64,000 bases of DNA, from NCBI RefSeq assembly GCF_022370835.2, contig NZ_CP092365.1, positions 1,426,001-1,490,000 on the forward strand, read 5' to 3'. Numbering within the stretch: the first letter of the stretch is position 1; each line of letters begins with the position of its first letter. Source of the stretch: Mycolicibacillus parakoreensis. Lineage in GTDB: Bacteria; Actinomycetota; Actinomycetes; Mycobacteriales; Mycobacteriaceae. Shown here piece after piece: positions 1 to 64,000 of the stretch. Below the pieces are notes generated by a model. The model was not told the DNA's origin and ran no database searches. It was given only the letters and a program-made list of their open reading frames with translations. A program made the position numbers and the translations under genes.

Positions 1-412
<412 letters not shown>

Positions 413-413
413 C

Positions 414-1850
414 TCAACGCCGTCGCATCGCCTTGGCCAACTTGGCCAGTGCACGATCCAACTGTGCGCGCCGTTCTCGTGCGCGCTCGTCCTCCTGCTG
501 GTGGAGCAGACCGTAGGTGAACGTGTCCTCGCCGGCGGTGTGCGCAGCGTCGGCCTGCTGTCGCAGATGTTTGCGGCTGACCACGCTGTCCTGATGTTCG
601 CCGAGCAGCGTCTGGATGGCGGCGGCCCGCCGGGCCACCTTGGCCGCGCCACGCGTGTCGGTGGCCGACGCGATGTAGCGCAGCCGTTTGGCGGCCTTGC
701 GAATCCGGTGTAGCGCCTCATCGCGGTCGGTTCCGGCAGCCCCGGCGGTGTTCTTCGCGGCTCGGCGGACCCGCTTATAGGCGACGGCCATGCTCCCCGA
801 CGACGACACCGGCGGGGGTGAGGTGGCGGCGATCAGGTCGTCGAGCGCGTCGAGCAGGCGGAAATAGCGCGGGCTGTGCAGCGCAGCGACCACCCGGCGC
901 CACCCGGCGTGGTAGGCGCGCTCGGCCCCGCCGACCAGACGCGCGCGCACCGGCCCGCGCACCAACTCCGGGGCCATCGCGTCCAACGCCGCACGGTAAC
1001 GCCCGGCGAGCACCTCGGCGTCGCGGGCCACCCCCAGCAGCGCCGCCAACTCGCGGAGCTCGTCGAGAACAGCGGTGTCGGCGCCGATGCCCGCGGCCTG
1101 CAGCAGGCTGCGGATCTTGCGGGTGGTCACCCGCATCTGATGAACCGCGTCCTCGGCGTCGTGGCGCACCGCCCGGTCCCACCGCAGCAGCGTCTCGACG
1201 TGGTCGCCCAGCGCCCGGTGCAGCGGGTCGGTGGGGCCGGTCGCGGCCGGGGCGGGCGCCACCCGGGCGAGCTTCGACGGGTGGGCGGCCGGGCGCGCGC
1301 CGGCGTGCCGCAGCTGGGCGGTCAGCGCGATCAGCAACCCGCGGTCGTCGGGGTCGGTCAGTTCGAGTTCCCACTCCCGCCACCGGTGACCGGGGGCGTC
1401 GTGGTCGCCGGTCCAGGCCGCGACCCGGTCATCGCAGAACTCGGCCCGTACCGCGCCGGTATCGTCGTGCAGCGTCCACATCACCCGGGTCGTGGCGATC
1501 CGGGCGACCGGGCTCAGCGGGCGATCCCGCACCAGGGCCCCCACCCGATCGACCAGCTCGGCCGGCGGTGCGCCGTCGCCGTCCTGCTCCGGCGCCCGGA
1601 ACTCGGTGCGGGCGTCGGGCCCGGCGGGCAGTTTCAGATGCCAGCCCGCATCGGTGCCGCCGGTGCGGCGTCGCAAGGTGACACCCCGTGCCGCCAGGTC
1701 GCGGCGCGGGGTATCGAAATACTCGGCGTCCAGCGACCGCGGGTCGTGGCGGTGCACGGTGGCGACGAGCGTGGTGAAAATCGGCGGCGGCGTCGACTCA
1801 TCGACGTCGAATTTGCACTCGACCTCGGTGTAGGCGGTGCCGGCGACCAT
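414..1850 (-). CDS. CYTH and CHAD domain-containing protein
   Basis: A 478-aa protein combining an N-terminal CYTH (triphosphate tunnel metalloenzyme) domain, about residues 6-190, with a C-terminal CHAD domain, about 205-475. The CYTH signature ExExK is present as EVECK close to the N-terminus. CHAD hallmarks are the His/Arg-rich helices around VHQMRVTTRK and LHRIRKAAKRLRY. CYTH enzymes hydrolyse or bind triphosphates, and CHAD domains bind inorganic polyphosphate, so a polyphosphate-related role is likely; the substrate is not shown by sequence. It is the positional counterpart of Rv2226 in M. tuberculosis. The ATG at 1850 places the CYTH motif a few residues in, as in the family. Confidence 0.9.
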   Translation of the reverse strand: MVAGTAYTEVECKFDVDESTPPPIFTTLVATVHRHDPRSLDAEYFDTPRRDLAARGVTLRRRTGGTDAGWHLKLPAGPDARTEFRAPEQDGDGAPPAELVDRVGALVRDRPLSPVARIATTRVMWTLHDDTGAVRAEFCDDRVAAWTGDHDAPGHRWREWELELTDPDDRGLLIALTAQLRHAGARPAAHPSKLARVAPAPAATGPTDPLHRALGDHVETLLRWDRAVRHDAEDAVHQMRVTTRKIRSLLQAAGIGADTAVLDELRELAALLGVARDAEVLAGRYRAALDAMAPELVRGPVRARLVGGAERAYHAGWRRVVAALHSPRYFRLLDALDDLIAATSPPPVSSSGSMAVAYKRVRRAAKNTAGAAGTDRDEALHRIRKAAKRLRYIASATDTRGAAKVARRAAAIQTLLGEHQDSVVSRKHLRQQADAAHTAGEDTFTYGLLHQQEDERARERRAQLDRALAKLAKAMRRR

Positions 1851-1877
1851 GACTGCCAGCGTGCCACAGCAACGGCG

Positions 1878-2708
1878 TCAGAAGCAGTGTTCGTCGGCGG
1901 GGAACGCCCCGCTGGCCACCTCGCGGGCGTATTCGCTTGCCGCCCGACGCAACTCGGCACCAACCTCGCCGAACCGCTTGACGAACCGGGCGGTCTTGCC
2001 GGTGGTGAGCCCGGCCATGTCCTGCCAGACCAGCACCTGGGCGTCGCAGTTGGGGCCGGCGCCGATGCCGACGGTGGGGATGGTGAGCTTGCCGGTGATC
2101 TGGGTGGCCAACTCCGCGGGCACCATCTCCATCACCACCGAGAACGCACCGGCCTCGGCGACCGCGATCGCATCGACGACGGTCTGCTCACCGGCCTCGC
2201 CGCGGCCCTGCACCCGGAATCCGCCCAACGTGTTGACGCTCTGCGGGGTGAACCCGATGTGGCCCATCACCGGGATCCCGGCGGCGCTCAGCGTGGCGAT
2301 CTGCTCGGCGACGCGTTCGCCGCCCTCGAGTTTCACCGCGTGGGCGCCGGCCTCCTTCATGAACCGGGTCGCGGCCGCCAACGCGGCCTGGGGCCCCGAT
2401 TCGTAGCTGCCGAACGGCAGGTCGGCGACGACCAGCGCGTGCGGGGCCCCGCGTACCACGCCCCGGACCAGCGGGATCAGCTCATCGATGGAGATCGGCA
2501 CGGTGGTGTCGTAGCCGTAGACGACGTTGGCGGCCGAGTCGCCGACCAACAGCACCGGGATGCCGGCATCATCGAAGGCCCGGGCGGTGGAGTAGTCGTA
2601 GGCGGTGAGCATCGCCCACTTCTGGCCCTCGGCCTTCATCTTCTGCAGGTGGTGAATGCGGGTCTGGGCGCGCGGCGCCGATTCTCCATAAACACTGTGC
2701 TCAGACAT
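1878..2708 (-). CDS. panB: 3-methyl-2-oxobutanoate hydroxymethyltransferase
   Basis: Ketopantoate hydroxymethyltransferase, the first committed step of pantothenate and CoA synthesis: it transfers a hydroxymethyl group from methylene-THF to 2-oxoisovalerate in the cytosol. The 276-aa product matches the mycobacterial family end to end. It has the metal/substrate motif [11 protein letters not shown], the catalytic stretch [11 protein letters not shown], and [17 protein letters not shown]. The frame extends upstream, but the ATG at 2708 ([10 protein letters not shown]) fits known PanB N-termini and has AAGGG about 8 nt upstream. It is divergent from the acyltransferase at 2849; their starts are 140 nt apart. 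Confidence 0.95.
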
Positions 2709-2835
2709 CAATGTCCCTTGAGTGGTCGGGTCGAATCCTCGAGGCCCTACCGGGTCCCCGGGTTCGTCTGACACCCGTCAGTGTGCCATTTATCGCACTG
2801 GGGCTAAACACGAAACTCCAGTGGAATTTCTCACA

Positions 2836-2848
2836 TACGATCATCGGC
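2836..2848 (+). promoter_or_regulatory. Candidate leaderless promoter -10 of the WS/DGAT gene
   Basis: TACGAT at 2836-2841 is followed by 7 nt and then the ATG at 2849. A TANNNT hexamer at this spacing is the usual -10 arrangement of mycobacterial leaderless transcripts. This supports the chosen start over the upstream in-frame codon. Confidence 0.5.
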
Positions 2849-4240
2849 ATGCAGCGGCTCAGCGGACTCGACGCCAGTTTCCTCTACCTGGAGACCTCCA
2901 CCCAGCCACTCCACGTGTGTTCGCTGCTGGATCTGGACACCTCAACGATGCCGGGCGGCTACAGCTTCGAGGCGTTCCGTGACGCGCTAGCCCGGCGAAT
3001 GAGGGCGATGCCGCAGTTCCGCGAGAAGCTCTCCGACACGGCGCTGAACATCGATCACCCGGTGTGGGTGGAAGACACCGACTTCGACGTGTCGCGGCAC
3101 CTGCACCGCATCGGGCTGCCGCCGCCGGGTGGCCGGGTGGAGCTCGCCGAGATCGTGGGCCACATCGCCGGGCTGCCGCTGGACCGCAGCCGGCCGTTGT
3201 GGGAGACCTGGGTGATCGAGGGAATCGACGGCAGCGAGGCGGGCCGGGGCGGCCGGGTCGCGGTGCTGACCAAGGTGCACCACGCCGCGGTCGACGGGGT
3301 CAGCGGCGCCAACCTCATGTCGACGCTGTGCAGCACCGAACCGGACTCGCCGGATCCCGAGCCGGTCGCGGGGGAGGGCGACGCCGGTGCGCTGCGCATC
3401 GCCGCCGGCGGGTTGGCCCGCTTCGTCTCCCGGCCGCTGAACCTGGCCAACGCCCTGCCCGGCGCGGTGTCCTCGGTGGTCAACACGCTCGACCGCGTGC
3501 GCACCGGACTGACCATGGCCCGCCCGTTCGCCGCGCCACGGACCCCGTTCAACGCCCGGATCACCGCCCACCGCAATGTGGCGTTCACCCAGCTGGACCT
3601 CGAGGACATCAAGACGGTCAAGAACCACTTCGACGTCAAGGTCAACGATGTGGTGATGGCGTTGGTCTCCGGCGTGCTGCGCCAATACCTGCTGGACCGC
3701 TGCGAGCTCCCGGAGACCTCACTGGTGGCGATGGTCCCGGTGTCGGTGCACGGCAGATCGGACCGGCCCGGCCGCAACCAGGTGTCGGGGATGTTCTCGC
3801 AGCTGGAAACCCAGATCGCCGAGCCGGCGGATCGGTTGGAGGCCATCGCCGAACAGAACGCCGTCGCCAAGGAGCACAGCTCGGCGATCAGCGCCACCTT
3901 GCTTCAGGACTTTTCGCAGTTCGCCGCGCCGGCGGTGTTCGGTGTCGCGATGCGCCTGTACGCCCGCACCGGGCTGACCAGCAGCCGACCGGTGCACAAC
4001 CTGGTGATCTCCAATGTGCCCGGCCCCCAGGAACCGCTGTATTTCCTGGGCTCGCAGATCAAGGCGATGTACCCGATCGGGCCGATCTTCCACGGGTCCG
4101 GGTTGAACATCACGGTGATGTCGCTCGACGGCAGACTCAACGTGGGAATCATCGGCTGTCCGGAGCTGATGCCGGACCTGTGGGCGCTGGCCGACGGTTT
4201 CGGACCGGGCATGGAGGAGTTGCTGGCGGCGACCCGGTGA
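2849..4240 (+). CDS. Wax ester synthase/diacylglycerol acyltransferase (WS/DGAT) family O-acyltransferase
   Basis: A 463-aa member of the WS/DGAT family, which esterifies diacylglycerol or alcohols with acyl-CoA to make storage lipids. The N-terminus MQRLSGLDASFLYLETSTQP is the typical family opening. The catalytic HHxxxDG motif is present as HHAAVDG around residue 146, and the C-terminal region VHNLVISNVPGPQEPLY is the conserved NVPGP block. The frame is open further upstream, but the ATG at 2849 matches the family start. In M. tuberculosis this gene is not between panB and caeA as far as I recall, so it is a local difference. Acceptor specificity cannot be predicted. Confidence 0.9.
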   Translation: MQRLSGLDASFLYLETSTQPLHVCSLLDLDTSTMPGGYSFEAFRDALARRMRAMPQFREKLSDTALNIDHPVWVEDTDFDVSRHLHRIGLPPPGGRVELAEIVGHIAGLPLDRSRPLWETWVIEGIDGSEAGRGGRVAVLTKVHHAAVDGVSGANLMSTLCSTEPDSPDPEPVAGEGDAGALRIAAGGLARFVSRPLNLANALPGAVSSVVNTLDRVRTGLTMARPFAAPRTPFNARITAHRNVAFTQLDLEDIKTVKNHFDVKVNDVVMALVSGVLRQYLLDRCELPETSLVAMVPVSVHGRSDRPGRNQVSGMFSQLETQIAEPADRLEAIAEQNAVAKEHSSAISATLLQDFSQFAAPAVFGVAMRLYARTGLTSSRPVHNLVISNVPGPQEPLYFLGSQIKAMYPIGPIFHGSGLNITVMSLDGRLNVGIIGCPELMPDLWALADGFGPGMEELLAATR

Positions 4241-4278
4241 GCCGGGCCGCAGGGCCGCGCATGGCAGCATGGGGTGCC

Positions 4279-5835
4279 ATGAGGAGCCACCGCGCAGCGT
4301 TTGCGCGCACCCTGCTGGTCTGCACCGTGTTCGCCGCCGTCGGGTTGATGCTCGCCGGTTGTGTGCGGATTGTCGACGGCCAGGCGGTGCTGAGCTCGCC
4401 GAAGATCGGCGAGAAGGTCAAATGGGATCGTTGCCGGGTCTCACCGGGGGCGGCGGCGAAGCTGCCCGCCGGCGCCCAGTGCGGCAAGGTCGCCGTCCCG
4501 ATCGACTACGACGATCCTGACAGCGACGACGTCTCCGACGTGGCGACGCTGGCGCTGATCCGGTTCCCGGCCACCGGCGACAAGATCGGGTCGCTGCTGA
4601 TCAACCCCGGCGGGCCCGGTGAGTCGGGGATCGAGGCGGCGATCAACCTGGTCGGATCCATTCCCGACCAGATCCGCCAGCGCTTCGACCTGGTCGGCTT
4701 CGACCCGCGCGGGGTGGCGTCGTCGCGCCCGGCGGTGTGGTGCAACTCCGACGCCGACAACGATCGACTCCGCGCCGAGCCCCAGGTCGACTACAGCCCC
4801 GAAGGGGTGGAGGAGATCGAACAGGAGACCAAGGACTTCGTGCAGCGCTGCGTCGACAAAGTCGGCGATAAGTTCCTGGCCAACGTCGGCACCGTCAACG
4901 TCGCCCGCGACCTCGACGCCATCCGGGAGGCCCTCGGTGACGACAAGCTCACCTATCTGGGCTACTCCTATGGCACCCGGATCGGCTCGGCGTACGCCGA
5001 GGCGTACCCGGAGAACGTGCGCGCGATGATCCTCGACGGTGCGGTCGATCCCAACGCCGACCCGCTGGAAGAGGATCTGCGCCAGATGGCCGCGTTCCAG
5101 GACGCGTTCGACGACTACGCCGCGGACTGCGCCGCGGGCCCGGAGTGCCCGCTGGGCAGTGACCCCGACAAGGCGGTCGACGTCTACCTGTCGCTGGTGG
5201 AACCGCTGGTCGACAAGCCGGCGAAGACCCGCGACCCGCGTGGGCTGAGCTACAACGACGCGATCGTCGGCACCATCCTGTCGCTGTATTCGCCGGCGTT
5301 CTGGACGCATCTGACCGACGGGCTCAATGAACTGGTCGCCGGCCGGGGCGACACGCTGCTGCTGTTGTCGGACCTGTACATGAACCGTGACAAAAACGGC
5401 CACTACACCAACGCCACCGATGCGCGGGTGGCGGTCAACTGCGTGGACAAACCGCCGATCACCGACCGGGAGAAGGTCATCGAGCAGGATCGTCAAGCCC
5501 GTGAGGTGGCACCGTTCATGAGCTACGGCGAGTTCACCGGCGACGCGCCGCTGGGCACCTGCGCATTCTGGCCGGTGCCGCCGACCAGCGAACCCCACAC
5601 GGTCTCGGCGCCGGGGCTGCCGCCGGTGCTGGTGGTGTCGACCACCGGCGACCCGGCCACGCCGTATCGGGCCGGGGTGGATCTGGCCGAGCAACTCGGC
5701 GGCGGATTGATCACCTACGAGGGCACCCAGCACACCGTGGTGTTCCAGGGCGAGGACTGCGTCGACGAGCTGGCCAGCGCCTATCTCATCGACGGCACCC
5801 TGCCGCCGCCGGAGACCCGCTGCGCCGGCGGTTAG
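4279..5835 (+). CDS. caeA: Secreted serine hydrolase/peptidase, Hip1-type lipoprotein
   Basis: A 518-aa alpha/beta hydrolase of the tripeptidyl-aminopeptidase-like family, counterpart of CaeA/Hip1 (Rv2224c), a cell-envelope-associated protease. The N-terminus has positive residues, a hydrophobic stretch and a lipobox VGLMLAGC, predicting a lipid-anchored exported protein. The nucleophile elbow GYSYGT puts Ser at about residue 230. The Asp and His of the triad are in GDPATPY and GTQHTVVF, and the oxyanion-region motif NPGGPGESG is present. The ATG at 4279 gives a normal signal peptide; an in-frame ATG at 4261 would add six residues. It is followed 77 nt later by a paralogue. Confidence 0.92.
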   Translation: MRSHRAAFARTLLVCTVFAAVGLMLAGCVRIVDGQAVLSSPKIGEKVKWDRCRVSPGAAAKLPAGAQCGKVAVPIDYDDPDSDDVSDVATLALIRFPATGDKIGSLLINPGGPGESGIEAAINLVGSIPDQIRQRFDLVGFDPRGVASSRPAVWCNSDADNDRLRAEPQVDYSPEGVEEIEQETKDFVQRCVDKVGDKFLANVGTVNVARDLDAIREALGDDKLTYLGYSYGTRIGSAYAEAYPENVRAMILDGAVDPNADPLEEDLRQMAAFQDAFDDYAADCAAGPECPLGSDPDKAVDVYLSLVEPLVDKPAKTRDPRGLSYNDAIVGTILSLYSPAFWTHLTDGLNELVAGRGDTLLLLSDLYMNRDKNGHYTNATDARVAVNCVDKPPITDREKVIEQDRQAREVAPFMSYGEFTGDAPLGTCAFWPVPPTSEPHTVSAPGLPPVLVVSTTGDPATPYRAGVDLAEQLGGGLITYEGTQHTVVFQGEDCVDELASAYLIDGTLPPPETRCAGG

Positions 5836-5912
5836 GCCGACCGGTCGGACCAAAGCCAACTGAGACCGGGGCGTAACCGTTTCGCAGCGTTGGGCTGCCA
5901 CGATGACATGAC

Positions 5913-7415
5913 ATGGGGCGCCTGAGAATGTTGAGCTCGGTGCTGCTCACGTTCGGGATGGTGCTCGCCGCACCGGCCGGCGCGGCGCCGGAGTCGCCGG
6001 ACGCCCGCACCGCCACACCGAACTGGACCGCCTGCGGTCAGCTCGTCGACACCGGTGCGATCCCCACCGCGCAGTGCACGATGCTGGCGGTCCCGGTGGA
6101 CTACGCCGACCCCAGCGGGGCCCAGGCCAAGCTGGCGGTGATCCGCGTGCCGGCCACCGGCCGGCGGGTCGGTGCGCTGCTCGTCAACCCCGGTGGGCCG
6201 GGAGCGTCCGCCGTCGACGCCGCCGCGGGGATGGCCGCCGCGCTGCGTGACACCCCCGTCGGGCAGCACTTCGACCTGGTCGGCTTCGACCCGCGCGGGG
6301 TGGGCCACTCCACCCCGCAGCTGCGGTGCCGCACCGACGCCGAATTCGACGCGTTCCGCCGCGAACCGATGGTCGACTACAGCCCGGCCGGCGTGGCCCA
6401 CATCGAGGAGCTGCTGAGCCGGCGAGCGCAGCGCTGTGTGGACCGGATGGGGGCCGACTTCCTGGCCAACGTGGGCACGGCGTCGGCGGCCCGCGACATG
6501 GACCAGGTGCGTCGGCTGCTCGGCGAAGAGCAGATCAACTACCTCGGCTACAGCTACGGCACCCAGCTGGGGGCGGCCTACCTGGAACGCTTCGGCGACC
6601 GGGTGCGCACCATGGTGCTCGACGGTGCGGTGGACCCCGCCGTCGGCCCGATCGAGGCGAACGTCGCGCAGATGGCCGGTTTCCAGGTCGCGTTCAACGA
6701 CTACGCCGCCGACTGCGCCCAGTCGGCGGGCTGCCCGCTGGGCACCGACCCGACCAAGGCGGTCGCCCACTACCGCGCGCTGGTCGACCCGCTGGTCGAC
6801 CGGCCGGCACCGACCCGCGACCCGCGTGGACTCAGCTACGCCGATGCGATCACCGGCACCCTCAACGCGCTGTACACCCCGCAGTACTGGACGCATCTGA
6901 CCAATGGGCTGCGTGGGCTGCAGACCGGTACCGGCGCCGACGCGTTGCTGGCGTTGGCCGACGACTACCAGCAGCGCGACGCCCGCGGCCACTACGGCAA
7001 CATCCAGGACAGCTTCGATGCGGTGCGCTGCGTGGACGCGGCCACCCCGACCGACCCGGCCGCCTGGGCGGACGCCGACCGCCGGATCCGCCGGCAGGCG
7101 CCCTTCCTCAGCTACGGCGACTTCACCGGCTACGCGCCCCGCGACGTGTGTGCGCTGTGGCCGGTGCCGGCCGCCGGGCCCGCCCGGCCGGTCGCGCCGG
7201 CCGCCCCGGGCAAGGCCGTCGTCGTCTCCACCACCCACGACCCGGCCACCCCCTATCAGGCCGGGGTCAGCCTGGCCCGCCAACTCGGCGCCCCGCTGAT
7301 CAGCTACGAGGGCACCCAGCACACGGTGGTGTTCAGCGGCAGCCGCTGTGTCGACACCGCGATCCTGCGCTACCTCGCCAACCAGGTCAGCCCGCCTGCC
7401 CAGCTGCGCTGCTGA
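5913..7415 (+). CDS. Secreted serine hydrolase/peptidase, paralogue of the preceding gene
   Basis: A 500-aa alpha/beta hydrolase highly similar over its length to the upstream CaeA-like protein (NPGGPGAS, FDPRGVGHS, GYSYGTQLG nucleophile elbow, HDPATPY, GTQHTVVF). It is the positional counterpart of Rv2223c. Unlike the first copy, it has an ordinary signal peptide ending in APAGAAPE without a lipobox Cys, so it should be released or loosely held rather than lipid-anchored. All three catalytic residues are retained. The pair looks like an old tandem duplication conserved in mycobacteria. The intervening 77 nt contain a 12-bp palindrome, CCGACCGGTCGG, at 5837-5848. Confidence 0.9.
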   Translation: MGRLRMLSSVLLTFGMVLAAPAGAAPESPDARTATPNWTACGQLVDTGAIPTAQCTMLAVPVDYADPSGAQAKLAVIRVPATGRRVGALLVNPGGPGASAVDAAAGMAAALRDTPVGQHFDLVGFDPRGVGHSTPQLRCRTDAEFDAFRREPMVDYSPAGVAHIEELLSRRAQRCVDRMGADFLANVGTASAARDMDQVRRLLGEEQINYLGYSYGTQLGAAYLERFGDRVRTMVLDGAVDPAVGPIEANVAQMAGFQVAFNDYAADCAQSAGCPLGTDPTKAVAHYRALVDPLVDRPAPTRDPRGLSYADAITGTLNALYTPQYWTHLTNGLRGLQTGTGADALLALADDYQQRDARGHYGNIQDSFDAVRCVDAATPTDPAAWADADRRIRRQAPFLSYGDFTGYAPRDVCALWPVPAAGPARPVAPAAPGKAVVVSTTHDPATPYQAGVSLARQLGAPLISYEGTQHTVVFSGSRCVDTAILRYLANQVSPPAQLRC

Positions 7416-7430
7416 CCGAACCTGCACGTT

Positions 7431-7446
7431 GTAACCTCGATTTAAC
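7431..7446 (+). promoter_or_regulatory. Direct-repeat operator-like element upstream of glnA2
   Basis: GTAAC-CTCGAT-TTAAC forms two half-sites with 11-bp periodicity, inside a wider GTTG...CAAC symmetry at 7429-7450. It sits just upstream of the glnA2 -10 element. The spacing resembles actinobacterial GlnR boxes (GTnAC-n6-GaAAC), which control nitrogen genes. Assignment to GlnR is inference. Confidence 0.4.
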
Positions 7447-7457
7447 AACCGGTGGCC

Positions 7458-7470
7458 TACGCTTCCCCTC
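7458..7470 (+). promoter_or_regulatory. Candidate leaderless promoter -10 of glnA2
   Basis: TACGCT at 7458-7463 lies 7 nt before the ATG at 7471, so the transcript would start at or next to the start codon. There is no Shine-Dalgarno sequence in this interval. Confidence 0.5.
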
Positions 7471-8811
7471 ATGGACCGGCAGAAGGAGTTCGTGCTCCGC
7501 ACCCTGGAGGAACGCGACATCCGGTTCGTGCGGCTCTGGTTCACCGACGTGTTGGGCTATCTCAAATCGGTGGCGATCGCGCCCACCGAACTCGAAGGTG
7601 CGTTTGAGGAAGGGGTCGGCTTCGACGGCTCCTCGATCGAGGGGTTCGCGCGGGTCTTCGAATCCGACACGGTGGCGCGTCCGGACCCGTCGACGTTTCA
7701 GGTGCTGCCCTGGACCGACGGCTCCGGCCAGCCCCACTCGGCGCGGATGTTCTGCGACATCACCATGCCCGACGGGTCGCCGGCCTGGGCCGATCCGCGA
7801 CACGTGCTGCGCCGGCAACTGGGGAAGGCCAGCGACCTGGGCTTCACCTGCTACGTGCATCCGGAGATCGAATTCTTCCTGCTCAAACCCGGACCGACGG
7901 ACGGTTCGGAGCCGGTGCCCTCGGACAACGCCGGTTACTTCGACCAGGCCGTGCACGATTCGGCGTCGGGCTTTCGCCGCCACGCGATCGGGGCGCTGGA
8001 ATCGATGGGCATCTCGGTGGAGTTCAGCCACCACGAAAACGCCCCCGGGCAGCAGGAGATCGACCTGCGTTACGCCGACGCGCTGTCGATGGCCGACAAT
8101 GTGATGACGTTCCGCTACCTGATCAAAGAGGTCGCCATCGATGAGGGTGTGCGTGCGACGTTCATGCCCAAACCGTTCGGCCAGTACCCCGGCTCGGCGA
8201 TGCACACTCACATGAGCCTGTTCGAGGGCGAGGTCAACGCCTTCCACAGCCCCGACGACCCGCTGCAGCTCTCCGACGTCGGAAAGTCGTTCATCGCCGG
8301 GATTTTGGAACACGCCCACGAGATCAGCGCGGTCACCAACCAGTGGGTGAACTCCTACAAACGACTGATCCACGGGGGGGAGGCCCCGACCGCCTCGTCG
8401 TGGGGGGCGTCGAACCGCTCGGCGCTGGTGCGGGTGCCGATGTACAGCCCGCACAAGACGTCGTCGCGCCGCATCGAGGTGCGCAGCCCCGACTCGGCGT
8501 GCAACCCGTATCTGACGTTCGCCGTGATGTTCGCCGCCGGACTGCGCGGGGTGGAGAACGAGTACGTGCTCGGACCGCAGGCCGAGGACAACGTCTGGGA
8601 CCTGACCTCCGAGGAGCGCCGCGCCATGGGGTACCGGGAGCTGCCGGGCAGCCTGGACAGTGCGCTGCGGGCGATGGAGGGTTCCGAACTGGTTGCAGAA
8701 GCATTGGGGGAGCAGGTTTTTGACTTCTTTCTGCGTAACAAGCGGGCGGAGTGGTCGAACTACCGCAGCCACGTGACCCCCTACGAGCTCAAAACCTACC
8801 TGTCGCTGTAA
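7471..8811 (+). CDS. glnA2: Glutamine synthetase GlnA2
   Basis: A 446-aa class I glutamine synthetase (ATP-dependent amidation of glutamate with ammonia). It has the beta-grasp N-terminal domain ([17 protein letters not shown]), the Glu of HPEIEFFLL, the ATP/metal region around [20 protein letters not shown], and the active-site block [12 protein letters not shown]. It is shorter than the 478-aa GlnA1 at 17-18.6 kb. It also lacks the YELPP adenylylation motif, having RELPGS there, so it should not be a GlnE target at that position. It precedes glnE by 68 nt on the same strand. GlnA2 is a secondary synthetase in M. tuberculosis (Rv2222c). Confidence 0.95.
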
Positions 8812-8872
8812 CACCCGCCGCTCGTCGGGGTTTCGCCGGCTTTCATCGACCGTCGCCGGCGCGGCGGTGCGC

Positions 8873-8885
8873 TACCGTCGTGAGG
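8873..8885 (+). promoter_or_regulatory. Candidate -10 of glnE
   Basis: TACCGT at 8873-8878 is 7 nt upstream of a GTG at 8886. If used, glnE would have its own leaderless transcript starting at 8886, two codons after the GTG annotated at 8880. Confidence 0.35.
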
Positions 8886-11873
8886 GTGACCGGAGCATCG
8901 ACCCAACGCCGCGCCCTGCCCAGTGTGGGGCGGCTGGGTCTGGTGCATCCGAACGCCGCCGCGGATCTTGCCCGACTGGGCTGGAGCGCCCACGGCGACC
9001 GGGCCCACCTGGAGCTGCTCTGGTCGCTGTCGCGGGCCCCCGACGGTGATGCCGCGCTGCTGGCCCTGGTCCGGTTGGCCGAGGCGCTCGGCGACGACTG
9101 GCCCGACCTCGATGCGCAGCTGCTGACCGACCGCACTCTGCGCGGGCGGCTGTTCGCGGTGTTGGGCTCCTCGCTGGCGCTCGGCGATCATCTGGTCGCC
9201 CATCCGCAGTCCTGGCGGCTGTTGTGCGGCGGGGCCCAGAGCGCGACGCTGCCGCCCCCGCAGCGACTGCGCGAGGAGTTCGCCGCGGCCCACGGCGACG
9301 TCGACGACCCGGTGGAGACGGTGATGGCGCGGCTGCGGCTGTGCTACCTCGACCGGCTTTTGGTGTTGGCTGCCCTGGATCTGGCGTCGATCGTCGAAGA
9401 CGAACCGGTGCTGGCGTTCCCGGTGGTCGGCGCGCATCTGGCCGATCTGGCCGATGCGGCGCTCGCCGCGGCGCTGCGGGTCGCCGAACGTTTGGTGTGC
9501 GGCACCGACCCGTCACCGCGACTTGCGGTGATCGCGATGGGCAAATGCGGAGCGCGGGAACTCAATTACGTCAGCGATGTCGACGTCATTTTCGTCGGCG
9601 AACACGCCGACGCGAGCACCACCCGCGTCGCGGGGGAGATGATGCGACTGGCGTCGGAGACGTTCTTCGCCGTCGACGCCGGGCTGCGTCCGGAGGGCAA
9701 CCAGGGCGAGTTGGTGCGCACCCTGGACTCCCACATCGCCTACTACCAGCGGTGGGCGAAAACCTGGGAATTCCAGGCGCTGTTGAAGGCACGCCCGGCG
9801 GCCGGAGACCCCGAGCTGGGCGAGCAGTACATCGCGGCGCTGCAGCCGATGGTGTGGACGGCCTCCGAGCGGGACCACTTCGTGACCGAGGTCCAGGCCA
9901 TGCGCCGGCGGGTGGAGCGGTTGGTCCCGGCCGAGGTGCGCGAACGCGAGATCAAACTCGGCACCGGCGGGCTGCGGGACGTGGAGTTCGCGGTGCAGCT
10001 TTTGCAGCTGGTGCACGGACGCAGCGACGACTCGCTGCACGTCGCGTCCACCGTCGACGCGCTGGCCGCGCTCGGAGCGGGCGGCTACATCGGTCGTGAC
10101 GACAGCGCCAACCTCACCGCCTCCTACGAGTTCCTGCGGTTGCTGGAGCACCGCCTGCAGCTGCAGCGGCTCAAACGCACCCACCTGCTGCCGGCGCCCG
10201 ACGACGACGAGGCACTGCGCTGGCTGGCCCGCGCGGCCCACATCCGCCCGCAGGGCCGTCGCGATGCGCTGGGGGTGCTGCGCAACGAGATCAAGCGGCA
10301 GAACCTGCGGGTGTCGCGGCTGCACGCCAAGCTGTTCTATCAACCGTTGCTGGAGCTGGTCGGGCGCGCCGAACTGCAGTTCGCCGACGGCCTGACCGCC
10401 GAGGCCGCCGAACGTCAATTGGCGGCGCTGGGCTATGAGAGCCCGCAGAGCGCCCTGGCCCACCTCGATGCGCTGATCAACCAGAGTGGGCGGCGCGGCA
10501 CCGTGCAGGCGGTGCTGCTGCCCGGATTGTTGGACTGGCTCTCCGACACCCCCGACCCCGACGCCGGGCTGCTCGCCTACCGCCGGCTCAGCGAGGCCCT
10601 CACCGACTACCACTGGTATCTGGCGACGCTGCGCGACGAGAGTGCGGTCGCCAAACGGCTGATGCACGTGCTGGGCACCTCGGCGTACATCCCGGAGATG
10701 CTGATGCGCGCCCCCGACGTGCTGCAGTCCTACGGTGACGGCCCGCGCGGTCCGAAACTGCTCGACACCGAACCCGGAGCGGTGGCCGGCGCCTTGACCA
10801 GATCGGCGGCCCGCTACGTCGACCCGGTGCGCGCGATCGCCGCCTCCCGGGCGTTGCGCCGCCAGGAACTGGTCCGGGTCGCGTCGGCGGATCTGTTGGG
10901 GCTGCTCGACGTGCCCGCGGTCTGTGCGGCGCTGACCTCGGTGTGGGCGGCGGTGCTGCAGGCGGCGCTCAACGTGGTGATCCGGGCCAACCTGCCCGAT
11001 GAGGCGCTGGCGCCGGCGACGATCGCGGTGATCGGGATGGGCCGGTTGGGCGGGCGCGAACTGGGCTACGGTTCGGATGCCGACGTGATGTTCGTCTGTG
11101 AGCCGGCCGGTGGTGTCGACGACGCGGTCGCGGTGCGTTGGGCGATCTCGATGGCCGAGCAGGTGCGCGCGCTGTTGGCCACCCCCAGCGTCGACCCGCC
11201 GCTGGACGTCGACATCAACCTGCGCCCGGAGGGACGCAGCGGGCCGCTGGTGCGCACCCTGGGTTCCTACGCCGCCTACTACCGGCGATGGGCCGAACCC
11301 TGGGAGGTGCAGGCGTTGCTGCGCGCCCACCCCGTCGCCGGCGACCCCGACCTGGGGCATCGGTTCCTGTTGATGATCGATGACACCCGCTACCCGGCCG
11401 AGGGGGTCTCGGAGACCGCGGTGCGCGAGATCCGGCGGATCAAGGCCCGCGTCGACGCCGAGCGGCTGCCCCGCGGCGCCGACCCCACCACCCACACCAA
11501 GCTGGGGCGCGGCGGGCTCGCCGACGTGGAATGGACGGTGCAGCTACTGCAGCTGCGCCACGCCCACGAGATCCCGGCGCTGCACAACACCTCGACGTTG
11601 GAGACGTTGACCGCGATCGCCGACGCGGGTCTGCTGGCCGCCGACGAGGTGGAGTTGCTGCGTCAGTCCTGGCTGACGGCCACCCGGGCGCGCAACGCGC
11701 TGGTGTTGGTGCGCGGTAAACCCACCGACCAGTTGCCCGGGCCGGGCCGGCAGCTCAATGCGGTGGCGGTGGCCGCCGGTTGGCACAACGACGACGGCAG
11801 CGAGTTCCTGGACAACTACCTGCGGGTAACCCGGCGGGCCAAAGCGGTGGTGCGCAAGGTGTTCGAGGAGTGA
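8880..11873 (+). CDS. glnE: Bifunctional glutamine synthetase adenylyltransferase/adenylyl-removing enzyme
   Basis: A 997-aa protein that adenylylates and deadenylylates the regulatory Tyr of GlnA1, tuning nitrogen assimilation. It has two nucleotidyltransferase halves. The N-terminal adenylyl-removing half carries [20 protein letters not shown] and the C-terminal adenylyltransferase half carries [20 protein letters not shown], each with its metal-binding DxD pair. Repeated blocks ([11 protein letters not shown] versus [11 protein letters not shown]) show the internal duplication. Length agrees with the M. tuberculosis protein, which is about 994 aa. Start choice is between GTG 8880 and GTG 8886. 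Its substrate glnA1 is about 5 kb away on the opposite strand, separated by an accessory block. Confidence 0.95.
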
Positions 11874-11920
11874 CCCCGCCCGGAGTCGGGGGTGCGCGGC
11901 GGTGATGCTAGTAAGGATGC

Positions 11921-12547
11921 GTGGACTTCACCTTTGACGCCATCAGCGCCGATGAGCGCGCGCACGCCGAAGCGGTCTACACCCCGTTCACCCAAGCGAT
12001 CCGTGAGCTGATCGACGCGGCCGTGCGCACCGGCGTCGACGGGCAGACCATCGCGCAGGCCCAGCACGCCGTCGAGGCGGTCACCGCCACGCTGACGGTC
12101 ACCGAGCAGGCCGGCACCCGGACGCTGCGCGATGCCGTCACCGGACGGCCGATCGCCTGGGGCAACCCGGTGGTGGGGTCCCGCAACGCGATCGCGCCGC
12201 CGCTGGACATCCAGTTCACCGACGGCGAGTGCTGGGCCGAATTCGACCTCGGCTCGGCCTACGAGGGGCCGCCGGGCTGGGTGCACGGAGGGATGTGCGC
12301 GCTCGTGTTGGACCACATTCTCGGCGAGGCGGCCAGCGACCAGCTGAGCAAACCGTTCTTCACCGGAACCCTGACCTGCAAATATCTGCGTGGCACCCCA
12401 TTGGGTCGCCTCCGAGCGGTAGCCCGCCTGGAGCGTGTGGACGGCGTCAAGGCCTACGCGCACGGTCACATCAGCGATGCCGACGGCGTCACCGTCCAAG
12501 CCGACGGGGTGTTCATCATGCCGGCGTGGGCCCGGGGGCAGCCGTGA
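11921..12547 (+). CDS. Hotdog-fold thioesterase (PaaI/4HBT family)
   Basis: A 208-aa protein whose C-terminal half is a hotdog thioesterase domain. The characteristic helix-start WVHGGMCALVLDHILGEAAS lies near residue 125, with its HGG motif, followed by TGTLTCKYLRGTPLG and a C-terminal strand. Such enzymes cleave acyl-CoA thioesters. The N-terminal ~80 residues are an additional helical segment often seen in mycobacterial members. GTG 11921 is the likely start. The stop overlaps the next gene's GTG by 4 nt (GTGA), so the two are probably translated together, suggesting acyl-CoA chemistry linked to the oxidoreductase. Substrate unknown. Confidence 0.8.
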   Translation: MDFTFDAISADERAHAEAVYTPFTQAIRELIDAAVRTGVDGQTIAQAQHAVEAVTATLTVTEQAGTRTLRDAVTGRPIAWGNPVVGSRNAIAPPLDIQFTDGECWAEFDLGSAYEGPPGWVHGGMCALVLDHILGEAASDQLSKPFFTGTLTCKYLRGTPLGRLRAVARLERVDGVKAYAHGHISDADGVTVQADGVFIMPAWARGQP

Positions 12548-13401
12548 AGTACTACATCAGCACCGCGTTCCTCGACACCCGTGAGGTCGTCGACGTCGCC
12601 CGGGCCGCCGATGAACTCGGCTACGACGGCGTCGGCATCCCGGACCACGTGGTCAACCTGGAGACGCTGACCACGCCCTACCCGTACACCCGCGACGGGC
12701 AACGCCGCTGGGCGGCATTCACCGACTGGCCCGATCCCTGGGTGCTTGCCGGGGCGCTGGCCGCGGTCACCCGCCGATTGCGGTTTGTCACCACCGTCTA
12801 CATCCCGGCGATGCGCGACCCGTACTCGGCGGCCAAGGCGATCGGAACCGCGGCGCTGTTGGCCGGAGGGCGCGTCGAGTTGGGCATCGGGGTCGGCTGG
12901 TGTGCCGAGGAGTTCGCGTTGATGGGCCAGCGGTTCGACCGGCGCGGCCGGCGGACCGACGAGATGCTGACGCTGATGCGCCAACTCTGGCAGCCCGGCT
13001 GGACCGAGTTCGACGGCGAGTTCTACACCACGCCGAAACTGGAGATGACGCCGGCGCCGCCGCCGATCCCGATCTACGTGGGCGGACTCAGCGATGTCGC
13101 GTTGCGTCGTGCCGCCCGCAACGACGGGTGGATCGGGGACCTGATCAGAACCGACCGGGCCATCGAGGTGGCCGGTCGACTGCGTGCGCTGCGGGCCGAA
13201 AACGGTTTGTCAAACGAGGAATTCACGATTCTGACACCGCTCACCGATGCGCTGTCGATCGCGGACCACCAGCGCGCCGAGGACGCCGGCATCACCGGGA
13301 TCCTCACCATGCCGTGGATGTTCTACAGCGGACCGCAGGCCACCCTGGCCGAGAAGATCGACGGTATGAAGCGATTCCGCGACGACTACCGGCTGGACTG
13401 A
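12544..13401 (+). CDS. LLM-class (luciferase-like) oxidoreductase, probably F420-dependent
   Basis: A 285-aa TIM-barrel protein of the bacterial luciferase/F420 oxidoreductase superfamily. Features are the N-terminal strand MKYYISTAF, the segment ELGYDGVGIPDHV, the family motif GRVELGIGVGWCAEEFALMG, and YVGGLSDVALRRAARNDGWIG near the C-terminal end. Mycobacteria use many such enzymes with coenzyme F420; cofactor preference here is inferred from the family, not shown. The GTG start at 12544 overlaps the thioesterase stop (GTGA), indicating an operon of at least two genes. Convergent with the acyl-CoA dehydrogenase; a 9-nt direct repeat GCGACTACA occurs twice in the short gap near 13441-13458. 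Confidence 0.85.
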   Translation: MKYYISTAFLDTREVVDVARAADELGYDGVGIPDHVVNLETLTTPYPYTRDGQRRWAAFTDWPDPWVLAGALAAVTRRLRFVTTVYIPAMRDPYSAAKAIGTAALLAGGRVELGIGVGWCAEEFALMGQRFDRRGRRTDEMLTLMRQLWQPGWTEFDGEFYTTPKLEMTPAPPPIPIYVGGLSDVALRRAARNDGWIGDLIRTDRAIEVAGRLRALRAENGLSNEEFTILTPLTDALSIADHQRAEDAGITGILTMPWMFYSGPQATLAEKIDGMKRFRDDYRLD

Positions 13402-13454
13402 CCCCGGCCCGCGTCTGCTCGCCCCAATACACCCGCGCGGTGCGACTACAGCGA

Positions 13455-14606
13455 CTACAGGGAGCGGGAGATGATCTGTTTCATCACCTCGTTTGCCCCG
13501 GCGTAGATGCGCTGCACCCGGGCATCCTCATACATCCGGGCGATGAGATATTCGCGCATGTAGCCGTAGCCGCCGTGCAGCTGCACGCACCGGTCGACGA
13601 CCTCGCACTGTTTGTCGGTGAGCCAGTATTTGGCCATGGCCGCGTCGGTGGCGTCGAGCTCGTCGCGCAGGTGCGCCTCGATGCAGTGGTCGAGGAAGGT
13701 GCGGGAGGTGCGCGCCAGGGTGGCGCACTCGGCGAGTTCGAAGGCGGTGTTCTGGAAGTCGAAGAGCGGCTGGCCGAAGGCGTCGCGCTCCTTGGTGTAG
13801 CGGACGGTCTCGTCGACCGCGCGTTCGGTGCCGCCGACAGCCTGGGCCGCCACGATCAGTCGCTCCTGGGCGAGCTGGTTGATCATCTGACCGAACCCTT
13901 CGCCCTCCGTCGGGCCCAACAGGTTGGCAGCCGGCACCACCACGTCGGTGAAGGATTGCTCGGCGGTGTCGGCGCCGTGCATACCCACCTTGTCGAGCAC
14001 CCGGGTCACCTGGTAGCCGGGGGTGTCACGCAGGTCGACGATGAGCAGCGAGATTCCGCGGGCGCCGGCTTTGGGGTCGGTTTTCACCGCCAACACCACT
14101 ATGTCGGCCGAGCCGCCGTTGGTGATGAACGTCTTGGACCCGTTGACCACGTACTCGTCGCCGCGGCGCACCGCGGTGGTGCGGATCGCCTTGAGGTCGG
14201 AGCCGGCGCCGGGTTCGCTCATCCCGATCGCGCCGATCACCTCCCCGGTGGCCATCGGAGGCAGCCACTGCTTCTTCTGCTCCTCGGTGCCGTAGGTCAG
14301 GATGTAGTGCGGCACGATGCCGCTGTGCACCGCGATCCCCAACGACAGATCCCCGGAGTAGCCCTGCGCGTCGAACACGGCCAGATCGTGGGCGAAAGTG
14401 CCGCCACCGCCGCCGTATTCGGGGGGAACCGAGCACAGCAGCAGCCCCAGCTCGCCGGCGGTGCGCCACACCTGCCGGTCGATATGGCGTTGGGCGTCCC
14501 ACTTGTCGACGTGGGCGACGACTTCGCGCTCAAAGAATCCGAGCGCCAACTCGAACAGCGCCCGGACCTCGTCGTCGTACCAGGACGGCTCCCGCCTAAT
14601 GCTCAT
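13455..14606 (-). CDS. Acyl-CoA dehydrogenase
   Basis: A 383-aa flavoprotein of the acyl-CoA dehydrogenase family (alpha,beta-oxidation of acyl-CoA with FAD). It has the signatures GAIGMSEPGAGSDLKAIRTTA (mid-domain), KTFITNGGSADIVV, and the C-terminal QLHGGYGYMREYLIARMYEDAR...IYAGANEVMKQII. The classic catalytic Glu position of medium-chain enzymes (YEGT) is Ala here (YAGA). The Glu in QLAQERL may serve as base, as in isovaleryl/long-chain types; this is inference. The ATG at 14606 (MSIRREPSWY) is preferred to the longer frame and has a -10-like TAAGGT 7 nt upstream. Confidence 0.9.
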   Translation of the reverse strand: MSIRREPSWYDDEVRALFELALGFFEREVVAHVDKWDAQRHIDRQVWRTAGELGLLLCSVPPEYGGGGGTFAHDLAVFDAQGYSGDLSLGIAVHSGIVPHYILTYGTEEQKKQWLPPMATGEVIGAIGMSEPGAGSDLKAIRTTAVRRGDEYVVNGSKTFITNGGSADIVVLAVKTDPKAGARGISLLIVDLRDTPGYQVTRVLDKVGMHGADTAEQSFTDVVVPAANLLGPTEGEGFGQMINQLAQERLIVAAQAVGGTERAVDETVRYTKERDAFGQPLFDFQNTAFELAECATLARTSRTFLDHCIEAHLRDELDATDAAMAKYWLTDKQCEVVDRCVQLHGGYGYMREYLIARMYEDARVQRIYAGANEVMKQIISRSL

Positions 14607-14619
14607 GGTGGTGACCTTA
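14607..14619 (-). promoter_or_regulatory. Candidate leaderless -10 of the acyl-CoA dehydrogenase gene
   Basis: On the minus strand TAAGGT (14619-14614) stands 7 nt before ATG 14606. It overlaps the 3' end of the DoxX gene, whose stop codon begins at 14617. Confidence 0.45.
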
Positions 14620-15033
14620 CTGACCGCGTAGCCGGTCGAGTCCGTAGCGTCCCCCACCGGTGAACACCAGCAGCAGAAACGCGAAGCAGTACAACACCGA
14701 CGGCTCGCCGCCTCCGTGGCCGCCTTGGGCCGGATCGATCGGCCACAGTGCCAACGGCTGATGCTCCCAGAAGTAGGCGACCGCCATCTGTCCGGCGGCG
14801 ACGAACGCCGCGGCCCGAGTGAACAGCCCCGTCATGATCAGAACGCCGGCCACGAACTCGATCAGACCGGCCCACCAGTACGGCCAGTGCCCCGTCGGGA
14901 GGTCCGTGCTCACCGGCCAACCGAACAGCTTCGAGGTGCCGTGCACGCAGTACAGCAGCCCGAACACCACCCGGAAGACGCTGAGCACGGTGGGCGCGTG
15001 GTCGGTGAGTCGGGCATCGAGGTCCGCCGGCAT
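14617..15033 (-). CDS. DoxX family membrane protein
   Basis: A 138-aa integral membrane protein of the DoxX family. About four hydrophobic helices are visible (VLSVFRVVFGLLYCVHGTSK, the WWAGLIEFVAGVLIMTGLF region, AAAFVAAGQMAVAYFWEH, and SVLYCFAFLLLVFTGGG), and the HGTSKLFGW motif follows the first helix. DoxX-like proteins in mycobacteria have been linked to membrane redox homeostasis; the role here is not shown. ATG 15033 has a TACGCT -10-like hexamer 6 nt upstream. The stop lies 11 nt before the acyl-CoA dehydrogenase start on the same strand. Confidence 0.85.
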   Translation of the reverse strand: MPADLDARLTDHAPTVLSVFRVVFGLLYCVHGTSKLFGWPVSTDLPTGHWPYWWAGLIEFVAGVLIMTGLFTRAAAFVAAGQMAVAYFWEHQPLALWPIDPAQGGHGGGEPSVLYCFAFLLLVFTGGGRYGLDRLRGQ

Positions 15034-15045
15034 GAGCCGAGCGTA
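15034..15045 (-). promoter_or_regulatory. Candidate leaderless -10 of the DoxX gene
   Basis: Minus-strand TACGCT (15045-15040) is 6 nt before ATG 15033. Confidence 0.45.
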
Positions 15046-15067
15046 CCGACGCCGCGGTGCCGCCGGG

Positions 15068-15499
15068 TCAGCTCTCCAACAGGACCGTCACGGGACCGTC
15101 GTTGACCGACTCCACCTGCATGTGGGTGCCGAATCGGCCGGTGGCCACGCTCGCCCCGAGCCGACGCAGCGCCTCGGCGAACTCGGTGACAAGCGGTTCG
15201 GCGGTCTCGCGCGGGGCCGCGGCGTGCCACGACGGCCGGCGGCCCTTGGCGGTGTCGGCGTAGAGGGTGAACTGGCTGACCACCAGGATCGGGGCGTCGA
15301 GGTCGGCGGCCGAGCGCTGGTCGGCCAGGATCCGCAGCCGCCACAGCTTGTCGGCCAGTCGCGCCGCGGTCGGGGCGTCATCGCCGTGGGTTATCCCGAT
15401 GAGCGCCAGCAGACCCTGACGGTCCGGGGCGATCGCGCCGACCACCACATCGTCGACCACCACCCGAGCGCCGTGGACCCGCTGCACCAGTACCCGCAT
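15068..15499 (-). CDS. dtd: D-aminoacyl-tRNA deacylase
   Basis: A 143-aa DTD enzyme that hydrolyses D-amino acids (and glycine from tRNA-Ala) mischarged on tRNA, a chirality proofreading step. It contains both defining motifs, [17 protein letters not shown] in the middle and the C-terminal NDGPVTVLL (family NxGPVT). [16 protein letters not shown] completes the dimer-interface region. It starts with the family-typical MRVLVQRV, confirming ATG 15499. Length matches the family (about 145 aa). Confidence 0.95.
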
Positions 15500-15513
15500 G
15501 CCCCCCGATGCTA
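15500..15513 (-). promoter_or_regulatory. Candidate leaderless -10 of dtd
   Basis: Minus-strand TAGCAT (15513-15508) lies 8 nt before ATG 15499. The divergent small gene at 15568 has its own -10 42 nt away. Confidence 0.4.
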
Positions 15514-15555
15514 GAGGTCGCGAGGCCTCGACCTGCGAGGCCGGCCGGGATACCG

Positions 15556-15567
15556 CATACTGCTGAC
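15556..15567 (+). promoter_or_regulatory. Candidate leaderless -10 of the 68-aa gene
   Basis: CATACT at 15556-15561 is 6 nt before ATG 15568; the context GCATACTGC resembles an extended -10. Confidence 0.4.
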
Positions 15568-15774
15568 ATGGCCTTCACGGTTATCCGCGTCTCCGACGGT
15601 ATTGAAGAGAAAATCCACCACGTCAACGCCGATACGTTCGAGGTGCTCAAGGGCGGCGTGCTCAAGACCACCGACCACGAGAAGCGGAAGACGACCTACC
15701 ATTCGCCGTTCGGGTGGGCACGGCTGGAGACCCGTGACGACCACCCGCACGGGATTCCCCGCAAGCCGCGCTGA
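15568..15774 (+). CDS. Small conserved-looking protein of unknown function
   Basis: A 68-aa soluble protein, [20 protein letters not shown]..., rich in charged residues and with a basic C-terminus (GIPRKPR). I do not recognise a family. Codon structure looks genuine: strong third-position G/C and a clear promoter-like hexamer 6 nt before ATG 15568. An upstream in-frame start at 15508 would add 20 low-quality residues overlapping the dtd promoter, so it is rejected. It is divergent from dtd. The alternating beta-like pattern in the first 50 residues (TVIRVSDG...[16 protein letters not shown]) suggests a small beta-rich domain; no function is proposed. Confidence 0.65.
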
Positions 15775-15782
15775 GCGCCGCG

Positions 15783-15838
15783 GGCTGCCGCCCCGTTGTC
15801 GGCTGCCGCCCCCGCCGCCGGCTGCCGCCCCCGCCGCC
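15783..15838. repeat. Short GC-rich tandem repeat (19-nt unit)
   Basis: The unit GGCTGCCGCCCCCGCCGCC occurs twice perfectly at 15801-15819 and 15820-15838, with a degenerate copy at 15783-15800. It occupies the gap between the 68-aa gene and the AbiEi/DUF559-like gene. Confidence 0.8.
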
Positions 15839-15905
15839 GGCGAGTTGTCCCCAACCTGTCGGCGGCTGACTACGGTGCGGGCCGCCGGTCGGCCACCATC
15901 GACGG

Positions 15906-16754
15906 GTGTCCGATCGGGCCTGGGTGGCGGGAAGTGACGGTGTCGTCAGCCGCGCCGCTCTGGCGGCGGTGGGCATCGGAGATGCGGCGATTCGGCAGCT
16001 GGTGCGCGGGCAGACGCTGCGACGGTTGCGTCCCGGGTGGTACGCGGCGCCGCATGCCGATCCCGCCGTCTGCCGGGCGGTGGCGCTGGGTGGTGCACTG
16101 ACCTGCATCTCGGCGTTGGACCGGCACGGGGTCTGGGTTCCCGACCATGCCGGTCAGACCCTGCATCTGCGCCTGAACGCGTATCGGCGGCGGTGGGTGC
16201 GTGGCCTGGCCGGTATCCGGCCGTGTGCCTGCGGCCCTACCCCGCAGGCGGTGGACGACCTGGAGTCGGCGGTTATCGCCGTCGCGGGGTGCCTGGACGG
16301 ACCCGAACTGGTCGCGGTGCTGGATTCGGTGCTGCATCAGCGGAAGCTCTCACCGCAGCGGCTGCGGGAGCTGCTGGCTGGACATCCTCGGCGGGTGTGG
16401 CGTTGGCTGGCCGCCGTCGACGGATCGGCGGAGTCGGGCACCGAAACCCTGCTCCGGTTGTATTTCCGCTCCCGCCATATCGCGTTTCGCACCCAGGTGT
16501 TCATCCCGGGGGTGGGAACCGTCGATTTCCTGGTCGGGACACGGTTGGTCGTCGAGGCCGACAGCCGGCGTCACCACGCCGGGGACGGTATCGAGGCCGA
16601 CCGGGAACGGGACCTGGAGCTGCATCGGCTCGGATTCCGGCCGTTCCGGGTCTCCTACCAGCAGGTTTTCCACCGTTTCGATCGGGTCGCGGCCGCGTTG
16701 GACGCGGTGCTCGCTCGTGGCGAACACCGGGGTGCTGCTGAGATCGACGTCTGA
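15906..16754 (+). CDS. AbiEi-like/DUF559 (Vsr-fold endonuclease-like) domain protein
   Basis: A 282-aa protein. The N-terminal ~60 residues (GVVSRAALAAVGIGDAAIRQLVRGQTLRRLRPGWYAA) look like the winged helix of type IV toxin-antitoxin AbiEi-family proteins. The C-terminal ~100 residues resemble a DUF559/Vsr-type PD-(D/E)xK nuclease fold, with candidate residues Glu in SGTETLLRL, Asp in GTVDFLV and the Glu/Asp of VVEADSRRHH. This architecture is common in mycobacteria, often as solitary paralogues. I see no adjacent toxin gene. The final four codons lie inside the left arm of a long inverted repeat. Nuclease activity is not established. Confidence 0.75.
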   Translation: MSDRAWVAGSDGVVSRAALAAVGIGDAAIRQLVRGQTLRRLRPGWYAAPHADPAVCRAVALGGALTCISALDRHGVWVPDHAGQTLHLRLNAYRRRWVRGLAGIRPCACGPTPQAVDDLESAVIAVAGCLDGPELVAVLDSVLHQRKLSPQRLRELLAGHPRRVWRWLAAVDGSAESGTETLLRLYFRSRHIAFRTQVFIPGVGTVDFLVGTRLVVEADSRRHHAGDGIEADRERDLELHRLGFRPFRVSYQQVFHRFDRVAAALDAVLARGEHRGAAEIDV

Positions 16755-16809
16755 GCGGACACACACCCGCGTGTGTGGCCCCGTATGTCCGCTCAGACGT
16801 CGATCTCAG
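16738..16809. repeat. Long nested inverted repeat (24-bp perfect outer arms plus inner hairpin)
   Basis: The arms 16738-16761 and 16786-16809 are exact reverse complements over 24 bp. The 24-nt spacer contains a second stem, ACACAC (16761-16766) with GTGTGT (16771-16776), sharing one base with the outer arm. The left arm begins inside the last codons of the DUF559-like gene and runs past its stop. The right arm mirrors this at the end of a minus-strand frame. There is no U-tract, so it is either a very strong bidirectional transcription-termination hairpin or a relic of a duplication. Confidence 0.9.
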
Positions 16810-17021
16810 TCGCCACCGCGCATATCCGGCCCGGCGGCCCGCGATCTGGCAGTCGTCGTACAGGCGAACACGCCCGTGGGGTCTGCTGGGGTCAGCTGGC
16901 GCGGTAGTGCTGTGAATTCGCATGTCGGCCAGTGGGTTCGGTTGGCGGGGAGACGTTGGTGGCGCGAGCCGAGCCAGCAGAACAGCGCCTCACCGAACGC
17001 GACCGAGTTGTCGTAGTCCAA
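16806..17021 (-). pseudogene. Possible gene remnant or very small CDS of unknown function
   Basis: This is a 71-codon frame with only a TTG available as start (17021). The peptide VLDYDNSVAFGEALFCWLGSRHQRLP...ends MRGGD and stops within the right arm of the inverted repeat. The composition (Cys, Trp and Phe in a soluble-looking context) is unlike an antisense shadow, as there is no gene on the other strand. The frame is open for several codons upstream of TTG without ATG or GTG and is then closed by TGA. It may be the 3' remainder of a decayed gene. I do not recognise it. The rest of 16810-17213 shows no other supported feature. Confidence 0.25.
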
Positions 17022-17197
17022 GACGGCGAATTCGACATGACTGACCCCGCGTCACCGCACCGCCCGTGCTTCACCGCTGGTTACTGCATTCTGTAGTAGC
17101 AGGCCCGGACCGCAGTGCCGGTATGGCGTGAGGAAGGGCTCGGTGTTGCGGAACGACTGCGGGATGAGCAGTCCGGTTCGCAGCGGCCCCGCAGGTC

Positions 17198-17213
17198 AAC
17201 CGGGTTAAACCGG
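17198..17213 (-). terminator. Weak hairpin downstream of glnA1
   Basis: ACCGGGTTAAACCGGT forms a short ACCGG/CCGGT stem immediately 3' of the glnA1 stop. It has no T-run, so termination activity is uncertain. Confidence 0.3.
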
Positions 17214-18650
17214 TCAGCAGTCGTAGTACAGCGCGAACTCGTAGGGGTGCGGGCGCAGGCTGATCGGTTCGATCTCCTGGGTGCGTTTGTAGCGGATCCA
17301 CGTCTCGATCAGGTCTTCGGTGAAAACTCCACCCTCGGTGAGATATTCGTGATCGGACTCCAGCCGGTCGACCACCGTCGAAAGCTGGGTCGGGGCCTGC
17401 GGAATGTCGGCGGCCTCGTCCGGGGGAAGCTCGTAGAGATCCTTGTCGATCGGGGCCAGCGGCTCGATCTTGTTCTTGATCCCGTCGATGCCGGCCATCA
17501 TCATCGCCGCGAACGCCAGGTACGGGTTGCCCGAGGAGTCCGGACAGCGGAACTCCATCCGCTTGGCCTTGGGGTTGTTGCCGGTGATCGGGATGCGTAC
17601 ACACGCCGACCGGTTGCGCTGGCTGTAGACCAGGTTGATCGGCGCCTCGTAGCCGGGCACCAGGCGCTTGTAGGAGTTGATGGTCGGGTTGGTGAACGCC
17701 AGCAGGCTCGGCGCGTGGTGCAAGATCCCGCCGATGTAATGCCGGGCCAGATCCGACAGCCCCGCATAGCCGGCCTCGTCGTAGAAGAGCGGATCGCCGT
17801 TCTTCCACAGCGACTGGTGGGCGTGCATCCCCGAGCCGTTATCGCCGACGAGCGGCTTGGGCATGAACGTGACCGTTTTGCCGGCCTGCCACGCGGTGTT
17901 TTTGATGATGTATTTGAACAGCATCAGGTCGTCGGCGGCGTGCAGCAAGGTGTTGAACTTGTAGTTGATCTCCGCCTGACCGCCGCTGCCGACCTCGTGG
18001 TGGCCGCGCTCCAAGGTGAAGCCGGCGTTGATCAGCGCGGTGGTCATCTCATCGCGCAGATCGACATACTGGTCGTTGGGTGCGACCGGGAAGTAGCCGC
18101 CCTTCGGCCGGGTCTTGTAGCCCAGGTTGGGGCCCCCGTCGGCCTCGGTGCGTGCCCCGGTGTTCCACCAGCCCGAGCGCGAGTCGACCTCGTAGAACGA
18201 GCCGTTGGTCTGCGAGTCGAACGCCACCGAGTCGAAGATGTAGAACTCGGCTTCCGCGCCGAAGAACGCCGTGTCGGCGATCCCGGTGCTGGCCAGGTAC
18301 TTCTCCGCCTTGCGGGCCACGTTGCGCGGGTCACGGGAGTAGGGCTCACGGGTGAACGGGTCGTGGACGAAGAAATTCAGGTTCAGCGTGGTGGCAGCCC
18401 GAAACGGGTCGATCAACGCGGTGTTGAGGTCGGGCAGCAGGATCATGTCCGACTCGTGGATTGACTGGAAGCCGCGGATCGAGGACCCGTCGAACGCCAA
18501 TCCGTCGGTGAACACGGTGTCAGTGAGCGCCGACGCCGGGATCGAGAAGTGCTGCATGGTGCCGGGGAGATCGCAGAACCGGATGTCGACGTATTCGACG
18601 TCGGCGTCGGCGATGAGTTTGGCGATGTCGTCCGCCGTTTTTTCGGTCAC
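17214..18650 (-). CDS. glnA1: Glutamine synthetase GlnA1 (type I, adenylylatable)
   Basis: A 478-aa dodecameric-type GSI-beta glutamine synthetase, the main ammonia-assimilating enzyme. It contains [17 protein letters not shown], the [11 protein letters not shown]lu, [14 protein letters not shown], the ATP-site block [18 protein letters not shown] and [13 protein letters not shown]. The adenylylation loop [11 protein letters not shown] carries the Tyr (about residue 406) modified by GlnE. Length equals the M. tuberculosis enzyme. GTG 18650 is preceded by GTAAGGAGACC, a good ribosome-binding site, unlike the leaderless genes around it. Here the gene is separated from glnE by about 5 kb of accessory genes. 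Confidence 0.97.
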
Positions 18651-18784
18651 GGAATTCGGTCTCCTTACCTGATACCCGCGCTGACGCTAGGAAGAGCATA
18701 TTTCTCGACGTTTACCCCGGTGTTTCACCGACGTTACGGGCGGGGCTGCCGGGCAGTGATTGGGGGGCGAGCACCCAAGCAGCC

Positions 18785-18796
18785 TACTGTGGGGCC
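18785..18796 (+). promoter_or_regulatory. Candidate leaderless -10 of the RDD gene
   Basis: TACTGT at 18785-18790 is 6 nt before ATG 18797. Confidence 0.45.
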
Positions 18797-19261
18797 ATGA
18801 CGCACATGGGCTCATCGTGGCTGTCCGGTCCCGGTGCGGCCGGGCCGGAGGACCCCGACGGCTATCCCGGCCGGTCGCTGGGGCTGCCCGAGCGGGGACC
18901 GGGGTCGCTGGCCGGGATGGGCCGGCGGATGGCGGCGCTGCTCGTCGACTGGCTGATCGCCTACGGGTTGGCCGCCTTGGCGATGACCCTAGGGTGGCTC
19001 GACGCGCCGCACCTGTCGGCGGCGGTGCTGGTGATCTGGCTGGTGCTCGGCGCGGTGTCGGTGCGGCTCTACGGGTTCTCGCCGGGACAGTTCACCCTGC
19101 GCCTGCGGGTGGCGTCGGTCGACGCGCGCCAGCACGTCGGCCTGGGCCGCGCGGTGGGCCGCGGCCTGCTGATCGCGTCGGTGGTGCCGGCGTTGTTCAC
19201 CGACGGCGACGGCCGCGGGTTCCAGGACAGGCTCACCGGCACCGCGGTGGTGCGTCGCTGA
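18797..19261 (+). CDS. RDD family membrane protein
   Basis: A 154-aa membrane protein with the RDD-family start RRMAALLVDWLIAYGLAALAM, a second helix (AAVLVIWLVLGAVSVRLYG) and the family-typical SPGQFTLRLRVASVDA followed by a third hydrophobic segment and FQDRLTGTAVVRR. RDD proteins are small membrane proteins, in some bacteria associated with ion transport; no specific role is supported here. It corresponds in position to Rv2219A. It is convergent with the DUF4191 gene, the stop codons being 9 nt apart. Confidence 0.88.
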   Translation: MTHMGSSWLSGPGAAGPEDPDGYPGRSLGLPERGPGSLAGMGRRMAALLVDWLIAYGLAALAMTLGWLDAPHLSAAVLVIWLVLGAVSVRLYGFSPGQFTLRLRVASVDARQHVGLGRAVGRGLLIASVVPALFTDGDGRGFQDRLTGTAVVRR

Positions 19262-19270
19262 CCGGCGTGG

Positions 19271-20023
19271 TCAGCGACGCCGCACGGTGCGCTGCACACC
19301 GCGCATCTTCGCCCCGGGCGGCAGCGGGCCTTTGGGCATCGCCGCCGGCCCCATCCGCGAGCCCAGGGCGGCCATCCGCGCCTCCAGGGCGTCCATCTGT
19401 TTCGCCGCGATGTTGGCCGGCAGTTTGTTGAGGTGGCGTTCCAGTTTCGCCAGCGGGACCTCACCGTCGCCGTTGCCGACCACGATGTCGTAGATGGGGG
19501 TGTCGCCGACCAGGCGGGCGGTGCGCTTCTTCTCCTGGGCCAGCAGCGGCTTGACCCGGCTCGCTGAGCCCTCGCCGACCAGGATCACCCCCGGGCGCCC
19601 GATCACCCGGTGCACCGCGTCGAAGTGGCCGGTGCCGGCGACGCTCTGGGTGACCCGCCACTTGCCGCGCAGGTTGTCCAGCGCCCAGGCCGCCGCCCCG
19701 GCCTGCCCGTCGGCCTTCTGGTAGACCGACTTCTGGGCACGCCGACCGAAGATGATGAACGCCACCAGCGCGCCGAGCACCACCCCGAGCGGGATCATCG
19801 TCACCTTGGTGAACATCCCGCCGGAGAGCCCCATCGCCACCGAGGCCGCCACGATCAGCACGAACGCGCCGATCATGTAGGGCAGCAGTCGCTTGTCCTC
19901 CTTGCGCTGCATGTTGAAGGCCTGCCACAGTTGGCTGCGGCGCTGCCGGGAGGCGGCCTTGCGCGCGGCTTTGGCCTCGGCGCGGGCGGCCTTCGTCTGG
20001 GCGGCGGTGCGACGTTTTGCCAT
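19271..20023 (-). CDS. DUF4191 membrane protein
   Basis: A 250-aa actinobacterial DUF4191 protein (positional counterpart of Rv2219). It has a basic Lys/Arg/Ala-rich N-terminus (AKRRTAAQTKAARAEAKAAR), two adjacent transmembrane helices around residues 48-95 (LLPYMIGAFVLIVAASVAMGL and MIPLGVVLGALVAFIIFG), then a soluble cytoplasmic domain (RVIGRPGVILVGEG, IVVGNGDGEVPL) and a basic tail. ATG 20023 (MAKRRTA) is preferred over the long upstream frame and has TATCCT 8 nt before it. Function unknown. It lies 35 nt downstream of the lipA stop, on the same strand. Confidence 0.9.
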   Translation of the reverse strand: MAKRRTAAQTKAARAEAKAARKAASRQRRSQLWQAFNMQRKEDKRLLPYMIGAFVLIVAASVAMGLSGGMFTKVTMIPLGVVLGALVAFIIFGRRAQKSVYQKADGQAGAAAWALDNLRGKWRVTQSVAGTGHFDAVHRVIGRPGVILVGEGSASRVKPLLAQEKKRTARLVGDTPIYDIVVGNGDGEVPLAKLERHLNKLPANIAAKQMDALEARMAALGSRMGPAAMPKGPLPPGAKMRGVQRTVRRR

Positions 20024-20037
20024 AGTCACCAAGGATA
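20024..20037 (-). promoter_or_regulatory. Candidate leaderless -10 of the DUF4191 gene
   Basis: Minus-strand TATCCT (20037-20032) lies 8 nt before ATG 20023. Confidence 0.45.
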
Positions 20038-20058
20038 GCCACCCTCGGCGGGGGCCTC

Positions 20059-20997
20059 TCAGCGCGTCCGCGCGGTGGCCCGCCGCTCCATCGCCTGCGC
20101 GTAGAGCCGGCCCGCCCGGTACGACGAGCGCACCAACGGTCCCGACATCACCCCGGCGAAGCCGAGTTCCTCGGCGTAGCGGGCGTGCTCGACGAACTCG
20201 TCGGGTTTGACCCACCGGTCGATGGGATGGTGGCGCTCCGAGGGCCGCAGGTACTGGGTGATGGTCACCAGTTCCGCGCCCGCCTCGTAGAGGTCACGCA
20301 GCGCCGCGCGGATCTCGTCGGGGGTTTCGCCCATTCCCAGGATCAGGTTGCTCTTGGTGACCAGGCCGAAGTCGCGGGCCTGGGTCAGCACGTCGAGGCT
20401 GCGCTGGTAGTTGAACGCCGGGCGGATGACCTTGAAGATGCGCGGCACCGTCTCGACATTGTGGGCCAGCACCTCCGGGTGCGACTCGAACACCTCGGTG
20501 AGCAACTCGGGCTTGCCGCTGAAATCGGGGATCAGCAACTCCACCCCGGTCGCGGGGTTGAGGCGCTTGATCGCGCGCACGGTCTCGGCGTAGAGCCAGG
20601 CGCCCTCGTCGGGCAGGTCGTCGCGGGTCACCCCGGTGACCGTGGAGTAGCGCAAGCCCATCGCCTGCACGCTCTCGGCGACCCGGCGCGGCTCGTCGCG
20701 GTCCAACTGCTGCGGCCGACCGGAGTCGATGAGGCAGAACGCGCAGCGCCGGGTGCACACCTCGCCGCCGATGAGGAACGTGGCCTCCCGGTCCTCCCAG
20801 CACTCATAGATGTTGGGGCAGCCGGCCTCCTCGCAGACCGTGTGCAGACCCTCCCGTCGCACCAGCCCCTTGAGTTCGGTGTAGTTGGGGCCCATCTTGG
20901 CGCGGGTTTTGATCCACTCGGGTTTGCGTTCGATGGGGGTCTCGGCGTTGCGTGCTTCCAGGCGAAGTAGCTTGCGGCCTTCCGGAGCGACACTCAC
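20059..20997 (-). CDS. lipA: Lipoyl synthase
   Basis: A 312-aa radical SAM enzyme inserting two sulfurs into octanoyl groups on E2/H proteins. The radical-SAM cluster motif CxxxCxxC is CTRRCAFC. The auxiliary cluster Cys residues are in [13 protein letters not shown], and the C-terminal Ser ligand is in [14 protein letters not shown] 20997 gives [21 protein letters not shown], matching mycobacterial LipA. The start overlaps the lipB stop (GTGA), so translation is coupled to LipB, which makes the octanoylated substrate. The target protein DlaT is encoded 1.7 kb away. Confidence 0.97.
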
Positions 20998-21713
20998 GAC
21001 TGCGATGCTACGCCAGCGCTGCCGACGGGCGTCGATCCCGGCGGCTGCCAACTCAACGCCAGTTCGCCGTCGAGCGCCTCGAGCACCGCGGCGGCGACCT
21101 GTTCGCGCACGTCGGCGACCCCGACGCGCCGGCCCAACTCCGCCGACAGCGAGGTCACCCCGGCGTCGGTGATCCCGCACGGCACGATCGAGGTGTAGGC
21201 GCGCAGATCGCAGTCGCAGTTGAGCGCGAAGCCGTGCAGGGTGGTCGCCCGCGCCACCCGCACCCCCACCGCGGCGATCTTGCGGGCCGGCTGGCCGGGC
21301 CCGGGCGGGCACCACACCCCCGAGCGGCCGTCGACGCGCACGGTGTGCAGGCCCAGGTCGTGGCAGACCGCGATCAACGACTCCTCCAGGCGCCGCACGT
21401 AATTCACCACGTCGAGGGGTTCGGCCAGTCCGATGATCGGGTAGCCGACCAGCTGGCCGGGGCCGTGCCAGGTGATCTTGCCGCCCCGGTCGGTGTCGAT
21501 CACCGGAACACCGTCGACCGGCCGCTCGCTGTCGAGGGTGCGCCGTCCCGCGGTGTAGACCGGCGGATGTTCGAGCAGCATCAGGGTGTCGGGGCCTCCG
21601 ACGGCCCGGGCGTCGGCCACCGCGCGCTGCAGCGCCCACGCCTCGGTGTACTCGACGCTGCCGAGCTGGCGCACCACGACGGCGGTGTCGGCGGAACGGA
21701 TCGAAGAACCCAT
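20994..21713 (-). CDS. lipB: Octanoyl-[acyl carrier protein]-protein N-octanoyltransferase
   Basis: A 239-aa LipB that transfers octanoate from ACP to lipoyl domains. The conserved substrate region [18 protein letters not shown] is present. The catalytic dyad is Lys in [10 protein letters not shown] and Cys in [12 protein letters not shown]. It forms an operon with lipA, with a 4-nt overlap. ATG 21713 is supported by a TACCGT hexamer 7 nt upstream. Length fits the mycobacterial family (about 230-240 aa). Confidence 0.96.
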
Positions 21714-21726
21714 GGTCGCGACGGTA
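21714..21726 (-). promoter_or_regulatory. Candidate leaderless promoter -10 of lipBA
   Basis: Minus-strand TACCGT (21726-21721) is 7 nt before the lipB ATG. It falls in the 20-nt gap to the epimerase gene. Confidence 0.5.
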
Positions 21727-21733
21727 CCGCCGA

Positions 21734-22645
21734 TCAGTGGGAGGCGGCAGCGGCGGTGGCGTAGCCGAGCGCCTCACCGATGGTTTGGTGATGGAATCGG
21801 AATCCGGCCCGCTCCAGCGCGGCCGGGATGACGCGCTGTCCGACCAGCAGCCCCTCGTCGGCGAACTCCCCGATGGCGGCGCGCACCGCGAAACCGGGCA
21901 GCATCAGCCGTGGCGTGCGGCGTACCGCGCGCCCCAGCGCGGCGGTGAACTCCGCGTTGGTCACCGGGGCGGGCCCGGTGAGGTTGACCGGGCCGGACAA
22001 GTCCGCCTGCGACAGCGCGAACACCAGGGCCCGGACCTGATCCTCGAGACTGATCCAGGACATGTACTGGTGGCCGCCGCCCAACCGGGCGCCGGCGCCG
22101 AGGGCGAACAGCGGGCGCAGCCGACCCAGCGCGCCCCCCGAGGGGGCAAGCACCAGACCGGTGCGGGCGAGCACCACCCGCGCACCCGCCGCGCTCGCCG
22201 GGGCGGTGGCCGCCTCCCAGTCCTGGCAGAGCTGGGCGAGGAAACCCGTTCCGGCCGGGGCGGTTTCGTCGACAGACCGGTTCTTGGTGTCGCCGTAGAA
22301 TCCGACTGCGCTGGCGTTGATCATCAATCCGACGTCGGATTCGGCGACTGCGGTGGACAGCACCTCGGTCGGGGTGATGCGGCTGTCGCGCAGCTGCTGT
22401 TTGAACGCGCCCGACCATCGGCGTTTGGCGATATTGATCCCGCAGAGGTTGACCACGGCGTCGATGCCGTCGAGGGCCCGGGCGTCGAAGTCGCCGCCGT
22501 CGGGGTTCCAGTACAGTTCGTCGGCGCTGACCGGGGTGCGGCGCACGATGCGCACCACCTGATGCTCGGCGGCGCGCAGCGCCGCCACCAGCGCCGAGCC
22601 GATCAGCCCGGACGATCCGGCCACTGCGATCACGGCTTCGGTCAC
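21734..22645 (-). CDS. TIGR01777 family NAD(P)-binding epimerase-like protein
   Basis: A 303-aa short-chain dehydrogenase/epimerase-fold protein (positional counterpart of Rv2216). It has the Rossmann motif [11 protein letters not shown] at the N-terminus. [16 protein letters not shown] and [11 protein letters not shown] are diagnostic of the TIGR01777/SulA-like epimerase group, and the C-terminal DUF1731-type region [26 protein letters not shown] is present. Substrate unknown. The GTG at 22645 is preceded by GGAAGG and follows the dlaT stop by 15 nt, so it is likely co-transcribed with dlaT. Confidence 0.88.
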
Positions 22646-22660
22646 CGCTTGCGTGCCTTC

Positions 22661-24430
22661 CTACAGCCCCAGATCGGCCTCGAACGCGCCCTCTTCGAGC
22701 CGATGCTTGACGGTGGTCAGGAAACGTCCGGCGTCGGCGCCGTCGATCAGCCGGTGGTCGTAGGTCAGCGGCAGATAACAGACCGAGCGCACCCCGATCG
22801 ATTCGTTACCGGAGTCGTCGACGATCACCCGGGGGCGTTTGACGATGGCCCCGGTGCCGAGCATGGCGGCCTGCGGCGGCACCAGGATCGGGGTGTCCAT
22901 CAGCGCACCCTGACTGCCGATGTTGGTGATCGTGAACGTGCCGCCGGACAGCTCGTCGGGGCGCAGATCGCTGGAGCGGGCCCGCGCCGCGATATCGGCG
23001 ATCGCCCGGGCCAACCCGGCCAGCGACAGATCGCCGGCGTTGTGGATCACCGGGGAGAGCAAGCCCTGCTCGGTGTCGACGGCGATTCCCAGGTGCTCGG
23101 CGTCGTAGTAGGTGATCTCGCCGGCATCCTCGTTGTAGCTGGCATTGATGTTGGGGTGGGCTTTGAGGCCGTCGATCACCGCCCGGGCGATGAACGGCAG
23201 GAACGTCAGGTTCACGCCCTCGCGTTCGGCGAACTCCGCCTTGGCCCGGGCCCGCAGCGCCACCACCCGGGTCATGTCGACCTCATGGGTCTGGGTGAGC
23301 TGCGCGGTGGCCTGCAGCGATTCCCGGGTCTTCTTGGCGGTGATCTGCCGAATCCGATTGGCCTTCTTGGTGGTGCCGCGCAGGTGGGCCAGTGCCGGCG
23401 CCGGTGCCGACGCCGCCGGGGCGGGCCGCGACGACGGCGCACTGGCCGGTGCCGACGGCTGCTCGGCCGCCGCCGTACGCTTCTGTGCAGCGTCGAGGAC
23501 GTCCTGTTTGCGGATACGACCGCCCACGCCGGTTCCGGTGACCTGGGACAGATCCACGTCGTGCTCGTTGGCCAGCTTGCGCACCAGTGGCGTGACGTAG
23601 GGCACCGCGCCGGACTCGCGGCCGCTCGGCTCGGCCGGGGCCTTCGGCTCGGGTTTCGGTTCGGCTGGTTCGGCCTTGGGCTCCGCCGGCGCCTCCGGTG
23701 CGGGCTCCGGTCGGGATTGGGCCTTCGGTTCCGGTTCGGGCTGCGGTTCGGGTTTCGGTTCGGGCTGGGGTTCGGCCGGGGCGGAGGAGGCGCTGTCGGC
23801 CGAGCCGATCCGGGCCAGCTCGCCGCCGACCTCGACGGTGTCGTCCTCCTCCGCGGTGATCGAGACCAACACCCCGGCGATCGGGGAGGGGATCTCGGTG
23901 TCGACCTTGTCGGTGGAGACCTCCACCAGTGCCTCATCGACCTGCACCGAGTCGCCGACCTTCTTGAGCCACCGGGTCACGGTGCCCTCGGTCACCGACT
24001 CACCCAACTCCGGCATCCGCACCGGTTGACTGTCACCGCCGCCGGCCGGCGGCGGTGACTGCTGCGCGGAGGCATCCGGTTGGGTGTCGGCGGCCGCCGG
24101 GGCCTCAGGCTCCTCGGCTGCCGGCGCCGCGGGCTGTTCGGCCGCGGACTCGGAGCGGTCGGCGGTCTCGCCGGTGCCGCCGGAATCCTCGGCGGAGTCG
24201 CTGATCTCGGCCAACGTCCCGCCGACCTCGACGGTGTCGTCCTCTTGGGCGATGATGCGGCTGAGCACCCCCGCGGCCGGGGAGGGGATCTCGGTGTCGA
24301 CCTTGTCGGTGGAGACCTCAAGCAGTGGCTCGTCGACGTCGACCGTGTCGCCCTCCTGCTTGAGCCAGCGGGTGACGGTCCCCTCGGTAACGCTCTCGCC
24401 GAGTGCCGGCATCTGGACGGAGAAGGGCAT
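22661..24430 (-). CDS. dlaT: Dihydrolipoamide acyltransferase (E2) with two lipoyl domains
   Basis: A 589-aa E2 component (called SucB/DlaT in mycobacteria; core of pyruvate dehydrogenase and the peroxynitrite reductase system). Order: lipoyl domain 1 (about residues 2-77), Ala/Pro/Glu linker, lipoyl domain 2 (about 120-196), each with the lipoylated Lys in [11 protein letters not shown] charged Pro-Glu-Lys repeat linker ([14 protein letters not shown]) follows, then the peripheral-subunit-binding domain ([19 protein letters not shown]) and the catalytic domain ending in the active-site motif [16 protein letters not shown] 24430 ([17 protein letters not shown]) is the family start, with GAGGAG upstream. 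lipB and lipA lie downstream on the same strand. Confidence 0.96.
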
Positions 24431-24606
24431 CGGTGTCGACTCCTCGATCGGTCGCGGAACACGGGTCGATCTCTGGCTTACCACAGCGCCCTGGAGGCGA
24501 GGCGGCATCTGAGGTCGATTGTGCTGACCATCCTGTCACTGTGGCCGAGTCGCCGCTCAACGGGGGACGGCCGATCGGCCGCCGGGGCCACCCCGCGAAC
24601 CATTGT

Positions 24607-24621
24607 TGAAAACGGTTTTCA
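24607..24621. promoter_or_regulatory. Zur/FurB-box-like palindrome 1
   Basis: TGAAAA-CGG-TTTTCA is a perfect 6+6 inverted repeat, 81 nt upstream of the PPE start codon. It closely resembles the mycobacterial zinc-uptake-regulator box, whose core is TGAAAATCATTTTCA. In a genome this GC-rich the A/T-rich palindrome stands out. It is 42 bp centre-to-centre from a second copy. Confidence 0.65.
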
Positions 24622-24648
24622 TCGGGGTTATCGCCTACCTGACGTTGT

Positions 24649-24663
24649 TGACAATGGTTGTCA
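24649..24663. promoter_or_regulatory. Zur/FurB-box-like palindrome 2
   Basis: TGACAA-TGG-TTGTCA is a perfect 6+6 inverted repeat of the same 15-nt geometry as the first. It overlaps a TTGACA -35-like hexamer at 24648-24653, an arrangement suited to repression of the downstream PPE gene. A clear -10 was not found. Confidence 0.6.
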
Positions 24664-24701
24664 TTCGCAGGTGGGTAGCTGGGGCGCAGGGGGTGCGCGC
24701 G

Positions 24702-26204
24702 ATGACCGCACCGGTCTGGATGGCGTTGCCGCCGGAAGCCCATTCCAGCGCGCTGAGCGCCGGGCCCGGGCCGGGGCCGCTGCTGGCCGCCGCCGGAGCC
24801 TGGTCGTCGTTGAGCGCCGAATACGCCGCGGTCGCCGCCGAACTCACCGCCACCCTGGGGGCTGTGCAGTCCGGGGCCTGGCAGGGGCCCACCGCGACCG
24901 TCTACCAGGCCGCGCATCTGCCCTACCTGACGTGGCTGGGTCGGGTCAGCGCCGACAGTGCGGTGACCGCCACCCAGTTGGAGACCGCCGCCGGGGCCTA
25001 CACCGGCGCCGTGGCCGCGATGCCGACCCTGCCGGAGTTGGCCGCCAATCACACCGTGCACGGTGTGCTGGTCGCCACCAACTTCTTCGGCATCAATACG
25101 ATCCCGATCGCGCTCAATGAAGCCGACTACGTGCGGATGTGGATCCAGGCCGCCACCACGATGGCGACCTACTCCGGGGTGGCCGGCGGTGCGCTGGCGG
25201 CCACCCCGACCAGCACGACCGCACCACCCATCGTCACCCATGAGCACGACGGCGCCGACCACGACGACGGCCACGGCCACGACGATCCCGCCGACAACCT
25301 CAGTCCGCTCGACCCCCGCTGGTGGCTCGACGTCGGCGGCGAACAGGTCGACAACGTTCAGCTGCTGGTCACCGACCTGTTCACCAACCCGTCGGCGCTG
25401 CTGACCGACCTGCCGATGGTGCTGGCCGACGTGACCTTCCACGCCAGCCAGCTGCTCTCCACCGCCCTGCAGTTCGCCCCGGCGCTGATCCAGCCGGCGT
25501 TGACCCTGGCGATCGCCGGTCTCGGTGGACTGGTGGGGCTCACCGGGATGGCCGGAAGCACCGCGGCCACGCCGGTGGCCCCCGCGCCGGCCCCGGCGCC
25601 GGCCGGTGGGCAGACCCAGCTGGTGCCGCCGGCGGCGGCACCGGCGGCACCCGGGGCGCCTGCGGCCCCGGCCGCCCCGGCGGCCCCCGGCGCCCCGGCG
25701 ACTCCGGCCCCGACCGCACCCGCCGCACCGACACCGCCGCCGCTCAGCGGCGCCGAGACCGTGGGCCTGGCGGTCGGCGGTGGCGACGGCGGGCCCACCC
25801 TGGGTCCGGCCGCGCGCGTGGCGGCCGCCGCCCGCGCACCCGCCTCCAGCAGCTACGCATCACCGGCCGCGGCGGCGGCCGCCTCCGCGGCGCGTCGACG
25901 CGCCCGCGGTCACCGGCGCACCGCCGGGCGCGCACCCGGGCGCGGGCGTGAGTACCTGACCGTCTCGGCGCCGGCCGACGCCGAGACGTCCGAGTCGGCG
26001 GAAACGAGCGCCGTGTCGGGCTCCGGGCGGGGCGCCGGCGGGGTCGGATTCGCCGGGGTCACCGAGAAACCCGCCGTCGCGTCCGCCGCGGGGCTGGCCA
26101 CCTTGTCCCAGTCCGACCCGGGCGTTGAGGGGGTGCGGTTGCCGCTGCTGCCGGGCAGCTGGGAACCCGATGACGCGCAGCGGCCCCCCGACGACCACGG
26201 GTGA
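24702..26204 (+). CDS. PPE family protein, PPE-PPW subfamily, with His/Asp-rich segment
   Basis: A 500-aa PPE protein. The N-terminal ~170 residues are the PPE domain: [14 protein letters not shown], the WxG-type motif AWQGPTA, and [22 protein letters not shown] 16-residue segment [16 protein letters not shown] (about 180-195) with five His and six Asp follows and could bind divalent metal. Then come hydrophobic stretches, a long Ala/Pro-rich region and the subfamily C-terminus GFAGV...LPLLPGSW (PxxPxxW). ATG 24702 has an AGGGGGT ribosome-binding site. PPE proteins usually leave the cell by type VII secretion with PE partners; none is adjacent. Zinc control is suggested by the upstream palindromes. 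Confidence 0.92.
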
Positions 26205-26252
26205 ACGCCGTCTGCCGCTGATCGCCACGACGCGGCAGGTGTTTCGCCCCGC

Positions 26253-27785
26253 TCAGCCGTGCGCGGCGATGTCCTCCAGCACCGCGACCATCGTGCGCGT
26301 CGGGACCCCGCTGCCACCCTTGGGGGTGTAGCCCCAGGGGCTGCCGGTGTTGTAGGCCGGACCCGCCACGTCGATGTGCGCCCAGTCGACGCCGTCGGCG
26401 ACGAACTCGCGCAGATACACCCCGGCCACCGCCATTCCGGCGAAGCGCTGGCCGCTGACGTTGGCGAGGTCGGCGACCGTCGATTTCAGCTCCTCGCGCA
26501 GTTCGTCGGGCAACGGCATCGGCCAGCCGTTCTCCCCGACCGCCTGCGAGATCGCCGCCACGCGGTCGCGGAACTCCTCGCTGCCCATCACCCCGGGCGT
26601 GCGGGTGCCCAGCGCCACGGTCTGCGCGCCGGTCAACGTCGCGGTCTCGATCAGGTAGTCCGGCTGATCCTCGCAGGCGCGCACGATCGCGTCGGCGAGG
26701 ATCAGCCGCCCCTCGGCGTCGGTGTTGAGCACCTCCACGGTGGTGCCGCCGTACTGGGTGAGCACGTCGCCGGGGCGTTGCGCGGTCGACGACGGCATGT
26801 TCTCGGCCATCGGCACGGTGGCGATCACATCGATGGGCAACTCCAGGCGGGCCGCCAGCACCACGGTCGCCACGACCGCGGCGGCCCCGCCCATGTCGGA
26901 GGTCATGTAGTGCATCCCGGTGGCCGGCTTGATCGAGATGCCGCCGGTGTCGAACGTGACGCCCTTGCCGACCAGCGCCACCGTCTTGGCCTTCTTGGGG
27001 TGTTTGGCCAGTCGGGAGCCGCGGTGGATCAACCGCACCAGCCGGGGCGGGCGCGACGACCCTTGGCCGACCCCGAGGATGCCGCCGTAACCGTGCTTGG
27101 CCAGCTCGTTCTCCGCGAGGACCTCCACGTCCAGTCCGTTCGCGTCGGCCAATACCGTTGCCCGCCGGGCGAACTCGTCCGGAAACAAATGGCTCGGCGG
27201 GGTGTTGACGAAGTCCCGCGCGGTGGCCACCGCGGCGGCCACCGCGGCACCGTGCGCGGCCGCCTTCTTCGCCGAGCGGCCGGTGGCCAGCACGGTGACC
27301 TTGGCCAGCCCGGGCTCGGTGGGAGCGCTTTTGGCGCTGCGGAATTCGGTAAACCGGTAGCCGCCCAGGATCAGCCCCTCCACGGTCGCCGACACCAGGT
27401 CGTCGCCGGGCAGGCCGGTCAGGGTGGTGAGCACCGCCCGGGTGCCGTTGAGGGCGCGCATCGCGGTGCCGGCCGCCCGCCGGATCAGCTCCGGTGACCA
27501 TCCGTCGCGCGGCTCGCCGAGCCCGACGGTGAGCACACTGTCGACCGGCAGTGCGGGGACCACCAGCCGATGGGTCTGCTCGCTGGCCCCGGTGGCCCCG
27601 AGGGCGGCCAGGGCGTTCTCGATGTCGGTGACCGCCGCGTCCGGCAGCGCCGGATCGGTGGTCGCGACCGTGGCGCCATCGGGTCCGGTGACGACCGGGA
27701 CGATCAACACCGCCTTGGTGGTGCGGGTCGGCACAGCGGCGGCGACGGTGACGGTGGGGGACTGGTAGCCGGGTTCGGTGCTCAC
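26253..27785 (-). CDS. pepB: Leucyl aminopeptidase (M17 family)
   Basis: A 510-aa cytosolic M17 metallo-aminopeptidase releasing N-terminal residues. The signature NTDAEGRL is present, along with metal-ligand segments [16 protein letters not shown] and [10 protein letters not shown] and the C-terminal [20 protein letters not shown]. The GTG at 27785 gives [15 protein letters not shown], matching the M. tuberculosis PepB start. The frame is open for over a kilobase upstream only as antisense of gcvT. It shares a symmetric divergent promoter with gcvT. In M. tuberculosis, an epoxide hydrolase gene (ephD) and an adenylyl cyclase gene flank pepB; neither is here. Confidence 0.95.
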
Positions 27786-27830
27786 GCCCACCCACCCTAG
27801 TGGGGCGGCCCAGTAGGGTGGGTGGGCGTG
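27783..27830. promoter_or_regulatory. Mirror-symmetric divergent promoter of pepB and gcvT
   Basis: A perfect 17-bp inverted repeat (27783-27799 and 27814-27830) includes both GTG start codons. Each arm carries TAGGGT (27814-27819 on +, 27799-27794 on -), followed by 8 nt and the GTG (27828 for gcvT, 27785 for pepB). Both genes would therefore be leaderless with identical core promoters facing outwards, separated by only 14 bp. Confidence 0.7.
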
Positions 27831-28922
27831 ACCGACCTGCAGCACGGACCCCTCGAAGAACGTCACCGCGAACTCGGCGCCACTTTCGCCGAGTTCGGCG
27901 GCTGGCTGATGCCGGTCTCCTACGCCGGCACCGTCGCCGAACACCACGCCACCCGCGAGACGGTGGGGCTGTTCGATGTGAGCCACCTGGGCAAGGCCAC
28001 CGTGCGCGGGCCCGGTGCCGCCGACTTCGTCAACACGGTGTTCACCAACGACCTGGGCCGCATCGGCCCGGGGCGGGCGCAGTACACGATGTGCTGCACC
28101 GAGTCCGGCGGCGTCATCGACGATCTGCTCGTCTACTACGTCGGCGACGACGAGATCTTCTTGGTGCCCAACGCCGCCAACACCGCTGCGGTGGTCGCCG
28201 CGCTGCGCGAGGCCGCCCCGGACGGCATCGCGGTCAGCGACGAGCACCGGTCCCGCGCGGTGCTCGCCGTGCAGGGGCCGGCGTCGACCGACATCGTCGA
28301 CGGTCTGGGGCTGCCGACCGCGATGGACTACATGGGTTTCACCGACGCCACCTACCGTGACGTCGCGGTGCGGGTCTGCCGCAGCGGCTACACCGGGGAA
28401 TCCGGCTACGAACTGCTCGCCGACTGGGACACCGCCGCGGTGGTCTTCGACGCGCTGGTCGAGGCGGTCACGGCCGCGGGCGGACAGCTCGCGGGTCTGG
28501 GGGCGCGCGACACCCTGCGCACCGAGATGGGCTACCCGCTGCACGGCCACGAACTCTCCGCCGACATCTCCCCGCTGCAGGCCCGGTGCGGCTGGGCGGT
28601 GGGGTGGAAGAAACCCGCGTTCTGGGGCCGGGCGGCCCTGCTGGCCGAGAAGGAGGCCGGACCGCGCCGGCGCCTGCGCGGGCTGCGCGCCCTCGACCGC
28701 GGGGTGCTGCGCGCCGGTCAGGCCGTGCTCGACGGCGCCACCCCGGTCGGGGTGACCACCTCGGGCACCTTCTCGCCGACGCTGAAAGCGGGAATCGCCT
28801 TGGCGCTGTTGGACACCGACGCCGACATCGCCGACGGGGCCCGGCTCAGCGTCGACGTACGCGGCCGGGCACTGGCCTGCGAGGTGGTCCGACCGCCGTT
28901 CATCACGGCGAAAACCCGCTAG
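27828..28922 (+). CDS. gcvT: Glycine cleavage system T protein (aminomethyltransferase)
   Basis: A 364-aa tetrahydrofolate-dependent aminomethyltransferase of the glycine cleavage system, which releases methylene-THF and ammonia from the lipoylated H protein. The N-terminal block [37 protein letters not shown] is characteristic, as are [32 protein letters not shown] and the C-terminal barrel [16 protein letters not shown] 27828 is preferred to GTG 27822 because it sits at the expected +1 of the symmetric promoter. No glycine riboswitch is present; the interval to pepB is only 42 bp. Confidence 0.95.
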
Positions 28923-28932
28923 CGCACGGATA

Positions 28933-28944
28933 TACAATCGGCGC
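28933..28944 (+). promoter_or_regulatory. Candidate leaderless promoter -10 of ilvE
   Basis: GATATACAATCG contains TACAAT at 28933-28938, 6 nt before ATG 28945. It is the closest match to a consensus -10 (TATAAT) among the leaderless-type promoters in this window. Confidence 0.55.
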
Positions 28945-30051
28945 ATGAGCAGCGGCAACCTGGAGTTCACGGTCACCCCCAACCCGAACCCGGCCACCGC
29001 TGCGGTACGCGAGTCGATACTGGCCGACCCCGGATTCGGCAAATACCACACCGATCACATGGTCTCGGTCAGCTACTCCGCCGAACACGGCTGGCATGAC
29101 GCCCGGGTGCTGCCGTACGGGCCGATCGAACTCGACCCGTCGGCGATCGTGTTGCACTACGCTCAAGAGATTTTCGAGGGGCTCAAGGCCTACCGGTGGG
29201 CCGACGGGTCGGTGGTGTCGTTTCGCCCGGAGGCCAATGCCGCCCGGCTGCGCGCCTCGTCGCGGCGGCTGGCGATCCCGGAACTGCCTGACGCGCTGTT
29301 CATCGAGTCGCTGCGCCAACTGATCGCCGTCGACAACGCCTGGGTGCCCGACGCCGGCGGGGAGGAGTCGCTGTATCTGCGGCCGTTCGTGATCGCCACC
29401 GAGCCGGGCCTGGGCGTCCGCCCGGCCACCGAGTACCGCTATCTGGTGTTGGCCTCGCCGGCCGGGGCCTACTTCAAGGGCGGGGTCAGACCGGTCAGTG
29501 TCTGGCTATCCACCGAGTATGTGCGCGCCTGCCCGGGAGGCACCGGCGCCGCCAAGTTCGGCGGCAACTACGCCGCGTCGCTGGTGGCGCAGGCGCAGGC
29601 CGCCGAACAGGGCTGTGACCAGGTGGTCTGGCTCGACGCGCTGGAACGGCGCTACGTCGAAGAGATGGGCGGGATGAACCTGTTCTTCGTGTTCGGCAGC
29701 GGGGGATCGGCACGGCTGGTCACCCCCGAGCTGTCCGGGTCGTTGCTGCCGGGCATCACCCGGGATTCGTTGCTGCAGTTGGCCACCGACGGCGGCTACA
29801 CCGTCGAGGAACGCAAGATCGACGTCGATGAATGGCAGAAGAAGGCTGCTGCCGGCGAGATCACCGAGGTGTTCGCCTGCGGTACCGCGGCGGTGATCAC
29901 CCCGGTCAGCCACGTCAAGTCCGGTGACGCGGAGTTCACCGTCGCCGACGGTCAACCCGGCGAGGTGACGATGGCGTTGCGCGACACCTTGACCGGCATC
30001 CAGCGCGGTACCTTCGCCGACACCCACGGCTGGATGGCGCGGCTGAGCTAG
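28945..30051 (+). CDS. ilvE: Branched-chain-amino-acid aminotransferase
   Basis: A 368-aa fold-type IV PLP aminotransferase interconverting Leu/Ile/Val and their keto acids. The block [13 protein letters not shown] and the PLP-lysine region [15 protein letters not shown] are present, as are [14 protein letters not shown] and [16 protein letters not shown], which binds the PLP phosphate. Length and N-terminus ([12 protein letters not shown]) match mycobacterial IlvE. It lies 22 nt downstream of gcvT but has its own promoter-like hexamer. It is convergent with cobS; a 14-bp perfect palindrome lies between them. Confidence 0.96.
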
Positions 30052-30070
30052 CGCCGCTGAGCTCGACAGT

Positions 30071-30084
30071 CCCGCCGCGGCGGG
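30071..30084. terminator. GC palindrome between convergent ilvE and cobS
   Basis: CCCGCCGCGGCGGG is a perfect 14-bp palindrome in the 39-bp gap between the two stop codons. It could end transcription from both sides but lacks a T-run. Confidence 0.35.
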
Positions 30085-30090
30085 CCGGGG

Positions 30091-30828
30091 TCAGGGCAGG
30101 CTGACCGCCAGCAGCACCGCGGTCACCGTGGTGGCCACCTCGACCGCCGCGCCGATCACATCACCGGTGATGCCGCCGAACCGGCGCACACAGTGGCCGA
30201 CGAGCCCCACCGTCAGCGCCATCGCGATCAGCACCGCGAGCGGGCCCTGCCACATCGGGGAGCCGGTGCACAGCGCCGCCGCCCCCACCAGCACCAGCCA
30301 TCCGGCCACCACCGCCGGCGGCTGGGTGCCCGCCACCCGCGCACCCAGCGTGCTGCCGGCCGCGGCGGCAACCGTGCGTCGGCACGCGGCGACCGCCGCC
30401 ACCCGGCCGGCGGTGAGGGCCACCACCACCCCCGCCGGGGTGAGCAGCGGCAGCGCCAGAGCCTGCGCGCCGATCGCCACCACCACCGCGGCCACTCCGA
30501 ACGGCCCGGCCGCACCCTGACGCATCACCTGCAACGCCCGCGCCGGCGGGCCGTAGCACCCCAACCCGTCGGCGGTGTCGGCCAGACCGTCGAGGTGCAG
30601 GCCGCGCGTGACGATCAGCAGCACGGTCACCGCGGCCAGCCCCGCCAGCGGACTGCCCGGCCCGAAGGCGGCCACCCCTGCGCTGGTCACACCGGCGGCC
30701 AGCGCCCCCAGCCCGGCGCCGACGACCGGAAGCGCGGTCACCGTCGCGCGCCCCACCGCACGGGTCGCCGCGCCGGGCACCGGCAGCACGGTGCTCAACG
30801 TCACCGCCGAGAGCAGCGCCGCGATCAC
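30091..30828 (-). CDS. cobS: Adenosylcobinamide-GDP ribazoletransferase (cobalamin synthase)
   Basis: A 245-aa polytopic membrane enzyme joining adenosylcobinamide-GDP to alpha-ribazole, the last assembly step of the cobalamin nucleotide loop. The catalytic Asp-rich motif [15 protein letters not shown] and [12 protein letters not shown] are diagnostic. Several hydrophobic helices fill the rest. GTG 30828 overlaps the cobT stop (GTGA), so it is the last gene of a coupled cobU-cobT-cobS set. Confidence 0.95.
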
Positions 30829-31874
30829 GGGCGGCGCACCGGTCCGCAAACCCCGGCCTCGGTGAAGGTGGCCATGGAACTCAACGCGGCCACCGCCGCC
30901 CGCAGCACCGGCACTGCCAGGGCGGCACCGGTGCCCTCGCCGAGCCGCAGACCCAGATCCAGCACCGGCTCGAGTCCCAGGTCGGCCACCGCCAGCCGGT
31001 GCGCGGGCTCGGGGGAGCGGTGCCCCGCCTGCCACCAGCGGCGGGCGCCGGGGGCCAGGCGCTCGGCGACCAGGGCCGCGGCGGTGCTGGCCACCCCGTC
31101 GAGCAGCAGCGGGGTGCGGCGCAGCGCGCCCTGGGCGCAGAACCCGGCCATCGCGGCCAGGTCCGCGCCGCCGGCGGTGCGCAGCAACCCCACGGGATCG
31201 GTGCGCACCCGCTCCGCGCGGAACAAGGCGTCGCGGATCGCGGCGGTTTTGCGAATCCACCCGGCGTCGTCGATGCCGGTGCCGCGACCGACTGCCGCGA
31301 CCGGCTCGGCGTCGACCACCGCGGCGATCAACACCGTTGCCGCGGTGGTGTTTCCGATGCCCATGTCGCCGATGACGAGCAGATCGGCCCCGCGATCGAC
31401 CTCCTCGTCGGCGATGTCGCGGCCGGCCTGCAGTGCGGCGAGGGTCTGCTCCTCGGTGAGCGCGTCGCCGGTGGTGATGTCACCGCTGCCGCGGCGGACC
31501 CGGTGCGCGGCGAGCGCGCCCGCGACCGGCTCGGCGTCGACCGCGAGGTCGGCGACCCGCACGGTCGCCCCGGCGACCTGCGCCAGCGCGTTGATGGCCG
31601 CGCCGCCGGCCTCGATCCCGGCGACCATCTGCGCGGTCACCGCCGGCGGGTAGGCCGACACACCGGCGGCGGCGACCCCGTGATCCCCGGCGAACACCAC
31701 CACCCGGGTGCGCTCGAACGGCTGCGGCGGGCAGCGGCCCTGGCAGGAGGCCACCCAGGCCGCCAACTCCTCCAGCCGGCCCAGGGAGCCGGGCGGTTTG
31801 ATCAACGTGTCTTGGCGGGCGCGCGCGGCGCGCGCGGCCTCGGCGTCGGGGGCGGTGACGGCGGGAAACTGCAT
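30825..31874 (-). CDS. cobT: Nicotinate-nucleotide-dimethylbenzimidazole phosphoribosyltransferase
   Basis: A 349-aa CobT making alpha-ribazole phosphate from dimethylbenzimidazole and nicotinate mononucleotide. The family start [32 protein letters not shown], the active-site region [14 protein letters not shown] and the C-terminal [19 protein letters not shown] are all present. ATG 31874 overlaps the cobU stop by 4 nt (ATGA), and its own stop overlaps cobS, giving a tightly coupled operon. Confidence 0.96.
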
Positions 31875-32455
31875 CAGCGGGTGCCCGCCTGCGGCGCCGG
31901 TTTGATCGGCACCGGCTGACCGGCCACCACCAGCACCACCCGGTCGCAGCGGTCGGCGATCGCCTGGTTGAGGCTGCCCAGCCGGTCGGCGAACAGCCGC
32001 CCGGACGCGGTGTCGGCGACGATGCTCAATCCGACCTCGGGGCTGACCACGGTGAGTTCGGCGGGAAACGCCGTCAACGCCGCCAGCAGCGTGTCGGTGG
32101 CGTCGTCGAGACGGCGGTCGCGGGCGTCGGCGGTGTCGACGTCCCAGCCCTGCCGGTCCAGCGCCGCGGTCAACCAGCCGCCCAGGTCGTCGACGAGGGT
32201 CGGCAGGTGCGGCCGCTGCCGCAGCACCGCCGCCACGTCGGCGCTCTCCACCGTCGACCAGCGGGCACTGCGGCGCGCCCGATGCGCCGCCACCCGCCGC
32301 GCCCAGGACGGATCCCCGGACTCGGGGCGCGGATCGGCCCCGGTGGCCAGGTAGCGCAGGGCCACCCCGGCGCCGGCGGCCCTCGCCAGGGCGTTCTCGG
32401 CCCACCGGGATTTTCCCGATCGGATCCCGCCGAGCACCAGGGTGCGCATCGTCAC
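31874..32455 (-). CDS. cobU: Bifunctional adenosylcobinamide kinase/adenosylcobinamide-phosphate guanylyltransferase
   Basis: A 193-aa P-loop enzyme that phosphorylates and guanylylates adenosylcobinamide, supplying the CobS substrate. The Walker A is [12 protein letters not shown], with the family segments [18 protein letters not shown] and [13 protein letters not shown], and [10 protein letters not shown] in place of the usual VSNEVG. GTG 32455 or ATG 32449 could start it. In M. tuberculosis cobU is located elsewhere as I recall, so its linkage to cobT-cobS is a local arrangement. It lies 36 nt after the DUF3043 gene. Confidence 0.93.
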
Positions 32456-32491
32456 CGCACCGACGCCGGCCGGCGACCGCGCCGCCGCGGC

Positions 32492-33157
32492 TCACTCAAC
32501 CGAGTCACCGCGGTTCACCTGGGGCTTGGGTGCGCGCATCCGGCGCAGCTGGGAGGCCCGACCGGCGGCATACAGCGACAGTCGCCAGCGGGGGTCGGTG
32601 TTCTGCGGGAACTTCACGTCGACCGCGCGGTTGACCTTGCGGCCCAGCAGCACCGCGTCGACGGCCATCGCCAGCAGCAACACCAGCAATCCCAGCGACA
32701 CGTAGCGCTGCACCTGCAGCGGCATCGCCAGGGTGAGGAACAGCAGCACGAACGCCGAGGGCATGAACAAGCCCAGCAGGTTGCGTCGCGCATCGACCAC
32801 GTCGCGCACGTAGCGGCGCACCGGCCCCTTGTCGCGGTCCAGCAGATACTTCTCCTCACCGGCCATCATGCGTTGGCGGCTCTCGGCGCGGCGTTCCTGA
32901 AGGAGTTCGCGGCGCTGCTTGCGCTCCTCGCGGCTGAGCTTGGGGCGTAGTTGCTTGCGGCGTTTGCGCGCCTCGGCGGCGGTCATCGGGGCGGGCGCGA
33001 CCGGGCCGCGACGCCGGGCGGCGTCCCGCTTCGGTGTGGGACGCCCCTTGGGGGCCGTGCCGCGAGCAGCCCCGGTGGACTCGGCGGCGGATCCCGCGGG
33101 CGGGGTCTGGTCGGCGCCGTCCCCCGCGGCGGCCTTCTTACGTCCCAGCAAGCTCAC
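32492..33157 (-). CDS. DUF3043 membrane protein
   Basis: A 221-aa protein (positional counterpart of Rv2206) with a long basic, low-complexity N-terminus ([13 protein letters not shown], then [10 protein letters not shown] and [21 protein letters not shown], likely coiled-coil or helical). A conserved segment [27 protein letters not shown] is followed by two transmembrane helices ([37 protein letters not shown]) and a conserved C-terminal tail. Function unknown. GTG 33157 is supported by TAACCT 7 nt upstream; the longer frame is antisense of the glycerate kinase. Confidence 0.88.
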
Positions 33158-33170
33158 AGCGGCCAGGTTA
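33158..33170 (-). promoter_or_regulatory. Candidate leaderless -10 of the DUF3043 gene
   Basis: Minus-strand TAACCT (33170-33165) lies 7 nt before GTG 33157. The divergent glycerate kinase promoter is 45 bp away. Confidence 0.45.
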
Positions 33171-33214
33171 CTGTGCTGACCCGCGATGTCGGCCAGGGCC
33201 CGCAGCCGGGCGCC

Positions 33215-33226
33215 TACCCTGCAGAC
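33215..33226 (+). promoter_or_regulatory. Candidate leaderless -10 of the glycerate kinase gene
   Basis: TACCCT at 33215-33220 is 6 nt before ATG 33227. Confidence 0.45.
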
Positions 33227-34348
33227 ATGATGATCGCTCCCGCCGGCACCGCCGACGCGCCGGCGACCCCGTTGCGGGTGCTGATCGCTCCGGACAGTTT
33301 CGGCGACAGCCTCACCGCCGAACAGGCCGCGGCCGCGATCGCCACCGGGTGGTATCGATCCCGCCCGCGCGACCGGTTCACGATCGCCCCGCAGTCCGAT
33401 GGGGGGCCCGGGTTCGTGGCGGTGCTGGCCCGCACGATCGGCGCGCCCCGCCGCATCCGGGTGCAGGGGCCGCTGGACACCGAGGTCGAGGCGGAGTGGT
33501 TGCTCGACGACGCCACCGCGACCGCGTACCTGGAGTCCGCGCAGGTGTGCGGGCTGGCGGCGCTGGGCCGCACGCCCAGCCCGGAGACGGCGCTGGGCGC
33601 CGGCAGCGGCGGTGTCGGCCAACTCATCGAGGCGGCGCTGGCCGCCGGGGCGCGCCGCATCGTGGTCGGGTTGGGCGGCAGCGCCAGCACCGACGGCGGT
33701 CGGGGGCTGCTCGAGGCCCTCGGCGGGCCGGCCACCGGGCGCGCCCGGCTGGCCGGGGTGGAGGTGATCGCCGCCACCGACGTCGACCATCCGCTGCTGG
33801 GCCCCTGGGGCGCGGCCCGGGTGTTCGGCCCGCAGAAGGGGGCCGACCCGGCGACCGTGACGCTGCTCGAGCACCGGCTCGGGGCGATCGCCGCCGAACT
33901 GGATGCGCTCGCCGGGCGGATGGTCAGCGCCGAGGCCGGCGCCGGGGCGGCCGGCGGGATCGGTGCGGCGCTGCTCGCCCTGGGCGCACGGCGCGAATCC
34001 GGGGCGGCGGTGATCGCCGAACGCACCGGGTTGGCCGCCGCGTTGGCCGCCGCGGATCTGGTGGTCACCGGCGAGGGACGCCTCGATGCGCAGTCGCTGC
34101 GGGGCAAGGTGGTCGGGGCGCTGGCCGGGGCGGCCCGCGCCCGCTCGCTGCCGCTGCTGGTCTTCGCCGGTCAGGTCGACGTCGGGGCGGCGGCGCTGCA
34201 GGCCTCCGGCATCCGGGCGGTCGCGGCGATCGCCGACTACGCCGGGTCGGTGCAGCTGGCGATCGCCGATGCGGTCAATCAGCTGATGGGCCTGGCGACC
34301 ACCGCGGCGGCACAACTCGGGAATAACCCCGTCAACAGGTACCGTTGA
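33227..34348 (+). CDS. Glycerate kinase (GK-I family)
   Basis: A 373-aa member of the type I glycerate kinase family (positional counterpart of Rv2205c), which phosphorylates glycerate with ATP. Conserved features are [23 protein letters not shown] at the N-terminus, [24 protein letters not shown] and the C-terminal [19 protein letters not shown]. The N-terminal [15 protein letters not shown] is a short extension; ATG 33227 or 33230 are equivalent. It ends 74 nt before erpA. The biological substrate in mycobacteria has not been verified to my knowledge. Confidence 0.88.
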
Positions 34349-34380
34349 GGTGGTGGGTTCTGCCGGTCGCGCGGCCCACC
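34340..34380 (+). promoter_or_regulatory. Possible erpA promoter and 5' mRNA hairpin
   Basis: TACCGT at 34340-34345 could place a transcript start near 34352. There GGTGGG (34352-34357) can pair with CCCACC (34375-34380) around a GC-rich inner region. The erpA mRNA would thus begin with a hairpin, about 70 nt before the ribosome-binding site. Confidence 0.3.
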
Positions 34381-34422
34381 AAATGATCTGACACGTCGCA
34401 CCGTGTAGGGAGAAAAGAAGTA

Positions 34423-34779
34423 ATGACAGTCCAGACCGATTCCAGCACCGCTGCCCACGGCGTGATCCTGACCGACGCCGCCGCCGCGAAGGCGAAATCC
34501 CTGCTCGACCAGGAAGGCCGCGACGACTTGGCGTTGCGCATCGCGGTGCAGCCCGGTGGCTGCTCGGGGCTGCGCTACAACCTGTTCTTCGACGACCGTT
34601 CCCTCGACGGCGACGCGACCGCGGAGTTCGCCGGGGTGAAGCTGACCGTCGACCGGATGAGCCTGCCTTACCTCGACGGTGCCTCGATCGACTTCGTCGA
34701 CAGCATCGAGAAGCAGGGATTCACCATCGAAAACCCCAACGCCGGCGGGTCCTGCTCCTGCGGCGACTCGTTCAACTAG
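34423..34779 (+). CDS. erpA: Iron-sulfur cluster assembly/insertion protein (ErpA/HesB type)
   Basis: A 118-aa A-type Fe-S carrier (positional counterpart of Rv2204c). The three cluster-binding Cys are present: QPGGCSGLRYNL and the C-terminal GGSCSCGDSF. Such proteins deliver Fe-S clusters to client enzymes such as LipA and the Rieske protein encoded in this window. GGGAGAAAAGAAGTA before ATG 34423 is a clear ribosome-binding site. Confidence 0.93.
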   Translation: MTVQTDSSTAAHGVILTDAAAAKAKSLLDQEGRDDLALRIAVQPGGCSGLRYNLFFDDRSLDGDATAEFAGVKLTVDRMSLPYLDGASIDFVDSIEKQGFTIENPNAGGSCSCGDSFN

Positions 34780-34863
34780 ACGTTCACACCAGACGCCCTC
34801 CGAACACGGTCAGCCCCGGCGGATCGGCGGCTCAGTGGCGGTCGGTGGTCGACAGGTAGGCGT

Positions 34864-34890
34864 CAGGAGGCGTCACCTCAGGAGGCGTCA
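34864..34890. repeat. Short direct repeat CAGGAGGCGTCA
   Basis: Two 12-nt copies at 34864-34875 and 34879-34890, spaced 15 nt. The second overlaps the stop codon of the minus-strand membrane-protein gene. A partial third copy (AGGCGTCA) precedes them. Confidence 0.7.
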
Positions 34891-35556
34891 GTAGGTGCCG
34901 CCGGTCCGCAGCACATAGGAGCAGACCAGCACGCTGTCGTCCTGCAGCAGCAACTGCGCGGTGCCCTGCACGCCGTCACGGGCCGCGCCGCCGCCGGCCG
35001 GGACGATCCGCATGCTGAACAACACCTGGGCCTGATAGTGCGACAGCAGCACGATCTTGTCGACGGCGGTGACCTCGGCGTCGTCGAACTGCTTGTGGAA
35101 CGCGTCGCTGCTCAGTTTCGCCAGCGCCTCATCGGAACGGCGGTCCCCGACCGCGTCGTAGGTGCCGCACATGGTGTTGCGGGCGATGATGTCGATATCC
35201 CGGTCGGCCAGGGCGTCGAGGTAGCGCTGGATCGCGACCTGCGCGGTCCGCTCGGTGAGGGGGGCGGCGGTGTCGCGGGTGGCGTAGACCAGGGCGCCGA
35301 CCGCACCGGCGGTCAGCAGCACCGCCAGCAGCACCGCGACAACGAGCGGCCACCGGGCCCGCCGCGGCGCACGATAGCCCGGTGCCGGCGGGTACCCGGG
35401 CGGGGGCATCGCCAACGGTCCGGTCGGGGGATCGAAGTAGTCGTGGACCATCGGATGGGGGCCGCTGGGATGGGCGGCGTGCCGGGGAGCGCCGCCGGGC
35501 GGGGGGCCGGATCCGAAGCCGCCGACCCCGGGCGGCAGGGGATGCGGACCGGTCAT
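34888..35556 (-). CDS. Pro/Gly-rich single-pass membrane protein (Rv2203-like)
   Basis: A 222-aa protein with a Pro/Gly-rich cytoplasmic N-terminus (residues 1-65), one transmembrane helix (WPLVVAVLLAVLLTAGAVGALVYA, about 69-92) and an extracytoplasmic domain resembling the DUF4878/NTF2-like folds of mycobacterial lipoproteins (AQVAIQRYLDALADRDIDIIARNTMCGTYD). Cys in TMCGTYD and VLVCSYV could form a disulfide. No enzymatic motif. ATG 35556 has TAGCCT 6 nt upstream. Function unknown. Confidence 0.85.
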   Translation of the reverse strand: MTGPHPLPPGVGGFGSGPPPGGAPRHAAHPSGPHPMVHDYFDPPTGPLAMPPPGYPPAPGYRAPRRARWPLVVAVLLAVLLTAGAVGALVYATRDTAAPLTERTAQVAIQRYLDALADRDIDIIARNTMCGTYDAVGDRRSDEALAKLSSDAFHKQFDDAEVTAVDKIVLLSHYQAQVLFSMRIVPAGGGAARDGVQGTAQLLLQDDSVLVCSYVLRTGGTY

Positions 35557-35568
35557 GTAGGCAGGCTA
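35557..35568 (-). promoter_or_regulatory. Candidate leaderless -10 of the Rv2203-like gene
   Basis: Minus-strand TAGCCT (35568-35563) is 6 nt before ATG 35556. Confidence 0.45.
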
Positions 35569-35637
35569 GCGCACCACCACTGGACGTCGCCGGGGTGCGG
35601 GCGGCTACGCTGAGCACCGTTCAATAGCTGGGCTTAG

Positions 35638-36621
<984 letters not shown>

Positions 36622-36634
36622 CCGGCGCCGGACC

Positions 36635-38605
36635 CTACAGCTGCACCGGGTAGTGCGGTTCGCTGATCTGCGGGGTCACGCTGCGGTCGACGAAGATCGC
36701 GTGCCACAGCAGAAAGATCAGCACCGTCCACAACCGTCGCGAATGATCGCTCACCCCGCAGCGGTGTTCGTCGAGCAAGCGCCGGGTCGCCGCCAGGTCG
36801 ATGTGCTCGCCGGCGTGGGAGGTCGCGACCATCTGGTAGGCCCAATCCAGCAACTCGCCGGCGCGCAGCCAGTGTCGGATCGGTACCGGGAAACCCAGCT
36901 TCGGCCGGTGCAGCACGTGGGCGGGGACGATCGGCTCCAACGCCCGGCGCAACGCGTATTTGGTGGTCGTGCGGGTGATCTTGGCCGACACCGGCAGCCG
37001 CGAGGCCACCGCGAACACCTCGGGGTCCAAAAACGGCACCCGCAGCTCCAGTGAATTGGCCATCGTCATCTTGTCGGCCTTGACCAGGATGTCGCCGCGC
37101 AGCCAGGTGAACAGGTCGACGTGTTGCATCCGGGCCACCGGATCCCAGCCCGCGGAGGCGGCGTAGATCGGCGCGGTCACGTCGGTGTGCGTCCAATCGG
37201 GGGAGAACCCGGGCAGCACCGCGCGCAGCTGCTCGTCGGAGAAGCTGCGCGCGTTGCCGTAATAGCGCTGCTCCAGGGTGAGCGAACCGCGGTGCAACAG
37301 GCTTTTGCCGCGCATCCCCTCCGGCAGGGGTTTGGACATCTTGCCGACCGAGCGCCGTAGCGGGCCGGGCAGATAGTTGAACGGCTTCAACGACAGCGGC
37401 TCGCGGTAGATGGTGTAGCCGCCGAACAGTTCGTCGGCGCCCTCCCCGGAGAGCACCACCTTGACGTGTTTGCGGGCCTCGCGGGCGACGAAGAACAGCG
37501 GCACCAACGCCGGGTCGGCGACCGGCTCGTCGAGATACCACACGATCTCGGGCAGCGCGGCGACGAACTCGTGCTCGCTGACCACCTTGGTGATGTGGCG
37601 CGCCCCGATCGCCTCGGCGGTGGCCACCGCGACGTCGACCTCGGAGAAGCCCTCGCGCTCGAATCCGGTCGTGAACGTGATCAGATCCGGGTTGTGCCGG
37701 ATCGCCAGCGCCGCGATCGCCGTCGAATCGATCCCGCCGGACAGAAACGCCCCGACGGTGACGTCGGCGCGCATGTGCTTGGCCACCGAGTCCTCCAGCA
37801 CCGCGGTGATCTCGTCGTAGCGCTCCTGCGCGGCGTGCGGGCCGGTGCCGAACGGTTCGGCGGCGAACCGCGGGGTGAAATAGCGGGTGGTCTGCGGCGG
37901 CTGCCCGGGGCGCACGCGCGCATAGCAGCCCGACTCCAGCCGGCGCACCGCGGTGTGCAGCGTCTCGGGTTCCGGCACGTACTGCAACAGCGTGTAGTGC
38001 TGCACCGCCCGGCGGTCCACGGTGGTGTCCAGTCCGGCCGCATCGGCGAGCTCCAGCAGCGACTTCTTCTCGCTGCCCACCACGGTGCCGCCCGGTCCGG
38101 TCGCCATGAACAGGGGTTTGATCCCGAACGGGTCGCGCGCGCAGAACAGCTCCCCGGTGGCGGTGTCCCACAGCGCGAAGGCGAACATGCCGCGCAGCCG
38201 GGGCAGCGCCTCGACCCCCCAGTAGTGGTAGGCGGCCACGATCGCCTCGGTGTCGCCGTCGGTGGCGAACACCGCCCCGTGGGCGGCGGCCAGTTCGGCG
38301 CGCAGCTCCAGGTAGTTGTAGATCTCGCCGTTGAACACCAGCACGTAGCGCTCCGGCGTCTCCGGCGGTCCCCAGTGCAGCGGCTGGTGGGAGTGTTCGA
38401 TGTCGATGATCGCGAGCCGGGTGAACCCCAGCGCGACGGTGTGGGCCGGTCCGCGGTCGGTCCAGGTGCCCAGCTCGTCGGGGCCGCGGTGGCGCATCAC
38501 CTGCGCCGCCGCCGCCACCCGCTCGGCGACCACGTCGGCCCCGGAGCCGGCCCCGGAGTCGGCATCGTCACCGAGGGCCGTCACCCACGCCAGCAGTCCG
38601 CACAT
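36635..38605 (-). CDS. asnB: Asparagine synthase (glutamine-hydrolysing)
   Basis: A 656-aa class II amidotransferase converting Asp, Gln and ATP to Asn. Starting at ATG 38605 the N-terminal Cys2 nucleophile (MCGLLAWV) is exposed, which fixes the start; the frame's extra 15 upstream codons would bury it. The glutaminase domain ([16 protein letters not shown]) is followed by the synthetase domain with the pyrophosphate loop [21 protein letters not shown] and the C-terminal [10 protein letters not shown]. Length agrees with Rv2201. Divergent from ctaC. Confidence 0.96.
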
Positions 38606-38619
38606 GGCGCTCCAGTATG
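38606..38619 (-). promoter_or_regulatory. Candidate leaderless -10 of asnB
   Basis: Minus-strand CATACT (38619-38614) stands 8 nt before ATG 38605. Confidence 0.35.
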
Positions 38620-38699
38620 CCGCACCCGGGGCCCGCCGGATTTGGGACACGGATCGCGAGGTGCACCGGGCCGCTGTTCCGGTTGTGGTCTACGCTGCG

Positions 38700-38705
38700 T
38701 AGTAT
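38700..38705 (+). promoter_or_regulatory. Candidate -10 of the ctaC operon
   Basis: TAGTAT at 38700-38705 would start transcription near 38712, giving a leader of about 70 nt. The leader contains the AGGAGG Shine-Dalgarno sequence at 38769-38774. Confidence 0.4.
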
Positions 38706-38782
38706 TCGATGCACCCGGCACCGGTCGGGTATCTCGACCATCCGGGATCATCGGTCAGCGTGTGACACAGGAGGCGCCCACC

Positions 38783-39856
38783 GTGACACTTCGCGGGACA
38801 GGCTTGCCGGCGGCCGCTGCGCAGCGCCGCACCATCGGCCCGTGGCTGAAGCGATCGGCGCTCGTCGGCGCGTTGGGCCTGGTGGCGGTCAGCCTCAGCG
38901 GCTGCAGCTGGTCCCAGGCGCTGGGCCTGGGGTGGCCCGAGGGCATCACCCCCGAGGCGCACCACAACCGGCACTTCTGGGTCGGCGTGGTCATCGCCTC
39001 GCTGATCGTCGGGGTCATCGTGTGGGGGCTGATCTTCTGGTGCATGATCGCCTACCGCAAGCGCGCCACCGACACCGAGTTGCCGCGCCAGTTCGGCTAC
39101 AACATGCCGCTGGAGCTGGTGCTCACCGTGATCCCGTTCCTGATCATCTCGGTGCTGTTCTACTTCACCGTGGTGGTGCAGGAGGACATGCTCGAGATCA
39201 CCGACGACCCGGAGGTGGTCGTCGACGTCACCGCGTTCCAGTGGAACTGGAAGTTCGGCTACAACAAGGTCGACTTCGCCGACGGCGACTACACTTACGA
39301 CGGCGCCCAGCCGGAGCGCGCCGAGGCGCTCGCGTCGGTGCCCGAGGGCGTCGACGAGCACGGCCAACCGCTGGTCGGAACGGTCGCGGGCCGCAACACC
39401 GAGGACCGCAGCTGGCTGTTCTTCGACGAGGTGGAGACGCTGGGCACCACCGAGGAGGTGCCGGTGCTGGTGGTTCCCACCGGCAAGCGCATCGAGTTCC
39501 GCCTGGTCGCCACCGACGTCATCCACGCGTTCTTCGTGCCGGAGTTCCTGTTCAAGCGCGACATGATGCCGTACCCGGAGGCCAACAACACCGTCAACGT
39601 CTTCCAGGTCAGTGAGATCACCAAGGAGGGTGCGTTCGTCGGGCACTGTGCCGAGATGTGCGGCACCTACCACTCGATGATGAACTTCGAGCTCCGGGCG
39701 GTAACCCCCAACGAGTTCAAGCTCTACATGGACAAGCGGCGGGACGGGCTGACCAACGCCCAGGCGCTGTCGGAGATCGGCCAGGAGCCCTTGGCCCAGT
39801 CCACGCGCCCGTTCGACAGTCGCCGCGGTCAGCGGGTTTCGCAAGCGAGTAGTTAA
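38783..39856 (+). CDS. ctaC: Cytochrome c oxidase subunit II (aa3-type)
   Basis: A 357-aa subunit II of the aa3 oxidase within the bcc-aa3 supercomplex. It carries a lipoprotein signal ending VSLSGCSW, two transmembrane helices (about residues 65-90 and 108-132) and the periplasmic cupredoxin domain with the CuA motif [23 protein letters not shown] [12 protein letters not shown] is the conserved aromatic region. GTG 38783 is chosen because AGGAGG lies 8 nt upstream and the resulting MTLRGTG matches mycobacterial CtaC; an upstream GTG at 38762 lacks a ribosome-binding site. ctaF follows 9 nt downstream. Confidence 0.94.
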
Positions 39857-39865
39857 GGACCTCCC

Positions 39866-40285
39866 ATGCACATCGAAGGCAGGCTGTTCGAGTTCATCGC
39901 GGGCTTTTTCATCGTCACCGCGATCGTCTACGGGGTCTTGACCGACCGGTTCGCCACCGGCGGGATCGAATGGGCCGGCACCACCGCGCTGGCGCTCACC
40001 GGCGGGATGGCGCTGATCGTCGCCACCTTCCTGGGCTTCGTCGCCCGCCGCCTCGACACGCGTCCGGAGGACTACGAGGAGGCCGAGATCAGCGACGGCG
40101 CCGGCGAGCTGGGCTTCTTCAGCCCGCACAGCTGGTGGCCGATCCTGATCGCGCTGGCCTTCTCCGTCGTCGCGGTCGGTATCGCGCTGTGGCTGCCGTG
40201 GCTGTTCGGCGCCGGCATCGTCTTGGTGATCGCCTCGGCCGGCGGATTGGTGTTCGAGTACTACATCGGACCGGAGAAGCACTAG
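39866..40285 (+). CDS. ctaF: Cytochrome c oxidase subunit IV
   Basis: A 139-aa actinobacterial oxidase subunit IV with four transmembrane helices arranged as two pairs: [61 protein letters not shown] and [38 protein letters not shown] is the typical start, and TAAGGACCTCCC precedes ATG 39866. It is co-transcribed with ctaC. Confidence 0.95.
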
Positions 40286-40475
40286 CGAGCCCGGCGCTGC
40301 GACACCCGATGCCGCTGCAGGTCGGCGCTGCCGCAATTCGGCGAGCCGCTTGGGTAGGGTTGCCCAGGGCATTGATGAACGAGCTCGGTTGGGCGGCGCG
40401 GTATCCCCGAGGCGGCGGCGCCGTGGCGGGCTCGGGCTGCCCCGGTGTACCGGCAGTCGAACAGGATGAGCGGAG

Positions 40476-41384
40476 ATGAGCGGGCCACACTCCCCGGATT
40501 CCGATGATCGGAATTCCGACGACCTGACCGCCCGGGGTGACGCCGACGAGCCCGCCGGCGAGCTGGAACCGGCGCCCGAGCCCCCCTCCGAACCGTTCTC
40601 CCAGGCGTATTCGGCGCCGGAATCCGAGCAGCTGGTGGCCGGGCCGTACCTGCCGGCCACCGACTCCCATCTCTACGATTACGACAGCTTCGTGCGCCCG
40701 GCCGCCGGGGGCGACGACGAGCTGCCACCGCCGCGGTGGCCGTGGGTGGTGGGGGTGACCGCGATCGTCGCCGCGATCGCCCTGGTCGTGTCGGTGTCGC
40801 TGCTGGTCAACAGCGCCGATACCGAGACCGACGACCTGGCCACCGAGGGCCCCACCAGCTCGGCGCCGCCGGTCCACGACGAATACCCCAAGACCACGCC
40901 GCCGCCACCCCCGCCGCCGCCACCCCCACCGACGAGCGAGGAGCCGCCGCCCCCGCCGCCGCCCGAGACCGAGGAGCCCGAGCCGCCGCCGCCCCCGCCG
41001 CCGCCCCCGCCGCCGGAACCGGAGGAGCCGCCGGAGGAGACCGCCACCCCCTCGGAGACCACGACCCCCCCGGAGACCACCACGGAGACCACGACGACGA
41101 CGAAACCGCCGGGGCCCCGGCAGGTCACCTACTCGGTCACCGGCACCAAGTCGCCCGGCGACATCATCACGGTGACCTACATCGACGCCTCCGGGCGCCG
41201 GCGCACCCAGCGCAACGTCTACATTCCGTGGTCGATCACGGTCACGCCGATCTCGGCCTCGGAGGTCGGGTCGGTGGAGGCGTCCAGCCTGTTCCGGGTC
41301 AGTAGGCTCAACTGCTCGATCACCGCCAACGATGGGACCGTGTTGTCGTCCAATACCAACAACGCACCGCAAACGAGTTGCTGA
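40476..41384 (+). CDS. mmpS3: MmpS3-type membrane protein with polyproline stalk
   Basis: A 302-aa protein: an acidic cytoplasmic N-terminus (1-85), one transmembrane helix ([24 protein letters not shown], about 88-111) and a long external Pro/Glu/Thr-rich stalk with runs of 11 consecutive prolines. A C-terminal MmpS beta-domain follows ([36 protein letters not shown], ending QTSC, with Cys pairing to LNCS). Other MmpS proteins partner with MmpL transporters, but none is adjacent. The gene sits between ctaF and the DUF2561 gene, as in M. tuberculosis (Rv2198c). A TAGGGT about 125 nt upstream may be its promoter. Confidence 0.92.
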
Positions 41385-41986
41385 TGAATACATGGAATTC
41401 CGTGCGAGCCCGGGTCCTCGGGTCGCCCGCCGACACCGACCGCATCCTGATCGGGGTCTGCGCGGTCATCTGGCTGGTGTTGCTGGGCACCGCGGTGGCC
41501 GCCGTCGTCGCCCTGGTCAATCTGGGCACCGGCGGACACGGTGAGGTGACCCGCAGCAGCCACACCCCATGGGCGCTCTACGTCGTGGCGGTGGTCTCCG
41601 CGCTGGTGATCCTCGCCGCCATTCCGGTGCTGCTGCGGGCCCGTCAGGCCGCGGCGGCGCCGCCACCGGTGCGCCGCCGGGTGGCCGGGGCGGCCCCGGC
41701 CGGGGACACCGCCGGATCGGCGATCACCGAGAAGTTGCGGGTGTTCGACCCGGCGGCCTCCAGCCCCGCCGAACGGGTCTGGCTGCGTGGTTCGGTGCTG
41801 TTGGCCATCGCGGTCGGGGTGGCGCTGACCGCGGTCGCGATCGCCACCAACCTGATGGCGGTGGGTCGCGACGGGCTGTCCTGGGGCAGTTACGGGGTGG
41901 CTGGGCTGATCACCGTGGCGATGCCGGTGATTCCCTGGCTGCATCTACGGCAGTTGCACGGGCTGCTGGCCCGGGAGAGGACCTGA
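41384..41986 (+). CDS. DUF2561 family membrane protein
   Basis: A 200-aa membrane protein (positional counterpart of Rv2197c) with four transmembrane helices: ILIGVCAVIWLVLLGTAVAAVVALV, ALYVVAVVSALVILAAIPVLL, LRGSVLLAIAVGVALTAVAIA and SYGVAGLITVAMPVIPWL. A cytoplasmic Ala/Pro/Arg loop lies between pairs. ATG 41384 overlaps the mmpS3 stop by one base (TGATG), so they are coupled. Its conserved placement beside oxidase genes suggests an envelope role, but no function is known. Confidence 0.88.
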   Translation: MNTWNSVRARVLGSPADTDRILIGVCAVIWLVLLGTAVAAVVALVNLGTGGHGEVTRSSHTPWALYVVAVVSALVILAAIPVLLRARQAAAAPPPVRRRVAGAAPAGDTAGSAITEKLRVFDPAASSPAERVWLRGSVLLAIAVGVALTAVAIATNLMAVGRDGLSWGSYGVAGLITVAMPVIPWLHLRQLHGLLARERT

Positions 41987-41991
41987 CGACC

Positions 41992-42987
41992 ATGACCTTG
42001 CCTGCGGGAGCCTTGTCGACGACACCGCCGAGCTGGCGGGCGCGGGCGTGCTATGCGGCCATCCGCCGGGTGGTCGCACCGTTGCTCTACCGCTATCTGC
42101 GCGACGGCGAGAACGCGGCGATGGGGGAGCGCATGGTCACCGCCGGGCGGTGGGTGCGCACGGCGTCGCGCGCCCAGCGCCGCCGGCCCTACGCGCGGCG
42201 GCTCGACATCACCCGCGACATCGTCGACGGGGTGGTGGTGGAGATGGTGCGCGCCCCCGGCTGCACCGCCGGGCTGCGCGACGGCGCCATCCTGTACTTC
42301 CACGGCGGCGGCTTCTTCGTCGGCGGGCTGGATTCGCATCTGCACGTGATGGCGATCCTCTCCCAGCGCACCGGGCTGCCGGTCGTTCACGTCGAGTACC
42401 GCCAGTATCCCGACGTGCGGGTGGACGGCTCGGTCGCGGACTGCCTGGCCGCCTACCGGTGGCTGCTGGGGCAGGGCACCGACCCGCAGACCGTGGTGCT
42501 CGCCGGGGACTCCGCCGGCGGATTCTTGGCGTTCGCCACCGTGCTCGCCGCCCAGCAGCAGTCGGTCCCCACCCCGGCCGGGGTGGTGGGCATCTCGCCG
42601 CTGCTCGACATCGACTGCGCGGCGCGTGACGGCCACCCGAACTCGGCATCGGATCCGCTGATCCGGGCGGCCGCGCTGCCGCTGATCATGGAGCGGGCTC
42701 GGGTACTCGACGGGGTGGCCGACCCGTCGCCGGTCAACGGTGATCTGACCACGTTTCCGCCGTCGTTGATCATCGCCGCCGACAGCGAGACGCTGCGCTG
42801 CGATGCCGAACGCATGCACGCGGCGCTCACCGCCGCCGGCCGCGTCGCCGTTCTGAAGGTCTGGACGCGGCAGGTGCACGGTTTTCCGGCGCTCTTCCCG
42901 TTCCTGCCGGAGAGCAAGGTGGCCTTCGACCACGTCGCCCAGTTCGTCGCCGAGCGGCTCGCCGCCGGCCGTGCGGCCGCGGCCTAG
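41992..42987 (+). CDS. Alpha/beta hydrolase (hormone-sensitive lipase family)
   Basis: A 331-aa esterase/lipase of the HSL family. The oxyanion-hole motif HGGGFFVGG lies around residue 102. The nucleophile elbow GDSAGGFLAF puts Ser near residue 172. Candidates for Asp and His are SLIIAADSETLRCDAE and RQVHGFPALFPF. No signal peptide. It starts 5 nt after the DUF2561 stop on the same strand, so it could be co-transcribed. It is absent from the equivalent place in M. tuberculosis as I recall, and with the next two genes forms an insertion between DUF2561 and qcrB. The following 266 bp hold only the next gene's ribosome-binding site. Confidence 0.88.
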   Translation: MTLPAGALSTTPPSWRARACYAAIRRVVAPLLYRYLRDGENAAMGERMVTAGRWVRTASRAQRRRPYARRLDITRDIVDGVVVEMVRAPGCTAGLRDGAILYFHGGGFFVGGLDSHLHVMAILSQRTGLPVVHVEYRQYPDVRVDGSVADCLAAYRWLLGQGTDPQTVVLAGDSAGGFLAFATVLAAQQQSVPTPAGVVGISPLLDIDCAARDGHPNSASDPLIRAAALPLIMERARVLDGVADPSPVNGDLTTFPPSLIIAADSETLRCDAERMHAALTAAGRVAVLKVWTRQVHGFPALFPFLPESKVAFDHVAQFVAERLAAGRAAAA

Positions 42988-43253
42988 CGGCGCACCGGTC
43001 TCTACCAGACCCGGCCCGAGGGTCTCGTCGAGCAGGTCCAGCACGATGGAACCTCCGGCGCCGTAGCCGATGGCCCGCATCCGGGCGGGGGATCACGCGG
43101 CTCACGCTAGCGCCGCATCCGGGCCCCGGTGGCGGGTCCACTCGTGGCTGAGCGGTGCCGGCCACCGCCGTCGCGTCGTGGTGGGTCGGTGTCACACGAC
43201 GCCGTCGTCTGTCGTCAGGGGGGGTGTCAGGACACAAAGCGAAGGAGGAGACG

Positions 43254-43619
43254 ATGACCAGTGCGTTATGGGCCGCCCAGCTCACCTTGGCCGCGGTGTT
43301 CGCGGCGTCCGGCGCCGCGAAGCTCACGATGGCGCGAGAGCGCCTGCTGGCCACCGGACAGACCGGGATCGCCGTGTTCCCCATGCCCGTGGTGCGGTTC
43401 ACCGCGGCGATGGAACTGCTCGCCGCGGTCGCCCTGGTGGCGCCCCCACTGATCGGCACCGGGCGGTTTTTCACCCCGCTGGCCGCGGCCGGGCTCGGTG
43501 CGGTGATGATCGGCGCGGCCTGGGCCCACACCCGCTTGCGCGAACCCGCCAGCGTCGCGGTGAACGCGGTGTTGTTCGGCCTGGCCGGCTTCGTCGTGCT
43601 CGGCCACCTCCTCGGCTGA
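43254..43619 (+). CDS. DoxX-like membrane protein
   Basis: A 121-aa protein of the DoxX-like family with four hydrophobic helices. It starts SALWAAQLTLAAVFAASGAAKLTMARERLL, where the SGxAKL segment after helix 1 is typical, and continues with FTAAMELLAAVALVAPPLIG, LAAAGLGAVMIGAAWAHTRL and AVNAVLFGLAGFVVLGHLLG. AGCGAAGGAGGAG before ATG 43254 is a strong ribosome-binding site. It is a second DoxX-type gene, distinct from that at 14617-15033. Function not shown. Confidence 0.85.
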   Translation: MTSALWAAQLTLAAVFAASGAAKLTMARERLLATGQTGIAVFPMPVVRFTAAMELLAAVALVAPPLIGTGRFFTPLAAAGLGAVMIGAAWAHTRLREPASVAVNAVLFGLAGFVVLGHLLG

Positions 43620-43624
43620 CTGTG

Positions 43625-43911
43625 AGGATGGATCTAGCCAAACCCGCAGTGCCAGCAGAGCCGGCGCTTCAGTGGTGGGCTGTAGCTGACGATCCTCGGG
43701 TGTGACCCTTCGTCTGACTGGCCGTGGTGCCTTCCGCCGGACTTGTCCATTCGGGGGTCGTCGGCACCGGCCCGGTCGGAGCGACTGGCCTGATCAGGAG
43801 CTTGACCGACCGCGGTGTTGCAGCGCCGCGATCGTGTCCCATCACAGTCCCGCCGTGACTCCTCCCGGGCCGGAACCACCTGTTTGGTCCCACCGGATAT
43901 GGAGGAACACA
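43625..43911 (+). ncRNA. Candidate IS110 bridge RNA region (left end)
   Basis: IS110-group elements encode a structured guide RNA (bridge RNA/seekRNA) in the non-coding left end, upstream of the transposase. This 290-nt region has no gene but contains foldable segments. One is a 7-bp hairpin (one G-U pair) at 43811-43830, CGCGGTG/CGCCGCG. Another is a longer-range stem GGTGCC (43726-43731) with GGCACC (43763-43768). A third is a GGAACCA/TGGTCCC stem near 43872-43891. The position fits; the RNA itself is inferred. Confidence 0.4.
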
Positions 43912-44961
43912 ATGACCAGTCTGACGGAAATCGTGGATGTCGTCATCGGAGTCGACACGCACGTCGAAACACACACCGCCGCCGCAGTGCACGCGAGAAC
44001 CGGCGCAGTAGTCGATCAGATCACCGTCGAGACCACCGTCGACGGCTACCAGCAGCTACTGGAGTTCGCTGATCAGCACGCGCAGCTGCGGGCCTGGGCG
44101 ATTGAAGGCACCGGCGGTCACGGCGCTGGCCTGACCCGAGCACTCGCGGTGCGTGAGGAGGTGGTGATCGAACTCGACCGGCCCGAGCGAGCGCAGCGCA
44201 GATACGGCGCAAAGTCGGATCCACTCGATGCGATTCGCGCCGCCCGCGAAGCGATCTCCCGCCAGGAACTGGGAACACCCCGCGCGGCAGGAGACCGGCA
44301 AGCACTGTCGGTCCTGCTCGCAGCCCGCCGCTCCGCCGTCGACGGCTACACCGTGGCGATGCGGCAACTGTTCAGCCTGGTTATCGCTGCCCCTGAACAG
44401 CTCCGCAACGTACTACGCGCACGGCCCCTACCGGAGGTAGTGAACATCGCCGCGAAGCTCCGCACCCGCGCCAGTTGGAACACCGAAACCGCCACCACCG
44501 CAACCGTGCTCAAGACACTCGCACGTCGCGTGAAGGCCCTGCAACTCGAAGCCGCCGAGCACGAAAAGCAGATCCTGCACATCGTCAAGGCCTGGCGACC
44601 GGACCTGCTCGCCCAGCTCGGCGTCGGTCCGATCGTCGCGGCGACAATGCTGTGCGCATGGTCGCACCCCGGCAGGGTCCGCTCCGAGGCGGCGTTCGCG
44701 ATGCTCGCCGGTGTTGCGCCGATCCCTGCCAACAGCGGGCAGGTCACCACCCGCTATCGGCTCAACCGGCACGGCGATCGACAGCTCAACCGCGCCCTGC
44801 ACACCGTCGTACTCTCCCGGCAGCGCTACGACGACCCGACCAAGACCTACACCGCCCGACGCACCGCCGAAGGAAAGACCCCACGCGAGATCAGACGCTG
44901 CCTCAAGCGCTACATCGCCCGCGACTTCTATCGCCTACTCGAGCACCCTCAGACTGCTTGA
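43912..44961 (+). CDS. IS110 family transposase
   Basis: A 349-aa DEDD/serine recombinase. The N-terminal RuvC-like DEDD domain shows VIGVDTHVETHT (Asp15), AWAIEGTGGHG (Glu65) and the pair SDPLDAIRA (Asp103, Asp106). The C-terminal Transposase_20 domain has LGVGPIVAATMLCAWSHPGRVRSEAAFAMLAGVAPIPANSG, with the presumed nucleophile Ser275, then RYRLNRHGDRQLNRALH. All catalytic residues appear intact, so the element could be active. ATG 43912 has GGAGGA 7 nt upstream. Only one copy is in the window. Confidence 0.93.
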   Translation: MTSLTEIVDVVIGVDTHVETHTAAAVHARTGAVVDQITVETTVDGYQQLLEFADQHAQLRAWAIEGTGGHGAGLTRALAVREEVVIELDRPERAQRRYGAKSDPLDAIRAAREAISRQELGTPRAAGDRQALSVLLAARRSAVDGYTVAMRQLFSLVIAAPEQLRNVLRARPLPEVVNIAAKLRTRASWNTETATTATVLKTLARRVKALQLEAAEHEKQILHIVKAWRPDLLAQLGVGPIVAATMLCAWSHPGRVRSEAAFAMLAGVAPIPANSGQVTTRYRLNRHGDRQLNRALHTVVLSRQRYDDPTKTYTARRTAEGKTPREIRRCLKRYIARDFYRLLEHPQTA

Positions 44962-44995
44962 CAACCATAGGAGCGTCCGGCCCCGGGCGCGGGAT

Positions 44996-45023
44996 CGCGG
45001 CGTCGCGGTGACGAGACGCCGCG
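44996..45023 (-). terminator. Hairpin terminator downstream of qcrB
   Basis: CGCGGCGTC (44996-45004) pairs perfectly with GACGCCGCG (45015-45023) around a 10-nt loop, 6 nt beyond the qcrB stop. A strong 9-bp GC stem without a T-run is common for mycobacterial 3' ends. Confidence 0.5.
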
Positions 45024-45029
45024 CGCCGG

Positions 45030-46658
45030 TTACTCCTCCTCGCCGTCCTGGTGCTCGCGCAGCGCGGTGAGCGCCCGATGCTCCGCGGCGTGCTCGGCCT
45101 CGCGTAGCGCGGTGTCCTCGCTGACCGGGTCGGCGAACAGGAAGCTGCCGGAACCGGGCGAGCCGGCCGAACCGAGCTTGTTCATCTTCTTCGGCACCGG
45201 CGCGCCCTGGTACTCCAGCGGGATCGGGTGGCCGTGCTCGTCGACCGGTCCGAGCGGCTGGTGCATCTCGACGTAGGCGCCGTGCGGGAGACGTTTGATG
45301 ATGCCGGTCTCCACGCCGTGGTCGAGCACCGCCCGGTCGCTGCGCTGCAGCCCGACACACCAGCGGTAGGCGGCGAAGAACATGATCGGCGGCAACGCCA
45401 CCATGCCGATCCGCCCGATCCAGGTGGTGGCGTTCAGCGAGATGTGGAACTTCCACGCGATGATGTCGTTCATCGCCGCCAGCGTCAGGATCATGTAGAA
45501 GGTGATCGCCATGACGCCCAGCCCGGTGCGCACCGGCACGTCCCGCGGCCGCTGCAGCAGGTTGTGGTGCGCGGCGTCGCCGCTGAAGCGCCGCTCCAGG
45601 AACGGGTAGATCGCCAGCAGCACGAAGATCACCCCCATCACCAACGCCACCCAGACCGAGCCGGGGATGGTGTAGGGCCCGATGTAGATCTCCCACGCCG
45701 GCACCAGGCGGGCCATGCCCTCGGTCCACATCATGTAGAAGTCCGGCTGGCTGCCCGCCGAGATCTGTGACGGCTTGTAGGGCCCCAGGTTCCAGATCGC
45801 GTTGATCTGCATCAACCCGCCCATCAACCCGAGCACGCCGGTGGTCATCGCGAAGAACGCGCCGGACTTGATCGCGAACACCGGCATCACCCGCACGCCG
45901 ACCACGTTGCCTTCGGTGCGGCCCGGCCCGGGGAACTGGGTGTGTTTCTGGAACCACACCAGGGCCAGGTGCACCCCGATCAGCGCCAGGATGATGCCCG
46001 GGATCAACAGGATGTGCAGCGCGTAGAGCCGCGGAATGATGATGTCGCCGGGGAAGTCGCCGCCGAACAGCGCCCAGTGCAGCCAAGTGCCGATCACCGG
46101 CATCCCCAGGGTGATCGACGACAGCGCCGCCCGCAGCCCGATGCCCGAGAGCAGGTCGTCGGGGAGCGAGTAGCCGAAGTAGCCCTCGAACATCGCCAGG
46201 ATCAGCAGCAGCGACCCGATGACCCAGTTGGCCTCCCTCGGCCGGCGGAACGCGCCGGTGAAGAACACCCGGGCGAGGTGGACCATGATCGCCGCGGCGA
46301 ACATCAACGCCGCCCAGTGGTGAACCTGGCGCACGAACAGCCCGCCGCGCACCTCGAAGGAGATGTTGAGCGCGGTCTCGTAGGCCCGCGACATCTGCAC
46401 CCCGCGCAGCGGCTGGTAGGAGCCGTTGTAGACCACCTCGGCCATCGACGGGTCGAAGAACAGGGTCAGATACACCCCGGTGATCAGCAGGATGATGAAG
46501 CTGTACAGTGCGATCTCGCCGAGCAGGAACGACCAGTGCGTCGGGAAGACCTTGTTGAGCTGACGGCGCAGCGCCGCCGACGGGTGGTAGCGGACGTCGG
46601 CGGCGTTCCCCTGGGCCGCCAGTTGGGCGCCGATCTTGGAGGTGCTGGTGGAATTCAT
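45030..46658 (-). CDS. qcrB: Cytochrome bc1 complex cytochrome b subunit
   Basis: A 542-aa membrane subunit holding hemes bL and bH and the quinol sites; QcrB is the target of imidazopyridine inhibitors such as Q203. Heme-ligand His lie in [21 protein letters not shown] and in [38 protein letters not shown] and the PxW-type Qo segment [21 protein letters not shown] are present. About nine helices are followed by a mycobacterial cytoplasmic C-terminal extension ([18 protein letters not shown]...). ATG 46658 overlaps the qcrA stop (ATGA). Confidence 0.97.
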
Positions 46659-47836
46659 GAGGTGCGCTCCCAGAATGCCGGACCGACGGGCTCGATGAAG
46701 TCACCGTTGGCGACCAGAAACCCGTTTTTGTCGATGGTGATCGGCAGCTGCGCCAGCGCGCGGGCCGCCGGGCCGAACACCGGTTTCGCGAAGTGCAACG
46801 CGTCGAACTGCGACTGGTGGCACGGGCAGAGAATCCGGTAGGTCTGCTGCTCATACAGCGAGGACGGGCAGCCCAGGTGCGAGCAGATCTTGGTGAAGGC
46901 GAACAGGGTGCCGAAGTTGAAGCTCTCCTGGCCCTGGCGGTAGGTGACCCGGTCCATGTCGTTGGGCTTGATCCGGATCAACATCACCGGGTTGCGCACC
47001 CCCATGGTGATCGCGTGCAGCTTCTCGCGCGACTCCTCGGTGGTGGCGTCGCCGTCGCTCTCGCGCCACGGGAAGACGGTCTCCATCCCGCCGGCGTCGA
47101 TGTCTTCGGGGCGCATCTTGACGAACGCCCCGGAGCCGTGGGTGCCGGTCGAGCGGGTCAAATAGATGGTCTCGCCGGGGTAGCGCGGGGTCCAGCCGGA
47201 GGTCAGCAGCACCGGCTTGAGCCCGTCGGCGGTCTTGACCACCGGCTTCCACGGGTTCTTGATCAGCCCGCCCAGGCCGGCCACCACGGTGCCCAGCCCG
47301 AACGCGCCGGCGCCGATCCCCATCGACAGCCCGAGCAGCTTGCGCCGGCGGAGCGTCGAGCCCTCCAGGGCGTCGGTGAGGTTGGCGGCCGCCGTTCGGC
47401 GGTCGATCGGCGCCGATCCCTCACCGCCGCCGTCGTGGCGGTCCTGGATCGAGATCTCCTCGGGGATGAACTTCTTCTGCAGCAGCACCGCGCCGATACC
47501 CAGTGCCAGCACCGAGAGCCCGAAGGTCAGCCCGTACAGCGGGGTGGTGATGGTGTAGAGGAAGCTGCCGTCCTCACCCTGGGCCTTGTACTCCCAGGGC
47601 CAGAACAAGAAGATCACCAGCAGTGCCAGCCCGGAGACCCCGGCCAGCAGGAACCACCCCGCCACCTGGCGCTCGGCCCGCTTCTCCGCCCGGGTGCCCT
47701 CGACCTGCCAGCGCGGCTCCTTGTAGACGGTCTCCACGCCGTCGAGGCGCCCGCCGAGTTCGACGAGTTCCTCACGCGACATCGCCGCCAACTCGGCGTC
47801 GGTGGGGTGCTCGATGTTGTCGTTGCGCTCGGTCAT
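46655..47836 (-). CDS. qcrA: Cytochrome bc1 complex Rieske iron-sulfur subunit
   Basis: A 393-aa actinobacterial Rieske protein with three N-terminal transmembrane helices ([64 protein letters not shown]) instead of one. The C-terminal [2Fe-2S] domain carries the ligand boxes CSHLGCP and [12 protein letters not shown] 47836 ([11 protein letters not shown]) overlaps the qcrC stop by 4 nt, and its own stop overlaps qcrB, so qcrC-qcrA-qcrB are translated as a coupled chain. Confidence 0.97.
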
Positions 47837-48669
47837 GCTCGTGCCCCGATCCACATTGCGACGCCGATGACGGCGACCATCCCGACGATCCACATCACCA
47901 TGCCCTCCGGCGCCGGGCCGAAGCCGCCGAGGCCGACACCGCCGGGGTTGGACTCCTCGGTGACCGACTTGATGTAGGCGATGATGTCCTGCTTCTCGTC
48001 GAAGGGGATCTGCCGGTCGGAGAACTTCGGCATGTTCTGCGGCCCGGAGAGCATCGCGGCGAGGATCTGCTGCTCGTTGGAGTCGCCCAGGTCCGGGGCG
48101 TACTTGCCGGACGACAGCGCCCCGCCCTTGCCGGTGAAGTTGTGGCAGGAGGCGCAGTTCAACCGGAACAGGTCCCCACCGCGACCGATGTCGTCGCCGC
48201 GCAGCGACGCCTGGGCGATGCTGCCGTCGGCGTTGCGCACCAGCGCCGGGCCACCGCCGTTGGCGGCGATGTAGGCGCCGAGTGCGTCGGTCTGGTGGGC
48301 GTCGAAGAACGGGTCCTTGCGGGGCGCCTGGGCCTCACCGCGCACCGCCGGCATCCGGCCGGTGGAGACCTGGAAGTAGGTGGCCGCCTCGCCGACCCCG
48401 ATCAGGCTGGGGCCGCGGTCCTCCACCCCCTGCAGGTTGGCGCCGTGGCAGGACACGCAGGAGGTCTCGAACAGCTCCTTGCCGGTGCGCAGCAGCGCCG
48501 AGGACTCCTCGTCGGCGACCGCGACCTGCGGGTTGGGGGTCAACAACGCCGCCAGTCCGCCGGCGAGGGTCAACGCCATCGCCAGCAGCACCGCCGCCGA
48601 CAGGCGTCGGCGCAGGCGACGTCGGGAACGATCGGAGAACCCCGATCGGGGGATACGCGGTGTCTTCAA
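47833..48669 (-). CDS. qcrC: Cytochrome bc1 complex diheme cytochrome c subunit
   Basis: A 278-aa diheme cytochrome c wiring the bcc complex directly to aa3 oxidase. It has an N-terminal membrane anchor ([21 protein letters not shown]), two heme-attachment CxxCH motifs (CVSCHG and CASCHN) and a C-terminal helix ([20 protein letters not shown]). The start is ambiguous. TTG 48669 has AGGAG 7 nt upstream and gives the family-like N-terminus. ATG 48705 overlaps the ctaE stop (ATGA), like the other junctions of this operon, and would add 12 residues. Confidence 0.95.
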
Positions 48670-48701
48670 CCGAACACTCCTGTTCGTCGGGGGGCTGCTG
48701 C

Positions 48702-49313
48702 TCATCGGATGAAGTAGATAGTGGCGAACAGCGCGATCCACACGATGTCCACGAAGTGCCAGTAGTAGGAGACCACGATGCCCGCGGTGGCCTGTGCCGG
48801 GGTGAACTTGCTCATCCGGGTCCGGGCCAGCAGGAACAGGAAGGCCACCAGACCACCGATGACGTGCAGGCCGTGGAAGCCGGTGGTGATGTAGAAGACG
48901 CTGCCGTAGGCGCTGGAGGAGATCGTGGTGCCGTGGGCGACCAGGTGGTAGTACTCGTAGCCCTGGCCGGCGACGAAGAACGCACCCATCAGGAACGTGA
49001 TCGTGTACCAGCGGCGCAGCCCGAACACGTCGCCGCGTTCGGCGGCGAACACCCCCATCTGACAGGTGAACGACGAGGCGATCAGAACCAGGGTGACCGG
49101 CACGGCCTGCACCAGGTTCAACTCGGTGGGCGGCGGCGGCCACTGGTCACCGCCCTGGGCGCGCGCGGTGAAGTACATCGCGAACAGCCCAGCAAAGAAC
49201 ATCAACTCGCTGGACAGCCAGACAATCGTGCCCACACTGACCATGTTCGGCCGGTTCAGCGAGTGCACGCGCGATGTGATGGCAGTACCTGAAGTCCCAA
49301 CAGCGCTCGTCAC
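48702..49313 (-). CDS. ctaE: Cytochrome c oxidase subunit III
   Basis: A 203-aa five-helix subunit III of aa3 oxidase. Recognisable segments are [26 protein letters not shown] (with the conserved Glu), [53 protein letters not shown] and [25 protein letters not shown] 49313 begins [10 protein letters not shown]. It is the first gene of ctaE-qcrC-qcrA-qcrB, the usual mycobacterial order. Confidence 0.97.
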
Positions 49314-49326
49314 ATCCGCAAGTATG
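49314..49326 (-). promoter_or_regulatory. Candidate leaderless promoter of the ctaE-qcrCAB operon
   Basis: Minus-strand CATACT (49326-49321) lies 7 nt before GTG 49313. A TTGACA hexamer follows 12 bp further upstream, closer than an ideal -35. Confidence 0.45.
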
Positions 49327-49482
49327 ACGCTATGTAGTTGTCAAACTCCACCCGGGTCGCCGAATTGGTCACAAACGTGTCGCGTTCGGAAGGTTTTCAG
49401 ACGATGTTCAGCGGGGCGCTCGGGTGACCGCGGCGCCGCGGACGCTTTGGGGCCGGCGTGCGGCCGTGCGACGATCGGGGCC

Positions 49483-50577
49483 GTGACCGCGTCCTCCCAC
49501 CCCCGCCCGGCCCGCGAAACCGGTCCCGACCAGCAGTGGTCGTGGGCGCAGATCCTGGGGCGCACCACCACCGGCGGCGACCTGCTGCGCGGCCAGGCCG
49601 GCTGGGTGATGGAGCAGATCATGACCGGTGTGGCCACCCCGGCCCAGATCGCGGCCTTCGGGGTGTCGCTGAAGATGAAGGGGCCGACGTCGGGGGAGGT
49701 CGCCGAGCTCGCCGACGTGATGCTGGCCCACGCCCGGCGGATGCCCGCGGAGGCGGTCGACACCGACACCGTCGACGTGGTCGGCACCGGTGGCGACGGG
49801 GTCAGCACGGTCAATCTGTCGACGATGGCGGCGATCGTCGTCGCGGCGGCCGGCATCCCGGTGGTCAAGCACGGCAACCGGGCCGCCTCCTCGCTCTCCG
49901 GCGGGGCCGACACCCTCGAGGCGCTCGGGGTGCGCATCGACCTGCAGCCCGAACAGGTGGCGCGCAGCGTCGCCGAGGTGGGGATCGGCTTCTGCTTCGC
50001 CCCCCAGTTCCAACCGTCCTACCGGCACGCCTCCGCGCCGCGTCGCGAGGTGGGGGTGCCCACGGTGTTCAACCTGCTGGGTCCGCTGACCAACCCGGCG
50101 CGGCCCCGGGCCGGGTTGATCGGCTGCGCCTTCGCCGAGCTGGCCCCGGTGATGGCCGGGGTGTTCGCCGCCCGCCGCTGCAGTGTGCTGGTGGTGCACG
50201 GCGACGACGGGCTCGACGAGCTGACCACCACCACGACCAGCACGATCTGGCGGGTGCAGGCCGGGACGGTGGAGAAGGTGACGTTCGACCCGGCCGGGTT
50301 CGGGTTCCCCCGCGCCGAGCTCGCGCAGCTGCTCGGTGGTGACGCCGAGACCAACGCCGCCGAGGTGCGCGCGGTGCTAGCCGGTGTCGCGGGCCCGGTG
50401 CGCGACGCGGTCATCCTCAACGCCGCCGGCGCGATGGTCGCCCACGCCGGGCTCGCCAGCGCCGCCGAATGGCTGCCGGCGTGGGAAGACGGGCTGGACC
50501 GGGCCGCCGCGGCGATCGACACCGGCGCGGCCGAACAGCTGCTCGCGCGTTGGGTGCGGTTCGGTCAGCAGCTCTGA
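49483..50577 (+). CDS. trpD: Anthranilate phosphoribosyltransferase
   Basis: A 364-aa TrpD transferring phosphoribosyl from PRPP to anthranilate in tryptophan synthesis. The PRPP loop [19 protein letters not shown], the anthranilate channel region [26 protein letters not shown] and the DE metal motif GLDELTTTT are present. GTG 49483 (MTASSHPR) is chosen; the open frame further upstream is antisense of ctaE. The last 201 nt overlap, in antisense, the 3' end of the exonuclease/GIY-YIG gene. Confidence 0.95.
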
Positions 50578-52347
50578 GGAGCCGTCTCGGGGTGTCGGCG
50601 CCTGCTCGGCGGCGAGCCGGGCCGACCGTGCGGTGGCCGCCCACGCCGACCACCGGCCCGCCGCCGACCGCGGCGCGAGCCATCCGTGGTCGCCGTCGAC
50701 ACGCACCAGCCGCACCCCCGGGGCGCCGAGCCAGCCGACGATCAGCGCGGTCTCCTCGACCAGCGCCCCGCCGAGCGGGGCCGGCTCGACGAGCACCGTC
50801 TGTGCCGCCGCGGCGAGGGCCCGCACCACCGGCAGGGGCGGCACCCCCCGTGGCGCGCTCCCGGCGGCGGCGAGGCGACCGTGCCGGATGACCGCGAGGT
50901 GCCAGCCGCCGGCACCGTCGGGGGCGGCGGCGACCATTTCGGGCAGCGCGGCCAGGGCCCGCAGCCGCTGGCCGCGGTCGAGCATCTCCACCGCGGTGGC
51001 CAGCCGGTCGCGCAGCCGGGCGGCCCGCTCGTAGCGATGTGCGGCGGCCAGCGCCTCGACCTGGGCCACCCCGGCCGCCAGCGCGGCGTCGTCGTCGCCG
51101 TCGATGAGGGCCGCAGCGCGCTGCACCGCTGCGGCGTATCCGGCGCGGTCGGCGCCGTCGGCGGCGGGACACGGGGCCAACTCGTGCGGCGGGCAGTGGT
51201 GCACCGCGGCACGGGCCAGCCGGCGGGTGCAGGTGCGCAGCCCGGTGAGCCGGGCCAGCAGCTCCGCGGTGGCCAGCGCCTCGGCCCGGGACCGAAACGG
51301 CCCCACCGCGCGGTCGTGGCGCGGAGCGCGCACCGCCGAGAGGCGGGGGAACGGCTCGGCGGACAGCGTCAGCCACCACCAGCGACGCGGGAACTTGGAG
51401 CGTCGGTTGTACGGCGGCGCGTGCGCGGCCAGCAGCCGCAGCTCGGCCACCCCGGCCTCCAGCCGGTGGGCGCACGCGACGTGGTCGACCCGGTCGGCCA
51501 GCGCCACCATCTCGCGCATCCGGACGCGGGGGTCGGCCCCGGTGAAGTACTGGCCGACCCGGTGGCGCAGGTTGGTCGCGGTGCCCACGTAGAGGACCTC
51601 CCCGGAGGCGGCCCGAAACAGATACACCCCCGGGCCCCGCGGCAGCCCGGCGGCGAGGACCCGCTTGCGGCGCTGCGCCGCTGCGCGCGCCGACCGGTAG
51701 CCGCGCAGCTCGCCGTAGGTTTGCACGCCCTGGTTGCCGACCCGTTCGATCAAGGCGTGCAGCACCTCGACGGTGGCCCGGGCGTCGTCGAGCGCGCGGT
51801 GGGTGGGTTCGCTGGCCACCCCGAAGAGCCGTGCCAGCGCGCCCAACCGCACGCTGGGGGCCTCGTCGCGGGTCAGGATCCGCCGGGCCAGCCGCACGGT
51901 GCACAACACCGGCGGGTTCGGCCAGGGCAACCCGCAGCGTTCGGCGGCGGCCCGCAGAAACCCCACGTCGAACCCGGCGTTGTGGGCCACCAGCACTGCG
52001 TCGCTGCCGAACCCGCCGAACTCGCACAGCATCGGCCACACCACCTCGATCGTCGGGGCGTCGCGCACCATCGCGGCGGTGATGCCGGTCAGCTCGGTGA
52101 TCCGCGGCGGGATGCCGCGTCGCGGATCGACGAGGGTGGCGAACTCGCCGAGGACCTCCCCGCCACGGACCTTGACCGCGCCCACCTCGGTGATCGCATC
52201 GGACCCGGCGCCGCCGGTGGTCTCCAGGTCGACCACGACGAAGGTGGTCTCGGCCAGCCGCTGCTGATCGAGTGCCTCCACGGCCGCGCCGGTACCCGGC
52301 GCCCCCAGCCCGGGCAGGTGGAGCTGATCGGCGTCGGCGGCACCCAT
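50377..52347 (-). CDS. DEDDh exonuclease / GIY-YIG domain protein (DnaQ-UvrC-like fusion)
   Basis: A 656-aa protein (positional counterpart of Rv2191) fusing a DNA polymerase III epsilon-like 3'-5' exonuclease (about residues 33-205) to a UvrC-like half. Exonuclease residues are VVDLETTG (DxE), [10 protein letters not shown] and [13 protein letters not shown]. The GIY-YIG nuclease domain (about 235-320) is [32 protein letters not shown] later UVR-like helical pair ([22 protein letters not shown]) follows. A nucleic-acid repair role is likely. The last ~66 residues are encoded antisense to trpD and look low-complexity, so the ancestral stop may have been lost. ATG 52347 starts the conserved part. 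Confidence 0.88.
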
Positions 52348-52444
52348 GACCGTTGACGGTAGGCGACCACCCCGACAGCCCCCGACAGGCCGGGCACCCG
52401 GTGTGCCGCGGCGACAGAACACCATCGATGTCGGGGGAGCGCGT

Positions 52445-52450
52445 TACCGT
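52445..52450 (+). promoter_or_regulatory. Candidate -10 of the small Cys-motif gene
   Basis: TACCGT at 52445-52450 would start a short leader of about 30 nt that includes AGAAAGGA before GTG 52489. Confidence 0.35.
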
Positions 52451-52488
52451 CCGCGACGAGATGCCCACCTGGCAGAAAGGACACGATC

Positions 52489-52758
52489 GTGGCCGAGGAC
52501 CGGATCACCGAGCACAGCACCGTCGACACGCCCGCGGCACCGCCCGCGCCGGGCGGGGACCCGGTGGTGATCGACTGCGACGACTGCGCGGTACGCGGGC
52601 TCGCCTGCCGGGACTGCGTGGTCAGTGTGTTGCTGGGGGAGCCGCAGACCCTGCTCGATGACGAACGGGCCGCCCTGGCGGTGCTCGCCGAGGCGGGAAT
52701 GGCGCCGCGCCTGCGGCTGGTGCCTCTTCGGGATCAGCGCGCCTCTGGGGTAGCCTGA
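52489..52758 (+). CDS. Small protein with paired CxxC motifs (possible zinc site), unknown function
   Basis: An 89-aa acidic protein. Its centre, VIDCDDCAVRGLACRDCVVSVLLG, carries two CxxC pairs eight residues apart (CDDC, CRDC), a plausible zinc knuckle or redox site. The C-terminal half is a helical Leu/Ala segment. GTG 52489 has AAAGGA about 8 nt upstream. I recognise it only as a recurring actinobacterial small protein; no function is assigned. It lies between the exonuclease gene (divergent) and the NlpC/P60 gene (same strand). Confidence 0.75.
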   Translation: MAEDRITEHSTVDTPAAPPAPGGDPVVIDCDDCAVRGLACRDCVVSVLLGEPQTLLDDERAALAVLAEAGMAPRLRLVPLRDQRASGVA

Positions 52759-52832
52759 ACCGGCGTGTCACCCCGTTCAGCGCGGGCTCCGGGCAAAGTT
52801 GCCGCCCCGCTGGACAGGGCCGATACCGTTTC

Positions 52833-52848
52833 GTAACCTATTCGTGAC
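52833..52848 (+). promoter_or_regulatory. MtrA-box-like direct repeat upstream of the NlpC/P60 gene
   Basis: GTAAC-CTATTC-GTGAC is a tandem GTnAC pair with 11-bp periodicity, as bound by OmpR-type regulators. MtrA of mycobacteria recognises GTnAC repeats near peptidoglycan-hydrolase genes. It ends 5 bp before TACGAT (52854-52859), a candidate -10. Confidence 0.45.
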
Positions 52849-52928
52849 CTGAGTACGATCATACGGCGCATGCAGGAGTCGGCTGGGTGGGTCCAGCGTC
52901 GGCCGCATGGGTTCATGGCAGTGTGAGG

Positions 52929-54035
52929 ATGCACATCTTGAGGCTCGACTGGATGCACCGGACCTTGCGCGGAATCAGGCGACCCGTCGTCGCGACCGTG
53001 ACCGGTCTGACGATGGCATCCGCGGTGGCGGCCGCCGGCGTGGCCGCCGACCCGGCCGACGACGCCCTCGCCAAGCTCAACGAGCTGTCGCGGCAGGCCG
53101 AGCAGACCACCGAGGCGATGCACAGCGCCCAAATCGACCTCGATGAGAAGCTCGCCGACCAACGTGCCGCCGAGGAGCAGCACGACAAGGATCTGGCCGC
53201 CGCCGAGCAGGCACGCAACCAGCTGGCCGGCTATCAACGCTCCGTCGACGGATTCGCCGCCACCATGTACATGGGCGGGCGCACCGACGGCTTCGACGCG
53301 ATCATGACCGCCAGCTCCCCGCAGGCGGTGATCGACAAGCTCTCCGTGCAGCAGGTGATGGGCACCGAGATGAACACCCAGATGACGCAGTTCCGGCAGG
53401 CCGGGGTGCGGGCCAGCGAGGCCGAACAGGCCTCGGCTGCCTCCGCCGCGGAGGCCAAGGCCGCCGCCGACGAGGCCGCCGAGGTGCGCAGCGGGCTGCA
53501 GGCCAAGGCGCGCGAACTGCAGACCCAGATCGCCATCGTCAAGGCCCAGTATCTGGCGCTGACCCCGGTGCAGCGCACCGCGCTGGCCGACGTCGGGCCG
53601 CCCCCCGAGGCCCTGCCCGCCGACCCCCCGCCACCCGAGGCGGTGCCCGGCGGACCGCCGGATGCGTTGCTGCCCGGCGCCGGTTCCGGTGCCGGCTCGG
53701 TGGCGGTGCAGGCCGCACTGACCCGGGTGGGCTCGCCGTACTCGTGGGGCGGATCGGGCCCCGGCGCCTTCGACTGCTCCGGGCTGGTGATGTGGGCCTT
53801 CCAGCAGGCCGGCATCTCGCTGCCGCACTCCAGCTACGCGCTGGCCGCCGGCGGCCAGCCGGTCTCGCTCTCCGAGTTGCAGCCCGGTGACGTGCTCAGC
53901 TTCTACTCCGACGCCTCGCATGTGGGCCTCTACATCGGTGACGGGATGATCGTGCACGCCTCCACCTACGGCGTGCCGGTCGCGGTGGTGCCGATGACCG
54001 CGTCGGGTCCGATCTACAACGCCCGCCGTTACTGA
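52929..54035 (+). CDS. NlpC/P60 family peptidoglycan hydrolase (RipC-like)
   Basis: A 368-aa exported endopeptidase, counterpart of Rv2190c. A signal peptide ([24 protein letters not shown]) is followed by a long coiled-coil (about residues 45-205, AKLNELSRQAEQTTEAMHSAQIDLDEKL), a Pro-rich linker, and the NlpC/P60 domain with catalytic Cys in AFDCSGLVMWAF and His in DASHVGLYIGDGMIVHAS. It should cleave within peptide stems of peptidoglycan. The coiled-coil suggests FtsEX-type activation as for related Rip/PcsB proteins (inference). Start alternatives are ATG 52929, TTG 52938 and ATG 52953. Confidence 0.92.
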   Translation: MHILRLDWMHRTLRGIRRPVVATVTGLTMASAVAAAGVAADPADDALAKLNELSRQAEQTTEAMHSAQIDLDEKLADQRAAEEQHDKDLAAAEQARNQLAGYQRSVDGFAATMYMGGRTDGFDAIMTASSPQAVIDKLSVQQVMGTEMNTQMTQFRQAGVRASEAEQASAASAAEAKAAADEAAEVRSGLQAKARELQTQIAIVKAQYLALTPVQRTALADVGPPPEALPADPPPPEAVPGGPPDALLPGAGSGAGSVAVQAALTRVGSPYSWGGSGPGAFDCSGLVMWAFQQAGISLPHSSYALAAGGQPVSLSELQPGDVLSFYSDASHVGLYIGDGMIVHASTYGVPVAVVPMTASGPIYNARRY

Positions 54036-54066
54036 GCGGCCCCTGACCGCGGCGCTGCTGGCCGCG

Positions 54067-54858
54067 GTGCTGCTGCTCGAGCTGACCGCGGCGGTGACGG
54101 TGATCGGTCGCCCCGGCCCGCCGGCCCCGCCGGCGGCGGCGCTCGCCGCGCCGCGCACCGTCACCATCGTCGGAGCTGCCGACGCCGACCCCGCCCTGGC
54201 CGATCGGGTGCGGGCCGGCCTGGTTACCGCGGTCGCGGCGGTGGAACGGTTCTGGGGAACCGAGTGGCCCGCGCGGATCCGGGTGCAGCTCACCACGACC
54301 GCCGCCGAGTTCGCCGCCGGCGCCGGTGTGCCGGTCAGCGCCGACACCGCCGCGGTCACCGTCGCCGCCGCGGTCGACCCCGGTCGCCGCCACGCCGCCG
54401 GGCAACGCATCGTGCTCGCGCCGGGGGCGGCGCGGCTCGGCGCGGCGGCCCTGCAGATCGTGCTGACCCACGAGCTGTTCCACTACGCCACCCGGCCGGT
54501 CACCGCGCTCGACGCGCCCCGCTGGCTCACCGAGGGGGTGGCCGACTACGTGGCCCGCCCGGCGGCGCCGGTGCCCGCCGGCGCCGTGCTGGGGCTGCCC
54601 ACCGACGCCGACCTCGACGGCGCCGACCGGGCGGGCGCCTACGACCGGGCCTGGTGGTTCGCCCGCTTCGTCGCCGAGCGCTACGGGCCGGCACGGTTGC
54701 GTGCGCTGTACCGGCAGGCCTGCGGGATCGGGCACCCCGATGTGGACACCGCGGTGCGCCGCACGCTCGGCGCCGGGCTGCCCGTGGTGCTCGCCGCATG
54801 GCACCACTGGGCCACCCGAGCAGCGGGGGGCGCGCCACCGGCCGGCCCGCCACGTTAG
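54067..54858 (+). CDS. Secreted zinc metalloprotease-like protein (HExxH)
   Basis: A 263-aa exported protein (positional counterpart of Rv2189c). An N-terminal hydrophobic segment is followed by a domain resembling peptidase MA-like folds, with a zinc motif HELFH in IVLTHELFHYATRP and a downstream Glu in WLTEGVADYVA, typical of gluzincins. The terminal region (YDRAWWFARFVAERYGPARLRALYRQ) fits the same family. GTG 54067 starts within a Leu-rich signal; there is little room for an earlier start after the NlpC/P60 stop at 54035. Substrate unknown. Its stop overlaps the pimB' promoter. Confidence 0.8.
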   Translation: MLLLELTAAVTVIGRPGPPAPPAAALAAPRTVTIVGAADADPALADRVRAGLVTAVAAVERFWGTEWPARIRVQLTTTAAEFAAGAGVPVSADTAAVTVAAAVDPGRRHAAGQRIVLAPGAARLGAAALQIVLTHELFHYATRPVTALDAPRWLTEGVADYVARPAAPVPAGAVLGLPTDADLDGADRAGAYDRAWWFARFVAERYGPARLRALYRQACGIGHPDVDTAVRRTLGAGLPVVLAAWHHWATRAAGGAPPAGPPR

Positions 54859-54868
54859 CCTGACCGCT
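54856..54868 (+). promoter_or_regulatory. Candidate leaderless -10 of pimB'
   Basis: TAGCCT at 54856-54861 is 7 nt before GTG 54869. It includes the TAG stop codon of the preceding metalloprotease gene. Confidence 0.45.
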
Positions 54869-56011
54869 GTGACCCGGGTGCTGCTGGTAACCAACGACTT
54901 TCCGCCCCGCCCCGGCGGCATCCAGTCCTATCTGCAGGAATTCGTGGTCCGGCTGGTGCGCGCCGGCACCGACGAGGTGAGCGTGTACGCGCCGCGCTGG
55001 GCGGGTGCTGAGGGGTTCGACCGCGCCGCCGCGGACGCCGGTTACCGGGTGGTGCGCCATCCGGGGACCCTGATGCTGCCCACCCCGGCGGTGGCGACCC
55101 GGATGACCCGGTTGATCGCCGAGCGGGAGATCGACACCGTGTGGTTCGGGGCCGCGGCCCCGCTGGGCCTGCTCGCCCCCGCCGCGCGCCGTGCCGGGGC
55201 CACCCGGGTGCTGGCCAGCACCCACGGCCACGAGGTCGGATGGTCGATGCTGCCCGCGGCCCGCTCGGTGCTGCGCCGCATCGGCGAACACGCCGACGTC
55301 GTCACCTTCGTCAGCCACTACACCCGCGGCCGCTTCGCCAGCGCGTTCGGACCGGACGCCGCTCTGGAGCATCTGCCGCCCGGCGTCGACACCGAGCGGT
55401 TCGCCCCCGACCCGGCCGGCCGTGCCGAGCTGCGCGCCCGCTACCGGCTGGGGCAGCGCCCGGTGGTGGTCTGCCTGTCGCGGCTGGTACCGCGCAAGGG
55501 CCAGGACATGCTGATCCGGGCGTGGCCGCAGATCCGCGCGCGGGTCGAGGGCGCGGCGCTGGTGATCGTCGGCGGCGGGCCCTATCGGGCTGCCCTTCAG
55601 CGGCTGGCCGCCCGGGTCGGGGTGAGCGACGATGTGGTGTTCACCGGCGGGGTGCCGTGGGCCGAACTGCCCACCCACCACGCGATGGCCGACGTGTTCG
55701 CGATGCCGTGCCGCACCCGGGGTGCCGGCCTGGATGTCGAAGGGCTTGGCATCGTGTTCCTGGAGGCGTCGGCCAGCGCGGTCGCGGCGGTTGCCGGGGA
55801 TTCCGGTGGCGCCCCGGAAACGGTGCGGCACAAAACAACCGGGCTGATCGTCGACGGGGGTTCGGTGGACCAGATCGGCGCCGCGGTCGGCGATCTGCTG
55901 GCCAATCCCCGCCGGGCCGCCGCGATGGGGGCCGCCGGGCGGCAGTGGGTGAGCGACGCCTGGCGCTGGGATACCCTCACCGCCCGGCTCTCCGCGCTGC
56001 TGGCCGGTTGA
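54869..56011 (+). CDS. pimB': GDP-mannose-dependent alpha-(1-6)-phosphatidylinositol monomannoside mannosyltransferase
   Basis: A 380-aa GT4 (GT-B fold) mannosyltransferase, counterpart of PimB' (Rv2188c), adding the second mannose to PIM1 on the cytoplasmic membrane face. N-terminal VTNDFPPRPGGIQSYLQEFV, LSRLVPRKGQDMLI, GGGPYRAALQRLA and the GT4 EX7E motif EGLGIVFLE are present. GTG 54869 is the family start (MTRVLLVTNDFPP). One unusual point: the block after EX7E reads ASASAVAAVAGDSGGAPETV, like other mycobacterial copies. Convergent with fadD15, 10 nt apart. Confidence 0.94.
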   Translation: MTRVLLVTNDFPPRPGGIQSYLQEFVVRLVRAGTDEVSVYAPRWAGAEGFDRAAADAGYRVVRHPGTLMLPTPAVATRMTRLIAEREIDTVWFGAAAPLGLLAPAARRAGATRVLASTHGHEVGWSMLPAARSVLRRIGEHADVVTFVSHYTRGRFASAFGPDAALEHLPPGVDTERFAPDPAGRAELRARYRLGQRPVVVCLSRLVPRKGQDMLIRAWPQIRARVEGAALVIVGGGPYRAALQRLAARVGVSDDVVFTGGVPWAELPTHHAMADVFAMPCRTRGAGLDVEGLGIVFLEASASAVAAVAGDSGGAPETVRHKTTGLIVDGGSVDQIGAAVGDLLANPRRAAAMGAAGRQWVSDAWRWDTLTARLSALLAG

Positions 56012-56021
56012 TCGGTGCGGC

Positions 56022-57857
56022 TCAGCGCTTGCCGCGCCGACCCGGCTGCCCAGGGGTGACGGTCTCGCCGTAGATCGCCGCGATGTCGTCGGCGAACTTC
56101 TCGAGCACCACGTTGCGCTTCAGCTTCATCGTCGGGGTGAGTTCACCGGTCTCCTCGGTGAAGTCGACCGGCAGGATCCGGAATTTGCGGATCGATTCCG
56201 CATGGGAGACCGCCAGATTGGCCTGCTTGATCGCGGTGTCGACCTCACCGGTGAGATCCGGGTCCTCCACGAGGTCGTCGACCGAGGCGTCGGTGTCCTT
56301 GCCGTTGCGCTGTTTCCAGCCGGTGAACGCCTCCGGGTCGATGGTGATCAGCGCCCCGACGAACGGTTTGGCGTCCCCGACCGCCATCGCCTGGCTGATC
56401 AACGGGTGCGAGCGAAGCTGGTCCTCGAGTATCGCCGGCGCCACGTTCTTGCCGCCGGCGGTGACGATGATCTCCTTTTTGCGCCCGGTGATCGTCAGGA
56501 ACCCGTCGTCATCGACCGCGCCCAGATCGCCGGTTTTGAACCAACCGTCGACCACGGCGTCGGCGGTGGCCTCGTCGTTGTTCCAGTAGCCGTCGAAGAC
56601 CACCCCGCCGCGGACCAGCAGCTCGCCGTCTTCGGAGATGCGCATACTGTTGCCCGGCAACAGCTTTCCAACGGTTCCGATCTTGAACGCGTCGATCTGG
56701 TTGACGGTGATCGCCGCGCTGGTCTCGGTCAGCCCGTAGCCCTCGTAGATGGTCAACCCCACACCCCGGTAGAAGTGGCCCAGCCACACCCCCAGCGGTC
56801 CGCCGCCGGAGATCGAGGCGCGGCAGTCACCCCCCAGAGCGGTGCGCAGCTTGTGGTAGACGAGCTTGTCGAACACGGCGTGCTTGGCGCGCAACCACAG
56901 ACCGGGACCGCCCTGGTCGTGGGCCTTGCTCCAGGCGACCGCGGTCTCGGCGGCCAGCGTGAAGATGCGGCCCTTGCCGTCGTCGGCGGCGTTCTGTGCG
57001 GCGGTGTTGTACACCTTCTCGAACACCCGGGGAACCGAGACCACCACGGTCGGTTTGAACGCGGCGAACATCGGCACCAGGTTTTTGATGTCGCTGGTGA
57101 AGCCGACGGTCACCTTGCTGGCGACACACGCCAACGTGATGGCACGGGCCAGCACGTGGGCCAGCGGCAAGAAGGTGAGCAGCCGTTCGCCGGGACGCAG
57201 CAGCGTCGGCAACACCTCCTGGGCGCCGCGGGCCTCGTAGAGCAGGTTGGCGTGGGTGAGCTGACATCCCTTGGGGCGGCCGGTGGTCCCGGAGGTGTAG
57301 ATCAAGGTGGCCGGGGCGTCGGAGCGCACCGCGGCGTTGCGGTCGGCCACCGCGGTGGCCTCGATCTGCTCACCGGAGGTGGCGAGGTGGTCGAGAGCGC
57401 CGCGGGATCCGTCGATCACCAGCACCTGCCGCAGCTCGGGCAGGGTGTCGGCCAGTTCGGCGACGGTGTCGGCGTGGGCGTCGGTCTCCACGATCGCCAG
57501 CACCGCCCCGGAGTCCTGCAGCACCCAGCGCACCTGCTCCGCCGAGGAGGTCTCGTAGATGGGCACCGTCACCGCGCCGATCGCCAGGATCGCCAGATCC
57601 AGCACCGCCCACTCGTAGCGGGTGGCCGACAACACCGCCACCCGGTCGCCGGGCTGCACCTCGCAACCGATCAGGCCGCGGGCCACCGCCCGGATCTGGG
57701 CGGTCGCATCGGCGCACGTCACGTCGGTCCAGGTACCGTCGACCAGCCGTTGGAAGAACACGTAGTCGGGGTCAGTGCGTTCGTGTTCGAAGACAGCGGC
57801 GGCAATGTTGTCGTGCTCATCGACGCGGAACGGCGCCGGGACGGTGAATTCAGGCAC
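56022..57857 (-). CDS. fadD15: Long-chain-fatty-acid-CoA ligase FadD15
   Basis: A 611-aa acyl-CoA synthetase (AMP-forming), counterpart of Rv2187. The P-loop-like A3 motif [34 protein letters not shown] (A5), [25 protein letters not shown] (A7/A8) and the C-terminal catalytic Lys region [16 protein letters not shown] are present. It activates long-chain fatty acids for lipid metabolism. ATG 57857 ([17 protein letters not shown]) is a normal family start. Divergent from the SRPBCC gene at 57976. Confidence 0.95.
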
Positions 57858-57975
57858 GTTGCGGACCTCTCCAACATCATGGCGGGCGACTTGCCGTCAG
57901 CCTAGTCGGCATGGATGTGACGGTGTTCACCTCGGTCGGTGTCCCGGTCGGCCCACGGTATGTGAAGCTGGACCG

Positions 57976-58365
57976 GTGAACAGCATCCAGGTTGCCGACG
58001 AGACGTTCGTCGCCGCCGCGCCGGCGGCGGTCGGCGCCGCGGTCGGCGACCGGACCAGCTGGCGGCGGTGGTGGCCGGACCTGCGGCTGACCGTGGTCGA
58101 GGACCGTGGCGAAAAGGGAATCCGGTGGACCGTGCACGGGCCGCTGGTCGGCACCATGGAGATCTGGCTGGAGCCCTGCCTCGACGGCGTGCTGCTGCAC
58201 TATTTCCTGCACGCCGAGCCGGCGGGGGTCTCTGCGGCACGGCTGGCCAAACTGAACCTCGCGGCGATGAACCATCGCCGCCGGGTGGCCGGTAAGACGA
58301 TGTCGTTCGAGGTCAAACAGAAGCTGGAGCGGTCCCGGCCGATCGGGGTGGCACCGCTGGCCTGA
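57976..58365 (+). CDS. SRPBCC-like small protein (Rv2186c-like)
   Basis: A 129-aa soluble protein whose alternating strands and C-terminal helix resemble the START/SRPBCC fold: VADETFVAAAPAAVGAAVGDRTSWRRWWPDLRLTV, RWTVHGPLVGTMEIWLEP, and ALNLAAMNHRRRVAGKTMSFE-like end. GTG 57976 gives a length equal to the M. tuberculosis counterpart (129 aa). It lies upstream of another SRPBCC gene on the same strand, with 76 nt between. Ligand unknown. Confidence 0.85.
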   Translation: MNSIQVADETFVAAAPAAVGAAVGDRTSWRRWWPDLRLTVVEDRGEKGIRWTVHGPLVGTMEIWLEPCLDGVLLHYFLHAEPAGVSAARLAKLNLAAMNHRRRVAGKTMSFEVKQKLERSRPIGVAPLA

Positions 58366-58441
58366 TCGAGTCGGCGGCGACGCGCACAGGGTAGCGTTTG
58401 CGACGAAACCAGCGCGCAGGCAGGGAGCAGGAAGCAGCGAC

Positions 58442-58888
58442 GTGACGGACAAGACGGCACAGATCATCTACATCGAGGCCGGGCCGGAAGCGGTGATGGA
58501 GGTCATCGCCGACATCGGCTCCTACCCGCAGTGGGTGTCGGAGTACAAGCAGGCCGAGGTGTTGGAGTCCGACCCCGACGGGTACCCGAAGACCGCGCGG
58601 CTGCAGCTCGATGCCGCGGTCATCAAAGACACCATGGTGTTGTCCTACCAGTGGGCGCCCGACCGGCGTTCGGTGCGCTGGACTCTGGTCTCCAGCTCGC
58701 TGCTGAAGGCTCTCGACGGCGCATACTTGTTGACGCCGAAGGGATCCGGCACCGAGGTGACCTACGAGCTCTCGGTGGATCTGATGGTGCCGATGATCGG
58801 CTTGCTCAAGCGCAAGGCCGAGCGTCGGCTCACCGATACGGCGTTGAAGGACCTGAAGAAACGAGTCGAGGCTGAGTCAGACCAGTGA
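58442..58888 (+). CDS. SRPBCC family protein (polyketide cyclase-like, Rv2185c/TB16.3-like)
   Basis: A 148-aa SRPBCC protein of the coenzyme Q-binding/polyketide-cyclase type. The pattern IYIEAGPEAVMEVIADIGSYPQWVSEYKQAEVLE (first strand, helix and conserved W), VLSYQWAPDRRSVRWTL and a long C-terminal helix ending in ALKDLKKRVEAE are typical. These proteins bind hydrophobic ligands; none is identified. GTG 58442 has GGGAGCAGGAAG upstream. The ATPase gene starts 4 nt after its stop, indicating an operon. Confidence 0.88.
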   Translation: MTDKTAQIIYIEAGPEAVMEVIADIGSYPQWVSEYKQAEVLESDPDGYPKTARLQLDAAVIKDTMVLSYQWAPDRRSVRWTLVSSSLLKALDGAYLLTPKGSGTEVTYELSVDLMVPMIGLLKRKAERRLTDTALKDLKKRVEAESDQ

Positions 58889-58892
58889 GGCG

Positions 58893-60146
58893 GTGACCGC
58901 CCCGCCCCGCGGGTCCGCCCGGATCAGCTTGTTCGTCGGCAAGGGCGGTGTCGGCAAATCCACCCTGGCGGCGGCGACCGCCGTGCGCGACGCGGCCGCC
59001 GGGGATCGGGTGCTGCTGGTCTCCACCGACCAGGCCCACTCGCTCGGGGATGTGCTCGGCGTGCCGGTCGCGGCCACCGGCGGCGCCGACCCGGTCTCGG
59101 TGGTCGTCGACGACACCGCCGCGGAGGTCGGCGCGCTCGACGCGCTGGCCCTCGACACCCTGGGTCTGTTGGAGGCGCAGTGGCGCCGGGCGGTCGAGGT
59201 GATCGGCGCGCGGTTTCCCGACTCGGAGCTGGGCCGGATCGCCCCGGAGGAACTCGCGGCGCTGCCCGGGGTGCAGGAGGTGCTCGGGCTGCACCAGGTG
59301 GGCGTCCTGGCCGACAGTGGCCGCTGGGACCGGGTCGTGGTGGACTGCGCGTCGACCGCCGACGCGCTGCGGATGCTGACCCTGCCGGGGACCTTCGGGT
59401 TGTACGTGGAGCGGGCGTGGCCGCGGCATCGCCGACTGGCCTCCGGTGACGGGGCGTCGGCGGCGCTCGCCGACCTCTTCGAGCGGCTCACCGACGGGGT
59501 GGACCGGCTCACCGCGGTGCTCACCGACGGCAGTCGCGTCGCCGCCCACCTGGTGCTCACGGCCGAACGGGTGGTGGCCGCCGAGGCGGTGCGGACCCTG
59601 GGGTCCCTGGCGCTGATGGGGGTTCGGGTCGAGGAGATGATCGTCAACCAGGTTCTGGTGCAAGACGATTCCTACGAATACCGCAATCTGCCGGCCCACC
59701 CCGCCTTCGACTGGTACGCCGAGCGGATCGCCGAACAACGGATGGTGCTCGCCGACCTCGACGCCGCCATCGGTGCGGCGCGCCTGGTGCTGACACCGCA
59801 TCTGGCCGGGGAGCCGATCGGGCCGAAGGCGTTGGCGGATCTTCTCGCCGCCGCACGTCAGCGCGACGGGTCGGCGCTGCCGGGCCCGTTGCGGCCGGTC
59901 GTCGACCGGGAATCGGGATCGGGGTTGGAGGCGGTGTATCGGCTGCGACTAGAGTTGCCTCAGGTCGATCCCGGTTCGCTGACGTTGGGCAGGGTCGAGG
60001 ACGACCTGATCATCGGCGCCGGCGGGGTGCGGCGACGGATCCGGCTGGCCTCCGTGCTGCGTCGCTGCACGGTGATCGACGCCGCCCTGCGCGGCACCGA
60101 GCTGACGGTGCGTTTCCGACCGAATCCGGAGGTGTGGCCCGCGTGA
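58893..60146 (+). CDS. ArsA/Get3-like P-loop ATPase
   Basis: A 417-aa SIMIBI-class ATPase (positional counterpart of Rv2184c). The deviant Walker A GKGGVGKSTLAAATA near residue 15, switch I region VSTDQAHSLGDVLG and Walker B-like VVVDCASTADALRML fit the ArsA/GET3 family. The C-terminal third (LELPQVDPGSLTLGRVEDDLII, RLASVLRRCTVIDAALRGTELTVRF) is the ArsA HSP20-like beta domain. Arsenite transport is not implied; mycobacterial members are uncharacterised. The GTG start is 4 nt after the SRPBCC stop, and the stop overlaps the next gene (GTGA). Confidence 0.88.
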   Translation: MTAPPRGSARISLFVGKGGVGKSTLAAATAVRDAAAGDRVLLVSTDQAHSLGDVLGVPVAATGGADPVSVVVDDTAAEVGALDALALDTLGLLEAQWRRAVEVIGARFPDSELGRIAPEELAALPGVQEVLGLHQVGVLADSGRWDRVVVDCASTADALRMLTLPGTFGLYVERAWPRHRRLASGDGASAALADLFERLTDGVDRLTAVLTDGSRVAAHLVLTAERVVAAEAVRTLGSLALMGVRVEEMIVNQVLVQDDSYEYRNLPAHPAFDWYAERIAEQRMVLADLDAAIGAARLVLTPHLAGEPIGPKALADLLAAARQRDGSALPGPLRPVVDRESGSGLEAVYRLRLELPQVDPGSLTLGRVEDDLIIGAGGVRRRIRLASVLRRCTVIDAALRGTELTVRFRPNPEVWPA

Positions 60147-60499
60147 CCGGCACGCACCCCGACGTGGGGCCCGAACTGCGCCGCCTGGCGCGGTCCATCC
60201 TCGACGGTATCGATCCGGCGCTGCGTGCGGTGGCGACGATGGCCGCCGCCGGCGACCCCGGCAAATGCCAGCAGGTGTGGTGCCCGGTGTGCGCGTTGGC
60301 CGCCGTGATCAACGGCGAGCACCATCCGCTGCTGGAGGTGATCGGCGAGCACAGCGTGGCGCTGCTGACGGTGATCCGCGCCCTGATCGACAATGCCGAC
60401 GCCGGCACCGACACCCCGCCGCCCGACGGCCCGCCCGGCGGCGGCTCCGATGCGCCCCGACGCGGCTATGAACACATCCCGGTTTCGGTCGAAGAGTAA
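60143..60499 (+). CDS. Small Cys-motif protein (Rv2183c-like), unknown function
   Basis: A 118-aa protein with an N-terminal helical region, a Cys/His cluster KCQQVWCPVCALAAVINGEHHPLL (C-x5-C-x2-C plus His) suggesting a metal site, another helix and an acidic/Pro-Gly-rich tail. GTG 60143 overlaps the ATPase stop by 4 nt and has GGAGG upstream; GTG 60134 is less likely. Translational coupling suggests it acts with the ATPase. Function unknown. Confidence 0.8.
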   Translation: MTGTHPDVGPELRRLARSILDGIDPALRAVATMAAAGDPGKCQQVWCPVCALAAVINGEHHPLLEVIGEHSVALLTVIRALIDNADAGTDTPPPDGPPGGGSDAPRRGYEHIPVSVEE

Positions 60500-60582
60500 A
60501 CCGGAGGCTGGCCGTCATCGGCTCTGCGAGTAAAGTTGGCCGCAAGGAACAGGCATCGGTCGACGGGCGATCAGGAGGGTCC

Positions 60583-61311
60583 ATGTGGTATTGGCTGTTC
60601 AAGTACATCTTCATGGGCCCTTTGCTCAGTCTGCTGGGCCGGCCGAAAATTGAAGGACTCGAACACGTCCCGCCCTCCGGGGCGGCGATTTTGGCCAGCA
60701 ACCATTTGGCGGTGGCGGACAGTTTTTTTCTGCCGCTGGTGGTGCGTCGGCGGATCACGTTCCTGGCGAAATCCGAGTACTTCACCGGTACCGGTCTCAA
60801 GGGCTGGTTCACCCGGTGGTTCTACAGCGTCTCCGGGCAGGTGCCGATCGACCGCACCGACGCCGACGCCGCGCAGGCCGCGCTGCAGACCGCACAGCGG
60901 TTGCTCGACGAGGGCAAACTGCTCGGCATGTACCCCGAGGGCACCCGGTCGCCGGACGGCCGGCTCTACAAGGGCAAGACCGGACTCGCGCGACTGGCGC
61001 TGGAGACCGGAATCCCGGTGATCCCGGTGGCGATGATCGGCACCGACGTCGTCAACCCGCCGGGCAGCAAGATGTGGCGCTTCGGCCGCGTCACGGTGCG
61101 CTTCGGCAAGCCGATGGACTTCTCCCGATTCGAGGGGCTCGGCGGCAACCGCTTCATCGAACGGGCGGTCATCGACGAGGTCATGTACGAGCTGATGGGC
61201 CTCTCCGGCCAAGAGTACGTCGACATCTACGCCGCCAGCGTCAAGGACGGCTCCCAGGCGTCGCCGGCGGAGGATCCCGCCGACCGCATCTCGGAGACGA
61301 TGGCCGGCTAA
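60583..61311 (+). CDS. 1-acyl-sn-glycerol-3-phosphate acyltransferase (PlsC family)
   Basis: A 242-aa PlsC-type acyltransferase (positional counterpart of Rv2182c), forming phosphatidic acid from lysophosphatidic acid. The catalytic HxxxxD motif is NHLAVADSFF, the substrate motif YPEGTRSPDGRLYKGKTGLARLA is present, and IPVIPVAMIGTD is the third block. N-terminal YWLFKYIFMGPLLSLLG is a membrane-associated helix. CAGGAGGGTCC before ATG 60583 is a strong ribosome-binding site. Convergent with the mannosyltransferase. Confidence 0.92.
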   Translation: MWYWLFKYIFMGPLLSLLGRPKIEGLEHVPPSGAAILASNHLAVADSFFLPLVVRRRITFLAKSEYFTGTGLKGWFTRWFYSVSGQVPIDRTDADAAQAALQTAQRLLDEGKLLGMYPEGTRSPDGRLYKGKTGLARLALETGIPVIPVAMIGTDVVNPPGSKMWRFGRVTVRFGKPMDFSRFEGLGGNRFIERAVIDEVMYELMGLSGQEYVDIYAASVKDGSQASPAEDPADRISETMAG

Positions 61312-61339
61312 GGGCCGGTTGCCGTCGTATGCCCCCTCC

Positions 61340-61383
61340 GATCCGGTGCTGATCTGGTGCCGATCCGGTGCCGATCCGGTGAG
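61340..61383. repeat. Four tandem copies of an 11-bp repeat
   Basis: The unit GATCCGGTGCC and variants occurs at 61340-61350, 61351-61361, 61362-61372 and 61373-61383, with one or two mismatches in the first, second and fourth. It lies in the gap between the convergent acyltransferase and mannosyltransferase genes. Confidence 0.85.
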
Positions 61384-61398
61384 GCCGTCACCGAACCG

Positions 61399-61441
61399 CA
61401 CGTTTGCGTGCGCGAACCGCGCGGATTCGCGCAGAAACGTG
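61399..61441. terminator. Hairpin between convergent acyltransferase and mannosyltransferase genes
   Basis: CACGTTT (61399-61405) pairs with AAACGTG (61435-61441). After small bulges GCGCGAA (61410-61416) pairs with TTCGCGC (61426-61432) around a 9-nt loop. It is symmetric, so it could terminate from both sides. The remaining 60 bp to 61505 show nothing further. Confidence 0.5.
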
Positions 61442-61505
61442 AGTCTGGCGAGTGTGGCGGGAGGGCGGCCGACGGCCCGTTAACGAACGCGTCGCGCGTC
61501 GGCGT

Positions 61506-62789
61506 TCAGGCGCCGGCCGGGACCGACTCGGTGGCCGGTGCGGCGACCGCGGGGTGGCGCGGCCGCACCGTGGTGACCACCAGCAGCGCCAACGCCCACC
61601 ACACGTACGACAACCCGGCCAGTTGGCGCCACCAGGCGGCGTCGGCCTCGTGGTTCTCCGGCAGCAGCACCAGCATCGGCGGGCACACCATGATCGCGGC
61701 CCCCGACACCACCAGGGCGCCCAGCAGGGCGCTGCGCCGCCGGTAACCGAGCACCGCGGTCACCACCACCGCCGGCAGCGCCCACACCCAGTGATGCGAC
61801 CAGGACACCGGGGAGACCACCAGCCCGAACAGCGCGATGCAGACCAGCGCTAGGGCGGGCTGGCCGGCACGCAACGCGCGCCGGGCGGCGACCAGCGTCA
61901 GCACCAGCACCAGCACCGACCCGATCAGCCACACGGTCGTGCGGTCCGGGGCCGACAGCCCCATCCGGGCCAGGGCCCCGGCGATGTTCTGGTTGGTGTT
62001 CAACGTGGCCCCACCGATGCGGTCGGTGTTGCGCACGGTGTGCGTCCAGTACTCCAGCGAATCCTGCCGCGCGAGCACCGCCGCCAGCAGGGTGGCCCCC
62101 ACCAGCGACACCGCGGTCATCGCCATGGCGCGGCCGTCCCGGCGCAGCAGAAAGAACAGCACAAACACCGCGGGGGTCAGCTTCAGCGCGATCGCGAACC
62201 CCAGCAGCAGCCCGCGCGGCCACGGGGTGCGCCGGGGCAGGCAGTCGGCGATCACCAGCGCCATCAACACCACGTTGATCTGGCCGAACGAGAAATTCGA
62301 CCGGATCGGCTCGAAGGCGATCACGGTCGGGGCGGCCACCGCCGCGGCCAGCCAGGCCCGCCGCCACCAGGCCGGTCCCGGCGCCACCGCCGTGGTCGGC
62401 CAGACGTCGAGGGACGTCAGCACCAACGTCACCGAAACGATCAGCAGCACCAGCGTCACCAGGGTGATCACCGCGGTGGCCACCGGCAGCGGCATCACGG
62501 CGAACGGGCTGAACACGATCGCGGCCAGCGGGGGATAGGTGAACGGCAGATTCAGCCCGCTGCGGGTGGGGAACAGCACCCCGTCGGTGTACAGCGGCAG
62601 GCCGTCCAGCCACGCCCGCCCGCCCATGCGGTAGACGTCGATGTCGATGCGGTACGGCCAGTGGGTCAGCACCCACCAGCTCGCCCCGGCCAGCGCCACC
62701 GCGGTCAGCGCCTGAAAGATCCGCCACGCCACCCGTTTGCGTCGCATGCCCCCGTCGGGCGACCGCCATCTGCTCATGTTGACCCACAC
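61506..62789 (-). CDS. Alpha-(1->2) mannosyltransferase, GT-C family (Rv2181/MptC-like)
   Basis: A 427-aa polytopic GT87/DUF2029 mannosyltransferase using polyprenyl-phosphate-mannose outside the membrane. Its M. tuberculosis counterpart adds alpha-1,2 mannoses to lipomannan/LAM. The first extracytoplasmic loop has the acidic motif [20 protein letters not shown], and [18 protein letters not shown] is a family block. About ten hydrophobic helices follow, with [15 protein letters not shown] in the C-terminal half. Start is GTG 62789 or ATG 62777; a TAGTGT hexamer ending at 62788 favours the latter if transcription begins just downstream. Confidence 0.9.
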
Positions 62790-62866
62790 ACTATCGGGGT
62801 GGGCCGCAGCGGCCGGGGCGGCGACGCGCCGGGGCCCGCGCGCCCCCGGACTCGGTGTCGGCGGGC

Positions 62867-62878
62867 TACGTTTTCCCC
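62867..62878 (+). promoter_or_regulatory. Candidate leaderless -10 of the Rv2180c-like gene
   Basis: TACGTT at 62867-62872 lies 6 nt before ATG 62879. Confidence 0.45.
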
Positions 62879-63838
62879 ATGCTCGACTGGTTTCGCCAGG
62901 ACATCGTCGACGGCGGCCGCCTGCCGTTGCTGTGCTGCCTCATCGCGTTCCTGGCGACGTTTCTGATCACCCGCATCACCGTGCGCCACATCCGCAGCCA
63001 GAACGCCAAGGGGGTGCGTCCGCGCTGGTGGCAGCCGCGCAACGTCCACCTGGGCACCAAACACATCCACCACGTGGTGTTCGGGGTGGTGCTGGTGCTG
63101 GTCTCCGGGATCGGGTTGGTCATCGTCGCCGGGGAGGGCCACGAGCTGCCGGTCACCATCGCCGCGATCGGTTTCGGGATCGGCGCGGCCCTGGTGCTCG
63201 ACGAATACGCGCTGATCCTGCACCTGGCCGACGTGTACTGGGAGGAGGACGGGCGGGCCTCGGTGGACGCGGTGTTCGCCGCCACCGCGGTGACCGGGCT
63301 GCTGGTGCTGGGTTTTCATCCGCTGACGTTTCTGGTGGCGCTGTGGCACGACACGTCCTCGCTGATCGTGCAGATCGGGGTGTTCTCCAGCCTGGTGCTG
63401 ACCTTGCCGCTGGCGGTGGTGGTGCTGTTCAAGGGCAAGGTGTGGACCGGGCTGTGCGGGATGTTCTTCTTCCCGCTGTTGGTGATCGGGGCGATCCGGC
63501 TGTCCCGGCCGCACGCGCCGTGGGCCCGGTGGCGCTACCACGCCCGGCCCACCACCATGCGCCGTGCCCTGGACCGGGAACGCCGGCAGCGCCGGCCGGT
63601 GGTGCGGGCCAAACTGTGGCTGCAGGACGCCATCGCCGGGCGCCCCCAGGTGCACGACGAGGTCACCGTCACCGCCGCGGTCAACCGGGAGGTGCGGGTG
63701 GCCTCGGCGCCGACCGAGCCGATCATGATCCGGCGGGTCCGCCCGACCCGCACGCCGTCGGCGGCGGCCGACCGGGCGGCCTCGGCGCCGACGGTGCCGA
63801 TCGCCCGGCTGCGCGCCCCCGGTGACCGCCGCCAGTGA
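62879..63838 (+). CDS. Polytopic membrane protein (Rv2180c-like), unknown function
   Basis: A 319-aa membrane protein with about six helices in the first 220 residues. The conserved polar segment [23 protein letters not shown], with clustered His residues, lies between helices 1 and 2, and [19 protein letters not shown] after helix 3. A basic cytoplasmic C-terminal tail (about residues 225-319) follows. Clustered His and Asp/Glu at membrane borders could bind metal; this is speculation. The stop lies 18 nt before the exoribonuclease gene. Confidence 0.85.
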
Positions 63839-63856
63839 GGCCATAGTGAGGTTTGC

Positions 63857-64000
63857 ATGAGGTTTTTCTACGACACCGAATTCATCGACGACGGGCACAC
63901 CATCGAGTTGATCTCGATCGGGGTGGTCGCCGAGGACGGCCGCGAGTACTACGCGGTGTCCACTGAGTTCGACCCGGGCCGCGCCGGCCGGTGGGTGCGC
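63857..64000 (+). CDS. DEDD 3'-exoribonuclease (Rv2179c-like), truncated by the window end
   Basis: Only the first 48 codons are present. MRFFYDTEFIDDGHTIELISIGVVAEDGREYYAVSTEFD has the first DEDD acidic pair (DTE) and the conserved ISIG strand of the Rv2179c family of 3' exoribonucleases, which trim single-stranded RNA overhangs. The position downstream of the Rv2180c-like gene agrees. GTGAGG precedes ATG 63857 by about 6 nt. Confidence 0.85.
   Translation, partial: MRFFYDTEFIDDGHTIELISIGVVAEDGREYYAVSTEFDPGRAGRWVR

Follow-up and report, generated by a model that had tools for sequence, protein, structure and literature searches.

Analysis of the window, the 64,000-nucleotide stretch of the Mycolicibacillus parakoreensis genome that was analysed, revealed a gene encoding a PPE-PPW protein next to dlaT (Table 1). 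The PPE gene is positioned 271 bp away from dlaT in the opposite orientation and 48 bp away from a pepB-like gene. The encoded protein scored 201.2 bits for PF00823 (cut-off 26) and 33.3 bits for PF18878 (cut-off 27) and belongs to the PPE-PPW proteins. The intergenic region contains two perfect 6-3-6 palindromes, which the first-pass annotation had described as resembling boxes of the zinc uptake regulator and which were found again at the positions it gave. No PE gene lies beside the PPE gene, and in the window there is no room for one on either side.

Table 1. Features of the dlaT-PPE locus (positions in the window)
Feature	Coordinates	Strand	Evidence
dlaT, divergent flank (named in the first-pass annotation and by eye), not thought to be a Zur target	22661..24430	-	common neighbour in G215, G362 and G072
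Zur box 1, predicted (TGAAAACGGTTTTCA)	24607..24621	.	PWM 26.5; 14/15 columns invariant in 4 genomes
GGTTA and next bases, candidate -10 region between the boxes	24626..24634	+	5/5 GGTTA columns invariant
Zur box 2, predicted (TGACAATGGTTGTCA)	24649..24663	.	PWM 20.3; 10/15 columns invariant in 4 genomes
PPE-PPW gene, 500 aa, ATG start	24702..26204	+	Pfam PPE 1.4e-59, PPE-PPW 5e-8
PPE domain, residues 6-167, ESX-3 type tip	24717..25202	+	closest solved chain 6uuj_B (PPE4), 1.7e-64
His/Asp-rich tract, residues 180-195 (16 residues)	25239..25286	+	sequence
PPE-PPW C-terminal region, residues 441-487	26022..26162	+	Pfam

Palindromic boxes in the dlaT-PPE intergenic region

When up to one mismatch was allowed, two matches to TGANAANNNTTNTCA were present in the window, compared to 0.08 expected, and none of 100 shuffles reached two. 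Without mismatch, this pattern is present at three places in the 3.94-Mb genome, compared to none for a reversed-pattern control. Two of these places are the window boxes, and the third is located about 180 bp upstream of the gene for the closest full-length paralogue of the PPE protein (L002). A position weight matrix (PWM) was generated from the M. avium paratuberculosis Zur sites in Table 2 of PMC4298942 (n=19). Both boxes scored well beyond background (26.5 and 20.3 bits; 1.5 Mb of Markov sequence gave at most 11.8 bits). In-sample scores of the training sites ranged from 26.6 to 44.9 bits. Box 1 falls marginally short of the lowest of these and box 2 by a clear margin; that both boxes score under all 19 counts against the zinc-scavenging reading presented below. 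Each box has one mismatch to the Mycobacteriaceae Zur consensus quoted in the available text of PMC8951752. The rarity of TGANAANNNTTNTCA in shuffles and in the genome and the PWM scores relative to the Markov maximum indicate that the palindromes are not chance occurrences.

To determine conservation, a DNA query reaching from the dlaT start into the PPE gene was searched in 396 genomes of the genus. Among the matches listed, near-full-length matches were present in three other genomes (G215, G362, and G072). In all three, dlaT adjoins the PPE gene, and in G072, the contig of which reaches further, the pepB-like gene then follows. Both boxes are retained in all three relatives. In the alignment of these with the window, 24 of 30 box columns were invariant compared to 43 of 132 other nearby columns (p 2.7e-6). 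The dlaT-proximal columns were also well kept (84 of 109 invariant), as expected of dlaT's own leader. The dlaT/pepB neighbourhood was found in none of 40 named related loci with flanks of up to 6 kb, some of which were truncated at the end of a contig.

The first-pass annotation had placed the boxes exactly four helical turns apart. The start-to-start distance is 42 bp in the window but 53, 48, and 48 bp in the three relatives, which shows that exact four-turn spacing is not a conserved property; fixed helical phasing was dropped. It had further let box 2 overlap a TTGACA -35 element. The hexamer is literally there (positions 24648-24653), but its role in a promoter did not hold, because it is lost in the relatives and no sigma-70-like pair emerged from a consensus scan of the whole of 24430-24720 for promoters. 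The GGTTA between the boxes is invariant in the window and the three relatives. It is followed by TATCGC in the window, which misses the last T of TANNNT, and by TACTGT or TACCGT in the relatives; the sequence between the boxes at two other promoters of the genome, described below, is TATCGT (ESX-3) and TAATGT (L002). These sequences suggest a -10 element between the boxes, with Zur on both sides. The promoter scan backs neither this element nor TTGACA, and together with the imperfect TATCGC of the window, it points against the proposed layout.

A strict box-pair search in 297 genomes of the genus yielded pairs in only three of them. The pairs in the two genomes other than that of the window are not located at a PPE gene: tight Zur box pairs were observed in G229 (L128:5102-5157) and G218 (L129:5221-5276) between a type-B L31-like gene (identified by eye) and a gene that diverges from it and encodes 304 aa.

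Zur-type sites and the predicted Zur regulon

One Fur-family protein was found in the genome, with FurB/Zur of M. tuberculosis as the best solved match (2o03, 5.7e-66). Its gene sits with an ArsR (SmtB-like) gene beside a glycyl-tRNA synthetase-like gene (both by eye). For a broad genome scan, TGANAATNATTNTCA was used with up to two mismatches, which recovers 19 of the 19 published M. avium paratuberculosis sites. The scan gave 12 places compared to 5 for the reversed-pattern control, and five of the 12 fall in three promoters, those of the window PPE, of the L002 PPE, and of eccA3 in a complete-looking ESX-3 locus (genes by eye). The box pairs at these promoters are 42, 53, and 48 bp apart, respectively. 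L002 encodes a second PPE protein with 56% identity to the window PPE over residues 2-491. The seven other places were rejected, with PWM scores of at most 17.3 bits (six of them at most 8.0); the 17.3-bit place lies inside a permease-like gene (by eye), and no score above it was found outside the three promoters in the loci scanned. A scan with GANAANNNTTNTC was also set aside (ten places compared to 4 for the control, six of them without any PWM score of at least 6).

The consensus-like boxes thus lie near the presumed promoter, are conserved at orthologous loci, and occur in a genome with a single Zur-like protein. The motif scores, the rarity of the pattern, and the like box pairs at the ESX-3 promoter and at the second PPE gene add to this, and the Zur control of the PPE gene proposed in the first-pass annotation is very likely.

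Stand-alone PPE genes with Zur boxes outside the ESX-3 operon, like the window gene, have been described at loci other than dlaT-PPE. MAP3737 and MAP3765 of M. avium paratuberculosis were induced about 76- and 24-fold by TPEN, and MAP3737 also has a box pair, 51 bp apart (PMC4298942, available text). MAB_0809c of M. abscessus has a zur box and follows zinc, with its function given as "Unknown"; a zinc-bringing compound lowered its expression (log2 -5.77 at 3 h and -4.66 at 24 h) (PMC8951752, available text). It has also been predicted as a Zur target (PMC6734328, available text). Zur-controlled stand-alone PPE genes are already known, and dlaT-PPE is a new locus of a known regulation.

The ESX-3 operon is Zur controlled in M. 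tuberculosis (PMC3796483, available text). In M. smegmatis, ESX-3 is under the control of IdeR and not of Zur, according to the same text, which counts against the zinc-scavenging reading.

Two further sites were observed in the genome. An IdeR-like stretch, TTAGGTTAGGTAAAGCTA (L045:3974-3991, minus strand), lies downstream of the Zur box pair of eccA3 and close to where that gene starts; it suggests dual iron and zinc control of ESX-3 here, as in M. tuberculosis. A weak Zur-like site (15.2 bits, L092:4209-4229) is located near the probable start of smtB-zur, and autoregulation, as described for M. smegmatis, is possible.

The His/Asp-rich tract of the PPE protein

Searching for solved structures revealed PPE4 of ESX-3 (6uuj) as nearest to the first 177 residues of the protein. 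The EspG-binding tip, which fixes the export route of PPE proteins, contains the same 10 residues in the window PPE and in PPE4 of M. tuberculosis. A PE partner must lie elsewhere because there is none alongside, and routing through ESX-3 is for this reason only inferred; a stand-alone PPE would still be compatible with the ESX-3 substrate class, the claim being weaker without an adjacent PE. PPE4 (Rv0286) belongs to the Zur-controlled ESX-3 operon of M. tuberculosis (PMC3796483, available text), whereas the window gene lies separately at dlaT, without an adjacent PE or EspG3 gene and with a His tract. From residue 180 onwards, no 20-residue segment of L004, the PPE4-like protein encoded in the ESX-3 locus of this genome, contains His or Cys.

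The PPE domain is immediately followed by a dense stretch of His and Asp. Binding of zinc or a similar metal by this tract is likely; such tracts also bind Ni, Co, and Cu, which counts against the zinc-scavenging reading. Of the best 120 homologues listed in a protein search, 7 without the tip pattern were left out, and 84 of the 113 scorable ones have the tract. Tract-bearing homologues occur in entries of Mycobacterium, Mycolicibacterium, Mycolicibacter, and Mycobacteroides, and the closest named homologue among the matches listed is from Mycolicibacillus koreensis (81%). The tract is short here, with 5 His in 20 residues compared to at least 8 in 52 of the 113, which counts against the zinc-scavenging reading. 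M. abscessus has a tract-bearing PPE (P0123), which may be MAB_0809c. No report of a His-rich PPE was found in the open-licence literature searched, and the word "histidine" is absent from PMC4298942. The window PPE is assigned here to an ESX-3-type PPE group that carries such a tract after the PPE domain. The tract points to a functional variant among PPE proteins, which seems to be unnamed.

In the genome of the window, 11 ESX-3-type PPEs were parsed; a further match (L005) was left unparsed and is outside this number. Exactly two of the 11, the window PPE and L002, have the tract (5 and 6 His/Cys per 20 residues, compared to at most 2 in the others), and Zur boxes in the 450 bp upstream were likewise confined to these two. 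Against the zinc-scavenging reading counts L015, a PPE of another type in the same genome, which lacks a box although 20 of its residues include 4 His/Cys (HLHAEHHE...).

The comparison was extended across genomes with ESX-3-type PPEs selected by the tip pattern from fetched loci and deduplicated. A Zur site of at least 14 bits within 450 bp upstream was scored as a box; a tract required a minimum of 4 His per 20 residues in the part following the tip. The tallies left out proteins without the tip pattern, and the second tally also those with fewer than 60 residues behind the tip. The first set (n=73) contained 10 PPEs with box and tract, 7 with box only, none with tract only, and 56 with neither, but is partly biased, since the search behind 40 of its loci had the tract peptide among six patterns. 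For the second set, 60 loci were picked regardless of the tract, the criterion being DNA similarity to the region that precedes it; here (n=56), the numbers were 5, 4, 0, and 47, respectively, and for three plasmid PPEs, they were 0, 2, 0, and 1. The total of 132 comprises 15 PPEs with box and tract, 13 with box only, none with tract only, and 104 with neither (Fisher p 1.7e-12, which is only indicative and overstates independence because the PPEs are related). The tract-bearing PPEs fall in seven groups of a weakly supported N-terminal tree. The 13 Zur-boxed PPEs without a tract show that Zur control does not require the tract.

Zinc importer genes and the predicted role of the PPE protein

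ZnuA, CobW_C, and the ABC-3 permease were not found in the genome of the window, and ZnuA and the ABC-3 permease were not found in G215, G362, and G072. ZnuA is missing from 20 of 40 genomes, the four dlaT-PPE genomes among them; with a loss this common in the genus, its absence proves little and is circumstantial. The ABC-3 permease is missing from 7 of 10 genomes, including the same four. A CobW-domain match above the Pfam cut-off was present in 40 of 40 genomes, and the best match was weakest in the four dlaT-PPE genomes (1.2e-6 to 1.6e-5, compared to 6.4e-10 or better in all other 36). The seven of the 40 genomes in which a tract-PPE was seen in the loci examined (G000, G215, G362, G072, G073, G309, and G351) are all without ZnuA, compared to 13 of the 33 others; four of the seven share the dlaT-PPE locus, and the 33 may include further genomes with a tract-PPE. 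M. abscessus has both ZnuABC and a Zur-boxed PPE (PMC8951752, available text), and the PPE is therefore not simply a ZnuABC substitute. The candidate zinc-acquisition module of the first-pass annotation is backed by the tract and by the importer families not found, and it is not unique to the dlaT-PPE locus, as a family of such PPEs exists.

We consider it probable that the gene encodes a Zur-repressed, ESX-3-exported, zinc-binding PPE that serves zinc scavenging; for the role in zinc uptake itself, the balance inclines a little less firmly in favour. When zinc is sufficient, Zur-Zn dimers would occupy both boxes, probably flanking the -10 element, and keep the PPE gene from being transcribed. 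Under zinc scarcity, Zur would dissociate, and the PPE would be made alongside the Zur-controlled ESX-3 machine and the second PPE of the same kind (L002). It would probably be chaperoned by EspG3, be paired with a PE encoded elsewhere, most obviously PE5 from the ESX-3 operon, and be exported via ESX-3. Either on the cell surface or within the mycomembrane, the tract would probably bind zinc and feed its uptake. No importer of the ZnuA/ZnuB type was found in this lineage. Against this model counts that it gives no inner-membrane route for zinc without ZnuABC.

The model has parallels in other systems. ZnuA, a Zur-controlled zinc-capture protein, contains a flexible His/Asp-rich stretch, as the window PPE does under predicted Zur control; ZnuA has a different fold and was not found in this genome. 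ExsI of Corynebacterium glutamicum is likewise a type VII-exported metal-binding protein serving metal uptake; it differs in acting on iron with Fur and the ExiR receptor, and the likeness is one of function (PMC12607788, available text).

Other explanations concern the purpose of the protein or the identity of the regulator. A Zur-controlled PPE might act as a surface zinc store or sponge, or as a partner of ESX-3 itself, and not in zinc uptake. His/Asp tracts do buffer zinc in other proteins, and the length of the tract varies from 14 to 55 residues among aligned tract-bearing homologues, like that of a flexible stretch; however, the low-zinc expression expected from Zur suits scavenging better than storage, and we regard this explanation as unlikely. 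Slightly less likely still is a PPE that is regulated by zinc and acts on the host or the envelope, the tract being meant for another metal or incidental. The 13 Zur-boxed PPEs without a tract agree with such a role, as do the many roles of PPEs in general, but the tract is found in none of the 104 unboxed ESX-3-type PPEs and, among the 11 parsed in this genome, only in the two with boxes.

Fur-family boxes resemble each other, and the low score of box 2 could point to another regulator (FurA/Fur, MntR, or SmtB). This is very improbable, given that the sole Fur-family protein found is Zur-like, that ESX-3, which Zur controls in M. tuberculosis (PMC3796483, available text), has a like doublet in front, and that similar pairs lie beside the type-B L31-like gene in G229 and G218. 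Hardly any weight falls on chance palindromes or on operators of dlaT. The intergenic region is common to dlaT, the start codon of which lies 177 nt from where box 1 begins, but the shuffles, the conservation of the boxes, and their PPE-proximal position speak against both, and dlaT is missing from the zinc-response table of M. avium paratuberculosis in the available text of PMC4298942. Position and conservation pattern, in genomes that all carry the PPE, make dlaT an unlikely target of Zur, in line with the first-pass annotation, which called it the less likely one.

Zinc scavenging by the exported PPE can be extended to the whole group. The tract-bearing, ESX-3-exported PPEs, a widespread group, may be Zur-switched envelope proteins that capture zinc with the tract and, with ESX-3, form the main zinc acquisition system of the Mycolicibacillus-like lineage, a type VII replacement of ZnuABC. 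This extension, suggested by the lack of a ZnuA or ABC-3 permease match and by the weak CobW-domain matches, is tentative and rather doubtful. The tract with its Zur boxes offers a testable link between ESX-3, zinc, and the function of PPEs, in the form of an ESX-3 substrate that would bind zinc. In this lineage, the Zur regulon is predicted to be bare, with ESX-3 and two tract-PPEs among the sites found, which would permit a test without the usual ZnuABC background. The findings suggest that some mycobacteria gather scarce zinc with exported PPE-family proteins.

Further arrangements of ESX-3-type PPE genes were observed in other loci. In G251 (L127:5755-9383), two such genes with closely similar starts stand in tandem, followed downstream by an eccA3-like gene (by eye); the second of the two is preceded by a weak Zur-like site (17.7). 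On plasmids of M. avium (pHP17a, L212) and M. paragordonae (L213), ESX-3-type PPE genes with Zur-like boxes are divergent from a PLP-dependent cysteine synthase-like gene. A non-ribosomal peptide synthetase is encoded beside the PPE in L212 and an MFS transporter in L213, and these loci could be a mobile metallophore cluster.
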